Shown: piece by piece, positions 1 through 64,000 of the stretch | How positions within the stretch are numbered: position 1 is the first letter of the stretch | Layout: the number at the start of each line of letters is the position of its first letter | Assembly: GCF_000746095.1 (NCBI RefSeq) | Contig: NZ_JQKP01000001.1 | Coordinates: forward strand, 186,001 to 250,000 | DNA: 64,000 bases | Direction: 5' to 3' | Source of the DNA: Ferriphaselus sp. R-1 | GTDB taxonomy: Bacteria; Pseudomonadota; Gammaproteobacteria; Burkholderiales; Gallionellaceae | The notes under the pieces: model-generated | Database searches by the model: none | What the model saw: the letters and a program-made list of their open reading frames with translations, nothing else | Told to the model about the DNA's origin: nothing | Position numbers and translations under genes: made by a program

Positions 1-557
1 ACCGCGCGCGGCGTGATGGTCGCGCCCGCCATGTAGTCGAACTGGCCGCCATCCTTTTTCACCTTCCACTCCGGTTCGGGCCGGTTGGCATGCGACTTGC
101 CGTCGAAATTCTTGATCCACGCACTCTTGGCCAACTCGATGTAGTCGCCCAAGCCGGGAGTCTCATGGTGGTTGACCACGCGCACGCCGGTCACTTCACC
201 GTTGGCCCGTATGGCCAGGATGATGGATATCTTGCCGCTGTATCCGTCCGGTGCGATCGCTTCCAGTACCACGGCGGACGGTTCGCCATGCAGGCGGGCG
301 CGGTGGACGACGGTCGTACCCGACGTGCCCAGCAAGGGATCGGCAGCAATCTCCTGCGTGTCCTGGATGATGTCGTTGTCGTATAACTCGGCGGGCAGGA
401 GTTGCGCGATGAGCTTGAGCTTCTCGCCTTCCTCGGTCTGCTTGATGGTCTCTTCGGTCAGCAGGTGAGTGGAGGCCAGCACAAAGGTGCCGATCACCGA
501 GAAGAACAGCAGGTTCACCGCCGTGCGGAAGGAGGCGCGGGCCAGCGTGTTCCTCAT
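1..557 (-). CDS. rnfG: RnfG, electron transport complex subunit (C-terminus off the left edge)
   Basis: RnfG is the membrane-anchored, periplasmic flavin subunit of the Rnf complex, which moves electrons between ferredoxin and NAD coupled to ion transport. About 185 codons are present and the end of the gene lies outside the window. The start at 557 overlaps the rnfD stop by four bases (ATGA). A hydrophobic segment lies near residues 12-30. Close to the left edge the protein reads DYMAGATIT, matching the family motif in which a threonine carries FMN by a phosphoester bond. It is the fifth gene of a minus-strand rnfABCDG run; rnfE would be expected next, outside the window. Confidence 0.9.
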   Translation of the reverse strand, partial: MRNTLARASFRTAVNLLFFSVIGTFVLASTHLLTEETIKQTEEGEKLKLIAQLLPAELYDNDIIQDTQEIAADPLLGTSGTTVVHRARLHGEPSAVVLEAIAPDGYSGKISIILAIRANGEVTGVRVVNHHETPGLGDYIELAKSAWIKNFDGKSHANRPEPEWKVKKDGGQFDYMAGATITPRA

Positions 558-1588
558 TTCTGCGCTCCCTTGGCCTTCTTGCCGAACACCTTGGGCTGGG
601 TGTAGGCATCGATCAGCGGCACGCAGATGTTCATCAGCAGGGTGGCGAAGGCCATGCCGTCGGGGAAGCCGCCGAAGGCGCGGATCAGATAGGTGAGGAT
701 GCCCGCGCCTGCGGCGAAGATGATCTTGCCGCGCGGGGTGGTCGGGCTGGTCACCGGGTCGGTCAGGATGAAGAACGCGCCTATCATCGCTGCGCCGGAG
801 AACAGGTGGAACAGCGGCGTGACGTAGTGCGCCGGGTCAATCACATGGAACAGGCCGGCGGTGGCATACAGCGTGCCGAGATAGACGATGGGCAGGTGCC
901 AGCTGATGATGCGGTTCCACAGCAGGTACAGGCCGCCGATGGCGAAGCCGGTGGCCACCATCTCGCTGCCCTTGCCCGCGAGGCGGCCATAGATCGGCAT
1001 GTCACGGATCTCGCCGACCGAGAGGCCGAGGTGGAGCTGGGTCTTCAGCGTGTCCAGCGGAGTCGCCATGGTCACCGCGTCCAGCGTCAGCCCGCGCGGC
1101 AGCACGCCACTGAAGATGTAGCCGAGTTGCTCGATGAACGACAGTTCGGGGTGGCCGACCGGGTGCGGTGTCAGCCAGTGCGTCATCTGTACCGGGAAGG
1201 AGATGATGAGCACGGCGTAGCCTATCATCGCCGGGTTGAACGGGTTGTTGCCCAGCCCGCCGTACAGGTGCTTGGAAATGCTGATGGCAAACAGCGTGCC
1301 GACCACCACCAGCCACCACGGGGCCAGCGGCGGGATGGATAGCGCCAGCAGCCAGGCGGTGAGAAGGGCACTGTTGTCCTTCAGGAACGGAGCGACCGGG
1401 CGATCACGCAGCTTGAGCATGGCGGCTTCGGTGGCGAGCGCGGTGACGCTGGCCAGGGTGATCGAGACCAGGATGGCTGGGCCGTAGTACCAGACGTAAA
1501 AACCGATGCCCGGCAGCAATGCGAGCATCACCTTCAGCATGATCTCGCTGACGCTGACCGGTTTGGTGATGTAGGGCGAGGTGAACAT
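554..1588 (-). CDS. rnfD: RnfD, membrane flavoprotein subunit of the Rnf complex
   Basis: RnfD is a polytopic membrane subunit of the Rnf complex with a covalently bound FMN. The 344-residue protein has about nine hydrophobic helices and the typical family length. The stretch LDAVTMATPLD in its middle fits the family S/T-x-A-T flavinylation motif, so the FMN-bearing threonine is probably in TMAT. The gene starts one base after the rnfC stop codon and its stop overlaps the rnfG start, which implies translational coupling within the operon. Identification is strong from the sequence and the gene order; the substrate ion (Na+ or H+) cannot be read from this subunit. Confidence 0.95.
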   Translation of the reverse strand: MFTSPYITKPVSVSEIMLKVMLALLPGIGFYVWYYGPAILVSITLASVTALATEAAMLKLRDRPVAPFLKDNSALLTAWLLALSIPPLAPWWLVVVGTLFAISISKHLYGGLGNNPFNPAMIGYAVLIISFPVQMTHWLTPHPVGHPELSFIEQLGYIFSGVLPRGLTLDAVTMATPLDTLKTQLHLGLSVGEIRDMPIYGRLAGKGSEMVATGFAIGGLYLLWNRIISWHLPIVYLGTLYATAGLFHVIDPAHYVTPLFHLFSGAAMIGAFFILTDPVTSPTTPRGKIIFAAGAGILTYLIRAFGGFPDGMAFATLLMNICVPLIDAYTQPKVFGKKAKGAQK

Positions 1589-1589
1589 G

Positions 1590-3269
1590 TTATTCCTTGG
1601 GCGGCTCGTGGTGCTTGTCCAGGTCGGCTTCGGGATGCGCCAGCTCCTGGATGTGGGCGCGCCGGGCTTCGATCTCGTCGATCTTGGCTTGCTGCTCGGG
1701 CGTCAGGTTGGCGGTGTTCCTAGGCTGCGTCGCATCGTGCTGAGCCTGCACGCGCGCCATGGCAGCCTGGATGCGCGCCTGCGCATCTTCGTCTGTATTG
1801 GCGGTGGCTGCGGCGGCATCGGCTTGTTGCTTGGCGAGCAGCGCCGCACGTTCCTTCTGTGCCAGTTTCTCGGCTTTTTCCTGTTTCTCGCGTTCCAGAC
1901 GGAACTGGCGGTACTCGTGGCGCTGGCGTGCGGTGTCGGCAGCGGTCTTGTCGCGTTCGCGCGCCCAGATCTCGCTCTTGGCATAGCGGTAATACTGCAC
2001 CAGCGGAATGTTGCTGGGACAGACGTAGCTGCACGCGCCGCATTCGATACAGTCGAACAGGTGGTAATCCTGCGCCTTGCCGAACTCCCTGGCCTTGGCG
2101 AACCAGTGCAGCTCCTGCGGTTGCAACTCGGCTGGGCAGACCTCGGCGCAGCGGGTGCAGCGTATGCAGGGCATGGTCGGCGCGGGTGCTGGGAACAGCG
2201 TGGGTGCCGTGGCGATGATGCAGTTGGTGGCCTTGACCACGCCCACCTGGTCGGACGGCAGCAGGAAGCCCATCATCGGGCCGCCCATGATGTAACCCTG
2301 GGTGCCGGACTTGAGGCCAGCTTGCGCGACCAGTTCGGCCACGGGCGTACCCAATAGCACCTCGTAGTTCTGTGGACGCTCGACGTTGCCGGTGACGGTG
2401 ACCACGCGCGACAGCATCGGTTCGCCGTAGGAGATGGCGCGATAGGCCGAGTAGGCGGTGGCGACATTGAAACATTGCACGCCCATCTCGGTGGAGCGCA
2501 CCCCGGCGGCGACCTCGATGCCGGTCAGCACGCGGATCAGCTGCTTGGCTCCGCCGCCCGGATAGACCGTGGGCACGGCGACCGCTTCCATGCGTGCATG
2601 TTTGCCGTCCACGATGGCCTGCTGCATGGCGGCCAGCGCTTCCGGCTTGTTGTCCTCGATGCCGACCACGACCTCTTCGGCGTGCAGCAGGTCGCGCATC
2701 ATCTCCGCGCCCAGCAGGATCTCGGCGGCGCGCTCGCGCATCAGGCGGTCGTCGCAGGTGATGTAAGGCTCGCACTCGGCCCCGTTCAGCACCAGCGTCT
2801 TGATCTGGTGCTTGCCGCCGTACAGCTTCATGTCGCTGGGGAACACCGCACCGCCCAGGCCGACCACGCCTGCATCGCGCAGCCGGTGGCGGATGTCGGT
2901 ATGCGACAGTTCGCGGTAATCCGCGCCCAGGTTTGCCACCCACTCGTCCTTGCCATCGGGGATCAGGGTGACGCACAGGTCGTCCATGCCCGAAGGATGG
3001 GCGACCTTGCTGTAGCCGATGGTGGCGATGGTGCCGGATGTGGAGGCGTGGACCGCGCTGGACAAGCGTCCGTCCGCTTTGCCGATGACCTGCCCCTTAA
3101 GCACGTGCTCACCCACGCTGACCACGGGCCGGGCGATGTTACCGACGTGCTGATGCAGCGGGATGACCAGCTTGGACGGCATCGCCGACGCGATGATGGG
3201 CGTTTCGCTGGACTGGGTCTTGTTGGTGGGCGGATGTACGCCGCCGTGGAATCGGTGGAGCTGTCTCAT
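1590..3269 (-). CDS. rnfC: RnfC, NADH-binding iron-sulfur subunit of the Rnf complex
   Basis: RnfC is the peripheral subunit that carries the NADH/FMN site and two [4Fe-4S] clusters. The start at 3269 ([12 protein letters not shown]) is chosen because it overlaps the rnfB stop as ATGA and matches the family N-terminus; an open frame continues upstream but reads across rnfB. The protein is 559 residues. Two ferredoxin-type motifs lie around residues 365-420, [12 protein letters not shown] and [13 protein letters not shown] charged, alanine-rich coiled-coil tail of about 120 residues follows, as in many proteobacterial RnfC proteins, and is thought to help dock the subunit. Confidence 0.95.
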
Positions 3270-3829
3270 CGTCTCGTCGCCTCTGTGCTGGGGATGAAGG
3301 CGTACACCGGATACTGCCACTTCCAGGTGGTGACACTCTCGGCGATCGGCTCCATGCTGATGCAATCCACCGGGCAGGGCGCGATGCACAGCTCGCAGCC
3401 GGTGCATTCCGAGGCGATGATGGTGTGCATCTGCTTGGCCGCGCCCAGAATGGCATCCACCGGGCAGGCTTGCAGGCACAGCGTGCAGCCGATGCAGTTA
3501 TTCTCGTCCACGAAGGCCACGGCCTTGGGTTTGGGCGCGGCACCTGCGCCGAAGGGCTTGGCTTCCACGCCGAGCAACTCGGCCAGTTTCTGGATGCCTT
3601 CTTCGCCACCCGGCGGACACATATTGATGTCAGCTTCGCCTTCAGCGATGGCGGTGGCGTAGGGGCGGCAGCCGGGGTAGCCGCACTGGCCGCACTGGGT
3701 CTGCGGCAGGATGGCATCGATCTTGCCTACCAGCGGATTGCCTTCGACCTTGAACTTGAGCGCGGAAAAGCCCAGCCCAGCGCCCAACACCAGCGCGAGG
3801 ATGGACATGACCAACAGGGCGGTCAGCAT
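3266..3829 (-). CDS. rnfB: RnfB, multi-iron-sulfur subunit of the Rnf complex
   Basis: RnfB receives electrons from ferredoxin and passes them along a chain of Fe-S clusters. The 187-residue protein has an N-terminal membrane anchor (about residues 3-23). A four-cysteine cluster region follows, CGQCGYPGC with a later CPPGG. Two ferredoxin motifs come next, [14 protein letters not shown] and [14 protein letters not shown]. Length and order fit RnfB/RsxB. The start codon shares one base with the rnfA stop (TAATG), and the stop overlaps rnfC by four bases. The related Rsx system resets SoxR in E. coli; no soxR is visible here, so a role in ferredoxin/NAD balance is the simpler reading. Confidence 0.95.
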
Positions 3830-4404
3830 TATTTGATCAGCCCGGAGAAGCCCATGAAGGCCAAACTCATCAGGCCAGCGGTGACCATGGCGATGGCCGA
3901 ACCCTTGAATACGGGAGGGACGTCCGCGCCTTCCATGCGCTCACGGATGCCGGCGAACAGGATCAGCGCCAGCGAGAAACCGACCGAGCCGCCGAAGCCG
4001 AACAACAGCGACTGGATGAAGTCGTGCTTTTCCTGCACGTTCAGTAGCGGGATGCCTAGCACGGCGCAATTGGTGGTGATCAGCGGCAGGTAGATGCCCA
4101 GCGTCTGGTACAGCTCGGGGCTGGTCTTCTCGATCACCATCTCGGTGAACTGCACGATGCCCGCGATCACCACGATGAACGACAGCGTGGTGAGATAGGC
4201 CAGCTCGGGGCCGAGCAGGTATTCGTTGATGAGGTAGCTGGAGCCGGAACCCAGCGTTAGCACGAAGGTCGTGGCCGCGCCCATGCCGAACGCCGCTTCC
4301 AGTTTCTTGGAAACTCCCATGAACGGGCAAAGCCCGAGGATCTTGACCAGCACGATGTTGTTGACGAACACCGTACCAACCAGAATGAGCAGGTAATCAG
4401 TCAT
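3829..4404 (-). CDS. rnfA: RnfA, integral membrane subunit of the Rnf complex
   Basis: RnfA is a small polytopic membrane protein that pairs with RnfE at the core of the Rnf complex. The 191-residue protein has six hydrophobic segments and opens [20 protein letters not shown], as RnfA proteins do. It is the first gene of the operon. The next gene on this side, kup, is on the same strand 132 bases upstream, and a reasonable sigma-70 promoter lies directly ahead of rnfA. The ATG at 4404 has only a weak AGG element as ribosome site and a very short predicted leader. Confidence 0.95.
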
Positions 4405-4428
4405 GTCGGCCTAAAAATTTAGGCGCGG

Positions 4429-4457
4429 ATTATGCGCCGAATCAGGAGGCGGTTCAA
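4429..4457 (-). promoter_or_regulatory. Predicted sigma-70 promoter of the rnf operon
   Basis: Read on the minus strand, TTGAAC (4457-4452) and CATAAT (4434-4429) are separated by exactly 17 bases, a fair match to the sigma-70 consensus. Transcription would start about 15-20 bases before the rnfA ATG. A palindrome, CCTAAAAATTTAGG (4410-4423), covers the predicted start site and could be an operator. No known regulator is recognised from it. Confidence 0.45.
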
Positions 4458-4536
4458 TCACCCATGAGCATATCCATAGAAGGCCGGGATATATCCGGTT
4501 CGAGCCGGGGTGTCGGCTGCGGCGACGCTTCTATGC

Positions 4537-6408
4537 TTAGATCTCGACCTTGGTGCCCATCTCGATCACGCGGTTGGCCGGGATCTTGAAGAAGTCGGCG
4601 GCGTTCATCGCGTTCTTGGTCATCGCCAGGAACAGCCGCACGCGCCACATCGCCATGCCCGGTCTCTTGCCGGCGACGACTAGCGCGCGCGAGATGAAGA
4701 ACGAGGTGGTGGCCATGTCGAAGTGCAGGTCGTGCAGCGAGCACATCTCCAGCGCAACGGGAATGTCGGGGGTCTCCATGAAGCCGTATTCCAGATTGAT
4801 GCGATAGAACCCCTTGCCCAACTCGCTGATCTGCATCCGCTCGCGGGAAGGCACGTAGGGCCGCTCCTCGACGCGCACCGTCATCAGGATGTTGTGTTCA
4901 TGCAGTATCTGATTGTGTTTGAGGTTGTGCAGCATGGCGGATGGCGCACCTGTCCCGGCGGCGGTGAGGAACACCGCTGTGCCACAGGCCTTGGGGATGT
5001 CGTCCGAACTGTCGATGATGACCTGTAGCGGCACCTCGTTGCGGGCGATCTCGGCGAACAGCAGTTGACGGCCTTTGCGCCAGGTCATCAGCACCGAGAA
5101 CGAGATGCCGGAGATGGCCAGCGGGAACCAGCCGCCTTGCGGGATCTTGATGGCGTTGGCGAAGAAATAGGCCAGATCGGTCAGCAGGAAGACCGTCACC
5201 AGCGGGATGGCCAGCCACAGCGGCCAGCGCCAGGCGAGGAAGATCATGAAGGCGATCAGCAACGTGTCTATGGTCATGGTGCCGGTCACGGCGATGCCGT
5301 AGGCGGCGGCCAGGTTGCTGGAGCTCTGGAAGGTCAGCACCAGGTAGATCACGGCCAGGTACAGCGTCCAGTTGGTGAACGGGGCGTAGATCTGGCCGCG
5401 CGCCTTGTCCGAGGTCTGGCGTATCTCCATGCGCGGCAAGAAACCCATCTGCACCGACTGGCTGGCGACCGAGAATGCGCCGGAGATCACCGCCTGCGAG
5501 GCGATCACGGTGGCGGCGGTGGCGAGCAACACCATGGGCATCAACGCCCAGCCTGGAGCAAGCAGGAAGAACGGGTTCTCGATGGCTTCTGGATGATCGA
5601 GCAGCATCGCGCCCTGACCAAAATAATTGAGCACCAGCGCGGGCAGTACGAAGGAGAACCAGGTCACCCGGATGGGGAAACGGCCAAAGTGGCCCATGTC
5701 GGTGTAGAGCGCTTCACCGCCGGTGACGGCCAGCACCACCGAACCGAGCGCGAGAAAGGAGAGTTTGGGATCTTGCAGCAGGAAATGGAAGGCGTTGAGC
5801 GGGTTGAGCGCCAGCAGCACATGCGGATTTTGCAGGATATGTGCCAAGCCCATCAGGCCCAGACTGAAGAACCAGAACACCATGATGGGCCCGAACGCCA
5901 GCCCGACCACACCGGTGCCGCGTTTCTGCACGAAGAACAAGGCGGTCAGCACGGCGAGGGTGATCGGCAGCACGTAGTGTCCGAGATCGGGAGAGATGAC
6001 GTTCAAGCCCTCCACGGCGGACAGCACCGAGATCGCCGGGGTGATCATGCTGTCGCCGTAGAACAGGGCGGCGGCGAAGATGCCTAGAGCGGTGACTACC
6101 CATTTGGTGCGAGGATTCCTGGCGGTCAGCTCACTGACCAAGGCTAGCAGCGAGAGCGAGCCGCCTTCGCCGTGGTTGTCGGCGCGCATGATGATGGCGA
6201 CGTATTTCAGCGACACCAGCAGCATGATGGTCCAGAACATCACCGACAGCACGCCGAGGATGTTGGCCTCGACCACCGGCAGCGGGTGATGTCCGGCGAA
6301 GGTCTCTTTCAGTGCGTACAAAGGGCTGGTGCCGATGTCGCCATAGACCACGCCGATGGCGCCTATCATCAGTGCGGGCAGGCCGTGTTTCGTTTCGGAC
6401 GAACTCAT
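4537..6408 (-). CDS. kup: Kup-family low-affinity potassium transporter
   Basis: This is a K+ uptake permease of the KUP/HAK/KT family, an inner-membrane proton-coupled importer. The 623-residue length equals the family norm (E. coli Kup is 622). The N-terminal region carries the conserved [17 protein letters not shown] motif. About twelve hydrophobic helices follow to near residue 450, then a soluble C-terminal domain of about 170 residues. It stands alone between rnfA and the divergent diguanylate cyclase at 6618. The ATG at 6408 matches the usual N-terminus. A weak promoter with a palindromic spacer lies about 35-60 bases upstream. Confidence 0.95.
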
Positions 6409-6438
6409 CGTTAGCTTTGTGGGATTCGGAAGGGGGCG

Positions 6439-6467
6439 ACTTTACGCCTACGGGTAGGCGATTGCAA
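6439..6467 (-). promoter_or_regulatory. Possible kup promoter with a palindrome in its spacer
   Basis: On the minus strand TTGCAA and TAAAGT lie 17 bases apart, a weak sigma-70 match. The spacer is almost filled by the inverted repeat CGCCTACGGGTAGGCG (6445-6460). A palindrome in this position could be a repressor or activator site, but the boxes are poor and nothing else supports it. Confidence 0.3.
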
Positions 6468-6617
6468 TTCGCCGATTCTGGTTCGATGGCAAAGAGGATG
6501 GATTACAATTTGCCGAGGTGCAGGTGAGTCGGGTGGCGGGGATCGTGATCGGGTCGCGCCTCTTAGACAGGGTTGAACATCGACAGCGTCCCCGCGTGGG
6601 GATGGAGAGGTAGCCGA

Positions 6618-7787
6618 ATGGTGAGCAGGGCCCCAAAAACATCAAAGCTGTTCGGAGCGGTGTTGCTGTTCATCCTGCTCGATCTGGCGGTGTTGTTGAT
6701 CAATTACTGGATCACCTATCAGGTCGCCAGCGATGCCGTGGCGATCAACCTGTCGGGGCGGCAGCGCATGCTGACCCAGCGCATGACCAAATCCCTGCTG
6801 CAACTTCAGCTTGGTACGCCTGACCGGAACGTGGTCGAGCAGGAGTTCGTGGCTGCCGTGGATTTGTTCGACCGGACCTTGCAGGCTTTCAATGCGGGCG
6901 GAACCACCATCGGCGGTGACGGCCATCCGATCTTGCTGGAGCGGGTGCAGATGAAGGAGGCGCGACACCTGCTGGCACAGGCCGATGCGATCTGGTCGCC
7001 GTTGCACGACAAGGTATTGCCGCACGCCTTGCATCAACGCCCCATTCCGGATGCGACGCTGGAGCATGCGCGACAGCATCTGTTGCAGAACAACCTACGC
7101 CTGCTCGAACTGATGAACAGCCTCACTTCGCAACTGGAACGCAGCTCGCAGCGGCAGGCCAACCTCTTGCGTTTGATCCAGTCCGTGGTTTTTCTGATCG
7201 CCTTGCTCAATTTCGTGGTCATCGTGCGAGGTTTCCATTTGCTGGCCCGTCAGGCCGAACAGGCGAATGCGTGCCTGGGCGAGCTGGCGATGCGCGATCC
7301 GCTCACCGGGGTGTTCAATCGTCGCCAATTCAATGAGAACCTCGCGCGGGAGGTGGCTTCCGCGCGCCGCCGGGAGGGCGGGTTCGCGCTGCTTCTGTTC
7401 GATCTGGACGGGTTCAAGCCGTTGAATGACAGGCATGGCCATCACGTCGGCGATGCTGTGCTGAAGTCCACCGCATCCCGACTGGCCGCGCATGCGCGCA
7501 GCAACGATACTGTCGCCCGGATCGGCGGGGACGAGTTCGTGCTGCTCTGTCCCGACCTTTGCGACGAAGAGGCGGCGAGCGCCCTGGTGGAGCGCTTGCT
7601 GCATGCTGTGAACGAGGGGATCGTTGTGGCGGACGAGGAGGTCAGCGTGGGTGTCAGCATCGGTATCGCGTTCTTCCCCCGGCATGCGGATGCAGCGGAC
7701 AAGCTGATCCAGGCTGCCGATCACGCGATGTATGCCGCCAAGCGGGCAGGGCGTAACCGTTGGGCCTTCGCCAGAGAGCATGGGTGA
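6618..7787 (+). CDS. Membrane diguanylate cyclase with PilJ-like sensor domain
   Basis: This is predicted to make c-di-GMP from two GTP at the inner membrane. The start at 6618 is chosen over an in-frame ATG at 6573 because GGAGAGG stands seven bases before it. Two hydrophobic helices (about residues 10-32 and 190-212) bracket a periplasmic domain that begins INLSGRQRMLTQRMTK. That segment is typical of the PilJ/NarX-like N-terminal domain of pilus chemoreceptors. The C-terminal GGDEF domain has an intact active motif (RIGGDEF) preceded by RSND, an RxxD inhibitory site, so product feedback is expected. The protein is 389 residues. Its signal is unknown. Confidence 0.88.
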   Translation: MVSRAPKTSKLFGAVLLFILLDLAVLLINYWITYQVASDAVAINLSGRQRMLTQRMTKSLLQLQLGTPDRNVVEQEFVAAVDLFDRTLQAFNAGGTTIGGDGHPILLERVQMKEARHLLAQADAIWSPLHDKVLPHALHQRPIPDATLEHARQHLLQNNLRLLELMNSLTSQLERSSQRQANLLRLIQSVVFLIALLNFVVIVRGFHLLARQAEQANACLGELAMRDPLTGVFNRRQFNENLAREVASARRREGGFALLLFDLDGFKPLNDRHGHHVGDAVLKSTASRLAAHARSNDTVARIGGDEFVLLCPDLCDEEAASALVERLLHAVNEGIVVADEEVSVGVSIGIAFFPRHADAADKLIQAADHAMYAAKRAGRNRWAFAREHG

Positions 7788-7859
7788 GCAGGCTTCAAGA
7801 GATCGGCAGCTCATGTGCTGAGAGCTTTGTGACAGTACAATGTAGTACCCAAACTTCTT

Positions 7860-10800
7860 ATGTCTGAATATTCGATGGAGCGTCCTAAACCTCTGGCTGG
7901 CCAGTCGGCTGGCACGCAAGTTGCGGCTCATGCAGAGCAGGGAACCTATGCAGACACTTCGCCGTTGTGGCTGATCCCGCTGGTGGCGGTGTTGGTCGCA
8001 TGGGGCGTGCTGGTCGATCATGTGGTGGATCGCCATTTCGAGGCGGTGGAGAACGACCGCATCGTGGCGAGCCAGAAGCGGGTCCAGCACGATGTCGTGG
8101 GCATCAGCAGTGCCTTGCAGCGCCGCCTGGAAACGGTCAGGGGCGCTACCCGGCTGATGGTGCAAGCGCGTGACGTGGTCGCCGTACTGAAACATTCCGG
8201 CAGCGATGTGCGCCCCTCCTCGCAGGGACGCGAGGCCAACATCCAGCGTTGGGGGGCTGACCCCGAGCTGGTTGCCGTGAGTCGGCATCTGGGTGAGGCA
8301 GCCGATGCTCTGGGGCTGGATGTGATCTATGTCCTCAATGCGGCTGGCGACTGCATCGCCTCCAGCAATGCCGGCGATCCCGACCAATTCATCGGCGGCA
8401 ATTATGCCGACCGCCAGTATTTCCAACAATCGCAGCAGGGGCTCATCGGGCAGCAATACGCGGTCGGCAAGGTGAGCAACATCGCAGGTTTGTATTTCTC
8501 CTCGCCGGTGATCGTGGATGGCAAGTTCATCGGTGCCGTGGCGGCGAAGCGCAATCTGTATCAACTGGCCTATCTGGTGCAGCAGGATGATTCCTTCCTG
8601 GTGGACGAGAACGGCGTGGTGATCCTGGCCAGCAACAAGGCGTTCGAGATGCATGCGCTAGCGGGGGCGGAGGTCGACCGCCTGTCTCGGGATCAGCGCC
8701 TGTCGCGCTATCGGGTCGATGCCTTTCCCGTGCTGCGGCTGGAGCCCTGGGGCAAGGATCTGCCCCGCTTGCAGCGGCTGAATGGGCAAAGCCAGCCGAT
8801 GGTTGTCAGCCGTCACGAGATCGCAGGGTTCAGTTTCCAGGTCTATTCCTTCGTCCCCCTGTACGGTCTGCTCGATCAGCGGTCGGCGCGTGACTGGTTC
8901 AAGCTGGCCGGTTTTGCGATCGGAACCTTGCTGCTGTTGCTCGGGGTGGGTGGCTGGATGTACCTGCGTAATGCGCATCGTTCGCGCGCCCTCATCGACG
9001 CGAGCGAGCGCAGCTATCGCGGCATCTTCAACAGCCTGGAAGAAGCCATCTATGTGCAGGATGCGCAAGGCCGCTTTCTCGACATCAACGACGGCGTGCT
9101 CAAGATGTACGGCCATCCGCGCGAGTTCTTCATCGGCCATACGCCGGAGATCGTCAGCGCCCCCGGCCTCAACGATGCGACCAGCATCGCGCAACAGGTG
9201 GCGCTCGCTTATGCGGGCGAGGCGCAGGCGTTCGAGTTCTGGGCGGTGCGGGCCAACGGCGAGGTGTTCCCGAAAGAGGTCCACCTCTATCCGGGCGAGC
9301 ATTTCGGCCAGAAGGTGGTCATCGCCATCGCTCAGGACATCACCGAACGCAAGCGGATGGAGGAGGCGCGCCAACTCGCCCAGCTGGTGTACCAACATAC
9401 CAGCGAGGGGCTGATGGTGTGCGATGCGGATAACCACATCCTCGCGGTCAACCCGGCCTTCACCGAGACGACCGGCTATACCTTTGAGGAGGTGCAGGGC
9501 AAGACTCCCCGCATCCTGCATTCCGGCAGGCAGCCCCCCGAGTTCTACCGGGCGATGTGGGAGCAGCTCGGGAGCGAGGGGCATTGGCAGGGTGAGATAT
9601 GGAACCGTCGCAAGAGCGGAGAGATATTCCCGGAGTGGCTGGTGATCAACACCATCTACCATTCGGGTGGCTCGGTCGACCGGCGTGTCGGGATCTTCTC
9701 CGACATCAGCGCACGCAAGCAGTCGGAAGAGCTGATCTGGCGTCAGGCCAACTTCGATACGCTGACCGAGTTGCCCAACCGGCGCATGTTCCGCGACCGG
9801 CTCAGGATCGAGGTGAGCAAGGCCCATCGCGAAGGTCACATGCTGGCGTTGCTGTTCATCGACCTGGATCGCTTCAAGGAGGTGAACGACACCTTGGGGC
9901 ATGAGGCGGGCGATCAGCTGCTGGTGCAGGCCGCCCTGCGCATCACCGCTTGCCTGCGCGAGACCGATACCGTGGCGCGCCTGGGCGGCGACGAGTTCAC
10001 CGTCATCCTGCCCGGTCTGAACGACTGCAACGATGTCGAAAGGATCGCGCAAACCCTGATCACCAGGCTGTCCGAGCCGTTCACTCTGCTCGACATCCAC
10101 GAGGCTTACGTTTCGGCCAGTATCGGCATCGCGATCTACCCCGATGATGGCCAGGACGAGAGCGATCTGATCAAACATGCCGACCAGGCCATGTATGCGG
10201 CCAAAGCCGGCGGCAGGAACCGCTACAGCTATTTCACCCATGCCTTGCAGGAGGTCGCACAGAATCGACTCAGATTGGCCAATGCATTGCGCGGGGCGCT
10301 GGAGTTCGGTCAGATGCACGTGGTGTTCCAGCCCATCGTCCGGCTCAGCGACGGGCATATCCACAAGGCCGAGGCGCTGTTGCGCTGGCAGCACCCGGTG
10401 CGGGGGTTCGTCAGTCCGGCGGAGTTCATTCCGCTGGCCGAAGAGATCGGCCTGATCGGCGAGCTGGGCAACTGGGTGTTCCGCCAGTCCATGGACTGGG
10501 TGCAGCGTTGGCATGCCTTGCATCAGGGGGAGCTGCAGGTCAGCGTCAACATGTCCCCGCTACAGTTCCACGGCGCGGACACCTCCCAGTCGTGGGACGA
10601 GTACCTGAGCGGTGCGCAGCTCACCGGCCACAATGTGATCATCGAGATCACCGAGGGCTTGCTGCTGCACGCTGATCCAAGCATCACCGACAAGTTGCTG
10701 CGTTACCGCGATCTGGGCATCCAGGTCGCGATCGACGATTTCGGTACCGGCTATTCCTCCCTCGCTTACCTGCGCAAGTTCGACATCGATTATCTGAAGA

Positions 10801-11045
10801 TCGACCAGGCGTTCGTGCGTCCGCTGGACGAGGACGTGGACAGCCAGGTGCTGGTCGAAGCCATCGTGGTCATGGCGCACAAGCTGGGCCTGAAGGTCAT
10901 TGCCGAAGGCGTGGAAACCGAAGCGCAGCGCGATTTCCTGCGCGGCATCGGCTGCGACTACGGTCAGGGCTATGTGTTCTCCAGGCCGGTACAGCCCGAG
11001 GCGTTCACGGCGGTACTGGAACGCAATGCCCAGAGCGAGGTTTGA
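7860..11045 (+). CDS. Cache-PAS-PAS-GGDEF-EAL c-di-GMP signalling protein
   Basis: This is a 1061-residue inner-membrane sensor with both c-di-GMP synthase and phosphodiesterase modules. A transmembrane helix (about 37-54) is followed by a periplasmic double-Cache-like domain and a second helix (about 348-372). Two PAS domains come next (about 385-500 and 505-620). The GGDEF domain (near residue 708) has an intact RLGGDEF and an RETD inhibitory site. The EAL domain (about 805-1055) keeps AEALLRW, DDFGTGYSS and DYLKIDQ, so both activities look possible. There is no strong ribosome site before ATG 7860; ATG 7875 is the alternative. It lies downstream of another GGDEF gene, with 72 bases between. 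Confidence 0.9.
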   Translation: MSEYSMERPKPLAGQSAGTQVAAHAEQGTYADTSPLWLIPLVAVLVAWGVLVDHVVDRHFEAVENDRIVASQKRVQHDVVGISSALQRRLETVRGATRLMVQARDVVAVLKHSGSDVRPSSQGREANIQRWGADPELVAVSRHLGEAADALGLDVIYVLNAAGDCIASSNAGDPDQFIGGNYADRQYFQQSQQGLIGQQYAVGKVSNIAGLYFSSPVIVDGKFIGAVAAKRNLYQLAYLVQQDDSFLVDENGVVILASNKAFEMHALAGAEVDRLSRDQRLSRYRVDAFPVLRLEPWGKDLPRLQRLNGQSQPMVVSRHEIAGFSFQVYSFVPLYGLLDQRSARDWFKLAGFAIGTLLLLLGVGGWMYLRNAHRSRALIDASERSYRGIFNSLEEAIYVQDAQGRFLDINDGVLKMYGHPREFFIGHTPEIVSAPGLNDATSIAQQVALAYAGEAQAFEFWAVRANGEVFPKEVHLYPGEHFGQKVVIAIAQDITERKRMEEARQLAQLVYQHTSEGLMVCDADNHILAVNPAFTETTGYTFEEVQGKTPRILHSGRQPPEFYRAMWEQLGSEGHWQGEIWNRRKSGEIFPEWLVINTIYHSGGSVDRRVGIFSDISARKQSEELIWRQANFDTLTELPNRRMFRDRLRIEVSKAHREGHMLALLFIDLDRFKEVNDTLGHEAGDQLLVQAALRITACLRETDTVARLGGDEFTVILPGLNDCNDVERIAQTLITRLSEPFTLLDIHEAYVSASIGIAIYPDDGQDESDLIKHADQAMYAAKAGGRNRYSYFTHALQEVAQNRLRLANALRGALEFGQMHVVFQPIVRLSDGHIHKAEALLRWQHPVRGFVSPAEFIPLAEEIGLIGELGNWVFRQSMDWVQRWHALHQGELQVSVNMSPLQFHGADTSQSWDEYLSGAQLTGHNVIIEITEGLLLHADPSITDKLLRYRDLGIQVAIDDFGTGYSSLAYLRKFDIDYLKIDQAFVRPLDEDVDSQVLVEAIVVMAHKLGLKVIAEGVETEAQRDFLRGIGCDYGQGYVFSRPVQPEAFTAVLERNAQSEV

Positions 11046-11046
11046 C

Positions 11047-11742
11047 GTGCGCATGCTCCTGCTCTGGGCGATGCTGGGTCTGGTGTCGCCAGCCTGCGCG
11101 CATGACCTGCCCGTGTTGTATGACTGGGATTCGGCCAACGGCAAGGTGCTGCGCGCCCGCATGTCCGCCGGGGCGGACTTCTGGCAACTCAGCCCGGTGT
11201 TCGCCACGCAGGAGACGCAGACCTATTGCGCCGTGGCCAGCGCGGTCACCGTACTCAACGCCCTGCCGTTGAGCAGGCCGGTCGATCCGGCCTATGCGCC
11301 GTATCCCTTCTTCACCCAGCGTAACTTCTTCAGCGCCGAAGTCACCCGGCTGATCAGCCCGCAGACCGTGCTGGCGCAAGGCATGACGCGCGACGAGATG
11401 GTGCAGGCGCTGACCTTGCACGGCGTGCAGGCACATTCGGTCGCGGGCGACAGCTTGAGCGAGGCGGCCCTGCGCGAGTTGTTGCATCAGGCCCTGGGTG
11501 ACGATGGCCGCTTCGTGCTGGCCAACTATCTGCGGGCGGAGTTGGGCCAGGTGGGGGGCGGCCACTGGTCGGTGCTGGCCGCTTATGACGAGATCAGCGA
11601 CCGCGTGCTGATCCTCGATGTCGCCAAGTACAAATACCCGCCGGTGTGGGTGGATCTCGCCACCTTGCGGCGGGCCATCGCCACCCGGGATGCGACCAGC
11701 GGCAAGGCGCGCGGTCTGGTGATCGTGCGGGCGGGCAGATAG
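11047..11742 (+). CDS. Exported phytochelatin-synthase-like protein
   Basis: This is a papain-fold protein of the phytochelatin synthase family (the PF05023 type). Bacterial members usually cleave glutathione to gamma-Glu-Cys and rarely make long phytochelatins. From the GTG at 11047 the protein is about 231 residues, with a signal peptide ending near PACA-HDLP, so it should act in the periplasm. The catalytic triad is visible: Cys in TYCAVAS (about residue 61), His in GGHWSVL (about 173) and Asp in LILDVAKYKYPPVWV (about 191). GTG 11047 is preferred because GCGAGG lies about six bases upstream; ATG 11053 is possible. It starts one base after the upstream c-di-GMP gene ends. Confidence 0.85.
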   Translation: MRMLLLWAMLGLVSPACAHDLPVLYDWDSANGKVLRARMSAGADFWQLSPVFATQETQTYCAVASAVTVLNALPLSRPVDPAYAPYPFFTQRNFFSAEVTRLISPQTVLAQGMTRDEMVQALTLHGVQAHSVAGDSLSEAALRELLHQALGDDGRFVLANYLRAELGQVGGGHWSVLAAYDEISDRVLILDVAKYKYPPVWVDLATLRRAIATRDATSGKARGLVIVRAGR

Positions 11743-11807
11743 TTCGCCTGTGCCGCTGGCCCGGCAGGTCTTACAATGCGCTCTTCGTCAGCTACAAGGA
11801 AAGTGTC

Positions 11808-12239
11808 GTGGATTTCATCTCATGGGCGGTGTTCGGCATCCTGTTCATTCTGGCCGAGACCGCCATCGGCAGTCGTCATGCGCTGGCCATCGGGCTGGCG
11901 TTCCTCTATCCCGCCATCGCGGACCTGACCAAAGCCTCGCTCGGCATCCAGCTGACCGTGCTGCTGGCCGGTGCGCTGGTCCACCTGCTGATCGTCACTG
12001 CGCTGCGTCGTCGTCCGGGCGTGGCAGCGGAGCAGGCACACGACGATCTGGGGCAGCGCGTCGAAGTGCTGGAATGGCTGGATGAGTGCACCGCGCGGGT
12101 GAGCTATCGTGGCCGCGAATGGGAGGCCGACAAGGTGCGCGCCGAGATGCCCGATGCCGACTCCGGCATCATCCGGGCCGTGCAGTATGGCCGTCTGGTG
12201 ATCTCGACCGAGCGGGCTGATGCGCCCGTCGGAAAGTAG
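11808..12239 (+). CDS. Short NfeD-like membrane protein
   Basis: This 143-residue protein has two or three hydrophobic helices in the first 70 residues. A small C-terminal domain follows (GQRVEVLEW through YRGREWEADKV) that fits the OB-fold of NfeD-family proteins. Such proteins often partner membrane proteases or stomatin-like proteins, but neither is adjacent. The start is GTG 11808, with AAGGAA six bases upstream; an open frame extends further upstream but overlaps the previous gene out of its frame. It is followed three bases later by the repeat-kinase gene, so the two are probably co-transcribed. The function is unknown beyond the family. Confidence 0.7.
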   Translation: MDFISWAVFGILFILAETAIGSRHALAIGLAFLYPAIADLTKASLGIQLTVLLAGALVHLLIVTALRRRPGVAAEQAHDDLGQRVEVLEWLDECTARVSYRGREWEADKVRAEMPDADSGIIRAVQYGRLVISTERADAPVGK

Positions 12240-12242
12240 CCC

Positions 12243-13559
12243 GTGCACACACTGGCGGCCCTGCGGGCGGGCGAACTGGCTGGTATCCGGCGACTCGACC
12301 TGGCGGCAGGTCTGACCGAGTTCCCCCGCGAGATATTCGCACTCGCCGATACGCTGGAGATACTCAACCTCTCCGGTAACGCGCTCTCCAGCCTGCCGGA
12401 CGACCTGGACCGGCTGCACCGGCTGCGCGTCATCTTCGTCTCCGACAACCAGTTCACCCGCGTGCCGGACGTGCTGGGTCGCTGCCGCAACCTGGAGATG
12501 ATAGGTTTCAAGGCGAACCAGATCAGCGAGCTGCCCGCTGCCGCGCTGCCCGAGAAGTTGCGCTGGCTGATCCTGACCGACAACCGGCTGAGCGTGCTCC
12601 CGGCTGAGCTCGGTCGTTGCACCCGCTTGCAGAAGCTGATGCTGGCGGGCAACCGGCTGGAGCGTCTGCAGGAGGAGCTGGCGGCGTGCCGCAATCTGGA
12701 ACTGCTGCGCATCTCCGCCAATCGTTTCCGGAGCTTGCCCGACTGGCTGACTACGCTGCCGCGTCTGGCCTGGCTGGCGTATTCCGGCAACCCGTGCAGC
12801 GCTGCCGACGAGGCCGCTGCGCTGGAGGACCTGCACATCAGCCCGGTCGAATGGCACGCGCTGGAACTGCATCACGCTTTGGGCGAGGGCGCGTCCGGCG
12901 TGATCTACCGCGCCCATCACCGCACGGCGGATGAGCCGGTGGCGGTCAAGATGTTCAAGGGCGCGCTCACCAGTGACGGATCGCCGCGCAGCGAAAAGGC
13001 CGCGTGCATCGCCGCCGGGTCGCATCCGGGGCTGATTCCCGTCGTCGGCAAGGTGAGTGGGCATCCCGCTGACGTGCCGGGGCTGGTGATGTCGCTGATC
13101 GACCCCAGCTTCGGCAACCTGGCCGGGCCGCCCAGCCTGGAATCCTGCACCCGCGATGTCTATCCGGCGGACGCCCGCTTTTCCTTGCGCGCCGCGCTCG
13201 ACCTCGCCCTGGGCATCGCCTCGGTGGTCGCCCATCTGCACCAGCGTGGCGTGATGCACGGCGACCTCTACGCGCACAACATCCTGTGGAACCGCGCGGG
13301 CGACTGCCTGCTCGGTGATTTCGGGGCGGCTTCGTTCCTGCCGCGCCAACAAGCCGCGCACGCCATCGCCTTGCAGCGTCTGGAAGTGCGCGCCTTCGCT
13401 TGTCTACTGGAAGAAGTGCTGGAGCGTTGCACCGCGCCAGCGGCTGAGTTGGCCGGACTGTGGCAGTTGCAGCAGCGTTGTGCGGATGCCGATGTGGCGG
13501 CCAGACCCTTGTTCACCGAGATACGGGAGGTACTGGCCGGGATGTCGGGTCAGCCCTGA
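12243..13559 (+). CDS. Leucine-rich-repeat protein fused to a protein kinase domain
   Basis: This 438-residue protein has two parts. Residues 1-190 hold about seven leucine-rich repeats of the bacterial LxxLxLxxNxLxxLP type. Residues 205-438 form a serine/threonine-type kinase domain. Its key elements are present: the glycine loop GEGASGVIYRA, the lysine in VAVKMFK, a catalytic loop HGDLYAHN (with Gly in place of the usual Arg before Asp), and the metal-binding GDFGAAS. A catalytically active kinase is plausible. There is no signal peptide or membrane helix, so it should be cytoplasmic. The start is GTG 12243, three bases after the NfeD-like gene. The substrate is unknown. Confidence 0.85.
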   Translation: MHTLAALRAGELAGIRRLDLAAGLTEFPREIFALADTLEILNLSGNALSSLPDDLDRLHRLRVIFVSDNQFTRVPDVLGRCRNLEMIGFKANQISELPAAALPEKLRWLILTDNRLSVLPAELGRCTRLQKLMLAGNRLERLQEELAACRNLELLRISANRFRSLPDWLTTLPRLAWLAYSGNPCSAADEAAALEDLHISPVEWHALELHHALGEGASGVIYRAHHRTADEPVAVKMFKGALTSDGSPRSEKAACIAAGSHPGLIPVVGKVSGHPADVPGLVMSLIDPSFGNLAGPPSLESCTRDVYPADARFSLRAALDLALGIASVVAHLHQRGVMHGDLYAHNILWNRAGDCLLGDFGAASFLPRQQAAHAIALQRLEVRAFACLLEEVLERCTAPAAELAGLWQLQQRCADADVAARPLFTEIREVLAGMSGQP

Positions 13560-13594
13560 GTGCCGCAAGGCCCCGGGGCTGACGGTGGCTGTGC

Positions 13595-14566
13595 TCAGAA
13601 GCGCTGGGTGATACCCAGCGTCGCGCCCAGATTGCTGGTGAGTTGCGTGCCGGTCACGTTCTGATAGACCGGGACCTGGAGCAGGGCGTAGATGCGCGTG
13701 TCCGGCGCGGCGGCGATGCTGATGCCGGGGCTGAGCGCCAGCGTCTGGCCGCCGGTGTTGGCCGGCACCCCGGCCTGACCACCTTCACTGCCGCTGATAT
13801 GCAGGTTGGCTTGGGCGGTCAGCGCCACTTCATGCGTCAGCGGATAGGCCAGCCCGGTCGCCAGCGCGACACTGTAGCCCGGCTTGTAGCTGCCGGTCGC
13901 AGTGCCGTTATCGCCCGCCGTATTGAGCGCCTGTTGCGCGGTGGCGCTGGCGAACCAGCGCAGCCCGCCGTCGGGAGGACTGCTGTTGTAGCTCAGGCCG
14001 AGGATGCCGTCGGTGGTGCCGGTGCCCGGCTGGAACATGCGTTCAGCGGCGGTCAGGCCATCGACGGCCATCTGGTTGGTCTTGCCGGTAGGCAGTTTCA
14101 CCCCGACTCGCACCGTGAAACCGTTGGGAGACTCGCCGCCCAGGCGGTAGCTGGCCAGCAGCTTCACATCACCCAGCGTAGTGAAATCCCAAGTGTCCGG
14201 TGCGCCGGGCGTGGCGGAGCCGTGCTGGTGGTAGCGCTTCAGCATTGGCGCTTCGATCTCGGCCTGCCATTGCGGGCTGAAGGTATAGCCCAGGTTCGCC
14301 ACGAAATTCTGGTTGGTGGTGGTGATCTCGTCACCGGCGGCTGCCGTGGCTACCGTGAAGTTCGGCAGCTTGCCGGTGCCGCTGCGCAGCTGGTCGCTCT
14401 TGATGTACTCGTAACGCAGGCCGAAGGTGAAGCCCTCGCGCACATTGCTGCCCTGCGCATCCCAGCCGGTATCGGCCAGACAGAAACCTGCACCGCAGGC
14501 CAGCGCCTGCCCCGAAGCCAAAGCAGCGCTCAGCGCCAGAGCCAACGTCGTGTGTTTTGTGTTCAT
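13595..14566 (-). CDS. Outer-membrane beta-barrel protein, possible channel
   Basis: This 323-residue protein has a signal peptide (cleavage near ALA-CGAG) and many short amphipathic strands. It ends in a C-terminal phenylalanine (GITQRF), as beta-barrels inserted by the BAM machinery do. Segments such as VRVGVKLPTGKTN and GTGTTDGILGLSY resemble the MetA-pathway/transporter-like barrel family (PF13557 type), but I cannot name a substrate. It lies after mshG on the same strand. A long perfect inverted repeat stands between them, so it is probably transcribed separately. AGGGAGATAAC before the ATG provides a ribosome site. Confidence 0.7.
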   Translation of the reverse strand: MNTKHTTLALALSAALASGQALACGAGFCLADTGWDAQGSNVREGFTFGLRYEYIKSDQLRSGTGKLPNFTVATAAAGDEITTTNQNFVANLGYTFSPQWQAEIEAPMLKRYHQHGSATPGAPDTWDFTTLGDVKLLASYRLGGESPNGFTVRVGVKLPTGKTNQMAVDGLTAAERMFQPGTGTTDGILGLSYNSSPPDGGLRWFASATAQQALNTAGDNGTATGSYKPGYSVALATGLAYPLTHEVALTAQANLHISGSEGGQAGVPANTGGQTLALSPGISIAAAPDTRIYALLQVPVYQNVTGTQLTSNLGATLGITQRF

Positions 14567-14614
14567 TTTTGTTATCTCCCTGAAATGGTGGGCAACTGTA
14601 GCTCATTCGCGCAA

Positions 14615-14647
14615 GCCGGGGGTGCGACAAAATGTCGCACCCCCGGC
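14615..14647. repeat. Perfect 15-base inverted repeat, terminator or operator
   Basis: Arms 14615-14629 and 14633-14647 are exact complements with an AAA spacer. The core is TGCGACA-AAA-TGTCGCA. The repeat lies after the mshG stop and ahead of the beta-barrel gene. There is no T-tract on either side, so it is not a standard intrinsic terminator. The same 7-3-7 core occurs, slightly degenerate, at 26793-26809 and 28915-28931, which favours a protein-binding site. Confidence 0.6.
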
Positions 14648-14679
14648 CATGCCGGTCCGGTTCAACGGCATTTTAGGCA

Positions 14680-15909
14680 TCAGTGATGCAGCGCGGCCTG
14701 GCTGTAGTCCCACATCGGCAGGAAGATGGCGAGGGCGAACACGAGGACGAAGCCAGCCAGGATCACGATCAGCACCGGCTCGATCTGCTGGCTCAGGTTC
14801 TTCACCGAGTATTCGACTTCGCGCTCGTACATGTCGGCGATCTCGAACATCATGCCGTCCAGGTCGCCGGTCTCTTCGCCCACGGCGATCATTTGCAGCA
14901 TGATGGGATCGAAGATTTTGGCGGCGCTGGCCACGCGCAGGATGCTCTCGCCGCGTTCGACCCCGGCTTGCATCTGCTCGATCTTCTCGCGGAAGTAGCC
15001 GTTATCGACCACGATGCTGACCACCTGCATGCCTTGCACCACCGGCACGCCGCTCTTGAACGAGAGGCCGAGGCTGCGCGCGAAGCGGGCGGCGGTGGAC
15101 TTCAAGATGATCTGGCCGATGATGGGGATGCGTATCTTGTAGCGGTCCCACAGATATTTCCCCTGCCGCGTGGCGATGAAGATCTGGATGGCGATGAAGG
15201 CCGCGACCAGCACGCCCAGCATCGTCGGCCAGTGGTGCACCATGAAATCGGAGAAGGCGATCAGGTATTGCGTCATCATCGGCAGCTTCGCGCCCATGCT
15301 CCTGAACACGTTGGCGAAAGAAGGGATGACGTACAGGTTGACGATCACGATCGCCGCCGCCATCGCCACGATCACGAAGCTGGGGTAGCGCATCGCGGCC
15401 TTGATGCTGTCGCGCGTGCGTTTGTCGAATTCGATATGGCCGAACAAGCTCAGGAAGGTGGTGTCCAGCGTGCCGGTCGCTTCGCCCGCCTGCACCATGC
15501 TGATGTAGAACGGGCTGAACGCTTTCGGGTGCGCGCGCATGGCGGTGCTGAGGTCGCGCCCGCTGTCGAGATCGGCGCGCAGCTCGCCGAGGATGCGGCG
15601 CAGCGAACCGTTGCGGGAGGATTCCTGCAATCCCGTGAGCGCCCGCATGATGGGCACGCCCGCCTTGAGCAGGCTGTACATCTGGCGGCTGAACAGCATC
15701 ATCTCCGAGGGGGAGACATGGCGCAGCGCGCGCTCGGCCTTGTCCCACCATACGCGCCACGGGATGAGCTGGCGCGCGGCCCGTATCTCCACCGGGATGA
15801 TGCCGACCCCGAACAACTGGCTTGCGACGGCGTTGCTGTCCGCGCCTTCCAGCGAACCTTTCACCAGTTCGCCGCGCTCGTTGCGTCCCTTGTAGTGGAA
15901 TGCGGCCAT
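14680..15909 (-). CDS. mshG: MshG, inner-membrane platform protein of the MSHA pilus
   Basis: This is a GspF/PilC-family polytopic protein that forms the inner-membrane platform on which the assembly ATPase acts. The 409-residue protein has two T2SSF domains (about 70-190 and 275-395). Hydrophobic segments lie near 170-195, 220-240 and at the C-terminus. The N-terminal motif AFHYKGRNERGELVKGSL is typical. Its start shares a base with the mshE stop (TGATG). It is the last gene of the long MSHA run. Confidence 0.92.
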   Translation of the reverse strand: MAAFHYKGRNERGELVKGSLEGADSNAVASQLFGVGIIPVEIRAARQLIPWRVWWDKAERALRHVSPSEMMLFSRQMYSLLKAGVPIMRALTGLQESSRNGSLRRILGELRADLDSGRDLSTAMRAHPKAFSPFYISMVQAGEATGTLDTTFLSLFGHIEFDKRTRDSIKAAMRYPSFVIVAMAAAIVIVNLYVIPSFANVFRSMGAKLPMMTQYLIAFSDFMVHHWPTMLGVLVAAFIAIQIFIATRQGKYLWDRYKIRIPIIGQIILKSTAARFARSLGLSFKSGVPVVQGMQVVSIVVDNGYFREKIEQMQAGVERGESILRVASAAKIFDPIMLQMIAVGEETGDLDGMMFEIADMYEREVEYSVKNLSQQIEPVLIVILAGFVLVFALAIFLPMWDYSQAALHH

Positions 15910-17612
15910 CAGTCATCCACCTGGTTGCTGATGCGCATCACCTCGGCCACCGACGTGGTCCCCGTCAGCATGCGCGCGATGGCATCGTCCAGCAGGGTTT
16001 TGCCGGTCAGCTGTTCACGCGCTGCCTGGATGAAGCGCGTCGCATCGTGATGAGCGGCGAGGTCGATCAGCGCGCGGTTCATCACCAGCATCTCATACAC
16101 CGCCTGCCGTCCGTTGTAGCCGGTCTTGTTGCAATACGAGCAGCCATGGCCGGTGCGCAGCTGGTTCCACTCGGCCTCGGCCACGCCTGCCTGCAACAGC
16201 CACTCCGCCTCGATGGCGCTGGGCGCATGCGGTTGGCTGCAACTCTCGCAGACGCGGCGCAGCAGACGTTGTGCCAGCAGCACCTGCACCGACGAGGCCA
16301 CCATGTAACGCGGCACGCCCATGTCCACCAACCGCGCCAGCGTGCCCGCCGCATCGCGCGTGTGCAGGGTGGAAAACACCAAGTGGCCGGTGATGGCGGC
16401 GCGCAGGCCGATCTGCGCCGTTTCCGGATCGCGCATCTCGCCCACCAGGATGATGTCCGGGTCTTGCCGCAGCACCGAACGCAGCACCCGCGCGAAGGTC
16501 AGGTCGATCTTTTCGTTCACCTGCACCTGATTGATGCCGGGCAGGCGGTACTCCACCGGGTCTTCCACGGTGACGATCTTCTGCTCGATACTGTTGATCT
16601 CGTCCAGCGCGGCGTACAGCGTGGTGGTCTTGCCGCTGCCGGTCGGCCCGGTCACCAGCACCATGCCTTCGCTGCGGTGGATGATCTTGCGGAACTCCTT
16701 GAGCATCTCCGGCGACATGCCCAGCTTCTCCAGCGACAGGAAGTTGCCGCTGCGGTTGAGCAGGCGCAGCACCACCGATTCGCCGTACTGCGTGGGCATG
16801 GACGAGACGCGCACGTCCACCACCTGATCGCGCGCGCGCATGTGGAAGCGGCCATCCTGCGGCAGGCGCTTCTCGGAGATGTCCAGCCCGGACATCAGTT
16901 TGAGGCGCAACACCAGGGCGGGCGCGATGTTCGGGTCGGCCTCGGTCTGCAAGTGCAGCGCGCCGTCGATGCGGAAGCGGATGCGCAACTGCCGCTCCAT
17001 CGGTTCGATGTGCACGTCGGAAGCGCGGATGCGCATCGCATCGTCGAAGATGGTCTGCAACAGCTTCACCACCGGCGCGGCCTCCAGATTGGCGGCCTCG
17101 TCCAGCTCGTGCAGATCGACGATGCTGTCGCTCATGTCGTCGGACAGTTCCTGCGCCAGGCCGCTGATCTCCTCGGTGCGGCGATAGACCCGATCCAGCG
17201 TCTCGAAGAACTGGCTTTCCGCCACCACGACCAGCGTCAACTCGCTGCGCAGCAAACGCTTCAGCTCGTCGTACAGCAACAGGTCGGTAGGATCGACCAT
17301 GCCGACCACCAGCGCGCCATCCCGTTCTTCCAGCACGATGGCGTGCAGGCGGCGCGACTGGTATTCGGACAGGCGGCGGCTGACTTCGGGGCGCAGGTGG
17401 AAATGGCGCAGGTCAATGAACGACAGCCCCAATTGTCCGGCCAGTGCCTGCGCCACTTGCAGCTCGGTGGCGAACTTGCGCTCGACCAGCACCTTGCCCA
17501 GCCGTTCGCCGCTCTGCCGTTGTTGCTCCAGCGCCTGGCCGAGGTTGTCCTGCAACACATGCCCCAGTTGCACCAGCATGTCGCCCAGCCGGGCTTTTCC
17601 GTAACGTGCCAT
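15909..17612 (-). CDS. mshE: MshE, MSHA pilus assembly ATPase with c-di-GMP-binding-type N-terminus
   Basis: This is the hexameric extension ATPase of the MSHA pilus. The 567-residue protein starts with a MshEN-type domain: RLGDMLVQLGHVLQD, then ALEQQ and RLGKVLVE. Vibrio cholerae MshE is known to bind c-di-GMP through this domain, with the RLG and glutamine residues making contacts. The C-terminal ATPase domain has Walker A (GPTGSGKTTT), an Asp box, a Walker B region (DIILVGEMRDPET) and a tetracysteine zinc site (CESC...CSYC). The gene is followed directly by mshG. With several GGDEF proteins nearby, direct c-di-GMP control of pilus extension is likely. Confidence 0.93.
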   Translation of the reverse strand: MARYGKARLGDMLVQLGHVLQDNLGQALEQQRQSGERLGKVLVERKFATELQVAQALAGQLGLSFIDLRHFHLRPEVSRRLSEYQSRRLHAIVLEERDGALVVGMVDPTDLLLYDELKRLLRSELTLVVVAESQFFETLDRVYRRTEEISGLAQELSDDMSDSIVDLHELDEAANLEAAPVVKLLQTIFDDAMRIRASDVHIEPMERQLRIRFRIDGALHLQTEADPNIAPALVLRLKLMSGLDISEKRLPQDGRFHMRARDQVVDVRVSSMPTQYGESVVLRLLNRSGNFLSLEKLGMSPEMLKEFRKIIHRSEGMVLVTGPTGSGKTTTLYAALDEINSIEQKIVTVEDPVEYRLPGINQVQVNEKIDLTFARVLRSVLRQDPDIILVGEMRDPETAQIGLRAAITGHLVFSTLHTRDAAGTLARLVDMGVPRYMVASSVQVLLAQRLLRRVCESCSQPHAPSAIEAEWLLQAGVAEAEWNQLRTGHGCSYCNKTGYNGRQAVYEMLVMNRALIDLAAHHDATRFIQAAREQLTGKTLLDDAIARMLTGTTSVAEVMRISNQVDD

Positions 17613-17615
17613 TGC

Positions 17616-18665
17616 TTACTCTCCCTGCCGTTTCTGTCCGCCGTTCAAACGCTGTTCGGCGAAGCGCTGCATCTCCGGTGCCAACGTGCCCAGCGCCAAG
17701 GCGCGCTGATACGCTGACTTCGCCTCGGCTTCGCGTCCCGCCGCTTGCAGCGAGATCCCCAAACCTACCCACCAGCCCGCGCTATCCGGCGCGAGTTGCA
17801 GTGCCGCTTGATAGTCTGCGACGGCTTCCTCGTGTTTGCCCAAACGCTGTGCCAGCGTCCCCATGAACGCGCGGTAGTCCGGTTTCTGTTGCGCGTGCGG
17901 CGCACTGGCGCGCAAGGTCTCCAGTGCCGCCGCCACCTCGCCGCGCTCCACGCGCAGCCGCGCCAGCAACATGGCATCGGCACTTGCGTCGGGATGCAAG
18001 TTCAGCCCGTCTTGCAGCAGCCGTTCGGCTTCGCTCGAACGCCGCGCCTGAATCAACAGTCTAGCCAGCAAGGTGCGGGCTTCGCGATGCCCGTTGTCCA
18101 GCTTCAGCGTTGAAGTCAGCGCGGTCTGCGCCTCCTCCTCGCGTCCCTGTTCGACCAGCATCACCGCCCGCGCGTACTCGGCATCGGCCTGGTTCTGCGT
18201 GTTCATCTTCTTGCCGGTCGTGGGAGCTAAGGTCGAGTGTGCGGTCGGGGCGGAGGGAGTCAGCACTTTTTGCGAGGGTGCCGGGGCGGCCACCGGATCG
18301 ACGGGTTTGGCGGGCTCAGTCTTGGCCAGCGCCAGCGGAGCAGCGGCTTGAGCTTTGACCGGCGCGACCGTGCTCGCGGCGGGCGTGACCGCCCGTTTCG
18401 CGGTTGCGCTTGTGCGTGCCGGAGCCGGTGCGCTGGCCGCTACTGGCGCAGCCGCCACCTCGGCAGCGGGCGGAGTGGCGGCAGGCGCGCTCCCCGTCGG
18501 GCGCATCACCCACACCAGCGTGGCGGTGACCACCAGCACCAGCGCACCGGCGAACCACGGCCAGCGGCGTGGCTGCTCCGCTACGCCAGCCAGCGTCTGC
18601 TCGCCCACTTTCACCGCCACGCCACGCCGGTCCAGATCCTGCAATACCTGATTGATCACACTCAT
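17616..18665 (-). CDS. mshN: MshN, TPR protein of the MSHA pilus system
   Basis: This 349-residue protein has a short cytoplasmic N-terminus (MSVINQVLQDLDRRG) and one transmembrane helix near residues 35-52. A long Ala/Pro-rich periplasmic linker follows, then about four tetratricopeptide repeats from residue 160 to the end. This matches MshN, thought to help secretin or platform assembly. The gene lies between mshM and mshE, as in known msh loci. The 169 bases separating it from mshM hold two inverted copies of a repetitive element rather than a gene. Confidence 0.85.
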   Translation of the reverse strand: MSVINQVLQDLDRRGVAVKVGEQTLAGVAEQPRRWPWFAGALVLVVTATLVWVMRPTGSAPAATPPAAEVAAAPVAASAPAPARTSATAKRAVTPAASTVAPVKAQAAAPLALAKTEPAKPVDPVAAPAPSQKVLTPSAPTAHSTLAPTTGKKMNTQNQADAEYARAVMLVEQGREEEAQTALTSTLKLDNGHREARTLLARLLIQARRSSEAERLLQDGLNLHPDASADAMLLARLRVERGEVAAALETLRASAPHAQQKPDYRAFMGTLAQRLGKHEEAVADYQAALQLAPDSAGWWVGLGISLQAAGREAEAKSAYQRALALGTLAPEMQRFAEQRLNGGQKRQGE

Positions 18666-18682
18666 GCTTTAACTCGAACCTT

Positions 18683-18795
18683 GTCATTCCGGCGCAGGCC
18701 GGAATTCAGTTGATTGAAAAATCGGGCCAATGCCAACATGCTGTCTGCTGCGCAGAATGTTTGTCTTGCTGGATTCCGGCCTGCGCCGGAATGAC
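18683..18795. repeat. Pair of inverted 23-base repeats, REP/BIME-like, between mshN and mshM
   Basis: The copy at 18683-18705 and its exact reverse complement at 18773-18795 share the core ATTCCGGCCTGCGCCGG and end in AATGAC. They are separated by 67 bases. A third identical copy lies inside the permease gene at 32474-32496. Internal palindromy and intergenic clustering are typical of REP-like elements. The two copies would form a hairpin in the msh transcript and could affect mshN expression. Confidence 0.8.
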
Positions 18796-18834
18796 GGTGT
18801 GGCGTATTTGGGGCTGAATCTACAAACAACATCC

Positions 18835-19707
18835 TCATCCCCACCAAACAGCCGGGCGCATCCAGCCGAACCAATCGCGCAGCGTCTGCGGCGTGTCGTT
18901 CGCCGCCAGCCGTATCTGCTTGGCCGACACGGTTCGCCGTCCCGCACCGTAGGCCAGCATCAGCGCCTTGTGCGCCACGATGTTGACCAGCCGGGGCGTG
19001 CCGCCGGTCACACGGTACAGCGCGGCCACCGCACCGGAGGTGAACACACGCTCACCGCTGTAACCCGCCGCCCGCAGGCGCGATTCCAGATAGTCGGCCA
19101 ATTCCTGTGCCTGCAAGCCGCCCAGGCTGCACTGGAAGGTGATGCGCTGGCGCAACTGGCGCACCGAATGCTGATTCAGATGGACATCCAGTTCCGGCTG
19201 GCCGAACAGCACCACTTGCAGCAACTTGCGCTTGCCGGTCTCCAGATTGGTCAGCAGGCGCAGCACTTCCAGCGTCTCCAGCGGTAGGGCTTGCGCCTCG
19301 TCCAGACACACCACCACTTGCACGTCACGGGCGGCGAAACTCAGCAGCGCCTCGTTCAGTCGGCTCACCAGCAGATGTTGCGGCGCATCGCTCGCCAGCT
19401 CCACGCTCAACTCATCCGCCAGCGCCAGCAACAGGCTGCGCGGATCGAGGTAGGGATTGGGCAGATAGGCTGAGACGAAGCGCGGCGCGTCGGCGTTGGC
19501 CAGATCGAGCTCGTCCAGAAACTGGCGGCACAGCAGTGTCTTGCCGTTGCCCACCTCGCCCACCACCTTGATGAAGCCCTCGCCGCCCAGCGTCGCCACG
19601 CGCAGCATGTTGAGCGCCTGGCGATGACTGCTGCCGGAGAAAAAGAAACCGGTATCGGGAGTCAGGCTGAACGGCGGCTCGGTCAGGCCGAAGTGGGCGA
19701 GATACAC
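18835..19707 (-). CDS. mshM: MshM, ExeA-like AAA ATPase of the MSHA system
   Basis: This 290-residue cytoplasmic ATPase belongs to the ExeA/GspA/MshM group. The N-terminus MYLAHFGLTEPPFSLTPD is the family signature. Walker A is GEVGNGKT (about residue 50) and Walker B is VVCLDEAQAL (about 130). A helical AAA lid follows. No C-terminal peptidoglycan-binding domain is present, unlike ExeA. In related systems this protein helps secretin assembly. It starts seven bases after the mshL stop. Confidence 0.9.
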   Translation of the reverse strand: MYLAHFGLTEPPFSLTPDTGFFFSGSSHRQALNMLRVATLGGEGFIKVVGEVGNGKTLLCRQFLDELDLANADAPRFVSAYLPNPYLDPRSLLLALADELSVELASDAPQHLLVSRLNEALLSFAARDVQVVVCLDEAQALPLETLEVLRLLTNLETGKRKLLQVVLFGQPELDVHLNQHSVRQLRQRITFQCSLGGLQAQELADYLESRLRAAGYSGERVFTSGAVAALYRVTGGTPRLVNIVAHKALMLAYGAGRRTVSAKQIRLAANDTPQTLRDWFGWMRPAVWWG

Positions 19708-19714
19708 GGAACGA

Positions 19715-21427
19715 TCACTCCACCGGCTTGGCCTGCGGGACAGGCTCTTCGTTGCTTCTGCCGTTGTTCAAGCGCTCCATGCGATCACGGCTCTTGCGGA
19801 TGTCCTCCGACCAATCCTCATCCGTATCCACGATGGTCGGCTTGATCAGGATCACCAGCTCGCGCTTCTGCGTCACCTTGCTGGTCTGGCCGAAGATGCT
19901 CTTCGGCAGCCCCGGCAGACCGGAACGGTCATCGGTCGAAGCCTGCCGCATCAAGCCGCCGATAGCGATGATCTGGCCATCCTTGGCGCGCACGATGCTG
20001 TCGGTCTCGGAGATCGTGCTGGCCGCCATGGGCATGCTGTAAGTTTGCCCAGCCAGTGTGATGATTTTAGTGACGGTGGTGATCTGTCCGATGGAGGGGT
20101 GGACATGTAGCGTGATGTTGCCCTTATCGTCGATGTCTGGCGTTACGTCCAGCATGATGCCGGAGAAAAACGGTGTCATCGTCACGGTTGGAATGGTGTT
20201 GGTGGTGGTATTGCCGGTGGTTTGCGTTCCGCTAGGGGTTACACCGGTGACGAAATACTCGTCAGTCCCGACCTTCAGTATGGCCTTCTGATTGTTCAAC
20301 GTGGCAATACGTGGGCTGGACAGCACGTGTACATCGCCTTGTGTCTCCAGGAAACTGAGCAGTGCGGCGAAGTTCGACGTTTGGAAGGCCAGGCCGATCA
20401 ACGAGCCGGGGTTTCCTCCAGTGGCAATCGCCGAGCCGGGTAGAGCGGCCAGGCCAGCAGTGGAAAGTATCGTGCCCAAACCTGCTGCAGTTGAGGGAGC
20501 CACTCCAGTGTTAGGCGACAGCAAGCCCGCTGTAGCGTGTGAATTCGGACCGTTCTTGAAAACACCCCAATTCACGCCGGACTGGAAGCTGGCGTTCAAT
20601 TGCACTTCCATGATCTTGGCTTCCAGGATCACCTGACGCTCAATGGAAAGTTGCGCTGCCTTGAGGTAGGAGGTCACTGCTTGCTGGTCTTCGTAAGAGC
20701 CTCTCACTACGATGATGCCGGTCATGGGGCTCAACATCACACTTCTCCCCCCTTCTTTTCCAACCAGAACATCGAGGGCACTGCGGAGTTCAGCCCAGAG
20801 GTCTGTGGCGGTAGTGGTGCTTACCCGACTGCTTTCGCGCGAACCTGCTCCCATTGCACCACCCGCACCACCTGTACCTCCCGTTGCGCCGGTAGCTGCG
20901 CCACCTGCCCCCGTGCCCGTAGCTTCGGACACGGAACTGGGTTGAACCCGCAATTGCGATCTGCCGTCACGTTGTCCGGTCAGGTAATTCACCTTGTACA
21001 TCCGCGTCTGCAATTCTTTGGGCATGATGGAGATGCGTCGTCCGTCCAGTTTGTAGTCGTAGCCGTACATGTCACGGATCGCGTCCAGGGCTTCGAGTAC
21101 GGTCACGTCTTTCAGGCGGATGGAGATGTTGCCGGTCACGTCGGGATGCACCAGCATGCTGTAGCGGCTGTCGGCGGCGATGGCGTAGAACACCTGTGCG
21201 GCAGGGGTCTCGTTCAGCTCCAGACTGAAGCGCGGCTCGCGTGGCTTGGCGGGCGCGGCGGTGGTGAGCGGCGGCAGCAGCGCGGCGTTGATCGCCTCTG
21301 CGGCAGGCGCGGGCGCAGCGAGCGCGGCGTTCATCTCTTGACGGATGGAATCGCGCGCGATCGGGTCGCGCGACACGCTACATGCGGACAGACTGATGAG
21401 TACCAAGATTCCGAGTGACTTGTTCAT
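19715..21427 (-). CDS. mshL: MshL, outer-membrane secretin of the MSHA pilus
   Basis: This 570-residue secretin lets the pilus cross the outer membrane. It has a lipoprotein signal (ISLSAC, Cys about residue 16) and an STN/N0-type domain (about 80-155). A Gly/Ala/Thr-rich low-complexity linker (about 165-205) precedes an N1-type ring domain. The C-terminal secretin core holds VLSSPRIATLNNQKA and, near its end, ELVILIKPTIVD. The Gly/Ala linker looks variable. The gene overlaps mshK by four bases. Confidence 0.92.
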   Translation of the reverse strand: MNKSLGILVLISLSACSVSRDPIARDSIRQEMNAALAAPAPAAEAINAALLPPLTTAAPAKPREPRFSLELNETPAAQVFYAIAADSRYSMLVHPDVTGNISIRLKDVTVLEALDAIRDMYGYDYKLDGRRISIMPKELQTRMYKVNYLTGQRDGRSQLRVQPSSVSEATGTGAGGAATGATGGTGGAGGAMGAGSRESSRVSTTTATDLWAELRSALDVLVGKEGGRSVMLSPMTGIIVVRGSYEDQQAVTSYLKAAQLSIERQVILEAKIMEVQLNASFQSGVNWGVFKNGPNSHATAGLLSPNTGVAPSTAAGLGTILSTAGLAALPGSAIATGGNPGSLIGLAFQTSNFAALLSFLETQGDVHVLSSPRIATLNNQKAILKVGTDEYFVTGVTPSGTQTTGNTTTNTIPTVTMTPFFSGIMLDVTPDIDDKGNITLHVHPSIGQITTVTKIITLAGQTYSMPMAASTISETDSIVRAKDGQIIAIGGLMRQASTDDRSGLPGLPKSIFGQTSKVTQKRELVILIKPTIVDTDEDWSEDIRKSRDRMERLNNGRSNEEPVPQAKPVE

Positions 21428-21825
21428 TGCTTCCCCTTGTCGGCGGCAACACGCGCCGGTTTGATTCGTAAATGCTGTTTGGCCGGCGCAGCGGTGTTTT
21501 GCTGTACGCCCGGATTGGAAAACACCCGCAGCTCGCGCCGCCCGTGTTCACCCTGTAACACGGCGCGACCTTCGCTGACCGCGACCAGACGCTCGTCGCC
21601 ATAGCGCCCACCCAACCGGATAGTCTGGCCATTGATGATGGCAGCGCGGCGTGTGGGCGAGATCAGCACGGCTTGCAGGCCGCCGCCGTCGGGCAGATAA
21701 GCCGGGCCGGGCGAGACCATGCCGGCAGGCGGTTGGGTCGGGTCGCGCGGCGCGGCAGCCTGAGCTGCGTTCGTCGTCACGGTCAGCGCAAGAGCGAGGA
21801 GACCGAGGTTCAAATGGCTAGCCAT
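21424..21825 (-). CDS. mshK: MshK, small periplasmic protein of the MSHA system
   Basis: This 133-residue protein has a signal peptide (cleavage near AQA-AAPRD). The motif RDPTQPP just after it is common to MshK and to GspC/PilP-like small components. The rest is a small beta-rich domain (LQAVLISPTRRAAIINGQTI). It overlaps mshL at its end and mshJ at its start. Its assignment rests mainly on position and the short conserved motifs. In related systems such proteins link inner-membrane PilN/PilO-like parts to the secretin. Confidence 0.8.
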   Translation of the reverse strand: MASHLNLGLLALALTVTTNAAQAAAPRDPTQPPAGMVSPGPAYLPDGGGLQAVLISPTRRAAIINGQTIRLGGRYGDERLVAVSEGRAVLQGEHGRRELRVFSNPGVQQNTAAPAKQHLRIKPARVAADKGKQ

Positions 21826-22478
21826 GATCCATCTCCCAGTGTGTAGATCGTCAAGGTCAGCGTGGCGACCGGATAGTGTTCGACGCTGTAATCCAGCGTG
21901 TGCCAGTGCAGCGGGTAGGGCAGGCGTTCGGCGCGTTCGAGGTAGTCGAGCAGGTCGAAATAGCTGCCGCGCAGGGTGATGCTGAGGTACTCCCTGGGCG
22001 CTGTGGGCGGGGTGGTCGCCGCCACAGCCGAGGCGGCTGCCGGTGCCGCAGCTGCTGTCGGGGCTGGAGCGGCGGCGGGAGCCGCGTCAGGGGCGGCGAT
22101 CCTCTCCAGCTTGACCAGCGTCAGTCCGGGACTTTGGCTCAGCAGTCGATCGAGCACGCGCAACATCTGCTGCCCGTTCACCGCCGGGGTGCCGCGCGAA
22201 GCCGCGTCGGGGCTGCGTTTCGCCAGCTCGCGCTTGAGCTGGCCGATCTCTTCGAGTAGCGCCTTGCGTCCGTCGTCCTGCGCGTTGGCTGCCGTGGCCT
22301 GCGCGGTCAACGCCTCTTGCTGTTGGGTGAGTTGGCGCTGTTGCTCGATCTGGGGCGAGATGCCGAATCTCATCACGGCCCACAGCAACGATCCGGCCAG
22401 GAGCGCGAAGACCAGGATGCGCCAGTGCAGCGCCAACCCATCCACCGCATCGGCAAAGCGGTTCCAGTTCTGCTTCAT
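21810..22478 (-). CDS. mshJ: MshJ, PilO-like inner-membrane alignment protein
   Basis: The start is MKQNWNRFADAVDGLALHWR at 22478, overlapping the upstream PilN-like gene by four bases; an open frame extends further upstream but in the wrong frame for that gene. The 222-residue protein has one transmembrane helix (about 20-40), a coiled coil and an Ala/Pro-rich linker. A C-terminal ferredoxin-like fold resembling PilO/GspM completes it. It should pair with the PilN-like protein in the periplasm. Its tail overlaps the mshK start by 16 bases. Confidence 0.85.
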   Translation of the reverse strand: MKQNWNRFADAVDGLALHWRILVFALLAGSLLWAVMRFGISPQIEQQRQLTQQQEALTAQATAANAQDDGRKALLEEIGQLKRELAKRSPDAASRGTPAVNGQQMLRVLDRLLSQSPGLTLVKLERIAAPDAAPAAAPAPTAAAAPAAASAVAATTPPTAPREYLSITLRGSYFDLLDYLERAERLPYPLHWHTLDYSVEHYPVATLTLTIYTLGDGSWLAI

Positions 22479-23035
22479 TTCGCTCCCGCCTTTCCATTGA
22501 GTGTCAGTTCGAACGCCATGGGGTGTTGGCCCGCGCCCTCTTGCTTGCGCAGCCCCGTCAGTTCCACCTTGGCGCCCCGGAACTGCGGCGTTTGGCCGAG
22601 CTGTTGCAGGTAGTCGGTGACCAGCTCGGGATACAGCGCCTGACCGCTGAGTTTCAGCTCGGGGTGCTCGCATTCGCAGCCCTTCAGCGAGAAACGGGTC
22701 AGCCAAACCCCGTCCAGCGTGTGCCGCGCCAGCGCGTGCAAGTGGCCGGAGAACTCGCCGCTGCCTTGCTTGCTTGCCGCCAGCAACTCGTCGCGCTCCT
22801 TGACCAGTTGCGCCTTGGTTTGGCGGTTCGCATCACTGGGTGGGTTGAGCTTGTCGTGCTGGAGCTTGGCTGCGGCCAAGCGAGCCTGAGCCTGCCCGGT
22901 CTGGTGATAAAGCCAGCCGCAGCCCAGCGCGGAAACCAGCGCCAGCACGCCCAGCCCTTGCAGCATCATCGCCGTGGAAAAATACTTGCCCTGCCGGGTG
23001 AAGACCGGGTTGAACAGATTAATCTGCTGACTCAT
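22475..23035 (-). CDS. PilN-like MSHA biogenesis protein (often called MshI2)
   Basis: This 186-residue protein has a short cytoplasmic N-terminus, MSQQINLFNPVF, very like PilN proteins, whose NLLP/INLF segment binds the actin-like PilM partner. One transmembrane helix spans about residues 25-45. A coiled coil and a PilO/PilN-type fold follow. It overlaps the actin-like gene upstream and mshJ downstream by four bases each. It and MshJ probably form the inner-membrane heterodimer. Confidence 0.85.
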   Translation of the reverse strand: MSQQINLFNPVFTRQGKYFSTAMMLQGLGVLALVSALGCGWLYHQTGQAQARLAAAKLQHDKLNPPSDANRQTKAQLVKERDELLAASKQGSGEFSGHLHALARHTLDGVWLTRFSLKGCECEHPELKLSGQALYPELVTDYLQQLGQTPQFRGAKVELTGLRKQEGAGQHPMAFELTLNGKAGAK

Positions 23036-23988
23036 AGCACCCGCCTTTCCTGACGCAGCGCCGCGCCTATCAGCAACAACATGGACGCGGCGAACTCGGG
23101 ATTGGACAGCCGCGCCACCGCCGAGATGTCGAGCACGTCAGCCAGGCGCACCCGCTCCACCGGGACGCTCAGTTGCTCTTCCAGCATCTCGCGCCCGTAC
23201 AACTCGCTGCGCAGCGAGATCATCACCTTGCCGATCTTCAGCTCGAACTGGCGCTCGAAATACTCCAGAGAGCGTTGCGCCTCGCGCGCCAGTTCATCCC
23301 AGGCATGCTGGCGCTGGTAGGTGTTGCCATCGTCCAGCTGATACTCGCCGATGCTGATGTGCCGCGACAGATACAGCTCGCCGCCGCTGCTCACCGTCAG
23401 CGCCGTGCCGCTGCTGTCGGCCACCAGCATCATCACCGCCTCGCCCGGCGTTTCATACAAGCTCGCCAGATTGCGTTGCGCCATCTCCGGCACGTCGATC
23501 ACGCGCAGCGGGATGCGCGCGCTCTCTAGCAGCACCGTGCGTTTGCGTATGGTCTCGTTGGGCGCGGCCACGGCGTAGTACGATTGCCCCTGACCCTCGC
23601 GGCTGTGCCCGGACGGGATGCGGATCACGTCCAGCGTCACCGCCTCCACATCGAAGTTCAGACCGTCCTTGATCAGCCAGCGCACCGCCGAGTTCAGCTC
23701 GTCGGCAGGCACGTTCGGCGCCTCCACCGGCATGATCTGATACTCGCTCGCCCCCAGCAGCGTGGTGACGGGCAACCTGCCCAGCTTATGCTCGCCCGCC
23801 AACTTCTCCAGCGCCGCGCTGTTCACCTTGGGTATGGCGTGGAAACCGCACTGCACCACACGCGGCATCCCCCCGGTGAACTCCACCTGCGCCACCCCCA
23901 CGCCGCCGTTGCCGATGCCGATCGCACTCCAGCCGGAGTCGGCACGGCGGAAGAGTCTAGTTAAGAAACCGATAGCCATTCCATTCAT
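23032..23988 (-). CDS. mshI: MshI, PilM-like actin-fold cytoplasmic protein
   Basis: This 318-residue actin-like protein is expected to sit under the inner-membrane PilN/PilO-like pair. It opens with the pattern IGIGNGGVGVAQVEF and has an ADSSGTALTVSSGGELYLSR segment that matches the phosphate-2-like loop region of PilM/MshI. The first ATG (23988) and the second (23979) are both possible. It starts seven bases after the mshP stop and overlaps the PilN-like gene at its end. Confidence 0.87.
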   Translation of the reverse strand: MNGMAIGFLTRLFRRADSGWSAIGIGNGGVGVAQVEFTGGMPRVVQCGFHAIPKVNSAALEKLAGEHKLGRLPVTTLLGASEYQIMPVEAPNVPADELNSAVRWLIKDGLNFDVEAVTLDVIRIPSGHSREGQGQSYYAVAAPNETIRKRTVLLESARIPLRVIDVPEMAQRNLASLYETPGEAVMMLVADSSGTALTVSSGGELYLSRHISIGEYQLDDGNTYQRQHAWDELAREAQRSLEYFERQFELKIGKVMISLRSELYGREMLEEQLSVPVERVRLADVLDISAVARLSNPEFAASMLLLIGAALRQERRVL

Positions 23989-23994
23989 CCCTGA

Positions 23995-24498
23995 TTAGTT
24001 TCTATCTATGCGCACTTGCAAAGTACGCTCGGAGTATTCCGCACGTCCCGCCTGAGTGTTGGTCGCTTCAGCCACACCACTCCCCGCCGTCACCGCCGTA
24101 GCGACTGCCGATACCGCATAGGCCCAGCCCACCGCACTGGCGGCGGGCACGCCGCTGGCAGCGCAAACGACCGCGCTCGCCGCCGTCACGGCACTGGCTG
24201 TGACCACCACCTGAAAATCGGCCAAGCTACCCGCCAACGGCGCTACAGCCGAAACGGGGGCTGTTCGAGCACCCACGGCGAACGCACCGCAGTCGTTGTT
24301 TAGCGTCTGATACGCCGCCCATTCAATCCCGGCGCGGGCGGCCAATTCAGCCTCGGTGGCGCGCGCCTCCTGCGTGACTCCGGCCTGTTGCGGCATGGAC
24401 AGGCTCAGCCCGGCCACCACCAGCGCCGCGATCATCACCAGCGCAAAGATCTCGATCACCAGAGCAAAGCCGCGCTGCTTATGTGAAGTCGGGTTCAC
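23995..24498 (-). CDS. mshP: MshP, PilX-like minor pilin-associated protein
   Basis: The start is GTG 24498, overlapping the mshO stop (GTGA) with GGAGGA four bases upstream; this decides it over a longer open frame. The 167-residue protein begins VNPTSHKQRGFALVIEIFAL, a prepilin-like segment. The pattern ELAARAGIEWAAYQTL, which marks MshP/PilX-type proteins, follows. The C-terminal half is rich in Ala, Val, Ser and Thr. It is probably a minor filament or tip component rather than a main subunit. Confidence 0.82.
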   Translation of the reverse strand: MNPTSHKQRGFALVIEIFALVMIAALVVAGLSLSMPQQAGVTQEARATEAELAARAGIEWAAYQTLNNDCGAFAVGARTAPVSAVAPLAGSLADFQVVVTASAVTAASAVVCAASGVPAASAVGWAYAVSAVATAVTAGSGVAEATNTQAGRAEYSERTLQVRIDRN

Positions 24499-24998
24499 CA
24501 CGTCCTCCGGTACGAAATCGTGTCGTGGAGTTCCATCATCTCGTTGCCGACACTGGTGTCCTGGCAATTCGTGCGGGCGATCAGCGGCAAGTCGATCTTG
24601 ACCGACTGGCTGGCCGTGTCCAGAAAGAAGGCGGGATTCGTGTGCACTTCTGCACCTGGACAAACGCCAGCCACCAGCACTTTATTGGCTCCCGAGAGCG
24701 AGCTGTCGCTGCGCAGTAGTTGATTGCCGGTGAAGCTGTAGGTCACGGTTGTGCCACTGGCCTTTGTGATGCTCAGGCTGTTTGTCCCCGTGACTGTCGG
24801 TGCGCCTGAGGCCTGAGCCAGATCGGTCCTGAGCCAGCTTAGCGCCGTCGCACCCGCGTAGCTCAACTCGGCGCGGCTGGCCGCGTTGGCGTAACTTTGT
24901 GCAGGCAGGGAAATGAAGTTCGGCGTGATCGCCGCCAGCACGCCGAGGATGACGATCACGGCGATGAGCTCGATGAGGGTGAATCCGCGCTGGCGCAT
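24495..24998 (-). CDS. mshO: MshO-position minor prepilin
   Basis: This 167-residue prepilin has the processing signal MRQRG-FTLIELIAVIVILGV, with cleavage after Gly and Glu5 retained. It is shorter than typical MshO proteins, so the symbol rests on gene order (mshD-mshO-mshP). Two cysteines at about residues 113 and 145 could pair. It starts within the mshD stop (TGATG) and overlaps mshP. No prepilin peptidase gene is present in the window. Confidence 0.8.
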   Translation of the reverse strand: MRQRGFTLIELIAVIVILGVLAAITPNFISLPAQSYANAASRAELSYAGATALSWLRTDLAQASGAPTVTGTNSLSITKASGTTVTYSFTGNQLLRSDSSLSGANKVLVAGVCPGAEVHTNPAFFLDTASQSVKIDLPLIARTNCQDTSVGNEMMELHDTISYRRTW

Positions 24999-25453
24999 CA
25001 GGGCAACCTCGTCACTTTGCCAGCGGGATAGTTGGCGCGGTAACTGTCCAACTGCACGCGATTTAGAGTCCCGCCGTCATCCGCTGCGAGGATGTTCACG
25101 GTCAGGGTCAATTGCTTGATGTCGTTAGCCGTGGTGACGTTCGGCCAGCTTGGGCAACTGACCAGCAGCGACGCGGAATAGCCGGTGACCGGATTCCCTG
25201 TGCCATCAGGCAGCGCTTGGGTGACGGGTGTCGGGCTGCAGGCGGGCAGATTGGCGAAAGGCTGCGAGTCGAGTCGGGTCAGCACAGCGCGTGCCAGCAC
25301 CACCGCCTGTGCCTGACGTGATGCGCTGGCGCTGCTGCGGGCATTAGCTTGCATCACCGCTGCCATGCTAACCATTGCGCCGCCCAGGATCACGATGGCG
25401 ACGATCAGCTCGATCAGGGTCAGGCCGCACTGGCGCTGCTTCAGGTTCAGCAT
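24998..25453 (-). CDS. mshD: MshD-like minor prepilin
   Basis: The start at 25453 (MLNLKQRQCG) is chosen because it gives a clean prepilin signal, CG-LTLIELIVAIVILGGAM, right after the mshC stop. The longer open frame overlaps mshC. The 151-residue protein carries the pattern SRQAQAVVLARAVL, common to MshD/PilV-like minor pilins. Leu in place of Phe at the first mature position is tolerated in this family. It ends in a one-base overlap with mshO. Confidence 0.82.
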   Translation of the reverse strand: MLNLKQRQCGLTLIELIVAIVILGGAMVSMAAVMQANARSSASASRQAQAVVLARAVLTRLDSQPFANLPACSPTPVTQALPDGTGNPVTGYSASLLVSCPSWPNVTTANDIKQLTLTVNILAADDGGTLNRVQLDSYRANYPAGKVTRLP

Positions 25454-26004
25454 GCGCTCGCTCCCGTCCGCAGGGGATAGATCAGCCCGGTTTCTGGGGC
25501 GATGCACAGCGTGCGGCACGCGCCGTTCGTGGCATTGCTTTCCACATCCACGCCGCAGATGTTGAGTGAGCCGACGTAACTGGAGCTGCCCTCCTTGGAA
25601 AAATAGAATGGGGTCGGAGTCGCCGAGAATCGGGCCAACGGCAGACTGCCTGGCGGGGCATCAGCGGCGGGCGTGCTTACGGAATATTGCGCTAGTGCAT
25701 TGTCCGGCGCAGGCAAATTCGTTCCGCAAAGGTTGGTGTCGCCGAAGCTGTAAGCCAGTTGGGTCTGGGTGTTCGTTTGAGTGAACGTGACGCACACAAA
25801 GCGCTGTTGGGTGACAGCGGCTCTCTGGGCGTAACGCAAACTGCTGATGACTTGATCGTAGAAAACGCGGGCATCGACATCGCTGCGCTCGACGGAAACG
25901 CGCGGCAGAACCAGTGCCGCCAGCACGCCAAGGATCACCATCACGGCGATCAGTTCGATCAGGGTGAATCCGCGCTGCCAGGGCGCGAAACGGGGATTTT
26001 TCAT
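25447..26004 (-). CDS. mshC: MshC-like minor prepilin
   Basis: The start is ATG 26004 (MKNPRFAPWQRG), preceded by AGGAA. The 185-residue protein has the prepilin motif QRG-FTLIELIAVMVILGVLA. The following RVFYDQVISSLRYAQRAAVTQQR fits GspH/FimT-type and MshC minor pilins. Four or more cysteines in the C-terminal half suggest disulfides. It lies 63 bases after mshA and overlaps the start of the mshD frame region. Confidence 0.83.
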   Translation of the reverse strand: MKNPRFAPWQRGFTLIELIAVMVILGVLAALVLPRVSVERSDVDARVFYDQVISSLRYAQRAAVTQQRFVCVTFTQTNTQTQLAYSFGDTNLCGTNLPAPDNALAQYSVSTPAADAPPGSLPLARFSATPTPFYFSKEGSSSYVGSLNICGVDVESNATNGACRTLCIAPETGLIYPLRTGASAC

Positions 26005-26067
26005 CGGGTTCCTGAAACACAAAAACGGGCAAGGTACACACCCTGCCCGTCTCAGTACAGCAAGTTA

Positions 26068-26670
26068 TTACATGCCGGATGCAGAGCAGCCAGTAGTGAC
26101 AGCCTCAATCTTTGGCTCAATAACGGTTTGATTAGTGCCATTCATAGGAGTCGAGAGGGAAGCATTGGTGTATTTCACATAGCAGGCCGACGCATTCATG
26201 CCAGTACCAACAGAAGCTGGAGTCCAAACTGTTTGACCTGCAACAATCGAAACTGGCGTACCATAAGTCGTCATACCCATGGTGCTGGTACCGAATGTCG
26301 CTGGCCCTTCCAATACATTCCAATCACTTGTAGCTACTGCTGTAACGGGCATCATACCGCCAGTACCTGATACTTGGTTCAACCCGGCGATCAGACCGGC
26401 AGATGGGCCATCAGGGTTGTGGGCGGACCAAGAGATGGGGCCAATGCCGTCAAAAATTGCAGGCATCTGATTGGTGGCCAGCATCTTGGCGTGAGCCATG
26501 GTGGCAGCGCTGGCCAGATTAGCCTTAGCACCATTCACGGCAGTAGCACGGGCTTCAGCTTGCAGGCCGAAGAACTTGGGCATGGCGATGGAAGCCAGGA
26601 TGCCGAGGACCACGATCACGGCGACCAGTTCGATCAGGGTGAAACCCTGTTGTTTGCGTTGCATTTGCAT
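26068..26670 (-). CDS. mshA: MshA, major MSHA pilin
   Basis: The start is ATG 26670 (MQMQRKQQG), preceded by AGGAG eight bases upstream. The 200-residue prepilin has the signal QQG-FTLIELVAVIVVLGILA with the conserved Glu5. The pattern GLQAEARATAVNGAKANLAS follows, typical of MSHA major pilins. Two cysteines (ACYVKY and TTGCSAS) near the C-terminus fit the usual disulfide loop. The gene is visibly richer in A and T than its neighbours, as expected for a variable surface subunit. It is first in the msh run; the strong ribosome site fits high expression. Confidence 0.92.
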   Translation of the reverse strand: MQMQRKQQGFTLIELVAVIVVLGILASIAMPKFFGLQAEARATAVNGAKANLASAATMAHAKMLATNQMPAIFDGIGPISWSAHNPDGPSAGLIAGLNQVSGTGGMMPVTAVATSDWNVLEGPATFGTSTMGMTTYGTPVSIVAGQTVWTPASVGTGMNASACYVKYTNASLSTPMNGTNQTVIEPKIEAVTTGCSASGM

Positions 26671-26792
26671 TGTTGCGCTCCTGATTTGTTTTGGATGGTT
26701 ATTGCTGTTCCGCATGTAAGTACCCCTTGCATGAGAACTGCCCTCAAGTTGTTAGGCGGGCGCAGTGTAAGAAAACTTGTTACGCCTGGGAA

Positions 26793-26809
26793 TGTGACAT
26801 ATTGTCGCA
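26793..26809. promoter_or_regulatory. 7-3-7 palindromic motif upstream of mshA
   Basis: TGTGACA-TAT-TGTCGCA, one mismatch from a perfect inverted repeat, lies about 125 bases upstream of the mshA start. It has the same half-site and spacing as the sites at 14624-14639 and 28915-28931. That distance suits an upstream activator site. A loose GG-N10-GC sequence nearer mshA is not a convincing sigma-54 promoter. The binding protein is unknown. Confidence 0.45.
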
Positions 26810-26908
26810 CCCATCATATCTACATGAATAAATAAGATAAGCATCCTGCGCGCGGCCTTGGTTCAAGGTGGATTCCTGGCCTTGGCGGGCGCGTTTCGCG
26901 TTGCTGCC

Positions 26909-28702
26909 CTACTTGCCTTTTGCCTGTTGCTGTTCACGCGCGGCGTATTCCTGTTTGGCGTAGGCCAGCAGCGGGCCGAGGTGTTCCGGGTCTTGCAATA
27001 CCAGCCAGGGCATGGCTTGCCGGACGGCATCAAAGCGATGTGGATGGGCCCAGATGGCGCGCTGCATCATGGCTTGGGCTTCTGCGCTGCGACCTTGTAC
27101 GGCGAGCAACACGGCGACGCGGTAGCCCAGGGTATCGACCGGGGCGTAGCGCAGGGCGGGTTCGCTGTAGTGCAATCGAACGGCGGGGTCGTTGATGCCG
27201 AACGGGGCGGACGAGGCCATGAACAGGTCGGCATAGGGACGCATCAGCAGGTCGGCATCCAAGATTTTCATGGCGGCTTCGACGCGCTGCTCGTATTCCT
27301 CGGGGTGACCTTCGATTTTGGGTGCGGAAAGTCGCACCAGATGGGCGTTGGCGCGGTAGAGCTGGCCGAGTTCCCAGCCGCCACCGAGCAGGATCAGCGC
27401 CATCAGCGGCGCGCCTAACCGCGCGAGGTCGAAACGCAGGGTGTGGCTCTCCAGCAGGCCCAGGGTGATGGCGGCGATGCCGAGGAAATAGGCGTACCAC
27501 AGGGGATATTCCAGCAGGGAGTGGATGCCCAGCACCAGCAGCAGGCCGTAGCCCCAGCCGTGTTCCAGCGTGGTGGCGGTGCTGCGCTGGCCGCGATACC
27601 ACAGCGCTACGGCGAGCACGAGCAGGACGAGCCCCGCCAGCCCGGTCTCGGCGGCCAGTTGCATCACCAGATTGTGGGCGTTGCTGCCCATGACATCCGG
27701 AATGGGGTTGCGCAGCTCGGCGCTGTGCAGGAAGTGCTGCCAGGCGAACTGGCCGAAACCCGCGCCCAGCCAGGGCGATTGCGCGAACACCAGCGCGGCC
27801 TCGTGCCACAGATAGAGGCGCTGGGCATATCCGCCGAGGTTGCTCATCTTCTCCAGCGGCGACACATCCCCCGCAGCGGCGAACCAGGGCAGGTGCGCCA
27901 CGCCGTGCATCAGCACGAAGGCGGGCAGCAGCCACCCGGCATAGCGGAACAGAGGGCGCAGCGCCTCGTCGCGCCGTTGCCAGACGTAGCTCGCGGCGGC
28001 GAAGGCGGCGAGGTAGAGCCAGCCGCTGCGCGAGCCGCTCAGTACCATGGCGTACAGCAGCGGGGCGGCCAACAGGCCGGTCAGCCCGGCACGCAGGCTG
28101 CCACGGGCGTACAGCAATCCCAGCGAAACCAGCCCGAGGGCGAGGTAATCGCTCAGTGAATTGGCCTGACCCAGATTGCCGTTGATGATGGTGCGCTCAG
28201 CCTGTGTCCACAGCACGAAGTGGTTGAGGGGCGTGTCCCAGCGGAAGTTTTGCAGGATGGCGCTCAGCGCCTGTAGCTCGGCCCCCGCCAGCAGGAAGGC
28301 GGCGAGGGTGGCGGCCAGCAGCGGCAGGCCGAACGCGATGCGCAACTGCCTCCCCAGCAGGATGAGCAGGATGGCCCACAGCAGGTAGAGCGCGACGGTC
28401 AGCGCATGTCCGGCGTAAGGGATCAGGCCGAGCTGAAGCTGCCAAAGCACGAGCAGGATCAGCCCGGCGGGGAGCAGGGTGATGGCGGGCAACTCCTGCG
28501 TGCGCCAGCTTTGCGGCGACAGCAACGGGAGCAGCGCGGCCAGCCCGAGCGCAAAGGCATCCCACTCGGGGTAGAACGTGGCTCTGGGCAGCAGGTGGCG
28601 GAAATCAAGGCCGGGCACGACCCACATCAGGCCGACGCACAGCAGGCCGAGGTAGCGCAGGGAGGAAAGTGGTGTCAGGGAGTGGAGGCGTTGGATGTTC
28701 AC
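26909..28702 (-). CDS. PglL/PilO-type O-oligosaccharyltransferase, probable pilin glycosylation ligase
   Basis: This 597-residue protein has about 12 membrane helices in its first 440 residues and a soluble C-terminal domain. The Wzy/PglL-family patterns are visible: NGNLGQANSLSDYLALGL in a periplasmic loop, SGSRSGWL, and GSNAHNLVMQLAAETGL with its key histidine. A later HSLLEYPLWYAYFLG is typical of the PglL C-terminal region. Enzymes of this type move a lipid-linked glycan to pilins. It lies just downstream of the mshA promoter region, transcribed toward it on the same strand, so pilin modification is the natural inference. The start codon is GTG with no strong ribosome site. A WaaL-type O-antigen ligase role is the alternative. 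Confidence 0.82.
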   Translation of the reverse strand: MNIQRLHSLTPLSSLRYLGLLCVGLMWVVPGLDFRHLLPRATFYPEWDAFALGLAALLPLLSPQSWRTQELPAITLLPAGLILLVLWQLQLGLIPYAGHALTVALYLLWAILLILLGRQLRIAFGLPLLAATLAAFLLAGAELQALSAILQNFRWDTPLNHFVLWTQAERTIINGNLGQANSLSDYLALGLVSLGLLYARGSLRAGLTGLLAAPLLYAMVLSGSRSGWLYLAAFAAASYVWQRRDEALRPLFRYAGWLLPAFVLMHGVAHLPWFAAAGDVSPLEKMSNLGGYAQRLYLWHEAALVFAQSPWLGAGFGQFAWQHFLHSAELRNPIPDVMGSNAHNLVMQLAAETGLAGLVLLVLAVALWYRGQRSTATTLEHGWGYGLLLVLGIHSLLEYPLWYAYFLGIAAITLGLLESHTLRFDLARLGAPLMALILLGGGWELGQLYRANAHLVRLSAPKIEGHPEEYEQRVEAAMKILDADLLMRPYADLFMASSAPFGINDPAVRLHYSEPALRYAPVDTLGYRVAVLLAVQGRSAEAQAMMQRAIWAHPHRFDAVRQAMPWLVLQDPEHLGPLLAYAKQEYAAREQQQAKGK

Positions 28703-28740
28703 GTTCGTCGAAGGCTTGGATCTGGCCGGTTGCGGTTAGG

Positions 28741-28877
28741 GTGCTTCAGCGTCCGCCCCCCGGTGGTAACGGACGCTTGGGCACGGTACAACGAGCTACA
28801 GGAGAGACCCGCAGACGGTAGCAATTCAAGCAGAGGAGTTTGGGAGGAGACTACTGAAACCATCCACCGTCTGCGGG
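28741..28877. ncRNA. Candidate structured RNA or leader between tesA and the PglL-like gene
   Basis: Two strong stems stand in a 248-base gene-free stretch. Stem 1 pairs 28741-28755 with 28770-28784, 15 positions with one mismatch and two G-U pairs on the plus strand. Stem 2 pairs 28808-28819 with 28866-28877, 12 perfect pairs. A smaller GGAGTTT/AAAC-CA-TCC stem can form inside stem 2. I do not recognise an Rfam class. It could be a minus-strand leader of the ligase gene or an independent plus-strand RNA. Confidence 0.4.
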
Positions 28878-28891
28878 GTGAGCGAACTATA

Positions 28892-28906
28892 CGGGCGTAG
28901 CGCCCG
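28892..28906 (-). terminator. Weak hairpin after tesA
   Basis: CGGGCG-TAG-CGCCCG forms a six-base-pair hairpin about 45 bases after the tesA stop, followed on the minus strand by TATAGTT. The T-tract is poor, so termination would be weak. It could be part of the adjacent structured region. Confidence 0.3.
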
Positions 28907-28914
28907 CTTGGGAA

Positions 28915-28931
28915 TGCGGCATTTTGTCGCA
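28915..28931. promoter_or_regulatory. 7-3-7 palindromic motif between tesA and the PglL-like gene
   Basis: TGCGGCA-TTT-TGTCGCA is one mismatch from a perfect inverted repeat. It has the same half-sites and 3-base spacing as at 14624-14639 and 26793-26809. It stands about 210 bases upstream of the ligase start. The regulator is unknown. Confidence 0.45.
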
Positions 28932-28950
28932 TCTGCGCAGGCCGGGCGGA

Positions 28951-29532
28951 TCAGGGCAGCGCGGGCGACACATTGCGCACTATCTGCGCCTGTGCGGCGA
29001 CACCGGGATGCAGGTCGTCAGCCTGAAACTGCTCCGGCGGTATGTGCGCCAACAGGAAGGGAACCAGCGCGGTGCGGTAGCGCTGAGCCAGTTTGGGGTA
29101 GAGTGCGCGGAAATCCCGGGTATAGTCCGCGCCGTAGTTCGGCGGCAGTTGCATACCCAGCAGCACGACCCTGGCTTGGGCGTGTTGTGAGCGGCGGATG
29201 AGTTCGGCCAAATCGTGTTCGATGTCGGGGACCGGGCGGCCACGCAATCCGTCGTTCGCGCCCAGTTCCAGCAGTACGAGGTCGGGGCGATGCTGGCGCA
29301 GTGCGGCATCCAGCCGCCGCAATCCGCCCGCTGCGGTCTCGCCGCTGATGCTGGCGTTGACCACCTTGAGGTCCGGGCGTGCGCGTTGCAACAACGCCAC
29401 CCAGCCCTGTTCGCGCGGGATGCCGTAGGCGGCGGAAAGACTGTCGCCAAACACGAGGATGGTTTGCGCGGTGCCGAGCGTGGGCAGGCACGCGGCGAGT
29501 AACAGTAGCAACTTGATGATGGAGCGTTTCAT
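28951..29532 (-). CDS. tesA: TesA-like GDSL esterase/thioesterase
   Basis: This is a periplasmic SGNH/GDSL hydrolase related to E. coli TesA (acyl-CoA thioesterase I/arylesterase). The 193-residue protein has a signal peptide (cleavage near GTA-QTIL). Four blocks are visible: catalytic Ser in FGDSLSAAYG, Gly in GETAAGG, Asn in GANDGLRG, and the Asp/His pair in DDLHPG. The start ATG at 29532 overlaps, on the opposite strand, the start ATG of the ybbA-like gene. The tesA/ybbA/ybbP neighbourhood matches E. coli. Confidence 0.92.
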   Translation of the reverse strand: MKRSIIKLLLLLAACLPTLGTAQTILVFGDSLSAAYGIPREQGWVALLQRARPDLKVVNASISGETAAGGLRRLDAALRQHRPDLVLLELGANDGLRGRPVPDIEHDLAELIRRSQHAQARVVLLGMQLPPNYGADYTRDFRALYPKLAQRYRTALVPFLLAHIPPEQFQADDLHPGVAAQAQIVRNVSPALP

Positions 29533-30223
29533 GGCGGCGATTGTGCGGGCAGACGATCTGGGCAAGCAAGTGGAAAGTGGCGGCCAGCCGCTGGTGATCC
29601 TGGAGGCGATCAGCTTCGGTGTGGAGGCGGGCGAGAGTCTGGCCATCCTCGGTGCGTCCGGCTCCGGCAAGTCCACCTTGCTGGGTTTGCTGGCCGGGCT
29701 GGATGTCCCGAGCAGCGGTACGGTGAAGCTGGATGGCGTGGACATCTTCGCCTGCGATGAAGACGCGCGCGCCCGCTTGCGCGGCAGACTGGCCGGTTTC
29801 GTGTTCCAGTCGTTCCAGCTTTTGCCCGCCCTGACTGCGCTGGAGAACGTGATGCTACCGCTGGAACTGCGCGGCCAGCGCGATGCCCGCCAGCAAGCCG
29901 AAGCCGTGTTGATTCGCGTCGGCTTGGGTCACCGCCTGCATCATCTGCCCAAACACCTGTCCGGCGGCGAACAGCAACGCGTCGCCATCGCCCGCGCCTT
30001 CGTCGTCCAGCCCAAGATCCTGTTCGCCGACGAACCCACCGGCAACCTTGATGCCAGCACAGGCCGCCAGATCATCGAACTGTTGCTGGAACTGAACCGT
30101 GCCCAAGGCACCACGCTCATTCTCGTCACCCACGACGAAGCACTGGCGGCGAGATGCGGCAGGCAACTACGGCTGGAAGCCGGGCGGGCGGTTTCCCCTC
30201 GCCCGTTTACGGGAGAGGGGTAG
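29531..30223 (+). CDS. ybbA: YbbA-like ABC transporter ATP-binding protein
   Basis: This is an ATPase of the LolD/MacB-type family that partners the permease encoded just downstream. Walker A is GASGSGKST, the Q-loop FVFQSFQLLP, the signature LSGGEQQR and Walker B ILFADEPTGNLD, all intact. The start 29531 is chosen for GGAG six bases upstream; ATGs at 29516 and 29519 are alternatives. The last nine residues (SPRPFTGEG) are encoded by a repeat element, so the native C-terminus has been replaced or extended. The protein is 230 residues. The E. coli pair YbbAP has no firmly settled substrate. Confidence 0.92.
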   Translation: MAAIVRADDLGKQVESGGQPLVILEAISFGVEAGESLAILGASGSGKSTLLGLLAGLDVPSSGTVKLDGVDIFACDEDARARLRGRLAGFVFQSFQLLPALTALENVMLPLELRGQRDARQQAEAVLIRVGLGHRLHHLPKHLSGGEQQRVAIARAFVVQPKILFADEPTGNLDASTGRQIIELLLELNRAQGTTLILVTHDEALAARCGRQLRLEAGRAVSPRPFTGEG

Positions 30224-30232
30224 GGGAGAGGG
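30195..30232. repeat. Repeat copy 1 (left boundary of the DUF559 gene)
   Basis: A 38-base G/C-rich element built around GCCCGTTTACGGGAGAGGGG. It supplies the last codons and stop of ybbA. Its reverse complement, differing at about two positions, lies at 30570-30608, so the two form inverted boundaries of the DUF559 gene. Confidence 0.85.
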
Positions 30233-30235
30233 GCG

Positions 30236-30619
30236 ATGAGCCTTCTGGACAACGCAAAATCACTGCGCCGCAACCAGACCGAGGCTGAGCAACGCCTCTG
30301 GTATCACCTGCGCGCGCATCGTTTCATGGGGTTGAAATTCAAGCGACAGAAACCGCTCGGGCGCTATGTAGTGGACTTTGTGTGTATGGAGGCAAAACTG
30401 GTGATTGAGCTGGATGGAGGGCAACACCTGGATCAGGTCGGCTGTGATCGGGTGAGGGATGCATGGCTGAAAAGTCAGGGATTTACGGTGTTGCGATTCT
30501 GGAATAACGAGTTGATGAGCGAGATGGAGACAGTGCTGGAGCGTATTCGATTGGAGGTGGAGAGTCGCGCCCTCTCCCCCAGCCCCTCTCCCGTAAACGG
30601 GCGAGGGGAGGTGGAATGA
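30236..30619 (+). CDS. DUF559-family protein, PD-(D/E)XK nuclease-like
   Basis: This 127-residue protein belongs to the DUF559/Vsr-like endonuclease-fold group. The pattern RLWYHLR, then KFKRQKPLGRYVVDFVC, IELDGGQHL and GFTVLRFWNNE is diagnostic, with putative catalytic Asp and Glu in VVDF and VIELD. No activity is proven for most members. Its last 17 residues (from RALSPSPSPVNGRG) come from a repeat. It lies between ybbA and ybbP, which are usually adjacent, and its stop overlaps the ybbP start (ATGA). Inverted repeat copies bound it on both sides, suggesting arrival as a unit. Confidence 0.85.
   Translation: MSLLDNAKSLRRNQTEAEQRLWYHLRAHRFMGLKFKRQKPLGRYVVDFVCMEAKLVIELDGGQHLDQVGCDRVRDAWLKSQGFTVLRFWNNELMSEMETVLERIRLEVESRALSPSPSPVNGRGEVE
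30570..30608. repeat. Repeat copy 2 (right boundary of the DUF559 gene)
   Basis: This is the near-exact reverse complement of the 30195-30232 element, with core CCTCTCCCGTAAACGGGCGA. It is read through as the C-terminus of the DUF559 protein. A more distant relative lies at 31001-31036 inside the next gene. Confidence 0.85.
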
Positions 30620-33219
30620 GCCTCGTTCGGCTGGCATGGAACATGTTGCTGCGTGACTTCCGTGCCGGCGAGTGGCGCGTGTTGCTGGTCGCGCTGGTGT
30701 TGGCGGTGGCCAGCATCGCTACGGTCGGGCTGTTCGCTGACCGGGTGCGGCAGGCGTTGCAGACTGAGGCGCATGCCTTGCTGGGGGCGGATCTGCGGCT
30801 GAGTTCGACGCGGGCGATTCCGGCGATGTATCGGGATGAGGCGCAGCGGCGCGGCTTGCGGGTGGTGGCGACGGCGACGTTTCCCAGCGTGGTGCGGCAC
30901 GGGCAGCAGAGCGTGCTGGCCGAGTTGCTGGCGGTGGAGGCTGGGTATCCGCTGCGCGGCAGCCTGGTGATTGATACGGGCGACGGTATGGCCGAGGCTG
31001 CGCCCTCACCCCAGCCCTCTCCCAATGGGAGAGGGAGCGACAGCAATATTCCTGCGCCCGGCACGGCTTGGGCGGACGAGCGTCTGCTGCGTCGTCTGGA
31101 TCTGCAGACTGGCGATACGCTGGAGGTCGGGGCGCTGCATCTGCGTCTTGCGGCGCGGGTGGTACGCGATGTGGATCAGTCGGCGGGCTTCGCCAGCTTT
31201 GCTCCGCGCCTGACGCTGAACGCCGCCGATCTGCCTGCCAGCGGGCTGGTGCAGGAGGGCAGTCGCATCAGTCATCGCTTGCTGTTCTCGGGCGACGCGG
31301 TACAGCTGGCGGCGTATCGCGGCTGGCTGGAGACGCGGCTGGGCGTGGGCGAGAAGCTGGAGGACGTGCGCGATGCGCGCCCCGAGATTCGCATCGCGCT
31401 GGAACGCGCCGAGCACTTCCTCGGGCTGGCCGCGCTCACTGCCGTGGTGCTGGCCGGTGTGGCGCTGGCGCTGGCGGCGCGCCGCTTCATCACCCGTCAT
31501 CTCGATGCCTGTGCCGTGATGCGCTGCCTGGGTGCCAGCCAGTCGCAGGTGCTGGGCATCTTCCTGTTGCAATTCCTGTGGCTCGGACTGGCTGCGGTGC
31601 TGTTGGGCGATGGGCTCGGTTACGCGGCGCAGGTGGCACTGGTGCAGGCCATTTCGGCGATGCGCGAGGCGGCTTTGCCCGCGCCCGGCGCGTTGCCCTT
31701 GATGCAAGCTGCCGCCAGCGGCATGGCGCTGCTGCTCGGTTTCACCTTTTTGCCGCTGTGGCAGTTGAAGCAGGTGCCGCCGCTGCGCGTCATCCGCCGC
31801 GAACTCGGCGCGCCGGGCGGCAGCGCGGCCTTGCTCTATCTTTCCGGCGGGGCGGTGCTGGGCGCGCTGTTCCTGTGGCAGGCCGGTTCGGTGAAGTTGG
31901 GGCTGGCGGTGCTGGGCGGGCTGGCAGCCGGTTTGCTGGGATTCGGCGTGCTGGCCTGGGCACTGTTGCGCGGCTTGGCGAGATTGCCGCTGGCCGGACA
32001 TCACGCCTACGCCAACCTCGCCCGCCACGGGCGCAGCAACGCGGTGCAAATCGTGGCGCTGAGTCTGGGCGGCATGGCGCTGCTGAGTCTGACGCTGGTG
32101 CGCGACGACTTGCTGCAAAGCTGGCAGGGACGGCTGCCGCCGGATGCGCCCAACCGCTTTCTGGTCAACGTGCAGCCGGATCAGGTGGCGGGCGTGGGCG
32201 AGTTGCTGGTGAGTCACGGCCTGCCAGCGCCCACGCTGTTGCCCATGGTGCGCGGACGGCTGCTGGCGATCAACCAGCGTCCGGTGCGCAGTGAGGACTA
32301 TCCGGAGCCGCGCGCCCGCGCGCTGGTGGAGCGCGAGTTCAACCTGTCCTGGGCGGACAAGCTGCCGGAAGGCAACGCGCTGGTGAGCGGGGCGTGGTGG
32401 GCACTGCCCCATTCAGAAGAGACTCTGTCGTCACATCGGCGCAGCCCGGTATCCAGTTCATCAGAAGCACTGGATTCCGGCCTGCGCCGGAATGACGAAA
32501 CCCAGCGTGACGGCGGCCAGCTCTCAGTAGAAGAGGGCATCGCCAAGACACTCGACATCCACCTCGGCGACACGCTCACCTACGATCTGGCGGGCGAGAC
32601 GTTCACCGCGCGAGTGGCGAGTCTGCGCCGGGTGCAGTGGGATTCGATGCGGGTGAACTTCTTCGTCATCGCCGCGCCCGGCTTGCTGGAGAACGCCCCG
32701 GCCAGCTACATCACCAGTTTCCATCTGCCGCCGGACCAGCTCGCCGCCGAAGCCGCGCTGCTGACCCGATTCCCCAATGTGCTGGTGATCGACACCGGCG
32801 CGGTGATCGCCCAGGTGCGCGTCATCATGGACCAGATCACCCGCACGCTGGGCGCGGTGTTCCTGTTCACCTTGCTGGCCGGGCTGGCGGTGCTGTACGC
32901 CGCGCTGCTGGCGACGCAGGACGAGCGCATCAAGCAAACCGCCATCCTGCGCACGCTGGGCGCGGACAGCCGCTACCTGCGCCGTTTGCACCTGACCGAA
33001 TTCGCCGTGCTGGGCGGCCTGAGCGGTGCGTTCGCAGCGGCGGGCGCGGAGGCGCTGGGCTATGTGCTGGCGCGCCATGTGCTCGATCTGCCCTTTGTGC
33101 TCGATGTGGACGTTTTCGTGCTGGGCGGTGCGGGCGGAGTGGCGATCGTGATGCTGGCAGGTTGGTTTAACACGCGCAGATTGCTCCACTCTCCACCGCG
33201 TCGCCTACTGTTGGATTGA
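30616..33219 (+). CDS. ybbP: YbbP-like FtsX-family ABC permease with in-frame repeat insertions
   Basis: This large inner-membrane permease is the partner of the YbbA-like ATPase. It has an N-terminal helix (about 20-40), a periplasmic domain, and two FtsX domains with helices near 275-300, 320-350, 360-385, 410-450 and at the C-terminus. At 867 residues it is longer than E. coli YbbP (804). Two stretches explain much of the excess. Residues about 131-141 (APSPQPSPNGRG) are encoded by a repeat at 31001-31036. Residues about 604-628 (SSHRRSPV through DSGLRRNDE) are encoded by a REP-like hairpin at 32428-32498. Both keep the frame. The rest looks intact. Confidence 0.9.
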   Translation: MSLVRLAWNMLLRDFRAGEWRVLLVALVLAVASIATVGLFADRVRQALQTEAHALLGADLRLSSTRAIPAMYRDEAQRRGLRVVATATFPSVVRHGQQSVLAELLAVEAGYPLRGSLVIDTGDGMAEAAPSPQPSPNGRGSDSNIPAPGTAWADERLLRRLDLQTGDTLEVGALHLRLAARVVRDVDQSAGFASFAPRLTLNAADLPASGLVQEGSRISHRLLFSGDAVQLAAYRGWLETRLGVGEKLEDVRDARPEIRIALERAEHFLGLAALTAVVLAGVALALAARRFITRHLDACAVMRCLGASQSQVLGIFLLQFLWLGLAAVLLGDGLGYAAQVALVQAISAMREAALPAPGALPLMQAAASGMALLLGFTFLPLWQLKQVPPLRVIRRELGAPGGSAALLYLSGGAVLGALFLWQAGSVKLGLAVLGGLAAGLLGFGVLAWALLRGLARLPLAGHHAYANLARHGRSNAVQIVALSLGGMALLSLTLVRDDLLQSWQGRLPPDAPNRFLVNVQPDQVAGVGELLVSHGLPAPTLLPMVRGRLLAINQRPVRSEDYPEPRARALVEREFNLSWADKLPEGNALVSGAWWALPHSEETLSSHRRSPVSSSSEALDSGLRRNDETQRDGGQLSVEEGIAKTLDIHLGDTLTYDLAGETFTARVASLRRVQWDSMRVNFFVIAAPGLLENAPASYITSFHLPPDQLAAEAALLTRFPNVLVIDTGAVIAQVRVIMDQITRTLGAVFLFTLLAGLAVLYAALLATQDERIKQTAILRTLGADSRYLRRLHLTEFAVLGGLSGAFAAAGAEALGYVLARHVLDLPFVLDVDVFVLGGAGGVAIVMLAGWFNTRRLLHSPPRRLLLD
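31001..31036. repeat. Repeat copy 3, inserted in the ybbP frame
   Basis: CCTCACCCCAGCCCTCTCCC followed by an inverted half (AATGGGAGAGGGAG). It shares the CCC/CTC-rich pattern of the elements bounding the DUF559 gene but has lost the central GTAAAC. It is translated in frame within the permease. Confidence 0.65.
32428..32498. repeat. REP-like hairpin inserted in the ybbP frame
   Basis: The left arm (32428-32457) and right arm (32469-32498) are imperfect inverted copies around an 11-base loop. The right arm includes 32474-32496, identical to the copies between mshN and mshM. The insertion is translated without a frameshift. Confidence 0.8.
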
Positions 33220-33235
33220 GCTTGCGGAGGGCGGC

Positions 33236-36200
33236 GTGTTTGGTCGATACTGCCGCAGCCGTATCGATTTCAGCCGAATAGCCGAGCCAAGTACCGGGGG
33301 TTCTTTTCGTTGCAATGTTTCCATTTCAATTTTGAATATGACTGATGCGCGCGATATCGAGTTGAGGCTCAACGAGTTGGAGCGTGAGAATCAATGGTTG
33401 CGCGCCCAGCTCGGGCAGAGCGACCCACAATCGCTGGCGCGCGCGCGGAGCTTCATCCAGAGCCTCGATCTGTGCAAGATCCTCGACCACATGCCCTCGA
33501 TGATAGGCTACTGGGACAAGTCACTGATCAATCGCTATGCGAATCAGGCGTATCTCGACTGGTTCGGCCTGCTTCCCGAGCAAGTCCTTGGGCAACACAT
33601 CCGTCAAGTCATCGGTGAGGAGCGTTACCGGCTCAATTTGCCGTTCATCGAGGGGGTGCTGCGCGGCGAGCCGCAGGAGTTCGAGCGAGAGATCCCGTCA
33701 CCCGATGGCATCATCCGTTATTCGCTGGCGCGCTATATCCCCGATGTGGTGGACGGTGAGGTTCAGGGCTTCTTTGTCGAAGTGTCGAACGTGACCACTA
33801 TCGTGCAGGGGGCGGCGGAGATCCGGGAGCGCGCGGAAATCCTGGATGGTTTGTATTCGCTCTCGCCGCTGGGCATCGCCTTGACCGACCCGAACGGCAA
33901 GTTCATCGAATTCAATGAAGCCTTCGAACGCATCACCGGCTATGACACTGAGGAGTTAAGGCACCGCGATTTCTGGGAGATGACATCGCCTGACTATCAA
34001 GGGCAGGACATCTTGCAGCTGGATGCGCTCCGGCAGACGGGGCGCTATGGTCCCTACGAAAAGCAGCTGAAACGCAAGGACGGTAGCCTCGTGCCGGTGC
34101 GATTGAGCGGGTTCCAGTTGGTGCGGGAAGGGGTGAATCACACGTGGTCATTGATCGAGGACATCAGTGACCGGGTGAAAGATACGGCCAGCATCCAGTC
34201 ATTGAGTCAGCGTTATCAGCTCTTGTTCGATGAACTGCCCGATAGCGTGGTGCTGATCGATGTGTCGGGGAAGGTCATCGGTTGTAATCAGTCCGCCTTG
34301 CGTGAATATGGCTATAGCGAATCCGAGATGCTCGCGCTCTATATCCCCGATTTCGAGGCCAAGGAAGACCCGGCGCGGGTCGAGCAGCATAAACGACAAA
34401 TCCTGAAGTCTGGCCGGGACCGGTTCATTACCCAGCACCGTAAGCGCGATGGCAGCATCGTCGATATCGATGCCTCGGTGGTTGTCGTCGAACTGCCCGA
34501 TGGCGGGGCGATCTTCCAGTGCGTGTTCCATGACATCACCGAACACAAACAGTGGGAAGCCTACATGCTGCAAGTCGAGGAACGGCTTGAGCTGGCGCTG
34601 GAAAGTGCCGAGGCGGGGACGTGGGATTGGGATATCGTCACCGGCGAGCTGATCACCTCACTGCAATGGTCGGCGATGCTGGGCTATCAGCCTGGTGAGT
34701 TGGCGCATGATATTTCGGTATGGGAGCCGTTGTGTCATCCCGACGATCTGCCGGAGGCCCAGCGTCTGCTGGAAGCGCACTTCAAAGGCGAGTTGCCGAG
34801 TTATGAATACGAGCACCGCCTGCGCCACAAGAGCGGCGAGTGGATATGGGTGTTGGGCAAGGCCAAAGTGGTCAAGCGCGATGTGGACGGTAAGGCACTG
34901 CGCATCATAGGCATCAATATCAACATCACACCGCGCAAGTTGGCCGAGCTGTCCTTGCAGCGCGAGAGTCAAAAAAATGTCGCGTTGCTCAAGGCGGCGA
35001 GCGATGGACTGCACATCCTCGATAGTCGCGGCACACTCATACAGGCCAGCGATTCGTTCTGCCGCTTGCTGGGCTATAGCGCGGATGAGCTGAGTGGTGC
35101 GAACGTGCTGAGCTGGGATGTCGAGCTGGGCTCATTGGAAGATTTCATCTCCAAGGTGAATAGTTTCCCTGTCGAAGGAGCGACCTTTGAGACCCGGCAG
35201 CGGCGTAAGTCCGGCGAGATCATCGACGCGGAGATCTCGGCGGTTCGGCTGGTCATCGACGGTCAGCAGATGATCTATTGTTCGGCGCAGGACATCACCT
35301 TGCGCAAACAGACGGAATCCCGGTTGCGTGACCGTGAGGCCAAGCTCCGCGCGATCCTGGACAATATGCCGTACATGGTCTGGCTGAAGGATATGGCCGG
35401 GCGTTATGTCGCTGCCAACCGACTGTTCGTTGAAGCGGCGGGCAAATCCAGCCTCGATGAGTTGATCGGCAAGGTAGATACGGAGATATGGTCGCCTGCG
35501 CTGGCCAACCGCTATCACCTGGATGATATGGAAGTGATCGCCACCCGCAAGCAACTGACCCTGGAGGTGCACAGCGTCGATCGGGGAACGGACATCTGGT
35601 ACGAGGCGTTCAAAGCACCCATCATCAACGAAGCGGGTGAGTTGATCGGTACGACGGGCGTAGCGCGCGACATCACGGAGCGCAAGCGCATCGATGAGTC
35701 GCTGAAGATCGCCAGCATGGTCTATCAGGCCAGCAGTGAAGCGATGTTGGTTACGGATGGGGATAACAACATCCTCAATGTGAATCCGGCGTTCACCAAG
35801 ATATCCGGTTATACGCTGGAAGAAGTGAAGGGCAAGAACCCGCGCATCTTCCAGTCCGGACGGCATGACCAGGAGTTCTACCACGCGATGTGGAGCGCGT
35901 TGAACGACCATGGCTACTGGTTCGGCGAGGTGTGGGATAAGCGCAAGAACGGCGAGGTCTATGCCAAACAGCTGACCATCAATACCATCCGGGATAAGGC
36001 AGGCAAGATCAGTCGCCATATCGCCCTGTTCTCTGACATCACCGAAAAGAAGAAGAACGAACAGATCATTTGGAGCCAAGCCAATATCGATCCACTGACG
36101 CAACTGCCGAACCGGCGGCTGTTCATCGATCGTTTGGAGCAAGACATCCGCAAAGTGCATCGCAGCGGCCAGACGCTGGCCCTGTTCTTCATCGATCTGG

Positions 36201-37366
36201 ATCGCTTCAAGCAGATCAACGACTCGCTCGGACACCAGGCCGGCGATCTGTTGCTGATCGAGGCTGCCCGGCGCATCGGCCAGTGTGTGCGGGAATCGGA
36301 TACGGTGGCGCGTCTGGGCGGGGACGAGTTCACGGTCATCCTGCCGAACCTGAGTGAACAAGCTCATGTCGAGCGCGTGGCGAGCAGCATCATCTCGAAA
36401 CTGGCGGAGCCGTTCGAGTTGGGCGGCGACATCGCCTATGTCTCCGCTAGTATCGGCATCACGCTCTATCCGACCGATACGCAAACGGTGGATGGCTTGC
36501 TCAAATGTGCCGACCAAGCCATGTATGCCGCCAAAGATCGCGGCCGCAACGCCTATTCCTACTTTACCCAGTCGATGCAGGAACTGGTGATCGAACGCCA
36601 GAGCATGAGTAACGACCTGCGTCTGGCGTTGGCGCGGAACGAGCTGGAGGTGTACTTCCAGCCCATCGTCGAGCTCGCCACCGGACGCACCCTTAAAGCC
36701 GAAGCCTTGCTCCGCTGGAAGCATCCGCGTCTTGGCATGGTGAGCCCGGTTGATTTCATACCGCTGGCGGAAGAAACGGGGATGATCCACTCCATCGGTA
36801 GCTGGGTGTTCAAGCAGGCCATTTCAGCAGCTAACCGTATACGCAGGGAGTTGGGCATCGAGCTACAGATCAGTGTCAACAAATCGCCGATACAGTTCAG
36901 CCGTCATCCCGAGGAGATCGACTGGATGACCTACCTCGCGGACCAGAAAATGGCAGGAGGAATGGTCGCCGTGGAGATCACGGAAGGCTTGTTGCTGAAT
37001 TCCGATGCGGCAGTGCAGGATCGCTTGCACCAATTCAGTGATACGGGCGTACAAGTCTCCATCGACGACTTCGGCACGGGATTCTCATCCCTGGCCTACA
37101 TCAAGAAATTCGACATCGACTACCTGAAGATCGACCAGTCTTTCGTGCGCAATCTTGACCAAGACAACAGCGATCTGGCGCTCACCGAAGCCATCATCGC
37201 GATGGCTCACAAACTCGGCATCAAGACCATCGCTGAAGGCGTGGAAACCGGTGCCCAGTTGGACGTACTCAAGGCGTGCGGATGCGACTTCGCCCAAGGA
37301 TACTATTTCGCCAACCCCATGCCCGAAGCCGATTTCAAGCGCTGGTTGCAGGACAGGCCGAAGTGA
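33236..37366 (+). CDS. Multi-PAS GGDEF-EAL c-di-GMP signalling protein
   Basis: This is a very large (up to 1376 residues) soluble sensor with no clear membrane helix. A short coiled coil (IELRLNELERENQWLRAQL) is followed by about six PAS domains from residue 70 to 940. The GGDEF domain (near 1027) has RLGGDEF with an RESD inhibitory site. The EAL domain (about 1130-1370) keeps AEALLRW, DDFGTGFSS and DYLKIDQ, so both enzymatic activities look possible. GTG 33236 has GGAGG five bases upstream. The ATG at 33338 (MTDARDIELRL) gives a more family-like start but has no ribosome site. The gene follows ybbP by 16 bases. Confidence 0.88.
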   Translation: MFGRYCRSRIDFSRIAEPSTGGSFRCNVSISILNMTDARDIELRLNELERENQWLRAQLGQSDPQSLARARSFIQSLDLCKILDHMPSMIGYWDKSLINRYANQAYLDWFGLLPEQVLGQHIRQVIGEERYRLNLPFIEGVLRGEPQEFEREIPSPDGIIRYSLARYIPDVVDGEVQGFFVEVSNVTTIVQGAAEIRERAEILDGLYSLSPLGIALTDPNGKFIEFNEAFERITGYDTEELRHRDFWEMTSPDYQGQDILQLDALRQTGRYGPYEKQLKRKDGSLVPVRLSGFQLVREGVNHTWSLIEDISDRVKDTASIQSLSQRYQLLFDELPDSVVLIDVSGKVIGCNQSALREYGYSESEMLALYIPDFEAKEDPARVEQHKRQILKSGRDRFITQHRKRDGSIVDIDASVVVVELPDGGAIFQCVFHDITEHKQWEAYMLQVEERLELALESAEAGTWDWDIVTGELITSLQWSAMLGYQPGELAHDISVWEPLCHPDDLPEAQRLLEAHFKGELPSYEYEHRLRHKSGEWIWVLGKAKVVKRDVDGKALRIIGININITPRKLAELSLQRESQKNVALLKAASDGLHILDSRGTLIQASDSFCRLLGYSADELSGANVLSWDVELGSLEDFISKVNSFPVEGATFETRQRRKSGEIIDAEISAVRLVIDGQQMIYCSAQDITLRKQTESRLRDREAKLRAILDNMPYMVWLKDMAGRYVAANRLFVEAAGKSSLDELIGKVDTEIWSPALANRYHLDDMEVIATRKQLTLEVHSVDRGTDIWYEAFKAPIINEAGELIGTTGVARDITERKRIDESLKIASMVYQASSEAMLVTDGDNNILNVNPAFTKISGYTLEEVKGKNPRIFQSGRHDQEFYHAMWSALNDHGYWFGEVWDKRKNGEVYAKQLTINTIRDKAGKISRHIALFSDITEKKKNEQIIWSQANIDPLTQLPNRRLFIDRLEQDIRKVHRSGQTLALFFIDLDRFKQINDSLGHQAGDLLLIEAARRIGQCVRESDTVARLGGDEFTVILPNLSEQAHVERVASSIISKLAEPFELGGDIAYVSASIGITLYPTDTQTVDGLLKCADQAMYAAKDRGRNAYSYFTQSMQELVIERQSMSNDLRLALARNELEVYFQPIVELATGRTLKAEALLRWKHPRLGMVSPVDFIPLAEETGMIHSIGSWVFKQAISAANRIRRELGIELQISVNKSPIQFSRHPEEIDWMTYLADQKMAGGMVAVEITEGLLLNSDAAVQDRLHQFSDTGVQVSIDDFGTGFSSLAYIKKFDIDYLKIDQSFVRNLDQDNSDLALTEAIIAMAHKLGIKTIAEGVETGAQLDVLKACGCDFAQGYYFANPMPEADFKRWLQDRPK

Positions 37367-37464
37367 GACGCTTGCGCACAGCGCCATTTGTGGCGGCGGT
37401 CGATGGCCTGATTTGATACCATAGCCCACCTTTTTCTAGCCAGCTTCGCGCTGGCTTTGTTGTG

Positions 37465-38481
37465 ATGCGCACCGACCTGTTCGACTTTCACCTGCCCGAA
37501 GAACTCATCGCCCAACATCCGCCGGAACAGCGCGGCGGTAGCCGGTTGTTGCACGTCGCCGGGGCGGAGCTGACGCACCGGCAGTTCGCCGATTTGCCGT
37601 CCTTGCTGCGCGCAGGCGATCTGCTGGTGCTGAACGACACGCGCGTGCTCAAGGCGCGGCTGTTCGGGCAAAAGTCCAGCGGCGGACAGGTCGAGGTGCT
37701 GGTCGAGCGGGTGACGGGCGAGCATGAGGTACTGGCGCAGGTGCGCGCCAGCAAGTCGCCCAAGCCGGGCAGCCGCATCGTGCTGGCGGGCGAGCTGGCG
37801 GTCGAAGTGTTGGGACGCGAGGATGAGTTCTTCCTGCTGCGTTTCCTGAGCGAAGCATCGGCCTACGATCTGCTGGAGCGTTACGGCAAGCTGCCGCTGC
37901 CGCCCTACATCACTCACGCGGCGGGCGAGGAGGATGAGACCCGCTACCAGACCGTGTTCGCCCGCGAACCCGGTGCGGTGGCAGCCCCCACCGCCGGGCT
38001 GCATTTCAGTGATGCGATGCTGGACATCCTGCGCGCCCAGGGCGTAGCCACGGCCCACGTCACCCTGCACGTCGGCGCGGGCACCTTCAAGCCGGTGCGC
38101 GCTGAAAACGTCAGCGAACATGTGATGCACAGCGAGCGCTACAGCATCCCGCCGTCCACCGTGGAAGCCATCCGCGAGACGCGCGCACGGGGCGGACGTG
38201 TGGTGGCGGTGGGCACCACCAGCTTGCGCGCACTGGAAAGCGCGGCGCGCTCCGGCGAATTGCTGGCAGGTGCGGGCGAGACTGACATCTTCATCACTCC
38301 CGGCTACGCCTTCCGCGTGGTGGACGTGCTGCTCACCAACTTCCACCTGCCGCGCTCCACCCTGCTGATGCTGGTCTGCGCCTTCGGCGGTATGGAAAAT
38401 CTACTGGCCGCCTACCGCGAGGCCGTAGCGCAAGGCTACCGCTTCTTCAGCTACGGCGACGCGATGCTGATCGAGCGGTGA
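37465..38481 (+). CDS. queA: QueA, tRNA preQ1 ribosyltransferase-isomerase
   Basis: QueA transfers the ribosyl part of S-adenosylmethionine to preQ1 at the wobble base of certain tRNAs, giving epoxyqueuosine. The 338-residue protein has family hallmarks [51 protein letters not shown], and the C-terminal [12 protein letters not shown] and [15 protein letters not shown] 37465 is preferred to GTG 37462 by comparison with E. coli QueA. The usual partner tgt does not follow; an AT-rich island does instead. Confidence 0.95.
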
Positions 38482-38535
38482 GTTGGGGGTGTGCTGACAC
38501 ACTGACGCGGGGAATGCTGTTCCGGGGCTATCTTG

Positions 38536-38847
38536 CTAAATCAGTCCAATCAATCCGGATAATCTAAACAAAGAAAACACGAAAAAAACTACGATTACAA
38601 TTCGCATAATCCATTCATTCTGGATATACATTTTCAATAGATGTGCATAGAAGAATGCTATTCCCATCACAATCGCCAATGTCATAAGTGACGATAGTTT
38701 TAGGAAGACTCCAAGTGACCAGACGAAGAAAATTAACAGAAATACCCTAAAATCAGTCAATCTCATCAAGCCATTTGGTACTTTGTTCAAGTTGCTCATT
38801 TGACATTTGCTCAGAAAGTCCAACAAAAATGGGGGCAAGTTGGACAT
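38536..38847 (-). CDS. Small hypothetical membrane protein in an AT-rich island
   Basis: This is an open frame of 103 codons, with an alternative start at 38799 giving 87. It encodes three hydrophobic helices: VFLLIFFVWSLGVFLKL, LMTLAIVMGIAFFYAHLL and IVIVVFFVFSLFRLSGLI. Base composition is much more AT-rich than the surroundings, which suggests foreign origin. It lies opposite and after queA, within a segment bounded by a duplicated queA 3' fragment. I recognise no family. It could be a real recent gene or chance within foreign DNA. Confidence 0.4.
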   Translation of the reverse strand: MSNLPPFLLDFLSKCQMSNLNKVPNGLMRLTDFRVFLLIFFVWSLGVFLKLSSLMTLAIVMGIAFFYAHLLKMYIQNEWIMRIVIVVFFVFSLFRLSGLIGLI

Positions 38848-39089
38848 TCCAGCATGTCACCTCGCCACACCGCTAAATTGCCCTGCTGCCCGTGGCGTTT
38901 GCCATTGCCCGCATTGTATCGTCACCTGCGGCCCAGGCCGCAACCTTCCTTCTGGTCGCCTACCGCTGCTTCAGCTACGGCGCACGATGCAGAGCTAGCG
39001 CTAAGTTGGCACGGCATAAGTTCCGTGGCGTGGGCTTGTCCGTGTACAATGGCGCGCAATAAAAACAGTGGTAGTCCTGAGTTTCCCCG
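38848..39089. pseudogene. Gene-free stretch with a decayed copy of the queA 3' end
   Basis: Positions 38960-38990 match the queA codons at 38436-38467 with about three substitutions and one base missing. The shared core is CTTCAGCTACGGCG. It would read AYRCFSYG, compared with YRFFSYG in QueA. Nothing else recognisable lies in these 240 bases before surE. Confidence 0.55.
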
Positions 39090-39851
39090 ATGCATATCCT
39101 GATTAGCAACGACGACGGTTATTTCGCGCCCGGACTGGAGTGTCTGGAGGAGTTCCTGTCGGAGATCGCCGAGGTGACGGTGGTGGCGCCGGAGCAGAAT
39201 CGCTCGGGGGCGTCCAACTCGCTGACGCTGGACAGGCCGCTGGTGCTGCGCCGCGCCTTCAATGGTTTCAACTACGTCAACGGCACGCCGACCGACTGCG
39301 TGCATCTGGCCGTGACCGGGATGCTGGAGAAGAAGCCGGACATGGTGATCTCGGGCATCAATGCCGGTGCCAACATGGGCGACGACACGATCTATTCCGG
39401 CACGGTGGCGGCGGCGACCGAAGGCTATCTGCTCGGCGTGCCGTCCATCGCGGTATCGCTGGTGGGCGGACGCACGCTGAGTCATTACGAGACCGCCGCG
39501 CGCGTGGTGGTCGAGCTGGTGCAGCGCTTCCAGCGTCAGCACGAGCCGCAGCCCTGGCTGCTCAACGTCAATGTGCCGGATGTGCCCTATGAGCAGTTGC
39601 AGGGGACGCAGGTCACGCGCCTGGGCAAGCGCCATCAGGCCGAGCCGGCGGTGAAGTGCCACAGTCCCAGCGGCGAGGCGATGTTCTGGGTGGGCGCGGC
39701 GGGCCAGGCGCAGGACGCGGGACCGGAGACGGATTTCTTTGCGGTCGAGCACGGTTACGCTTCCATCACGCCGTTGCAGATCGACCTGACCCATTACGGA
39801 CAGTTGAACGCGGTGCGCGAGTGGATGGCGGTTGGAAAGGATGCTGCATGA
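39090..39851 (+). CDS. surE: SurE, 5'/3'-nucleotidase
   Basis: SurE is a metal-dependent nucleoside monophosphatase acting in the cytoplasm. The 253-residue protein has the N-terminal metal-binding [13 protein letters not shown], the [10 protein letters not shown] loop and [22 protein letters not shown], all family signatures. It opens a tight surE-pcm-nlpD-radical SAM cluster, and its stop overlaps the pcm start (ATGA). In gammaproteobacteria rpoS often follows such a cluster; here it does not. Confidence 0.95.
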
Positions 39852-40504
39852 ACGTGCGTCACAGCGGTATCGGCATGACTTCCGCGCGCACGCGCAACCG
39901 CATGATCGAGCGCCTGCGCACGCAGGGCATCACCGACGAGGTGGTGCTGGCGGCGATGAACTCGGTGCCGCGCCACATGTTCGTGGACGAGGCGCTGGCG
40001 ACGCGAGTGTATGAGGATGTCTCCCTGCCCATCGGCCACGGCCAAACCATCTCCCAGCCTTACATCGTCGCCCGCATGATCGAAGTGCTGCGCAACGACA
40101 GGCCGCTCAACCGGGTGCTGGAAGTCGGCACCGGGCGCGGCTATCAGGCGGCGGTGCTGGGGCAGGTGGCGCGCGAGGTATTTACCGTCGAGCGCATCAA
40201 GCCGCTGCATGACATCGCCGTGCTGTGTCTGCGCGAACTTGGCGCACGCAACGTCAGTTTGCGCTACGCCGATGGCGGCATGGGGCTGCCGGAGATCGCG
40301 CCGTTCGATGGCATCATCATGGCGGCGGCGGCCACGCATGTGCCGCGCGAACTGCTGGCGCAACTGGCGATAGGCGGGCGGCTGGTCATGCCGCTGGGGA
40401 CGCAGGAGCAGATGCTGTATCTGATCGAGCGCGAGGAACAAGGCTTCCGCCAGACCGCGCTGGAGCCGGTGAAGTTCGTTCCCTTGCTGGTGGGGAAATC
40501 GTGA
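39848..40504 (+). CDS. pcm: Pcm, protein-L-isoaspartate O-methyltransferase
   Basis: Pcm methylates damaged L-isoaspartyl residues using S-adenosylmethionine so that they can revert. The start 39848 overlaps the surE stop. The 218-residue protein has [10 protein letters not shown], the SAM-binding [15 protein letters not shown], and post-motif [19 protein letters not shown], with a final VKFVPLL. The N-terminal extension ([19 protein letters not shown]) is usual in this group. It overlaps nlpD by four bases (GTGA). Confidence 0.95.
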
Positions 40505-41529
40505 GCATCAGACAGTTCACCCTGGTCCTGGCACTGGCGCTGACCGCCTGTGGCACCGGCAATCAGCGTGTCGCGGTGGTCGACCGGACCGAGGCCGCCA
40601 AGCCGAGCGCGCCGGTGGTGTCTTCTTCGACACCGAAAAAGTCTGTGGCGGCTGCCAGCGATTGGCGGCCCAACGTGCATGTGGTCAAGAAGGGCGACAC
40701 CATGTACAGCATCGCCTTCAACTACGGTCTGGATTACCGCGAGCTGGCCGAGCTGAACGGCATCGAGAACCCTTCCATCATCAAGATCGGCCAGGAGATT
40801 CGCCTGTTCCCACAGGGCAAGGGCACTCAGGCCAAGGTGGGCGATGACGCGGCGGTGCCGGTGGAGCCGGTGAAGCGACCGGCTGAGATTCCGCTCAAGA
40901 CCACGCCCAAGGCGATCAAGCTGCCCTATTCCGAGCAAGCGCTGGCGCAACTGGAAGCCATGCCGGACTGGAACAAGCCGGTGGTCGCGGCCCCGGTGAC
41001 CACGGCCAAACCGGCGGCAGAAGCCAAGCCGGAGACAGCGGCGGTCAAACCACCTCCGCCGCCGGTGATCGTCACCCCCGTAGTGCCGGTGCCCAAGGCG
41101 GAGGCAGCCAAGGCCGAGACCGAGCCGGTTGCCGATGACGCGGCTGCGGGTGAGGAGTTGGTGTGGATAGCGCCGACCAGCGGCAAGGTAATCGGTGAGT
41201 TCTCCGAAAGCGCCAACCGCAAGGGCGTGGACATCGCGGGCAAGGTCGGTCAGCCGGTGTATGCCAGCGCGGGCGGCAAGGTGGTGTACAGCGGCAGCGG
41301 CTTGCGCGGCTACGGCAAGCTCATCATCATCAAGCACAACAAGACCTACATCAGCGCTTACGCCCACAACGACAAGATTCTGGTGAAGGAGCGCCAGCAG
41401 GTCGCCAAGGGCGACAAGATCGCCGAGATGGGCAATACCGATTCCGAGCAGGTCAAGCTGCACTTCGAGATCCGCAAGTTCGGCAAGCCTATCGACCCTT
41501 CCAAACTGCTGCCGCCGATCAAGCCTTGA
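40501..41529 (+). CDS. nlpD: NlpD-like lipoprotein with LysM and LytM domains
   Basis: This is an outer-membrane lipoprotein that activates amidases for septal peptidoglycan splitting. The start is GTG 40501, overlapping pcm. The lipobox is LTAC (about residue 19). A LysM domain ([20 protein letters not shown], about 60-105) is followed by a Pro/Ala/Lys-rich linker. The C-terminal LytM domain (about 225-342) has NRKGVDIAG in place of the zinc-binding HxxxD, as in E. coli NlpD. The domain is therefore probably non-catalytic and regulatory. The protein is 342 residues. Its stop overlaps the next gene. Confidence 0.92.
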
Positions 41530-42377
41530 GCGAGCGGACGCTTTCCACAGCCGACCACGACCGCGATAGCGCCGGACTGCGCTACGTCTATCCCGTCATC
41601 TCGCGCCGCGCGGGCGGCGTCTCGGTCGGCATCAATCTCAATCCCAACAACGCCTGCAACTGGCGCTGCCTGTATTGCCAGGTGCCTAACCTGACGCTGG
41701 GCAGCGCCCCGCCGGTGGATATGGCGCGGCTGGAGCAGGAGCTGCGCGGCTTTTTGCATGAGCTGGTGCATGGCGATTTCATGGCCAGCCGCGTGCCGGA
41801 AGGCATGCGCCGCATCAACGACATCGCCCTCTCCGGCAACGGCGAGCCGACCAGCGCGGCGGAGTTCGCCGAGGTCATCGAACTGGTCGGCAGGCTGAAA
41901 GCCGAGTTCGGGTTGGCCGAGCAGAAGCTGGTGCTCATCACCAACGGCAGTCTGATCCAGCGCGAGAGCGTCCAGCGCGGTCTGCGCCTGATGGCGCAGC
42001 ACAACGGCGCAGTCTGGTTCAAACTCGACCGGGCTTCCGAGGTCGGCATGCTCGCCATCAACGACACCCGAACCACCCTGGCCAAGGTGCGTGAGCATCT
42101 CGTCACCGCCAGCGCGCTGTGCCCGACCTGGCTGCAAACCTGCTGGTTCGCGCTGGATGGCGCGCCGCCCAGCGGTCGCGATGAAGACGAGTATCTGGAT
42201 TTCCTGTCCGGGCTGCTGCACGCCGGCACGCGCCTGCAAGGTGTGCTGCTGTATGGCTTGGCGCGCCCGTCGTTGCAGCCGGAAGCCGCCAGACTGTCGG
42301 CGTTGCCGGTGGCGGAGTTGGAAGCTTTTGCAGCAAGGGTGCGTGATTTGGGGCTGGTGGTCAGGGTCAGTGGCTAA
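41526..42377 (+). CDS. Radical SAM protein of unknown function
   Basis: This 283-residue radical SAM enzyme has the cluster motif CNWRCLYC (about residues 43-50) preceded by INLNPNNACN. ALSGNGEPTSAAEF supplies the GGE-like SAM-binding element, and LITNGSLI follows. This pattern resembles the elongator/YfkB-like radical SAM group that uses GNGEPT. No partner gene identifies a substrate. The start is TTG 41526, overlapping the nlpD stop; no later ATG would keep the cluster motif. The frame is intact. Confidence 0.8.
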   Translation: MSERTLSTADHDRDSAGLRYVYPVISRRAGGVSVGINLNPNNACNWRCLYCQVPNLTLGSAPPVDMARLEQELRGFLHELVHGDFMASRVPEGMRRINDIALSGNGEPTSAAEFAEVIELVGRLKAEFGLAEQKLVLITNGSLIQRESVQRGLRLMAQHNGAVWFKLDRASEVGMLAINDTRTTLAKVREHLVTASALCPTWLQTCWFALDGAPPSGRDEDEYLDFLSGLLHAGTRLQGVLLYGLARPSLQPEAARLSALPVAELEAFAARVRDLGLVVRVSG

Positions 42378-42387
42378 GGGGGGAAGT

Positions 42388-43506
42388 GTGGAGACATTTC
42401 GTTGGAACAAGTATTTCGATACGGGGTTGGGAGAGGTCGATCAGCAGCACAAGGTGCTGGTCAATCTGATCAATCGTCTCAATGAGTCGCTGATCCGGCG
42501 CGGCGATGTCTCGACACACGAGGTCGAGGCGGTCTTCAAAGAGCTGGTCGAGTACACGCAATACCACTTCCGCGAGGAGGAGGCGATGATGTTGCGCGAG
42601 GGGCTGGACAGTCGGTTCGTCGACAAGCATATCCAGCTGCACGTTGATTTCCTGCGTCAGGCCATCGAGATGCACGAGGTGATCCTGGAGCGGGATCGTG
42701 GCGCGGCGAAAGCCATGCTGGATTTTCTGGTGCACTGGCTGGCCTTTCATATTTTGGGCATAGACCGTTCCATGTCCAGACAGGTGGCGGCGGTCCACGC
42801 CGGGCAAACGTCGGCGGCGGCCTTCGAGGCAGAAGAGCACATCAATACGGTGGTGACGGAACCTCTGCTGTCGGCACTGGATGGTTTGTTCCAGCAGGTG
42901 TCCGAGCAGAATCGTGATCTGCTCGAACTCAATCAGACGCTGGAAAGCAAGGTCGCCGAGCGCACGCACAATCTCGATGTCGCCAATCAGCGGCTGGAGG
43001 CGATGGCTATGACCGATGCGCTGACCGGCTTGCCCAACCGTCGCCATGCCATGACGCGTCTGGCTCAGGAGTGGGAGCGGGCGGAACGGGACGGCACGCC
43101 GCTTTCGTGCATGATGATCGACGCAGACGGCTTCAAGGGCATCAACGATAGCTGCGGCCATGATGCGGGGGATGCGGTTCTGCGCGAGCTGGCCAGGCAG
43201 TTGCGGTTTGCGATGCGCTCGGACGATATCGTGTGCCGTCTGGGTGGCGATGAGTTCTTCATCATCTGTCCGAACACGTCGCTGGACGGTGCATTGCACA
43301 TCGCCGAGATCATGCGTGCCTCGGTGGCCGAGATGCGCGTCCCGGCGTGCTCGACGTTCTGGGTGGGCAGCGTGAGTGTGGGCGTGGCGACCCGTAGTCC
43401 CGCGATGCAGGTGATCGAGGATCTGATGAAAGTGGCGGACGAGGGCTTGTACCAGGCGAAGCGTGCCGGGCGCAACCGGGTGGCGTGTTCCATGGTTGGG
43501 GCGTAG
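42388..43506 (+). CDS. Bacteriohemerythrin-GGDEF protein, probable oxygen-responsive diguanylate cyclase
   Basis: The start is GTG 42388, with AAGGGGGGAA just upstream. The 372-residue protein has an N-terminal hemerythrin domain with the diiron ligands in order: H in VDQQHKVL, H and E in YHFREEE, H and H in KHIQLHVDF, and H plus D in HILGIDRSM. A coiled coil (about 165-205) leads to a GGDEF domain with RLGGDEF and an RSDD inhibitory site. Hemerythrin-fused diguanylate cyclases are known to alter activity with oxygen binding. No membrane helix is present. It ends 14 bases from the convergent second pilus operon. Confidence 0.92.
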   Translation: METFRWNKYFDTGLGEVDQQHKVLVNLINRLNESLIRRGDVSTHEVEAVFKELVEYTQYHFREEEAMMLREGLDSRFVDKHIQLHVDFLRQAIEMHEVILERDRGAAKAMLDFLVHWLAFHILGIDRSMSRQVAAVHAGQTSAAAFEAEEHINTVVTEPLLSALDGLFQQVSEQNRDLLELNQTLESKVAERTHNLDVANQRLEAMAMTDALTGLPNRRHAMTRLAQEWERAERDGTPLSCMMIDADGFKGINDSCGHDAGDAVLRELARQLRFAMRSDDIVCRLGGDEFFIICPNTSLDGALHIAEIMRASVAEMRVPACSTFWVGSVSVGVATRSPAMQVIEDLMKVADEGLYQAKRAGRNRVACSMVGA

Positions 43507-43520
43507 TCCGGCCTGGTCCG

Positions 43521-44156
43521 CTACGGCAGTCTTCCCGCCGCCAGCAGCCGTTCGTACAGTTGCGGGCGTGACAGCCAGATGAGCTGGTCGTCGAAACCGG
43601 GGGATATGTCGTCGCTCTGATAGATGGCGCTGCTGGCTTCGAAGCTGGCGTTGTGACCGTCCGCCTGCATGTTCTGACCGGCGGAATAGACCAGGGCGAC
43701 CGGGCGCTCGGTCGTGGTGGTCAGGTTGTTGGCGGCACTGTCGCGCACACTGAGCGCATCCACGGAAAAGTTGGTGCTGAGGGTGATCGCACCGCCCGCG
43801 AAGTTCCGGTCCACCCGGTAGCGCCACTGGCCACCCCAGCTATCCGTCTCGGCAACTCCCAACGTCTTCCAGGGTAACCGGCCTTCCGAGGCCGGTGCGC
43901 CGTTGCAGCTTGCCGGGGCGATGCCGTAGCTGCTGTTGGCCGGGTCGCTCACCGTGCCGGGGCAGGGCAAATAGCCGTAGAGCACGGCGTGGCCCAGCAG
44001 TGCGTTGCGGATATCTTCCAGTGTCTGCCGTGTCTGGTTGAGATGCTGTTGCTCGCGTTGTGCGGCCAGCGTCGCCAACAGCCCGCCGCTGAGCAGGGCG
44101 ACGATGGCCAGCACCACGGCCAGCTCGACCAGGCTGAAGCCGCGTTGCGGATTCAT
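43521..44156 (-). CDS. Prepilin-like protein, last gene of the second pilus operon
   Basis: This 211-residue protein has a clear prepilin signal, MNPQRG-FSLVELAVVLAIVALL, with Glu5. A long helix (REQQHLNQTRQTLEDIRNALLGHAVLYGYLPCPG) follows, then a globular domain with the motif GRLPWKTLGV. The GYLPCPG/LPWKTLG pattern also occurs in the upstream gene product (LPGSLPCPD and VPYKTLGIP), so the two share a domain. It is larger than a typical minor pseudopilin. Which is the main subunit of this system is unclear. It overlaps the upstream gene by four bases. Confidence 0.75.
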   Translation of the reverse strand: MNPQRGFSLVELAVVLAIVALLSGGLLATLAAQREQQHLNQTRQTLEDIRNALLGHAVLYGYLPCPGTVSDPANSSYGIAPASCNGAPASEGRLPWKTLGVAETDSWGGQWRYRVDRNFAGGAITLSTNFSVDALSVRDSAANNLTTTTERPVALVYSAGQNMQADGHNASFEASSAIYQSDDISPGFDDQLIWLSRPQLYERLLAAGRLP

Positions 44157-45694
44157 CGGCAGGTGCTCCGGCCATCCAGGCAGAGCGCCAGGTCATTGAC
44201 CGATAGGCTGGCCGTGTCGGTGCCGCGATGGCTCTCGAAATCGATGGCCGGTTCGGCGTGCAGGTTGGCCCCTTCCAGCCAGCTCGCCGGGGGGAAGGCG
44301 GCGACTTGGCGCGGTGTCTGCCCGGCCAGCGCCGGGCCAGCCACCAGCACCATCGCGCGATAACTGCCCGAACCGTTCAGCCGCAGGCAGGTCGATCCCG
44401 CGATGCAGCCGCTCCCGCCCGGCTGCGCACCTTCCGCCACTTGATAAAACACCTCGTTGCGCCAGTGGTTCCAGTAGCTGCTGCCGACATGGCCGCAGCT
44501 GGCCGGCCAGCCGAGGGCCATGCCGCCATCGAGCGGGACACCCGCCGCCAGCAGTCTGCTGAAGCAGGCTTGCAGCAGACTGCGGACGTTGGCGACCGTG
44601 CCGACCGGGGGCGATTGCGCCAGTGTCTGCGCAGCGTTGCCGGCATCGTTCGCGCTGTTGGTGACCGGGATCGGCAGGGCGGGCGAGGCGCTGGCGCTGA
44701 TGGCCAACGCGCTGCCGACCAGAGCCGATCCGGCGGTTTGCAGGGTGTTGCGGTTGGCGCTGGTGTTGCTGGCGGCATATCTGTCCAGCGCCGATTGCAG
44801 TGCGGCCAGCGCATCGAGCAGGGCGTTCACCTTGCCATCACTGATCTCGACAGTGAGCGGCCTCGGTTGTTGAGGTATGCGACCGTAGTACACGCTCACT
44901 GTGGCACGCTGGTTCAGCGTGTCGGTCACGGGGGCTGCCCATGGATAGCGGCCCGCCGAGGCGGCAGCGTAACTGTCGAGACAGGACTTGACCTCGCGCC
45001 CGATGCGCTGCGCCGTGAAGGCCAGCAACTCCTGATGAGTGATCGCCAAAATCTGGTCATTGAAACGGTCGTCGTGGGTCAGCGCCTGAAAGCCCAGGTT
45101 GCGCACGGCCTTGCTGTTGAGCGCGGCGTTGCTGCCTTCCAGATAGTTGGCGGCGCACAGGTTCTCCGGCTGGCTGTTGCCGGTGGTCGCGCAGGGTGCG
45201 GAGTTGTTCCCGGAACGTTGCTGGCCCGGCAGTGCGAGGCCCGGTGCAAACAACAGCGCCGCCAGCGATCCGCCGCTCTGCGCGCCGCTCAGGTTCAGGT
45301 CGCCTGGCGTGTCGCTGTTGATGTCGTTCGAATTGTCGTCGCGGAAGTTGCGCGAGAGCGCATACCACAGCGCTTCGCCCGCACCGTCCAGCGGTTGCGG
45401 GATGCCCAGCGTCTTGTACGGGACATGACCGATGTAGAACGGACAGTCGTTGCCGGAAAGCAGATCGGCACTGCCGTCGCCGTTGGCATCCGGACAGGGC
45501 AGGCTGCCGGGCAAGCTGGCATCTGTCGCGGCGCGACCCAGCAAGACGCGTTTGACCTCGGCCAGCATCACCGCGCTGCGTTGCTGGCGCTGGCTGGGCT
45601 GTGCAGCCGACCGCACGGTGGCGAGCAGCAGACTCAGGCCGCCCAGCACCAGGCAGCACAGCAGCAAGATCAAGGCCATGCCGCTTTGCCTCAT
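44153..45694 (-). CDS. Large PilX/pilin-like protein of the second pilus operon
   Basis: This 513-residue protein opens MRQSG-MALILLLCCLVLGGLSLLL, a class III/PilX-like prepilin leader with Met at the first mature position and no Glu5. That feature is typical of GspK/PilX tip-type proteins. Residues 60-105 (LPGSLPCPDANGDG, VPYKTLGIPQPLDG) share a domain with the next gene product. The remainder is Ala/Ser/Asn-rich with scattered cysteines and no family I can name. It could cap a filament. Overlaps of four bases lie on both sides. Confidence 0.7.
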   Translation of the reverse strand: MRQSGMALILLLCCLVLGGLSLLLATVRSAAQPSQRQQRSAVMLAEVKRVLLGRAATDASLPGSLPCPDANGDGSADLLSGNDCPFYIGHVPYKTLGIPQPLDGAGEALWYALSRNFRDDNSNDINSDTPGDLNLSGAQSGGSLAALLFAPGLALPGQQRSGNNSAPCATTGNSQPENLCAANYLEGSNAALNSKAVRNLGFQALTHDDRFNDQILAITHQELLAFTAQRIGREVKSCLDSYAAASAGRYPWAAPVTDTLNQRATVSVYYGRIPQQPRPLTVEISDGKVNALLDALAALQSALDRYAASNTSANRNTLQTAGSALVGSALAISASASPALPIPVTNSANDAGNAAQTLAQSPPVGTVANVRSLLQACFSRLLAAGVPLDGGMALGWPASCGHVGSSYWNHWRNEVFYQVAEGAQPGGSGCIAGSTCLRLNGSGSYRAMVLVAGPALAGQTPRQVAAFPPASWLEGANLHAEPAIDFESHRGTDTASLSVNDLALCLDGRSTCR

Positions 45695-45993
45695 GGGACC
45701 GCCTCCCCGACTTTGACGCGCACCGCTGTGTTGTCCGGCCCGATCACTAGCTGACTGCTCTGGTGTGCGCTGCCGGACCGGGATTCCGTCTGATCGTCCA
45801 GCCAGATCGTGCGTCGGCCACCGTGTGTTTGCACGATACCCTTGAGCATGTGCGGCGCGGTGCCGTCGGCTGCACCGCGTTCAAGCTGGCGACGCTGCTC
45901 CGGCGTGTAGAACAGGCGGCCCAGCGCCTCGGCCTGAGCGTGGGCGGCCATCAAGGCCAGGCAGATCAGGGCCAGAGGTTCAGGGTGACGCAT
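45691..45993 (-). CDS. Small exported protein, MshK/GspB-like
   Basis: This 100-residue protein has a signal peptide (cleavage near AQA-EALG). The motif LGRLFYTPEQRRQLE occurs in small pilus and type II secretion accessory proteins. A short beta-rich C-terminus follows (WLDDQTES, NTAVRVKVG). It probably takes the PilP/GspC-like position linking inner membrane and secretin. It overlaps its neighbours by 14 and four bases. Confidence 0.6.
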   Translation of the reverse strand: MRHPEPLALICLALMAAHAQAEALGRLFYTPEQRRQLERGAADGTAPHMLKGIVQTHGGRRTIWLDDQTESRSGSAHQSSQLVIGPDNTAVRVKVGEAVP

Positions 45994-46528
45994 GGCGTTC
46001 CAGCGTGAGCCAACTGCCGGTGCAGTCGGCGTGCAGGGCTTGTTCGCCCGGTTGCAGGGTACATCGGTCGAGCATGAACCAGCCCGTTGCGCGCAATCCG
46101 TCCAGCAGCTCCAGCAGGCGGGCCTCGTGCAGCAGTTCCAGTTGCAGGTGTAGCGGATGCCGCATCAGCGCGAACGGCCCGACGCCGGGTTCGGCAAGGG
46201 CGGGCGACAGGGTGTAATGCAACTCTAGGGCCAGCGGGCGCTGGGCTTCGATGAGTGTGCGGAAGTCGGGGGCGCTGTCGCGGATGACTTGTTGCTGTTG
46301 CAAGCCCCGATAGAGTGCGGCGTAGATCGGCATGATGAGTTGGTCGTCGCGGGCGGCGGCGAGGGCGTGATGGGCAGCGGTGAGTCGCTGCTGAGCGGTC
46401 TGCAGCTCCTGACGCGCGTTTTCCACCCGATACTGGCCGAACAGGGCGAGGGCAGAGGCCGCTAGCATCGCCAGTAACAAGGGAAGCAAGCCGCCGCGCA
46501 GGTCGGTGAACCAGCGGTCGCGCGACAT
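45980..46528 (-). CDS. PilO/GspM-like inner-membrane protein
   Basis: This 182-residue protein has one transmembrane helix (about 12-32), a coiled coil (VENARQELQTAQQRLTAAHH), and a periplasmic domain ending LQLELLHEARLLELLDGLRATG. The last pattern resembles the ferredoxin-like fold of PilO and MshJ. It shares one base with the PilMN-like gene upstream. Assignment rests on architecture and position between PilN-like and MshK-like genes. Confidence 0.65.
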   Translation of the reverse strand: MSRDRWFTDLRGGLLPLLLAMLAASALALFGQYRVENARQELQTAQQRLTAAHHALAAARDDQLIMPIYAALYRGLQQQQVIRDSAPDFRTLIEAQRPLALELHYTLSPALAEPGVGPFALMRHPLHLQLELLHEARLLELLDGLRATGWFMLDRCTLQPGEQALHADCTGSWLTLERHASP

Positions 46529-47898
46529 CAGCCGCTCACTTGCCAGGTGTGTCGCGGCATGGGCGAATCATCGCCGTCACGATCCTGCAACTCGATCACG
46601 CGATAGCCACTTGCGGTCAGAGCCTGACGGAATCGCCCCAGTTGATCCGCTGTCTCCGGTGTCGTCATGAACTGGAGCTGCACGGTCGGGGACGGTTGCG
46701 TGCCTTGCCACTCCAGCTTGAGCAGTTGCACGGCGGGAAGCGCGGTCAGGATGTGCGACAGGCCGATCAGCAGATGTTGTGGCGGTATCTGGTCCAGCGA
46801 GCGCAGGCGATCCACTACCGCCCGGATGTCGCTGGCGGTTGCGGGAAGCTGGCCGGGAGCGGGGCGGACCTGCGTCCCGTGCGCCAGCAACTGCTGGGTC
46901 TGGCGTTGCAGGGATGTGGCCTCGACATGTTGTTGCCGTGCTTGCCACAGGTTGATCAACCCCCAGGCAGCTACGGCGCTCGTGAGTATCAGGGCGAGCG
47001 TGTACAGGGTGCGGTGGGTGGTGCGCTGGCGGAAGCGCAGGGTCAGTTCGTCCGGTGCGTACTGGCGTGTGGGTGGCTGGGTGGCGAGCAGGTGCAGAAA
47101 CAGCGGGGTGGCATCGGAGCCTGCCAACTCTGTTGTGACACCGAGGCGCTGTGCGGTCTCGGCCAGGTCGAGTTGTCGTAGCGGCAGCTCTGGGTCGGGC
47201 GGCATGCGGCTCGCCAGGGCATGCCAGGTGTCGCTCGGGCACAGCACCGTGACTGTCAGTGGCTGGTCGCGCGGCAGCAGACGGCAATGGGTCAGATAGG
47301 GACGGGTCTGGCGGGCTTCGACGATGGTGCGATCAGCCAGGTCGCCCGGGGTGGCGAGGCGCGAGAATCGCAGGCGGTTTTTGTAGAAATAAGCGATGCG
47401 CACACCGGCCTCCGCCTCCAGCGTGACCAGTAATTGGTGCTCCACCTCGCTGCCTTGCAGCAGGACTCCGCTCAAGTGTGCGACAGAGTAGATGCCCGCC
47501 AGCGGGATGTGGCGCGCCTGCATCGCGGCCAGCCAGGGTGTCAGATGTGTCGGCTGGGTCAGCGCCGAATACAGCATCTCGTCATCCTGCCCGATCCTGG
47601 TCTGTTTGAACTGCTTCACCACCATGCGCAGCGGTGTATCGGGAAAGTGGGCGGCGAGGCGTTGCAGGGCGGCGGCGTGATGATCGAGGTCGTTGATGTG
47701 GGGCAGGCCTTCGTAATGGAACTCCTCCCCGGTCAGATCGACCAGCAGCCAGATCGGGTCGCGGTGCTTTTTCAGGTAGGCATCGAACTCGGCGAGCTCG
47801 GCGTTGCTGAAGGAGCGTGGAGTGTCGCAGCCAGACGCGGTCCATTGCCAGGCAGTGAGTCGGTGGTCGGTCAGCAGTAGCAGCGTTTTGCGTTTCAT
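46528..47898 (-). CDS. Fused PilM/PilN-like (GspL-like) protein
   Basis: This 456-residue protein combines two roles that MSHA splits in two. Residues 1-290 form a divergent actin-like cytoplasmic domain (LLVDLTGEEFHYE, QLLVTLEAEAGVRIAYFYKNRLRFSR). A transmembrane helix (about 300-318) follows. A coiled coil and a periplasmic PilN-like fold (LLKLEWQGTQ, PETADQLGRFRQALTASGYRV) complete it. The layout resembles GspL of type II secretion. Sequence identity to known GspL is not evident by eye. It overlaps gspF-like and PilO-like genes. Confidence 0.72.
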   Translation of the reverse strand: MKRKTLLLLTDHRLTAWQWTASGCDTPRSFSNAELAEFDAYLKKHRDPIWLLVDLTGEEFHYEGLPHINDLDHHAAALQRLAAHFPDTPLRMVVKQFKQTRIGQDDEMLYSALTQPTHLTPWLAAMQARHIPLAGIYSVAHLSGVLLQGSEVEHQLLVTLEAEAGVRIAYFYKNRLRFSRLATPGDLADRTIVEARQTRPYLTHCRLLPRDQPLTVTVLCPSDTWHALASRMPPDPELPLRQLDLAETAQRLGVTTELAGSDATPLFLHLLATQPPTRQYAPDELTLRFRQRTTHRTLYTLALILTSAVAAWGLINLWQARQQHVEATSLQRQTQQLLAHGTQVRPAPGQLPATASDIRAVVDRLRSLDQIPPQHLLIGLSHILTALPAVQLLKLEWQGTQPSPTVQLQFMTTPETADQLGRFRQALTASGYRVIELQDRDGDDSPMPRHTWQVSG

Positions 47899-49094
47899 CG
47901 TAGGTTCACTCGGCTGATGATGTCGTAGATGGGTAGCAGCGTGGCGAGCATGACCCAGCCCAGGATCAGGCCGAGGAACAGGGTCAGCGCCGGTTCGAGC
48001 AGGGTGTGCAGGCGGCGGATGGAGTCCTGCACTTCCCGTCCGTAGAAGTAGCTGACGTTGAGCAGCGCCTGATCCAGGTTGCCGGTGGTCTCGCCCACCT
48101 TGAGCATCTGCAACACCAGCGGCGGGAACAGGCCGGTGTGCTGGAAACTTTGCGTCAGCGTCTGGCCGGATTCGACCGCCTCGGTGATGCGTCGCAGGCC
48201 GTGGGTGATGACCTGGTTGCCGGTCAGGTCACGGCATAGGGCAAGGCAATCGAGCACGCTGATGCCGGAGGCGTAGAGCAGGGCGAAGGTGTGGGCGAAA
48301 CGGGCCAGAATGACCTTGCGCAGGATATCGCCGAACAGCCACAGACGTAGCTTGATCGCGTCTGCCCGCAAGCGCCAGCCGGCATGGCGCGACCACTGCG
48401 ACTTGATCAGCACGCCCAGCACCACGAGGGTGACGGGCGGTATGAACCAGAACTGGCGCAGCGCGCTTGAGAGCAGCAACAAGATGCGGGTCTGTAGCGG
48501 CATGGTCAGGCCGAAGCTCTGGATGACGGTCGCCAGTTGCGGTACCAGCCAGATCAGCAGGAACACAGTGATGGCTGTCACGATGATGGCGACGAAGGCG
48601 GGGTAGAGCAGCAGGTTGCGGGTGTGGGCGGCCAGTTCGTCTTGCCATTTCAGCGTGTCGGCCAACTGGCTGAACACTTCAGGTAAGCGCCCGCTCTCTT
48701 CTCCTGCGCGGATCAGGCTGACACAGACCGGATCGAAGATGGTCGTGTGTCGTAGCAGGGCCTGCGACAAGGGCAAGCCGTGGGTCACGCCATCGAGTAC
48801 CTCCGCCACCACCCAGCGTAGCGGCCCGTCCAGGCTGTCGCGCATGCCGCTCAGGGCATCCAGCAGCGGAACGCCAGCGCGTGCCAGTTGTGCCAGAGTG
48901 AGAAAAAATGTGATGAGTTCGCCGCGTCCTACTTTCGGGTGCAGGAAGCCCAGCGGGTGGCTGTGCGCACGAATGAGGTGTAGTCCCAGGCGGTGCAGGC
49001 GCGTGTTCAACTCGTCCAGGCTGGCGGCCTCCAGACTACCCCGGCTGAGTTGGCCGTGCACGTCCATCGCTTTGTAGGCGTAGTGCGTCATCAT
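47895..49094 (-). CDS. GspF/PilC-family inner-membrane platform protein, second pilus operon
   Basis: This 399-residue platform protein opens YAYKAMDVHGQLSRGSLEA and has two T2SSF domains with three hydrophobic helices (about 165-190, 215-235 and 370-392). Family patterns include FFLTLAQLARAGVPLLDAL, CVSLIRAGEESGRLPEVF and LQMLKVGETTGNLDQAL. It belongs with the ATPase upstream, which it overlaps by four bases. It is clearly distinct from MshG. Confidence 0.9.
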   Translation of the reverse strand: MMTHYAYKAMDVHGQLSRGSLEAASLDELNTRLHRLGLHLIRAHSHPLGFLHPKVGRGELITFFLTLAQLARAGVPLLDALSGMRDSLDGPLRWVVAEVLDGVTHGLPLSQALLRHTTIFDPVCVSLIRAGEESGRLPEVFSQLADTLKWQDELAAHTRNLLLYPAFVAIIVTAITVFLLIWLVPQLATVIQSFGLTMPLQTRILLLLSSALRQFWFIPPVTLVVLGVLIKSQWSRHAGWRLRADAIKLRLWLFGDILRKVILARFAHTFALLYASGISVLDCLALCRDLTGNQVITHGLRRITEAVESGQTLTQSFQHTGLFPPLVLQMLKVGETTGNLDQALLNVSYFYGREVQDSIRRLHTLLEPALTLFLGLILGWVMLATLLPIYDIISRVNLR

Positions 49095-50794
49095 GCCGTC
49101 CGTGCCGTGAGGTCGACCACGCGCATCACCTCTGCCAGCGAGGTGATGCCCGCCGCTACTTGCTGGCGGGCAGCCTGCGCCAACGGGCGGAAGCCGCGTT
49201 CCTGTGCCAGCCGTTTGAGGGTGCGCGGACTGGCGCGTCGGGCGATAAGCTCGTCCAGTTCATCGTCCAGTCGTAGCAGTTCCATCAGCGCCCGTCGCCC
49301 GGAGTAGCCTTGCTGCTGGCAGTGTCCGCAGCCGGTCGGACGGAAGATGACGGCATCGTGCTCGGGAGGCAGATCGAGTGATTGGCGTTCTGCCAGTCCC
49401 GGTGAGTAGGGCTGCTTGCAGTGTGGACACAGTACCCGCACCAGCCGCTGGGCCAGGATGCCGCTGAGGTTGCCGCTCAGGAGGTCTGGCAGGATGCCCA
49501 GGTCGAGCAGGCGCGGGATGGCCCCGACGGCAGAGTTCGAGTGCAGGGTGGCATACACCTGATGGCCGGTCATCGCGGCGCGCAAGGCCATCTCGGCGGT
49601 GGCCTGGTCGCGGATCTCGCCGACCAGGATGATGTCCGGGTCCTGCCGCATGATGGAGCGGATGCCGCTGGCGAAATCCAGTTTGGCGGTCTCGTTCAGC
49701 GAGGTCTGCCGTATCTGCGCGATGGGATATTCCACCGGGTCTTCCAGCGTCATGATGTTGAGCGAGGCCTGGTTGATGTGGCTGAGAATGGAGTACAGCG
49801 TGGTGGTTTTGCCGCTGCCAGTGGGGCCGGTGACCAGCACGATGCCTTCCGGCTGGGCGATGATCCGGTGCAGGGTGGCCAGCGCTTCGGCATCCAGCCC
49901 CAGTTGGTCCAGCGGTACGATGCCTCGTTGCCGATCGAGGATGCGCAGTACCAGATTTTCGCCATGCAGGGTGGGGTGCGTGGCCGCACGGAAGTCGATG
50001 GTGTGGCCGGACGTGGTGCGCGAGAAGTGGCCGTCCTGCGGCGCGCGCGTCTCGGCGATGTTCATGCCGCTCATCACCTTGAGCCGCACCAGCATGGTCG
50101 GCCAGAGGCTGCGGTGGATGTGGTGCATCTGGCGCAACACGCCGTCGAGCCGGTAGCGCACGCGCAGGAAGCCGCTTTCCGGCTCGAAGTGGATGTCGGA
50201 GGCAGCGTGTCGTACCGCCTCCACCAACATGGCATCGATCAGCTTGACCAGAGGGTGGGAGTCATCGTTGCTGCTTGTCGTCGGGGCCGCTGTGGCGGGC
50301 GACTCCGGCTCGATCCGGCGCAGCAGGTCCTCGATGGAGTGTGGTTCGCCATAATGCCGCGCGATGGCGCGCTGAAGGTCGGACGGGCTGGCGAGACGGG
50401 TGCTGATGCGGAACTTATCATCCAGATGGGCGCGCAGTTGGTCGAGTGCGACGACATCGTTCGGATCGCTCAGCGCGACCAGCAGTTGCCTGTTCCCGAG
50501 ATCCGCTGCCAGTGGCAGCAGTTGGTAGCGCGCGGCCAGTTCGCGCGGGACCAAGTCTAGCGCCACTTGGTCGATGGCGATGTGATCGAGCTCGACGCTT
50601 TGCTGCCCCCACCTCTCTGCGAGTACGTTGCGCAAGGTATCTTCCGCCAGGAAGCCCAGATGCACCAGCAGATCCCCCAATGGTCGATGGTGTCTGCTCT
50701 GCTCCTGCAGGGCGAGGTACAGCTGCTCGTCGCTGATGTGGCCCAGTTCCAGCAACTGGCTGCCTATGGGTAGGGAGGGCATCGCGCTGTTCAT
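49091..50794 (-). CDS. GspE/PilB-family assembly ATPase, second pilus operon
   Basis: This 567-residue ATPase has an N-terminal MshEN-like domain (PIGSQLLELGHISDEQLYLALQ... then PLGDLLVHLGFLAED). A catalytic core holds Walker A GPTGSGKTTT, DIILVGEIRDQATAEM and the zinc site CPHCKQPY...CGHCQQQG. The first repeat starts PIG where MshE has RLG, so the arginine that contacts c-di-GMP in characterised MshEN domains is not in the same place. It may not respond to c-di-GMP in the same way. It overlaps the TPR and GspF genes by four bases. Confidence 0.92.
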   Translation of the reverse strand: MNSAMPSLPIGSQLLELGHISDEQLYLALQEQSRHHRPLGDLLVHLGFLAEDTLRNVLAERWGQQSVELDHIAIDQVALDLVPRELAARYQLLPLAADLGNRQLLVALSDPNDVVALDQLRAHLDDKFRISTRLASPSDLQRAIARHYGEPHSIEDLLRRIEPESPATAAPTTSSNDDSHPLVKLIDAMLVEAVRHAASDIHFEPESGFLRVRYRLDGVLRQMHHIHRSLWPTMLVRLKVMSGMNIAETRAPQDGHFSRTTSGHTIDFRAATHPTLHGENLVLRILDRQRGIVPLDQLGLDAEALATLHRIIAQPEGIVLVTGPTGSGKTTTLYSILSHINQASLNIMTLEDPVEYPIAQIRQTSLNETAKLDFASGIRSIMRQDPDIILVGEIRDQATAEMALRAAMTGHQVYATLHSNSAVGAIPRLLDLGILPDLLSGNLSGILAQRLVRVLCPHCKQPYSPGLAERQSLDLPPEHDAVIFRPTGCGHCQQQGYSGRRALMELLRLDDELDELIARRASPRTLKRLAQERGFRPLAQAARQQVAAGITSLAEVMRVVDLTARTA

Positions 50795-51450
50795 TGGGCG
50801 AGTTGTTCCAGCCGCCGCGTGATGGCGGCGTGGTCCAGGGCGAGTCCGGACACATCCAGTTGCAGCGCACGCCGGTAGCTGGCCATCGCCGCTTGCGATT
50901 GGCCCAGATGGTCGAGGCAGACAGCCAGATCGAAGGGCAGCACGGCTGCGTCGGGGGCGTAGCGTTGGGCGAGCGCGTAGGCATCGCGCGCTTCGCTCCA
51001 GCGTGATTGTTCAGCGTACACGCGGCCCAGTGCGAAATGCAGCGCGGCACTGTCCGGATGTTGCTCCAGTGATAGCTTGAGCGAGCTTTCGGGCTCGGTT
51101 TCGTGGCTGAGCAGCGCCAATCCGGCAAGGGCGCTGGGGTCGCGCGGATCCAGCGTCAGGACGTGATTGAAATACCGTGCCGCCAGAAGCGAGTCGCCCT
51201 GGCGCAGGGCGACAGCGGCGACACCCAGCAACGCATCGTGGTTACTGGCTTCCAGTCGCAACACTGCGCGGTATTGCTCCAAGGCGGGCAGCAGCTCTCC
51301 CCGATGTAGGGATTGCCAGGCATCGGCCAGCCTGGAGTTCACCTTCGGACTATCCGTGCGGTGCTCTATGCGTATCCGGTCACCTGCCCACGCTACTGTG
51401 GGCAGCATGGCCGCAATCGACAGGATCAGGAGCGCGTGGCGGAGGTTCAT
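50791..51450 (-). CDS. Exported TPR protein, PilF/MshN-like, second pilus operon
   Basis: This 219-residue protein has a signal peptide (cleavage near AWA-GDRI) and about five tetratricopeptide repeats through to the end. Typical segments are SAALHFALGRVYAEQSRW and QAAMASYRRALQLDV. In pilus systems such proteins help secretin assembly. It lies between the secretin and ATPase genes with four-base overlaps on each side. No lipobox cysteine is seen, so it should be periplasmic rather than a PilF-type lipoprotein. Confidence 0.75.
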   Translation of the reverse strand: MNLRHALLILSIAAMLPTVAWAGDRIRIEHRTDSPKVNSRLADAWQSLHRGELLPALEQYRAVLRLEASNHDALLGVAAVALRQGDSLLAARYFNHVLTLDPRDPSALAGLALLSHETEPESSLKLSLEQHPDSAALHFALGRVYAEQSRWSEARDAYALAQRYAPDAAVLPFDLAVCLDHLGQSQAAMASYRRALQLDVSGLALDHAAITRRLEQLAQ

Positions 51451-53246
51451 GGCTTGACCGGAGTCGAGGGGCTGAGGTCCGGGCTGAAAAAATCAGTGTC
51501 GGGCAGCTCATGGCCGAAGGCCAGGTAGTCGCCGTTCAGACTGGCATTCCGCACGACCTGCGGGCGCAGGAAGATCACCAGTTCGGTCTTTTCACTGCTA
51601 TCGCTCGTGTGCGTGAAGAAGCGGCCCAGCCCGGGCAGGCGAGACAATCCGGGCACGGCATCGGTCAGCTTGTTGGTTTGGTCCTGCATCAGGCCGCCCA
51701 GCACGGCGATCTGTCGGCTGTCGATCTTGAGCACCGATTCCATCTCCCGCGTCTGGGTCTGGGGAATCCTGCTGGTGATGCCCACTCTGGCCAGTTCGGG
51801 ATTGGGGTCGTTGACGTAGCCGATGACGCGCGAGATCGAGGGTTTGAGGTTGAGCAGCACCGTGTCACTTTCATCGATCTGCGGTGTGACGCTCATGGTG
51901 AAGCCTATGGGCAGGGTATTCGGCGTGGTGGTGTAGGTGGTGATGGAATTGGTCTGGTTGGTCGTGGTGTCGGCCTTGACGGTGAAATAGACCAGGTTGT
52001 CCACGACGCGCAGCATCGCGGTCTGATTGTTGAGCACGCTCAGCTTCGGGCTGGACAGCACTTTCACGTTGCCGAACGACTCCAGCAGCGACACCTGTAC
52101 GCCCAGGTTGCCCAGGCGCGAGGTCGGGTTCAGATAGTCGAGTATGAACAGGCTGCCGTTACCGGCGGTCGGCAGGCCAGCCCCTCCGGCCTGACGCAGT
52201 TGCAACGCGCCGCCTTGCTGTAGCAGCGACCAGTTGATGCCTTGTCGGTACTGGTCGCTCAGGCGGACTTCGACCACGGTGGCCTCGATCAACACCTGCC
52301 GCCGTGCGCTATTCATCACCCGGTCCACGAATTCCTGGACTTTTTCATGCTGTTTGCGGGTGGCGCGTACCGTGAGCAGGCCGGTTTCGGGGTTGGCGAT
52401 GACGGAGGCCGCTTCGCGGAAGGTGCTGCGCCGAGTGATGGTAGTACCGCCTTCCTGCAATGAGGCGGGGTTGGGGCTGGCTTCCAGGCCAGTGGGTTTT
52501 GCGCTTCCCTTCTTGGCGGCTGGAGGCGGAGCGGCACCGGTTCCCGTGGTGCTGATCGCGCTCTTCTGTTCCACCACCGTCTCGCTGGAGCCTTCCGGCA
52601 GGATCTTGTCAGTCTCGTGCAGCAGATCCTTGATGTTCTGCGTCAGTGTCTCCCAGAAGTGGTTGTGCGAGGAGTTGCGGATGGAGATCAGGGAGTTGTT
52701 GTTCGGCAGGGTCGGAGTGCCGGTGGTGGCCGGGGCGACACTGGAACTGACTTGGGTGGCGTTGGCGATGGCAGTGTCGGCATCGCGCGACATGTTCACG
52801 TAGTCGATCTTGTAGTGGTGCAGGTAGGGCGAATCGGGCAGCACGATCAGGCTGTTGCCGTGCAGCTCGTAGCGCATGTCCACTTGCCGTGCGATGCGGT
52901 CCAGCAACTGCGGCAAGGTCTGGTCGAGCGCATTCATGGTGACGCTGCCGATGATGCCGGGATGGATGTCGAGATTGATCCTGGCGTCGCGAGCCAGAGC
53001 GAACAAGATTTCCTGCGCCGGGACTTGAGTGACCACCACGCTGTAGGTTTCCGGCTTGCGGCTGGGGCGTGGCGAGGGAAGCGGCAGTGCATCGGTGACG
53101 AGTGCCGGTATGTCACCAGTGACTGCGGTGTTCGCTGCGGGGGAGTCGCGGAGCAGGTGTCGGGCCGAGGGGGTGATGGGCGCAGTTCCGCAGCTGACCA
53201 GACAAAGCAGGCCGATAAAGATCATGTGCGGATGGGTGTGGCTCAT
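51447..53246 (-). CDS. Secretin of the second pilus operon
   Basis: This 599-residue outer-membrane secretin has a lipoprotein signal (LVSC, about residue 19). An STN/N0 domain (about 65-145) precedes an N1-type region. A Pro/Ala/Lys-rich insert (about 225-260) separates these from the secretin core, which holds VLSSPKLSVLNNQTAML, SVTPQIDESDTVLLNLKP and ELVIFLRPQVV. It resembles MshL/PilQ but is a separate gene from mshL. The ribosome site AGGAGG lies five bases before ATG 53246. It is the first gene of the nine-gene operon. Confidence 0.92.
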   Translation of the reverse strand: MSHTHPHMIFIGLLCLVSCGTAPITPSARHLLRDSPAANTAVTGDIPALVTDALPLPSPRPSRKPETYSVVVTQVPAQEILFALARDARINLDIHPGIIGSVTMNALDQTLPQLLDRIARQVDMRYELHGNSLIVLPDSPYLHHYKIDYVNMSRDADTAIANATQVSSSVAPATTGTPTLPNNNSLISIRNSSHNHFWETLTQNIKDLLHETDKILPEGSSETVVEQKSAISTTGTGAAPPPAAKKGSAKPTGLEASPNPASLQEGGTTITRRSTFREAASVIANPETGLLTVRATRKQHEKVQEFVDRVMNSARRQVLIEATVVEVRLSDQYRQGINWSLLQQGGALQLRQAGGAGLPTAGNGSLFILDYLNPTSRLGNLGVQVSLLESFGNVKVLSSPKLSVLNNQTAMLRVVDNLVYFTVKADTTTNQTNSITTYTTTPNTLPIGFTMSVTPQIDESDTVLLNLKPSISRVIGYVNDPNPELARVGITSRIPQTQTREMESVLKIDSRQIAVLGGLMQDQTNKLTDAVPGLSRLPGLGRFFTHTSDSSEKTELVIFLRPQVVRNASLNGDYLAFGHELPDTDFFSPDLSPSTPVKP

Positions 53247-53266
53247 ATGCCCTCCTGAAGTTCGAG

Positions 53267-53282
53267 GGCAGGTTACCCTGCC
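53267..53282. promoter_or_regulatory. Inverted repeat in the secretin gene leader
   Basis: GGCAGG-TTAC-CCTGCC is a perfect palindrome 21 bases before the secretin start. It could be an operator or a small leader hairpin. It resembles a sigma-54 element at first sight, but the GG and GC are 11 rather than 10 bases apart. Confidence 0.35.
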
Positions 53283-53380
53283 TGGTGACGGGTCTCAATA
53301 TGCTGAAATATCTAGACAAAATTTACTTGTGGCTAGACTGTCAGGCGTGGCTGAGGACGGACGGTCATGAGGGATATAGC

Positions 53381-54475
53381 CTATCGACGGGGGATGTCTA
53401 GCGCTGTCATCCGGCTGCACAAGGTCGAGCGCGGGATGCCCAGCAAACGGGCGGCGGTGCTGATGTTGCCTTGCGTTCTGGCCAGGGCGGAGGCGATGTA
53501 TTGGCGAGCGTGGCGGGTCATGGCCTCATCAAGGTTTTGCATCAGAGCATGCGCTTCAGGCGGGCCGTTCGGCGCGACCTCTGCAGGTGCGCGTAAATGT
53601 GGGAGCTCGGCTTGTAACTGTTCGACGCTGACGACCTTTCCCGGATATGCGGTGAGCAGGCGTATGACCAGGCCGCGCAGCTCGCGGGTGTTGCCAGGGA
53701 ACGGGTACGCTTCCCAATAGGGCAGGGCGTCGGGATCCAGCTCGAAGGTCGGCAGATCGTTCTGGGCTGCCAGTGTGTGCCGGAAGTGGTCGAGTAGCAG
53801 TACCTTGTCTTGCCCCAGTTCGCGTAACGGGGGTACGCGTATGACCAGGATGTTGAGGCGATGGAACAGGTCGGAGCGGAAACGACCGGACGCGGCCTCA
53901 TGCCGCAGGTCACGGTTGCTGGCGGCCAGAATGCGGGCATGGCTATGGCGCAAGGCAGTCTCGCCGATGCGGCGGAATTCGCCGTTCTCCAGCACACGCA
54001 ACAGCTTGGCTTGCAGCTCGAATGGGAGCTCGGCGATCTCATCCAGAAACAAGGTGCCGTTGTCGGCCTGTTCGAACAAGCCGCGACAATCGCGATGTGC
54101 GCCGGTGAATGCGTTGCGGGTATGGCCGAACAGCGAGGCTTCGAGCAAGGGCGGGGGAATGGCGGCGCAATTCACCGGGAAGAACGAGTCGCTATCGTGC
54201 CGCGCGAGATGCAGTGCGGTAGCGACCAACTCCTTGCCGCTGCCGGTCTCGCCCTCGATCAGCACTGTATGCTGGCTGTGGGCGTAGCGCCTGATCTGCT
54301 GGCGCAGCAACTGGATAGGTGGGCTCAGACCGATGATGCCGAATTCGGCGCGGCTTGCGGCGGCGTGCGGCGGGAGAACGAGGGTGGGCTGGGTCATGGC
54401 ATGGTTCGCACTACGGTTGGGACGCAGAATAGGTTGCGGAATCAATGGATTCAATATGCCGCAGGAGCTAGCCAT
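53381..54475 (-). CDS. Sigma-54-type transcriptional activator (PspF-like, no receiver domain)
   Basis: This AAA+ enhancer-binding protein should activate sigma-54 RNA polymerase. It has Walker A GETGSGKE, the sigma-54 contact loop in the form NAFTGAH, Walker B TLFLDEIAEL, and the arginine-finger region FRSDLFHRLNIL. A Fis-type helix-turn-helix ends it (GNISTAARLLGIPRSTLCSRM). There is no N-terminal receiver, GAF or PAS domain, so control may come from a protein partner or expression level. ATG 54475 gives 364 residues and ATG 54397 gives 338. It precedes the second pilus operon by 134 bases on the same strand and probably regulates it. Confidence 0.87.
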   Translation of the reverse strand: MASSCGILNPLIPQPILRPNRSANHAMTQPTLVLPPHAAASRAEFGIIGLSPPIQLLRQQIRRYAHSQHTVLIEGETGSGKELVATALHLARHDSDSFFPVNCAAIPPPLLEASLFGHTRNAFTGAHRDCRGLFEQADNGTLFLDEIAELPFELQAKLLRVLENGEFRRIGETALRHSHARILAASNRDLRHEAASGRFRSDLFHRLNILVIRVPPLRELGQDKVLLLDHFRHTLAAQNDLPTFELDPDALPYWEAYPFPGNTRELRGLVIRLLTAYPGKVVSVEQLQAELPHLRAPAEVAPNGPPEAHALMQNLDEAMTRHARQYIASALARTQGNISTAARLLGIPRSTLCSRMTALDIPRR

Positions 54476-54533
54476 CCATCTCTTATGTCGCGCAGGGGCT
54501 AGGCCTTGTGGGCCGCGACCGCGAGATGCGTGC

Positions 54534-54563
54534 TTGTGGTGTATCGTTGCGGTAGTTTAGAAT
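54534..54563 (+). promoter_or_regulatory. Possible promoter of the mla operon
   Basis: TTGTGG (54534-54539) and TAGAAT (54558-54563) are 18 bases apart, about 30 bases upstream of the mlaF start. The -10 match is good, the -35 moderate. Confidence 0.4.
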
Positions 54564-54593
54564 TGCCGCCCCGCCACCTACAGGTATCGTTAC

Positions 54594-55397
54594 GTGTCCT
54601 TACAACCGCTGGTTGAGATCCGCGACCTCAATTTCGCTTACGATAATCGTGCCATTCTGAAGGGTATCAATATGTCCTTCCCCAAGGGCAAGCTGATCGC
54701 CATCATGGGCTTGAGTGGCTGTGGCAAGACGACCTTGCTGCGTCATATCGGTGGTGTACTCAAACCGACCAGGGGTTATGTCAAGGTGGATGGCAAGGTC
54801 ATCCACGAGCTGGATCAGGAAGGGCTGTATGCGATGCGTCGCAAGATGGGGATGCTGTTCCAGTTCGGTGCCTTGTTCACGGATATGTCGGTGTTCGATA
54901 ACGTCGCTTTCCAGATGCGCGAGCACACCGACCTGCCGGAAGACATCATTCACGACCTGGTGTTGATGAAACTGCACGCAGTGGGTTTGCGCGGTACGCA
55001 CAATCTGATGCCGGCTGAGCTTTCCGGCGGCATGGCCAGGCGTGTGGCGCTGGCGCGCACCGTGGCGCTGGATCCCATGCTCATCATGTACGACGAGCCG
55101 TTTGCCGGGCTGGATCCGATCTCGCTGTCGGTGGTCGGGAACCTGATCCGCCAACTGAACGATGCCTTGGGCGCGACCTCCATCGTGGTCACCCACGATA
55201 TCCAGGAGTCGCTGAAGATCGTCGATTATGTCTATTTCATCTCCGATGGGGCGATCATCGCCGAGGGTACGGCGGACGAGATACGTGCTTCGGAGGTGCC
55301 ATTTGTGCGCCAGTTCGTGCATGGCGAGATCGATGGGCCGATCCCGTTCCATTACCCCGGCGGGAACTACTCACAAGATCTGCGGCTGCGAGCCTGA
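54594..55397 (+). CDS. mlaF: MlaF, ATPase of the phospholipid transport system
   Basis: MlaF powers the MlaFEDB inner-membrane complex, which moves phospholipids to keep the outer membrane asymmetric. The 267-residue protein has Walker A GLSGCGKTT, signature LSGGMARR (the Mla/Ttg-type variant) and Walker B LIMYDEPFAGLDP. The start is GTG 54594. It opens the run mlaF-E-D-C-B followed by ibaG and murA, a classic proteobacterial order. Confidence 0.94.
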   Translation: MSLQPLVEIRDLNFAYDNRAILKGINMSFPKGKLIAIMGLSGCGKTTLLRHIGGVLKPTRGYVKVDGKVIHELDQEGLYAMRRKMGMLFQFGALFTDMSVFDNVAFQMREHTDLPEDIIHDLVLMKLHAVGLRGTHNLMPAELSGGMARRVALARTVALDPMLIMYDEPFAGLDPISLSVVGNLIRQLNDALGATSIVVTHDIQESLKIVDYVYFISDGAIIAEGTADEIRASEVPFVRQFVHGEIDGPIPFHYPGGNYSQDLRLRA

Positions 55398-55399
55398 TT

Positions 55400-56188
55400 A
55401 TGTCTATCGTCAATAGTTTGCGCACCATCGGTCACCGCACGGTCAATGCGGTATGGCGTATCGGCTTTGCCGCGCGCTTCTTCGCGATGACCCTGTTCTA
55501 CTCCGGAGCCAGCTTTCGCCGGTTCCGCTTGACCATCAAGGAGATGTTCTTCTCAGGCGTGATGTCGCTCATCATCATCCTGGTGGCGGGCATGTTCGTC
55601 GGCATGGTGCTCGGCTTGCAGGGCTATGAGACGCTGAAGCGCTATGGCTCGGAATCGGCGCTGGGTTCACTGGTCGCGCTGTCGCTGGTGCGCGAACTGG
55701 GGCCGGTGCTGGCGGCGCTGTTGTTCGCCAGCCGCGCCGGTTCGGCGATGACCGCCGAGATCGGCCTGATGAAAGCCACCGAACAGATCGCGGCGATGGA
55801 ACTGATGGCGGTGAATCCGATCGCACGGGTGGTCGCGCCGCGCTTCTGGGCCGGTGTGTTCTCCATGCCCTTGCTGGCGGCGCTGTTCTCGGCCATGGGT
55901 GTACTGGGCGGCTATGTGGTCGGCGTGGTGCTGATCGGCGTGGACGAGGGGTCGTTCTGGTCGCAGATGCAGGGCGCGGTGGATTTTCGCCACGATGTGA
56001 TGAACGGTGTCATCAAGAGCTTTGTGTTCGGCCTGGCGGTGACGGCGATCTCGCTGTTCGAGGGCTATGACGCGCCGCCCACGGCAGAGGGTGTCTCCGG
56101 CGCAACGACCCGCACCGTGGTCGAATCCTCGCTGGCGATCCTGATTCTGGATTTTATTTTGACCGCATTAATGTTTGGGAGTAATTGA
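55400..56188 (+). CDS. mlaE: MlaE, permease of the phospholipid transport system
   Basis: This 262-residue inner-membrane permease has about five helices. The family pattern ELGPVLAALLFASRAGSAMTAEIGLMKATEQIAA is present, and the C-terminal region has GYDAPPTAEGVSGATTRTVV. It starts two bases after the mlaF stop. Typical length and order leave little doubt. Confidence 0.94.
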   Translation: MSIVNSLRTIGHRTVNAVWRIGFAARFFAMTLFYSGASFRRFRLTIKEMFFSGVMSLIIILVAGMFVGMVLGLQGYETLKRYGSESALGSLVALSLVRELGPVLAALLFASRAGSAMTAEIGLMKATEQIAAMELMAVNPIARVVAPRFWAGVFSMPLLAALFSAMGVLGGYVVGVVLIGVDEGSFWSQMQGAVDFRHDVMNGVIKSFVFGLAVTAISLFEGYDAPPTAEGVSGATTRTVVESSLAILILDFILTALMFGSN

Positions 56189-56189
56189 G

Positions 56190-56657
56190 ATGGAGCGCAC
56201 TACGTTGGATTTGTGGGTCGGTGCATTCGTGGTGGCCGGTGTCGGTGCACTGGTGGTGTTGGCGCTGAAGGTGGGGAACCTGAGCACCTATAACGTGTCC
56301 GAGTCCTACCAGTTGCAGGCCTACTTCACCAACATCGGGGGATTGAAGCCCAAAGCCTCGATCAAGAGTGCAGGCGTGCTGATTGGTCGGGTGACGGACA
56401 TCCGGCTGGATCCCCAGCATGAGTATCAAGCGAAAGTGACGATGAGCCTGGACAAGCGCTACCAGTTTCCCAAGGACACGGTCCCCAAGATCCTGACAGC
56501 GGGTCTGCTCGGCGAACAGTACATCGGCTTTGAGCCGGGCGAGGATGAAAAGATGCTCGTCAACGGCGATGAAGTGCGCAAGACTCAATCCGCCGTGGTG
56601 CTGGAGGACCTGATCGGCAGGTTCCTGTACAGCAAGGCAAGCAGCAATTCTGATTAA
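56190..56657 (+). CDS. mlaD: MlaD, MCE-domain lipid-binding protein
   Basis: This 155-residue protein is anchored by one N-terminal helix (about 8-30). Its MCE domain (AYFTNIGGLKPKASIKSAGVLIGRV through AGLLGEQYIGFEPG) forms the periplasmic hexameric ring through which lipids pass. The start 56190 (MERTTLDLWVG) is preferred to 56175 because of GGGAG nine bases upstream and fit to the family. It overlaps nothing and follows mlaE by one base. Confidence 0.94.
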   Translation: MERTTLDLWVGAFVVAGVGALVVLALKVGNLSTYNVSESYQLQAYFTNIGGLKPKASIKSAGVLIGRVTDIRLDPQHEYQAKVTMSLDKRYQFPKDTVPKILTAGLLGEQYIGFEPGEDEKMLVNGDEVRKTQSAVVLEDLIGRFLYSKASSNSD

Positions 56658-56666
56658 GGAAGCAAG

Positions 56667-57299
56667 ATGAAAAAATTGATGGCAATGGTGTTGGGGCTCT
56701 GGCTGGCGGGTGCCGCTGCCTGGGCGCAGGCCGAGGAGTTCAAGGCGCCGGATGCGTTGATTCGGGATGTGGTCAATGAGGTGCTGGAGGCGATCAGCAA
56801 GGATCAGGCTCTACACAATGGCGACAAGCAAAAGGTCCAGGCGCTGGTCGAGACCAAGATCCTGCCCCAGTTCGATTTCACCCGCTTGACCCAGAAAACG
56901 ATAGGCGGCAAAAGCTGGCGCGCGGCTACGCCGGAACAGCGTACCTCGCTGACCAGCGAGTACCGCAGCTTCCTGGTGCGTTTCTACACCAAGGCGTTCA
57001 CCTCCTATCAGGATCAAAAGGTCGAGATCAAGCCGCTCAAGCAAGCGCCCGTGGATGATGAGGTCACTGTCCGGAGCCTGATCTCCAAGCCGGGAGCCCA
57101 GCCGGTGATGGTGGATTACGATCTGTACAAAACTGCCTCCGGCTGGAAAGTGTATGACGTTTCCATTCAGGAGATCAGCTTGGTGGCGACCTACAAGAAA
57201 CAGTTCGCCGAGAAGATCGAGCAGTCCGGCATCGATGGCCTGATCCAGTGGCTGAAGGACAACAACCAGGCGGCCAGCAAAAAGGCGGGTGCCAAGTGA
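56667..57299 (+). CDS. mlaC: MlaC, periplasmic phospholipid carrier
   Basis: This 210-residue exported protein (signal cleavage near AQA-EEFK) shuttles phospholipid between MlaD and the outer-membrane MlaA. Family segments include ILPQFDFTRLTQKTIGG, WRAATPEQRTSL and SGWKVYDVSIQEISLVATYK. AGGAAG before the ATG gives a ribosome site. mlaA is not in the window. Confidence 0.94.
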   Translation: MKKLMAMVLGLWLAGAAAWAQAEEFKAPDALIRDVVNEVLEAISKDQALHNGDKQKVQALVETKILPQFDFTRLTQKTIGGKSWRAATPEQRTSLTSEYRSFLVRFYTKAFTSYQDQKVEIKPLKQAPVDDEVTVRSLISKPGAQPVMVDYDLYKTASGWKVYDVSIQEISLVATYKKQFAEKIEQSGIDGLIQWLKDNNQAASKKAGAK

Positions 57300-57574
57300 T
57301 ACATCAGGCCGGAAATCGGCTCGCTGTCTCGGGTGAGCTGACGATGGTGACCGTGGCGCACCTGCATGATCTGGTCGAGCCGGCCGATCCTGGCTCGCCT
57401 GTGGTGGTCGATCTGGCTGAAGTCGAGGTTGTGGACTCTGCTGCGGTCGGCTTGTTGCTGGCTTGGTTGCGGCAGGCACAGGCGCGAGGCATCGAATTGC
57501 GCTACAGCAACCTTCCCCCGAACTTGATCAGTCTGGCACGCATGTACGGCGTGGACGGATTGCTGGCGGTTTGA
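57296..57574 (+). CDS. mlaB: MlaB, STAS-domain subunit of the phospholipid transporter
   Basis: This 92-residue cytoplasmic STAS protein supports MlaF. The start is GTG 57296, overlapping the mlaC stop by three bases; a longer open frame overlaps mlaC out of frame. It has VVVDLAEVEVVDSAAVGLLLAWLR, the STAS core with the usual DSA serine that contacts the ATPase, then LPPNLISLARMYGVDGLL. Length and position match MlaB. Confidence 0.9.
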   Translation: MIHQAGNRLAVSGELTMVTVAHLHDLVEPADPGSPVVVDLAEVEVVDSAAVGLLLAWLRQAQARGIELRYSNLPPNLISLARMYGVDGLLAV

Positions 57575-57576
57575 TC

Positions 57577-57822
57577 GTGGTCACCCCGGAAAGTATCCAG
57601 CAGGGCATCGCCGCCGGCATGGTGACCGAGCATTTGACCGTGGTCGGTGACGGCGCGCATTTCGAGGCAGTGGTGGTGAGTGCAGAGTTTCTCGGCAAAA
57701 GTCGGGTGCAGCGCCACCAGCGCGTCTATCAGACCTTGGGCGACCGGATGCGCGAAGAGATCCACGCCCTGTCCATCAAAACATTTACTCCACAGGAATG
57801 GGAATCGGCAGCCGGTCGTTAG
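57577..57822 (+). CDS. ibaG: IbaG, BolA-like protein
   Basis: This 81-residue BolA-family protein follows mlaB and precedes murA, the standard position of ibaG (yrbA). Family segments are TVVGDGAHFEAVVVSAEFLGKSRVQRHQRVY and IHALSIKTFTPQEW. BolA-type proteins bind Fe-S clusters with monothiol glutaredoxins. The likely start is GTG 57577; a TTG six bases earlier overlaps the mlaB stop. The invariant His in the RHQ motif is present. Confidence 0.9.
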   Translation: MVTPESIQQGIAAGMVTEHLTVVGDGAHFEAVVVSAEFLGKSRVQRHQRVYQTLGDRMREEIHALSIKTFTPQEWESAAGR

Positions 57823-59130
<1,308 letters not shown>

Positions 59131-59144
59131 TCGGAAGCATAGAT

Positions 59145-59783
59145 ATGATCACCATCGCCCTGTCCAAAGGCCGCATCTTTGAAGAGACATTGCCATTGTT
59201 GGCGGCGGCAGGCATCACGCCGCTGGAAGACCCCGAGTCTTCGCGCAAGCTCATCCTGCCGACCGATCGTGACGATGTGCGCCTGATCATCGTGCGCGCA
59301 TCCGACGTACCGACCTATGTGCAATACGGTGCGGCAGACATCGGCGTGGCGGGCAAGGATGTACTGAACGAGCATGGCGGAGAGGGGCTGTACCAGCCGC
59401 TGGACCTGAACATCGCCAAGTGTCGCTTGATGGTGGCGGTGCGCAACGGTTTCGATTACGCATCTGCCGTGAAGCAAGGCGCGCGCCTGCGCGTGGCGAC
59501 CAAGTATGTGAACGCGGCGCGCGAACACTTCGCCAGCAAGGGGGTTCACGTCGATTTGATCAAGCTGTATGGCTCGATGGAGTTGGCGCCGCTGGTCGGC
59601 CTGTCCGACGCTATCGTGGATCTGGTCAGCAGCGGTGGCACGCTGAAGGCCAACGATCTCAAGGCGGTCGAACACATCGTCGACATCTCGTCGCGACTGG
59701 TGGTCAACCAGGCCTCGCTGAAACTGAAACGTGGCACGCTCCAGCCGATGCTGGATGCGTTCGCTCTGGCTGTGAACAAGTAA
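59145..59783 (+). CDS. hisG: HisG, ATP phosphoribosyltransferase, short form
   Basis: HisG catalyses the first step of histidine synthesis. At 212 residues it is the short form that lacks the C-terminal regulatory domain and needs HisZ, which is not in this window. Family segments are [39 protein letters not shown] and [14 protein letters not shown]. It starts 14 bases after murA. Confidence 0.95.
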
Positions 59784-59794
59784 AAGGTGTGCCG

Positions 59795-61093
59795 ATGAAT
59801 ATCACTCGTCTTTCCACTCGTGATTCCGATTTTGAAGCCCGGCTGAGCAAGTTGCTCGCCTTCGAGGAGACTGCCGACGAGAAGCTGGAGGCCACCGTGG
59901 CCGCCATCCTCGCCGATGTGAAAAAGCGCGGTGATGAAGCCGTGTTGGACTACACGCGCAAGTTCGACCGTTTGCCCCTGTTGGATGCGGCGGCGATGGA
60001 ATTGCCCCAGGCGGAGTTGCGTGCGGCTTTCGAGGGCTTGCCTGCCGCCCAACGCGCTGCGCTGGAGGCTGCCGCCCAGCGCGTCACGTCGTATCACCAG
60101 AAGCAGGTGCAGGCATCGTGGACCTATCTGGACGATGATGGCACCATGCTCGGCCAGCAAGTCACGCCGCTGGATCGCGTCGGCCTGTATGTGCCGGGCG
60201 GCAAGGCGGCTTATCCGTCTTCCGTGCTGATGAATGCGCTGCCTGCGAAAGTGGCGGGGGTGGCCGAACTCATCATGGTGGTGCCCACGCCGGATGGCAT
60301 GAAGAATCAGTTGGTGTTGGCAGCGGCTCACCTGTGCGGGGTGGATCGCGTGTTCACCATCGGCGGGGCGCAGGCCGTGGCGGCGCTGGCCTATGGCACG
60401 GCGAGCATCCCCAAGGTGGACAAGATCGTCGGTCCTGGCAACGCCTACGTCGCCTCGGCTAAACGGCGCGTGTTCGGTGCCTGCGGCATCGACATGATCG
60501 CCGGGCCTTCCGAGATACTGGTGATCTGCGACGGCCAGACCGATCCGGACTGGGTGGCGATGGACCTGTTCTCGCAGGCCGAACACGACGAGTTGGCGCA
60601 GGCCATCCTGCTGTCGCCGGATGCGGCGTTCATCGAGGCGGTCGCCGCCAGTGCCGACAAGCTGCTGGAGCAGATGCCGCGCAAGGAGATCATCAAGACA
60701 GCGCTGGAGAATCGCGGTGCGCTGGTCCATGTCGCCGACCTGGACGAGGCCTGCATTATCAGCAACCGTATCGCGCCGGAGCACTTGGAGCTGTCCGTGG
60801 CCGACCCGCAAGCCATGTTGCCCAGGCTGAAACATGCCGGGGCGATCTTCATGGGGCGCTATACCTCGGAATCGCTCGGTGACTATTGCGCCGGGCCTAA
60901 CCACGTGCTGCCGACCTCCGGTACGGCACGCTTCTCCTCGCCGCTCGGCGTGTACGACTTCCAGAAGCGCAGCAGTCTGATCCAGGTGTCTGCGCAAGGC
61001 GCGCAGACGCTGGGCGCGGTCGCTGCAGAGCTGGCGTTTGGCGAGGGTTTGCAGGCCCATGCCCAGTCGGCCCTGTTCAGAAAAAATGCGTAA
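59795..61093 (+). CDS. hisD: HisD, histidinol dehydrogenase
   Basis: HisD oxidises L-histidinol to histidine with two NAD+ and zinc. The start 59795 (MNITRLST) is chosen over GTG 59789 by fit to the family. The 432-residue protein has [47 protein letters not shown], the zinc-site QAEHDE, APEHLE and [13 protein letters not shown]. It is the last protein gene before the tRNA cluster. Confidence 0.95.
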
Positions 61094-61100
61094 TTAGTGT

Positions 61101-61129
61101 TTGACAGGGGGCGGGGGTTTCAGGATAAT
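61101..61129 (+). promoter_or_regulatory. Strong sigma-70 promoter of the tRNA-tuf operon
   Basis: TTGACA (61101-61106) and GATAAT (61124-61129) stand exactly 17 bases apart, followed by the GC-rich stretch CCCGCC. That is typical of stringently controlled stable RNA promoters. The first tRNA starts 14 bases further on. Confidence 0.8.
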
Positions 61130-61143
61130 CCCGCCCTCTTCAC

Positions 61144-61229
61144 GGAGGGGTGGCCGAGTGGTTAAAGGCAGCAGACTGTAAATCTGCCCTCTTATGAGTA
61201 CGATGGTTCGAATCCGTCCCCCTCCACCA
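61144..61229 (+). tRNA. tRNA-Tyr (GTA)
   Basis: The cloverleaf has seven-base acceptor arms GGAGGGG and CCCCTCC, a D arm, the anticodon GTA in ACTGTAAAT, a long class II variable arm and GGTTCGAATCC as the T loop region. CCA is encoded. It is the first of three tRNAs before tuf. Confidence 0.95.
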
Positions 61230-61283
61230 GAATTTAAGTTGTACGAGCAGGTGTTGAGTCGCCTGAAGTTGAAAGCAGGATAC

Positions 61284-61357
61284 GCGGGTGTAGCTCAATG
61301 GTAGAGCAGAAGCCTTCCAAGCTTACGACGAGGGTTCGATTCCCTTCACCCGCTCCA
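61284..61357 (+). tRNA. tRNA-Gly (TCC)
   Basis: Acceptor GCGGGTG pairs with the 3' CACCCGC. The anticodon TCC is in CTTCCAA, GGGTTCGATTCCC forms the T arm, and CCA is encoded. The position between tRNA-Tyr and tRNA-Thr matches the tufB-type cluster of other proteobacteria. Confidence 0.95.
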
Positions 61358-61364
61358 GAGTTTC

Positions 61365-61439
<75 letters not shown>

Positions 61440-61490
61440 GTTTTTAGGTAGTGGTTCTTTCGTTAATTCGGTTGTTGATGAGGAAAAATC

Positions 61491-62681
<1,191 letters not shown>

Positions 62682-62688
62682 CAAGCAC

Positions 62689-62734
62689 TTGATTAATCGG
62701 CGCGGCAGTGTATACTGCCGCGCTTTCGTTCTTT
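62689..62734 (+). promoter_or_regulatory. Hairpin and overlapping promoter between tuf and rpsJ
   Basis: GCGCGGCAGT (62700-62709) and ACTGCCGCGC (62714-62723) form a perfect ten-pair hairpin followed by TTTCGTTCTTT, a probable terminator or attenuator for tuf. Within it, TTGATT (62689-62694) and TATACT (62711-62716) are 16 bases apart and could start the S10 operon transcript. Confidence 0.6.
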
Positions 62735-62770
62735 AACGTAGCGGTTCGCCGCTCATTGCAAGAGAAAATT

Positions 62771-63082
62771 ATGGCAAGTCAGAAAATTCGCATCCGCCTG
62801 AAGGCGTTTGACTATCGTTTGATCGACCAGTCTGCTTTGCAGATCGTTGATACAGCCAAGCGCACTGGTGCCGTGGTCAAGGGCCCGGTTCCGCTGCCTA
62901 CCCGTATTGAGCGTTTCGACGTGCTGCGTTCTCCGCACGTGAACAAGACCTCTCGCGATCAGTTCGAGATTCGCACCCATCTGCGTTTGATGGACATCGT
63001 CGATCCTACAGACAAGACTGTGGATGCGTTGATGAAGCTGGATCTGCCTGCTGGCGTGGATGTGGAAATCAAGTTGCAGTAA
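62771..63082 (+). CDS. rpsJ: Ribosomal protein S10 (uS10)
   Basis: The start 62771 ([19 protein letters not shown]) gives the family length of 103 residues. Segments [13 protein letters not shown] and [17 protein letters not shown] are diagnostic. S10 also acts as NusE in antitermination. It opens the S10 operon, rpsJ-rplC-rplD here. Confidence 0.97.
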
Positions 63083-63148
63083 TTGTAGTTTGTAGCACTG
63101 GATCGGCTGGCCAATTGTAGTCAGCCCCTTACTAAATAAGGAAATAAT

Positions 63149-63793
63149 ATGAGCTTAGGACTTGTCGGTCGCAAGATTGGCATGACCCGCGTGTTCACTG
63201 AAGACGGTTCCTCGTTGCCGGTGACTGTGCTGGACGTGTCTAACAATCGCGTTACCCAGATCAAATCCGCAGAAACTGACGGCTACACTGCCGTTCAGGT
63301 TGCTTATGGCGAGCGCCGCCCTGGTCGTGTGACCAAGGCTGCTGCGGGTCATTTCGCAAAGGCGGGCGTTGAGGCGGGTAGCGTACTCAAAGAATTCACC
63401 GTTGATGCTGATCAGTTGGCTGGCTTCCAGGTCGGCTCCGCTATCAGTGTCGATTTGTTCCAGGTTGGCCAAAAGGTCGATGTGACGGGTGTGACCATTG
63501 GTAAGGGCTATGCCGGTACCATCAAGCGTCACCACTTCAAATCGGGTCGCGCAACTCACGGTAACTCCAAGTCGCACAATGTACCGGGCTCTATCGGTAT
63601 GGCGCAGGATCCGGGTCGCGTGTTTCCGGGTAAGCGCATGACCGGTCATCTGGGTGATGTGCAGCGCACCGTCCAGAATCTTGAGATCGTCCGTATTGAT
63701 GCCGAGCGTCAGTTGCTGTTGGTTCTGGGTGCAGTGCCCGGTGCCAAGGGTGGTGATGTGATCGTGCGTCCGGCAGTGAAGGCAGGTGCATGA
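63149..63793 (+). CDS. rplC: Ribosomal protein L3 (uL3)
   Basis: This 214-residue large-subunit protein has [18 protein letters not shown] at the start, [21 protein letters not shown] and the C-terminal [27 protein letters not shown] before the ATG supplies a ribosome site. Its stop overlaps the rplD start. Confidence 0.97.
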
Positions 63794-64000
63794 TGGAACT
63801 GAAGGTCATTAACGAAAACGGTCAGGCTGCGGCAAGCATGAATGCTTCCGACGAGCTGTTCGGTCGTGAATATAACGAAGCGCTGGTTCACCAAGTGGTG
63901 ACCGCGTATCAGGCGAATGCCCGTGCTGCGAACAGCAAGCAAAAGGGTCGCAGCGAGATCGCTAAGTCCACACGCAAGCCGTTCGCCCAGAAGGGTACTG
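63793..64000 (+). CDS. rplD: Ribosomal protein L4 (uL4), N-terminal part
   Basis: About 69 codons are present before the window ends. [20 protein letters not shown], then [20 protein letters not shown] and KPFAQKGT match L4. The start is ATG 63793, or the adjacent ATG at 63790, overlapping the rplC stop. In E. coli L4 represses its own operon; no such leader element can be judged here. Confidence 0.95.

Follow-up and report, generated by a model that had tools for sequence, protein, structure and literature searches.

A putative family of RegA-linked small RNAs with an anti-Shine-Dalgarno loop in Gallionellaceae

Does the short gap upstream of a glycan ligase gene, in which two stems can be drawn, give rise to a structured RNA and, if so, from which strand and in what role? 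We addressed this question in a 64-kb stretch of DNA (hereafter the window) from a genome of 2.44 Mb (G000). The gap comprises 248 bases (28703-28950) and separates a TesA-like GDSL esterase gene upstream (28951..29532, minus strand; end approximate, start codon picked by eye within ORF 28951-29745) from an O-antigen-ligase/Wzy_C-type gene downstream (26909..28702, minus strand). Sequence comparison places the relatives of the ligase in Gallionellaceae and other Nitrosomonadales; G000 holds a second, 43% identical ligase paralogue (L100, contig C10, 34157-35887).

Two stems and a predicted promoter in the gap

Both stems named in the original prediction were recovered by an inverted-repeat search. 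The first closes hairpin 1 (28808..28877, minus strand), the predicted 5'-terminal element, whose 12-nt arms (28808-28819/28866-28877) are 100% complementary at a separation of 46 nt and whose 12 perfect pairs are extended by inner stems. Its apical loop, UCUCCUCCCAAACUCCU (28834..28850, minus strand), comprises 17 single-stranded nt that are unpaired in both the MFE and the centroid structure and include an anti-Shine-Dalgarno motif. The second, hairpin 2 (28741..28784, minus strand), occurs only in G000 and its congener G001 and has 15-nt arms (28741-28755/28770-28784) that are 80% complementary and 14 nt apart. Hairpin 1 folds unusually well, beating all 200 shuffles on either strand (z -5.7 minus, -4.8 plus); hairpin 2 is less unusual (z -2.9 minus, -1.7 plus). 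Such stems had been considered rare by chance, which overstates the case: dinucleotide shuffles of the window contain on average 1.1 perfect inverted repeats of 12 nt whose loop does not exceed 60 nt (20 shuffles, maximum 7), and the actual window contains five overlapping matches at two places, the hairpin 1 stem and a dyad at 14623.

A promoter scan of 451 bases revealed a sole promoter-like site, TTCCCA-17-TATAGT on the minus strand, with 0.1 expected in shuffles. Its -10-like hexamer TATAGT (28886..28891, minus strand) is separated by a 17-bp spacer from the -35-like hexamer TTCCCA (28909..28914, minus strand), which is conserved in homologues and adjoins a 17-bp dyad, TGCGGCA-TTT-TGTCGCA (28915..28931; minus strand TGCGACA-AAA-TGCCGCA), a predicted RegA-family binding site. 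The predicted RNA spans 28739..28880 on the minus strand, its start placed from the -10 box to within a few nt and its 3' end from where conservation ends.

Two further dyads lie in the window. One, with one mismatch (26793..26809), precedes an MSHA-like pilin gene (26068-26715) and is accompanied by TTCCCA-17-TACACT on the minus strand, which suggests redox control of MSHA-like pili. The other, a perfect dyad (14623..14639), precedes an outer-membrane-barrel-like gene (13595-14566). It sits within a 33-bp palindrome (14615-14647), the window's only other place with 12-bp perfect arms at short distance.

Dyad-anchored hairpins across Gallionellaceae

G001 retains the stretch from the dyad through the end of hairpin 2, where similarity stops. 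Identity between the two genomes is 82.3% over 28739-28931, 77.9% in the esterase gene and 71.5% in the ligase gene; hairpin 1 alone is 77.6% identical, with two pairs of its closing stem changed on both sides, and hairpin 2 alone 95.7%. In addition, the RNA unit occurs three times in G001, as a tandem pair in front of the ligase (L002) and singly in front of a cytochrome c gene (L016). Hairpin 2 (L002 1502-1547) is kept without a T run, though the flanking genes are only 72-78% identical, and the linker preceding it contains a conserved TCTCCTGTAG.

A two-sequence covariance model of both hairpins (R1), run against 150 family genomes, detected only G000 and G001 and nothing in the other 148; across 60 ligase loci of other bacteria it gave two weak matches (E 0.013 and 0.5), which we regard as chance. 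Best short matches in other genomes fell nearly all over the dyad. The dyad motif, TGCGRCAWWWTGYCGCAYYC, is present in 109 of 150 family genomes, its reversed control in 0 of the genomes listed, and when restricted to the TTC side it has 90 sites, spread over 69 of 158 genomes. Few genomes beyond the family carry it: across the order the count is 20 of 399, and this takes in family members. On the TTC side, dyads are followed by a -35-like TTCC element and a -10 box at fixed spacing, with TANNNT at offset 22-25 in 57 of 82 TTC-side sites versus 24 of 96 other-side sites.

Anchoring on this promoter dyad uncovered a family of hairpins. An inverted repeat with a score of at least 25, starting 33-39 nt past the dyad, was found at 22 of 82 non-redundant TTC-side sites; the opposite side of the dyad gave none among 96, and dinucleotide shuffling gave 3 among 656. 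Such a hairpin is lacking at 60 of the 82 sites. At a score of 30 the corresponding counts were 11/82, 0/96 and 0/656, and an earlier, smaller dyad set gave 14/67, 0/73 and 5/402. Sites that agreed in 50 or more of their first 60 bases were treated as near-identical and thinned before counting, which removed L140 and L149 among others and reduced the TTC side from 89 to 82 and the other side from 103 to 96. Sites with less than 150 nt of sequence remaining were skipped, and L116, with its arm at offset 43, falls outside the 22. All but one of the 82 sites (81/82) are from Gallionellaceae; L014 (identical to L235), from another family of the order (G059), has no hairpin. Dyads of the order outside Gallionellaceae (18 loci, 22 site entries including repeats) reached a best hairpin score of 19.5, and none was family-like. 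Counting weaker cases and near-duplicates, we tallied about 30 dyad-hairpin loci in 29 genomes and six genera, with at most three per genome (G001), compared to the two genomes of 150 found by R1, indicating that sequence search misses the RNA family.

Stem sequences are unrelated between groups while pairing is kept. Each of the first eight pairs is represented by 4 to 6 standard pair types among 29 members; the arms were picked by complementarity, for which the dyad-offset test serves as the control. In the similarity-based alignment A3, 40 of 40 cells are paired and 3 of 10 pairs are changed on both sides, so that A3 surpasses most shuffles: on four of the five measures 15 of 500 reach it, and on the fifth, pair types, 249 do. 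The similarity-based alignment A2 has 47 of 48 cells paired, and its covariation alone does not exceed shuffles, 76 to 444 of 500 of which reach it, depending on the measure. A whole-family MAFFT alignment aligned the loop motif and left the 3' arms unaligned, and an arm-only alignment (A4) slipped register and was excluded from pair counts. As judged from sequence, the 12-pair stem is real by comparison, not by rarity. No known riboswitch had been recognised in the gap, and an Rfam search returned no matching family; together with the conserved promoter position and the helices kept through sequence change, this supports the earlier proposal of a possible new structured RNA.

The dyad may link this family to the RegB/RegA system. 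Plus-strand bases 28916-28930 (GCGGCATTTTGTCGC) agree with the B. japonicum RegR consensus GNGRCRTTNNGNCGC quoted in PMC5506826. The same paper describes RegA-family consensus sequences as degenerate and dissimilar, and reports that a RegA motif could not be predicted in Acidithiobacillus ferrooxidans; the Gallionellaceae dyad is far sharper than these published motifs. A literature search for the dyad string and for RegA motif papers yielded nothing useful. The genome encodes RegA (NF033791 match at 2.3e-61, below the NCBI equivalog cut-off), and regB was recognised as a homologue of the L005 kinase, itself a match to NF033792 at 2.5e-66 and likewise below the NCBI equivalog cut-off; the RegA-family gene is positioned after regB. 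A regA gene lies within 2.5 kb of 19 of 90 TTC-side dyads, with 0.17 expected, and the dyad is present in 105 of 137 genomes with RegA versus 4 of 13 without (p 0.001), a comparison confounded by genome completeness and kinship. Genes behind dyads also encode PCu(A)C, TonB receptors, cytochrome c and an SCO1-like protein.

G000 and G001 both carry a one-mismatch dyad between regB and the PCu(A)C gene, around which the two genes diverge (L024/L173; G000 contig C2, about 209637). The regB-PCu(A)C gap houses a predicted sRNA in other genera (L005) and none in this genus. In L213 (G076) a dyad-hairpin unit is followed, after about 400 nt, by a gene for a RegA-like response regulator (PF00072 and PF02954).

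Strand and independence of the predicted transcript

We assign the RNA to the minus strand on three grounds, namely promoter, T-rich tails and retention of G-U pairs, all of which speak against the separate plus-strand RNA considered originally. By our own tally, the closing helix retains 9 G-U and 0 A-C cells in A2 and A3 combined. T content over the 12 nt past the stem is 4.9 versus 2.4, and four consecutive T follow the stem in 6 of 22 cases versus 2 of 96, a partial tail signal; for some family members the stem probably doubles as a terminator. The stem in the window runs into TCTCTCC, with no T run, and a terminator search at the stems and in the gap found no strong terminator of the intrinsic type, with a GC stem followed by a T run. 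The window copy has either lost a T-rich tail or never had one.

Most likely, the dyad-hairpin unit is an independent gene, since it is followed by different genes, several of them convergent. After the hairpin comes the ligase in the window, PCu(A)C in several loci, cytochrome c in L016, FIST in L115 and a TonB receptor in L197 and L214 (L197 by likeness to L214), and a GNAT gene is also among those preceded by the unit. Convergent genes follow it in L003 (TonB receptor), L146 (pseudouridine synthase), and L010 and L227 (aspartyl protease). In L005, inspection by eye showed a strong terminator between the RNA and PCu(A)C.

It had also been suggested that the RNA could be a leader of the ligase gene, which, because both flanking genes lie on the minus strand, could only be a minus-strand RNA. 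In this reading, RegA would drive a transcript in which the hairpin acts in cis as a 5' leader or attenuator of the glycan ligase, by partial termination or by translational control. Such a role is possible in this genus, because the ligase lies downstream and on the same strand in both genomes, the only ones where a ligase ortholog was seen; in the wider family the unit is not tied to one downstream gene. The ligase ORF starts about 105 nt past the 3' arm in the window, G001 has its tandem second copy about 32 nt before the ligase start, and the gap without a strong terminator is consistent with a leader. However, elsewhere the unit precedes unrelated genes and convergent ones, the latter of which it could not lead; in G001 the ligase lies farther off, behind that second unit, and the spacer from copy 1 to the ligase is not conserved; and the loop pairs weakly with the ligase start region (-4.3 kcal/mol). 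We therefore consider a cis-acting leader unlikely, if the best of the alternatives to an independent, trans-acting small RNA.

A proposed trans-acting small RNA and its relation to known systems

The loop points to how an independent RNA might act. A CU-rich anti-Shine-Dalgarno motif occurs in 15 of the 22 family hairpin loops, with 0.2 expected from shuffled loops, and elsewhere in 4 of 54 dyad sites without a hairpin (score below 20) and 4 of 96 on the other side. The motif comprises four forms, of which CCCCTCCT was added after inspection; an earlier pattern flags 11 of the same 22. As written, it is absent from 7 of 22 hairpins. Taken together, we find it rather probable that these hairpins represent a new family of RegA-linked, trans-acting sRNAs, transcribed here from the minus strand, that block ribosome-binding sites. 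The family likely spans the iron-oxidising Gallionellaceae and appears to be switched by an oxygen- or redox-sensing regulator.

In the proposed mechanism, the RegA/PrrA/ActR-type response regulator encoded in the genome would bind the dyad, so that RegB/RegA sets the RNA level by redox state. A transcript would arise from the sigma-70-like promoter directly downstream of the dyad and open, within a few nt, with the long hairpin, which changes in sequence but stays paired and whose unpaired loop presents the CU-rich anti-Shine-Dalgarno. The loop would pair with the Shine-Dalgarno of target mRNAs and so block translation. The 5'-terminal stem may protect the RNA, and in many relatives a T-rich tail would then end the transcript; in this genus it probably runs on through the conserved linker and hairpin 2.

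Candidate targets were examined in G000 and G001. The PCu(A)C ribosome site pairs with the G000 loop at -26.4 kcal/mol, which passes the 1% point of -24.6 for random stretches of the window; this comparison favours PCu(A)C, as its stretches were 90 nt long and those of the null 60 nt. In G001 the value was -19.2, not past the 5% point of -20.1 of a null built with the G000 loop, and by eye this pairing is weak in those genomes that have PCu(A)C behind the RNA. Other candidates fell within or near the upper range of the null. Sites of the form GGAGGAGA-N2-9-ATG number 11 in G000 and 10 in G001, compared to 3 and 1 for the reversed control, and most are not clear gene starts. Candidates (names assigned by eye) are a CusB-like and a TusA-like gene in G000 and a 31-aa ORF that G000 and G001 both conserve just ahead of a cytochrome b561-like gene. 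This ORF (MSIVATVSAIGTVVIAVGFALFMVKETLSSK in G000) lies at L254 and L259, about 1501-1610, with a GGAGGAGA ribosome site.

The search of these two genomes thus gave no convincing set and no target conserved across genomes, which would fit a real RegA-linked RNA whose CU-rich loop binds a protein or sponges another sRNA instead of acting on ribosome sites, as would those members whose loop is CU-rich without an exact anti-Shine-Dalgarno. Against this, the most conserved unpaired stretch is the anti-Shine-Dalgarno string, and on the sense strand only (0/22 loops contain the reverse complement), and we judge protein binding or sponging to be improbable. Least credible, and in our estimation highly improbable, is that no RNA is made. 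The stems would then be chance, would mark where transcription of the TesA-like gene ends or would belong to a DNA repeat. In favour of this, perfect 12-bp inverted repeats are not rare in 64 kb; against it, the offset from the dyad is fixed in many genomes, the element has a single copy in its own genome and no match in plasmids, and the hairpin 2 string is absent from viral contigs. On the last three grounds a repeat or mobile element was rejected. A short coding RNA was also rejected, as by eye the open frame over the window hairpin meets a stop past the TCCTCC stretch in G001.

Returning to the trans-acting sRNA, a more far-reaching picture can be drawn tentatively, at somewhat less than even confidence: fast-evolving RegA-controlled sRNAs with shifting loci and 0-3 copies per genome, in which only promoter geometry and the anti-Shine-Dalgarno loop are kept, might provide the post-transcriptional level of control over redox and copper respiration, widened in this genus to type IV pili and surface glycans. 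If true, RegB/RegA, a central redox switch, would have an sRNA arm in iron oxidisers, and the sharp RegA-type motif would make its regulon predictable in Gallionellaceae. We found no publication on sRNAs of Gallionella or Gallionellaceae in the open-access literature.

Among known systems, the RegB/RegA regulon (PrrB/PrrA, ActS/ActR, RegS/RegR) is matched here by the presence of both genes and by dyads before regB, PCu(A)C and SCO1-like genes. PcrZ, which acts alongside PrrA and is controlled by it, is likewise an sRNA in the PrrA/RegA redox network, of a different class of bacteria, and is likened to the present RNA by network alone. It is named as an sRNA of Rhodobacter sphaeroides in PMC4263372. 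6S RNA (RF00013) is likewise long, hairpin-rich and of similar length; it has no Rfam match here, and the genome's own 6S RNA lies at G000:C2:24233-24411 (68 bits).

The nearest analogue is provided by the alphaproteobacterial ar14 or 'cuckoo' RNAs, NfeR1 of Sinorhizobium meliloti and CcsR of Rhodobacter, the latter presumably belonging to this group. Rfam CcsR1 (RF02791) was rejected, its best match reaching 17.3 bits against a gathering threshold of 65.3 and lying at 28970-29029 instead. As described in PMC10746234, ar14 RNAs conserve a CU-rich anti-Shine-Dalgarno motif in unpaired regions while their stems are highly divergent, and NfeR1 is linked to the two-component system NtrBC. Diverging stems with a retained anti-Shine-Dalgarno motif are equally found in the Gallionellaceae RNA. 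In contrast to ar14, which has three hairpins, each with CCUCCUCCC, the Gallionellaceae RNA has one motif-bearing hairpin, and hairpin 2 is without the motif; the window loop carries UCUCCUCCC instead of CCUCCUCCC and lies behind a RegA-type dyad. With one hairpin, a different motif and no Rfam match, it is not an ar14 member, and represents a new family of a known kind.
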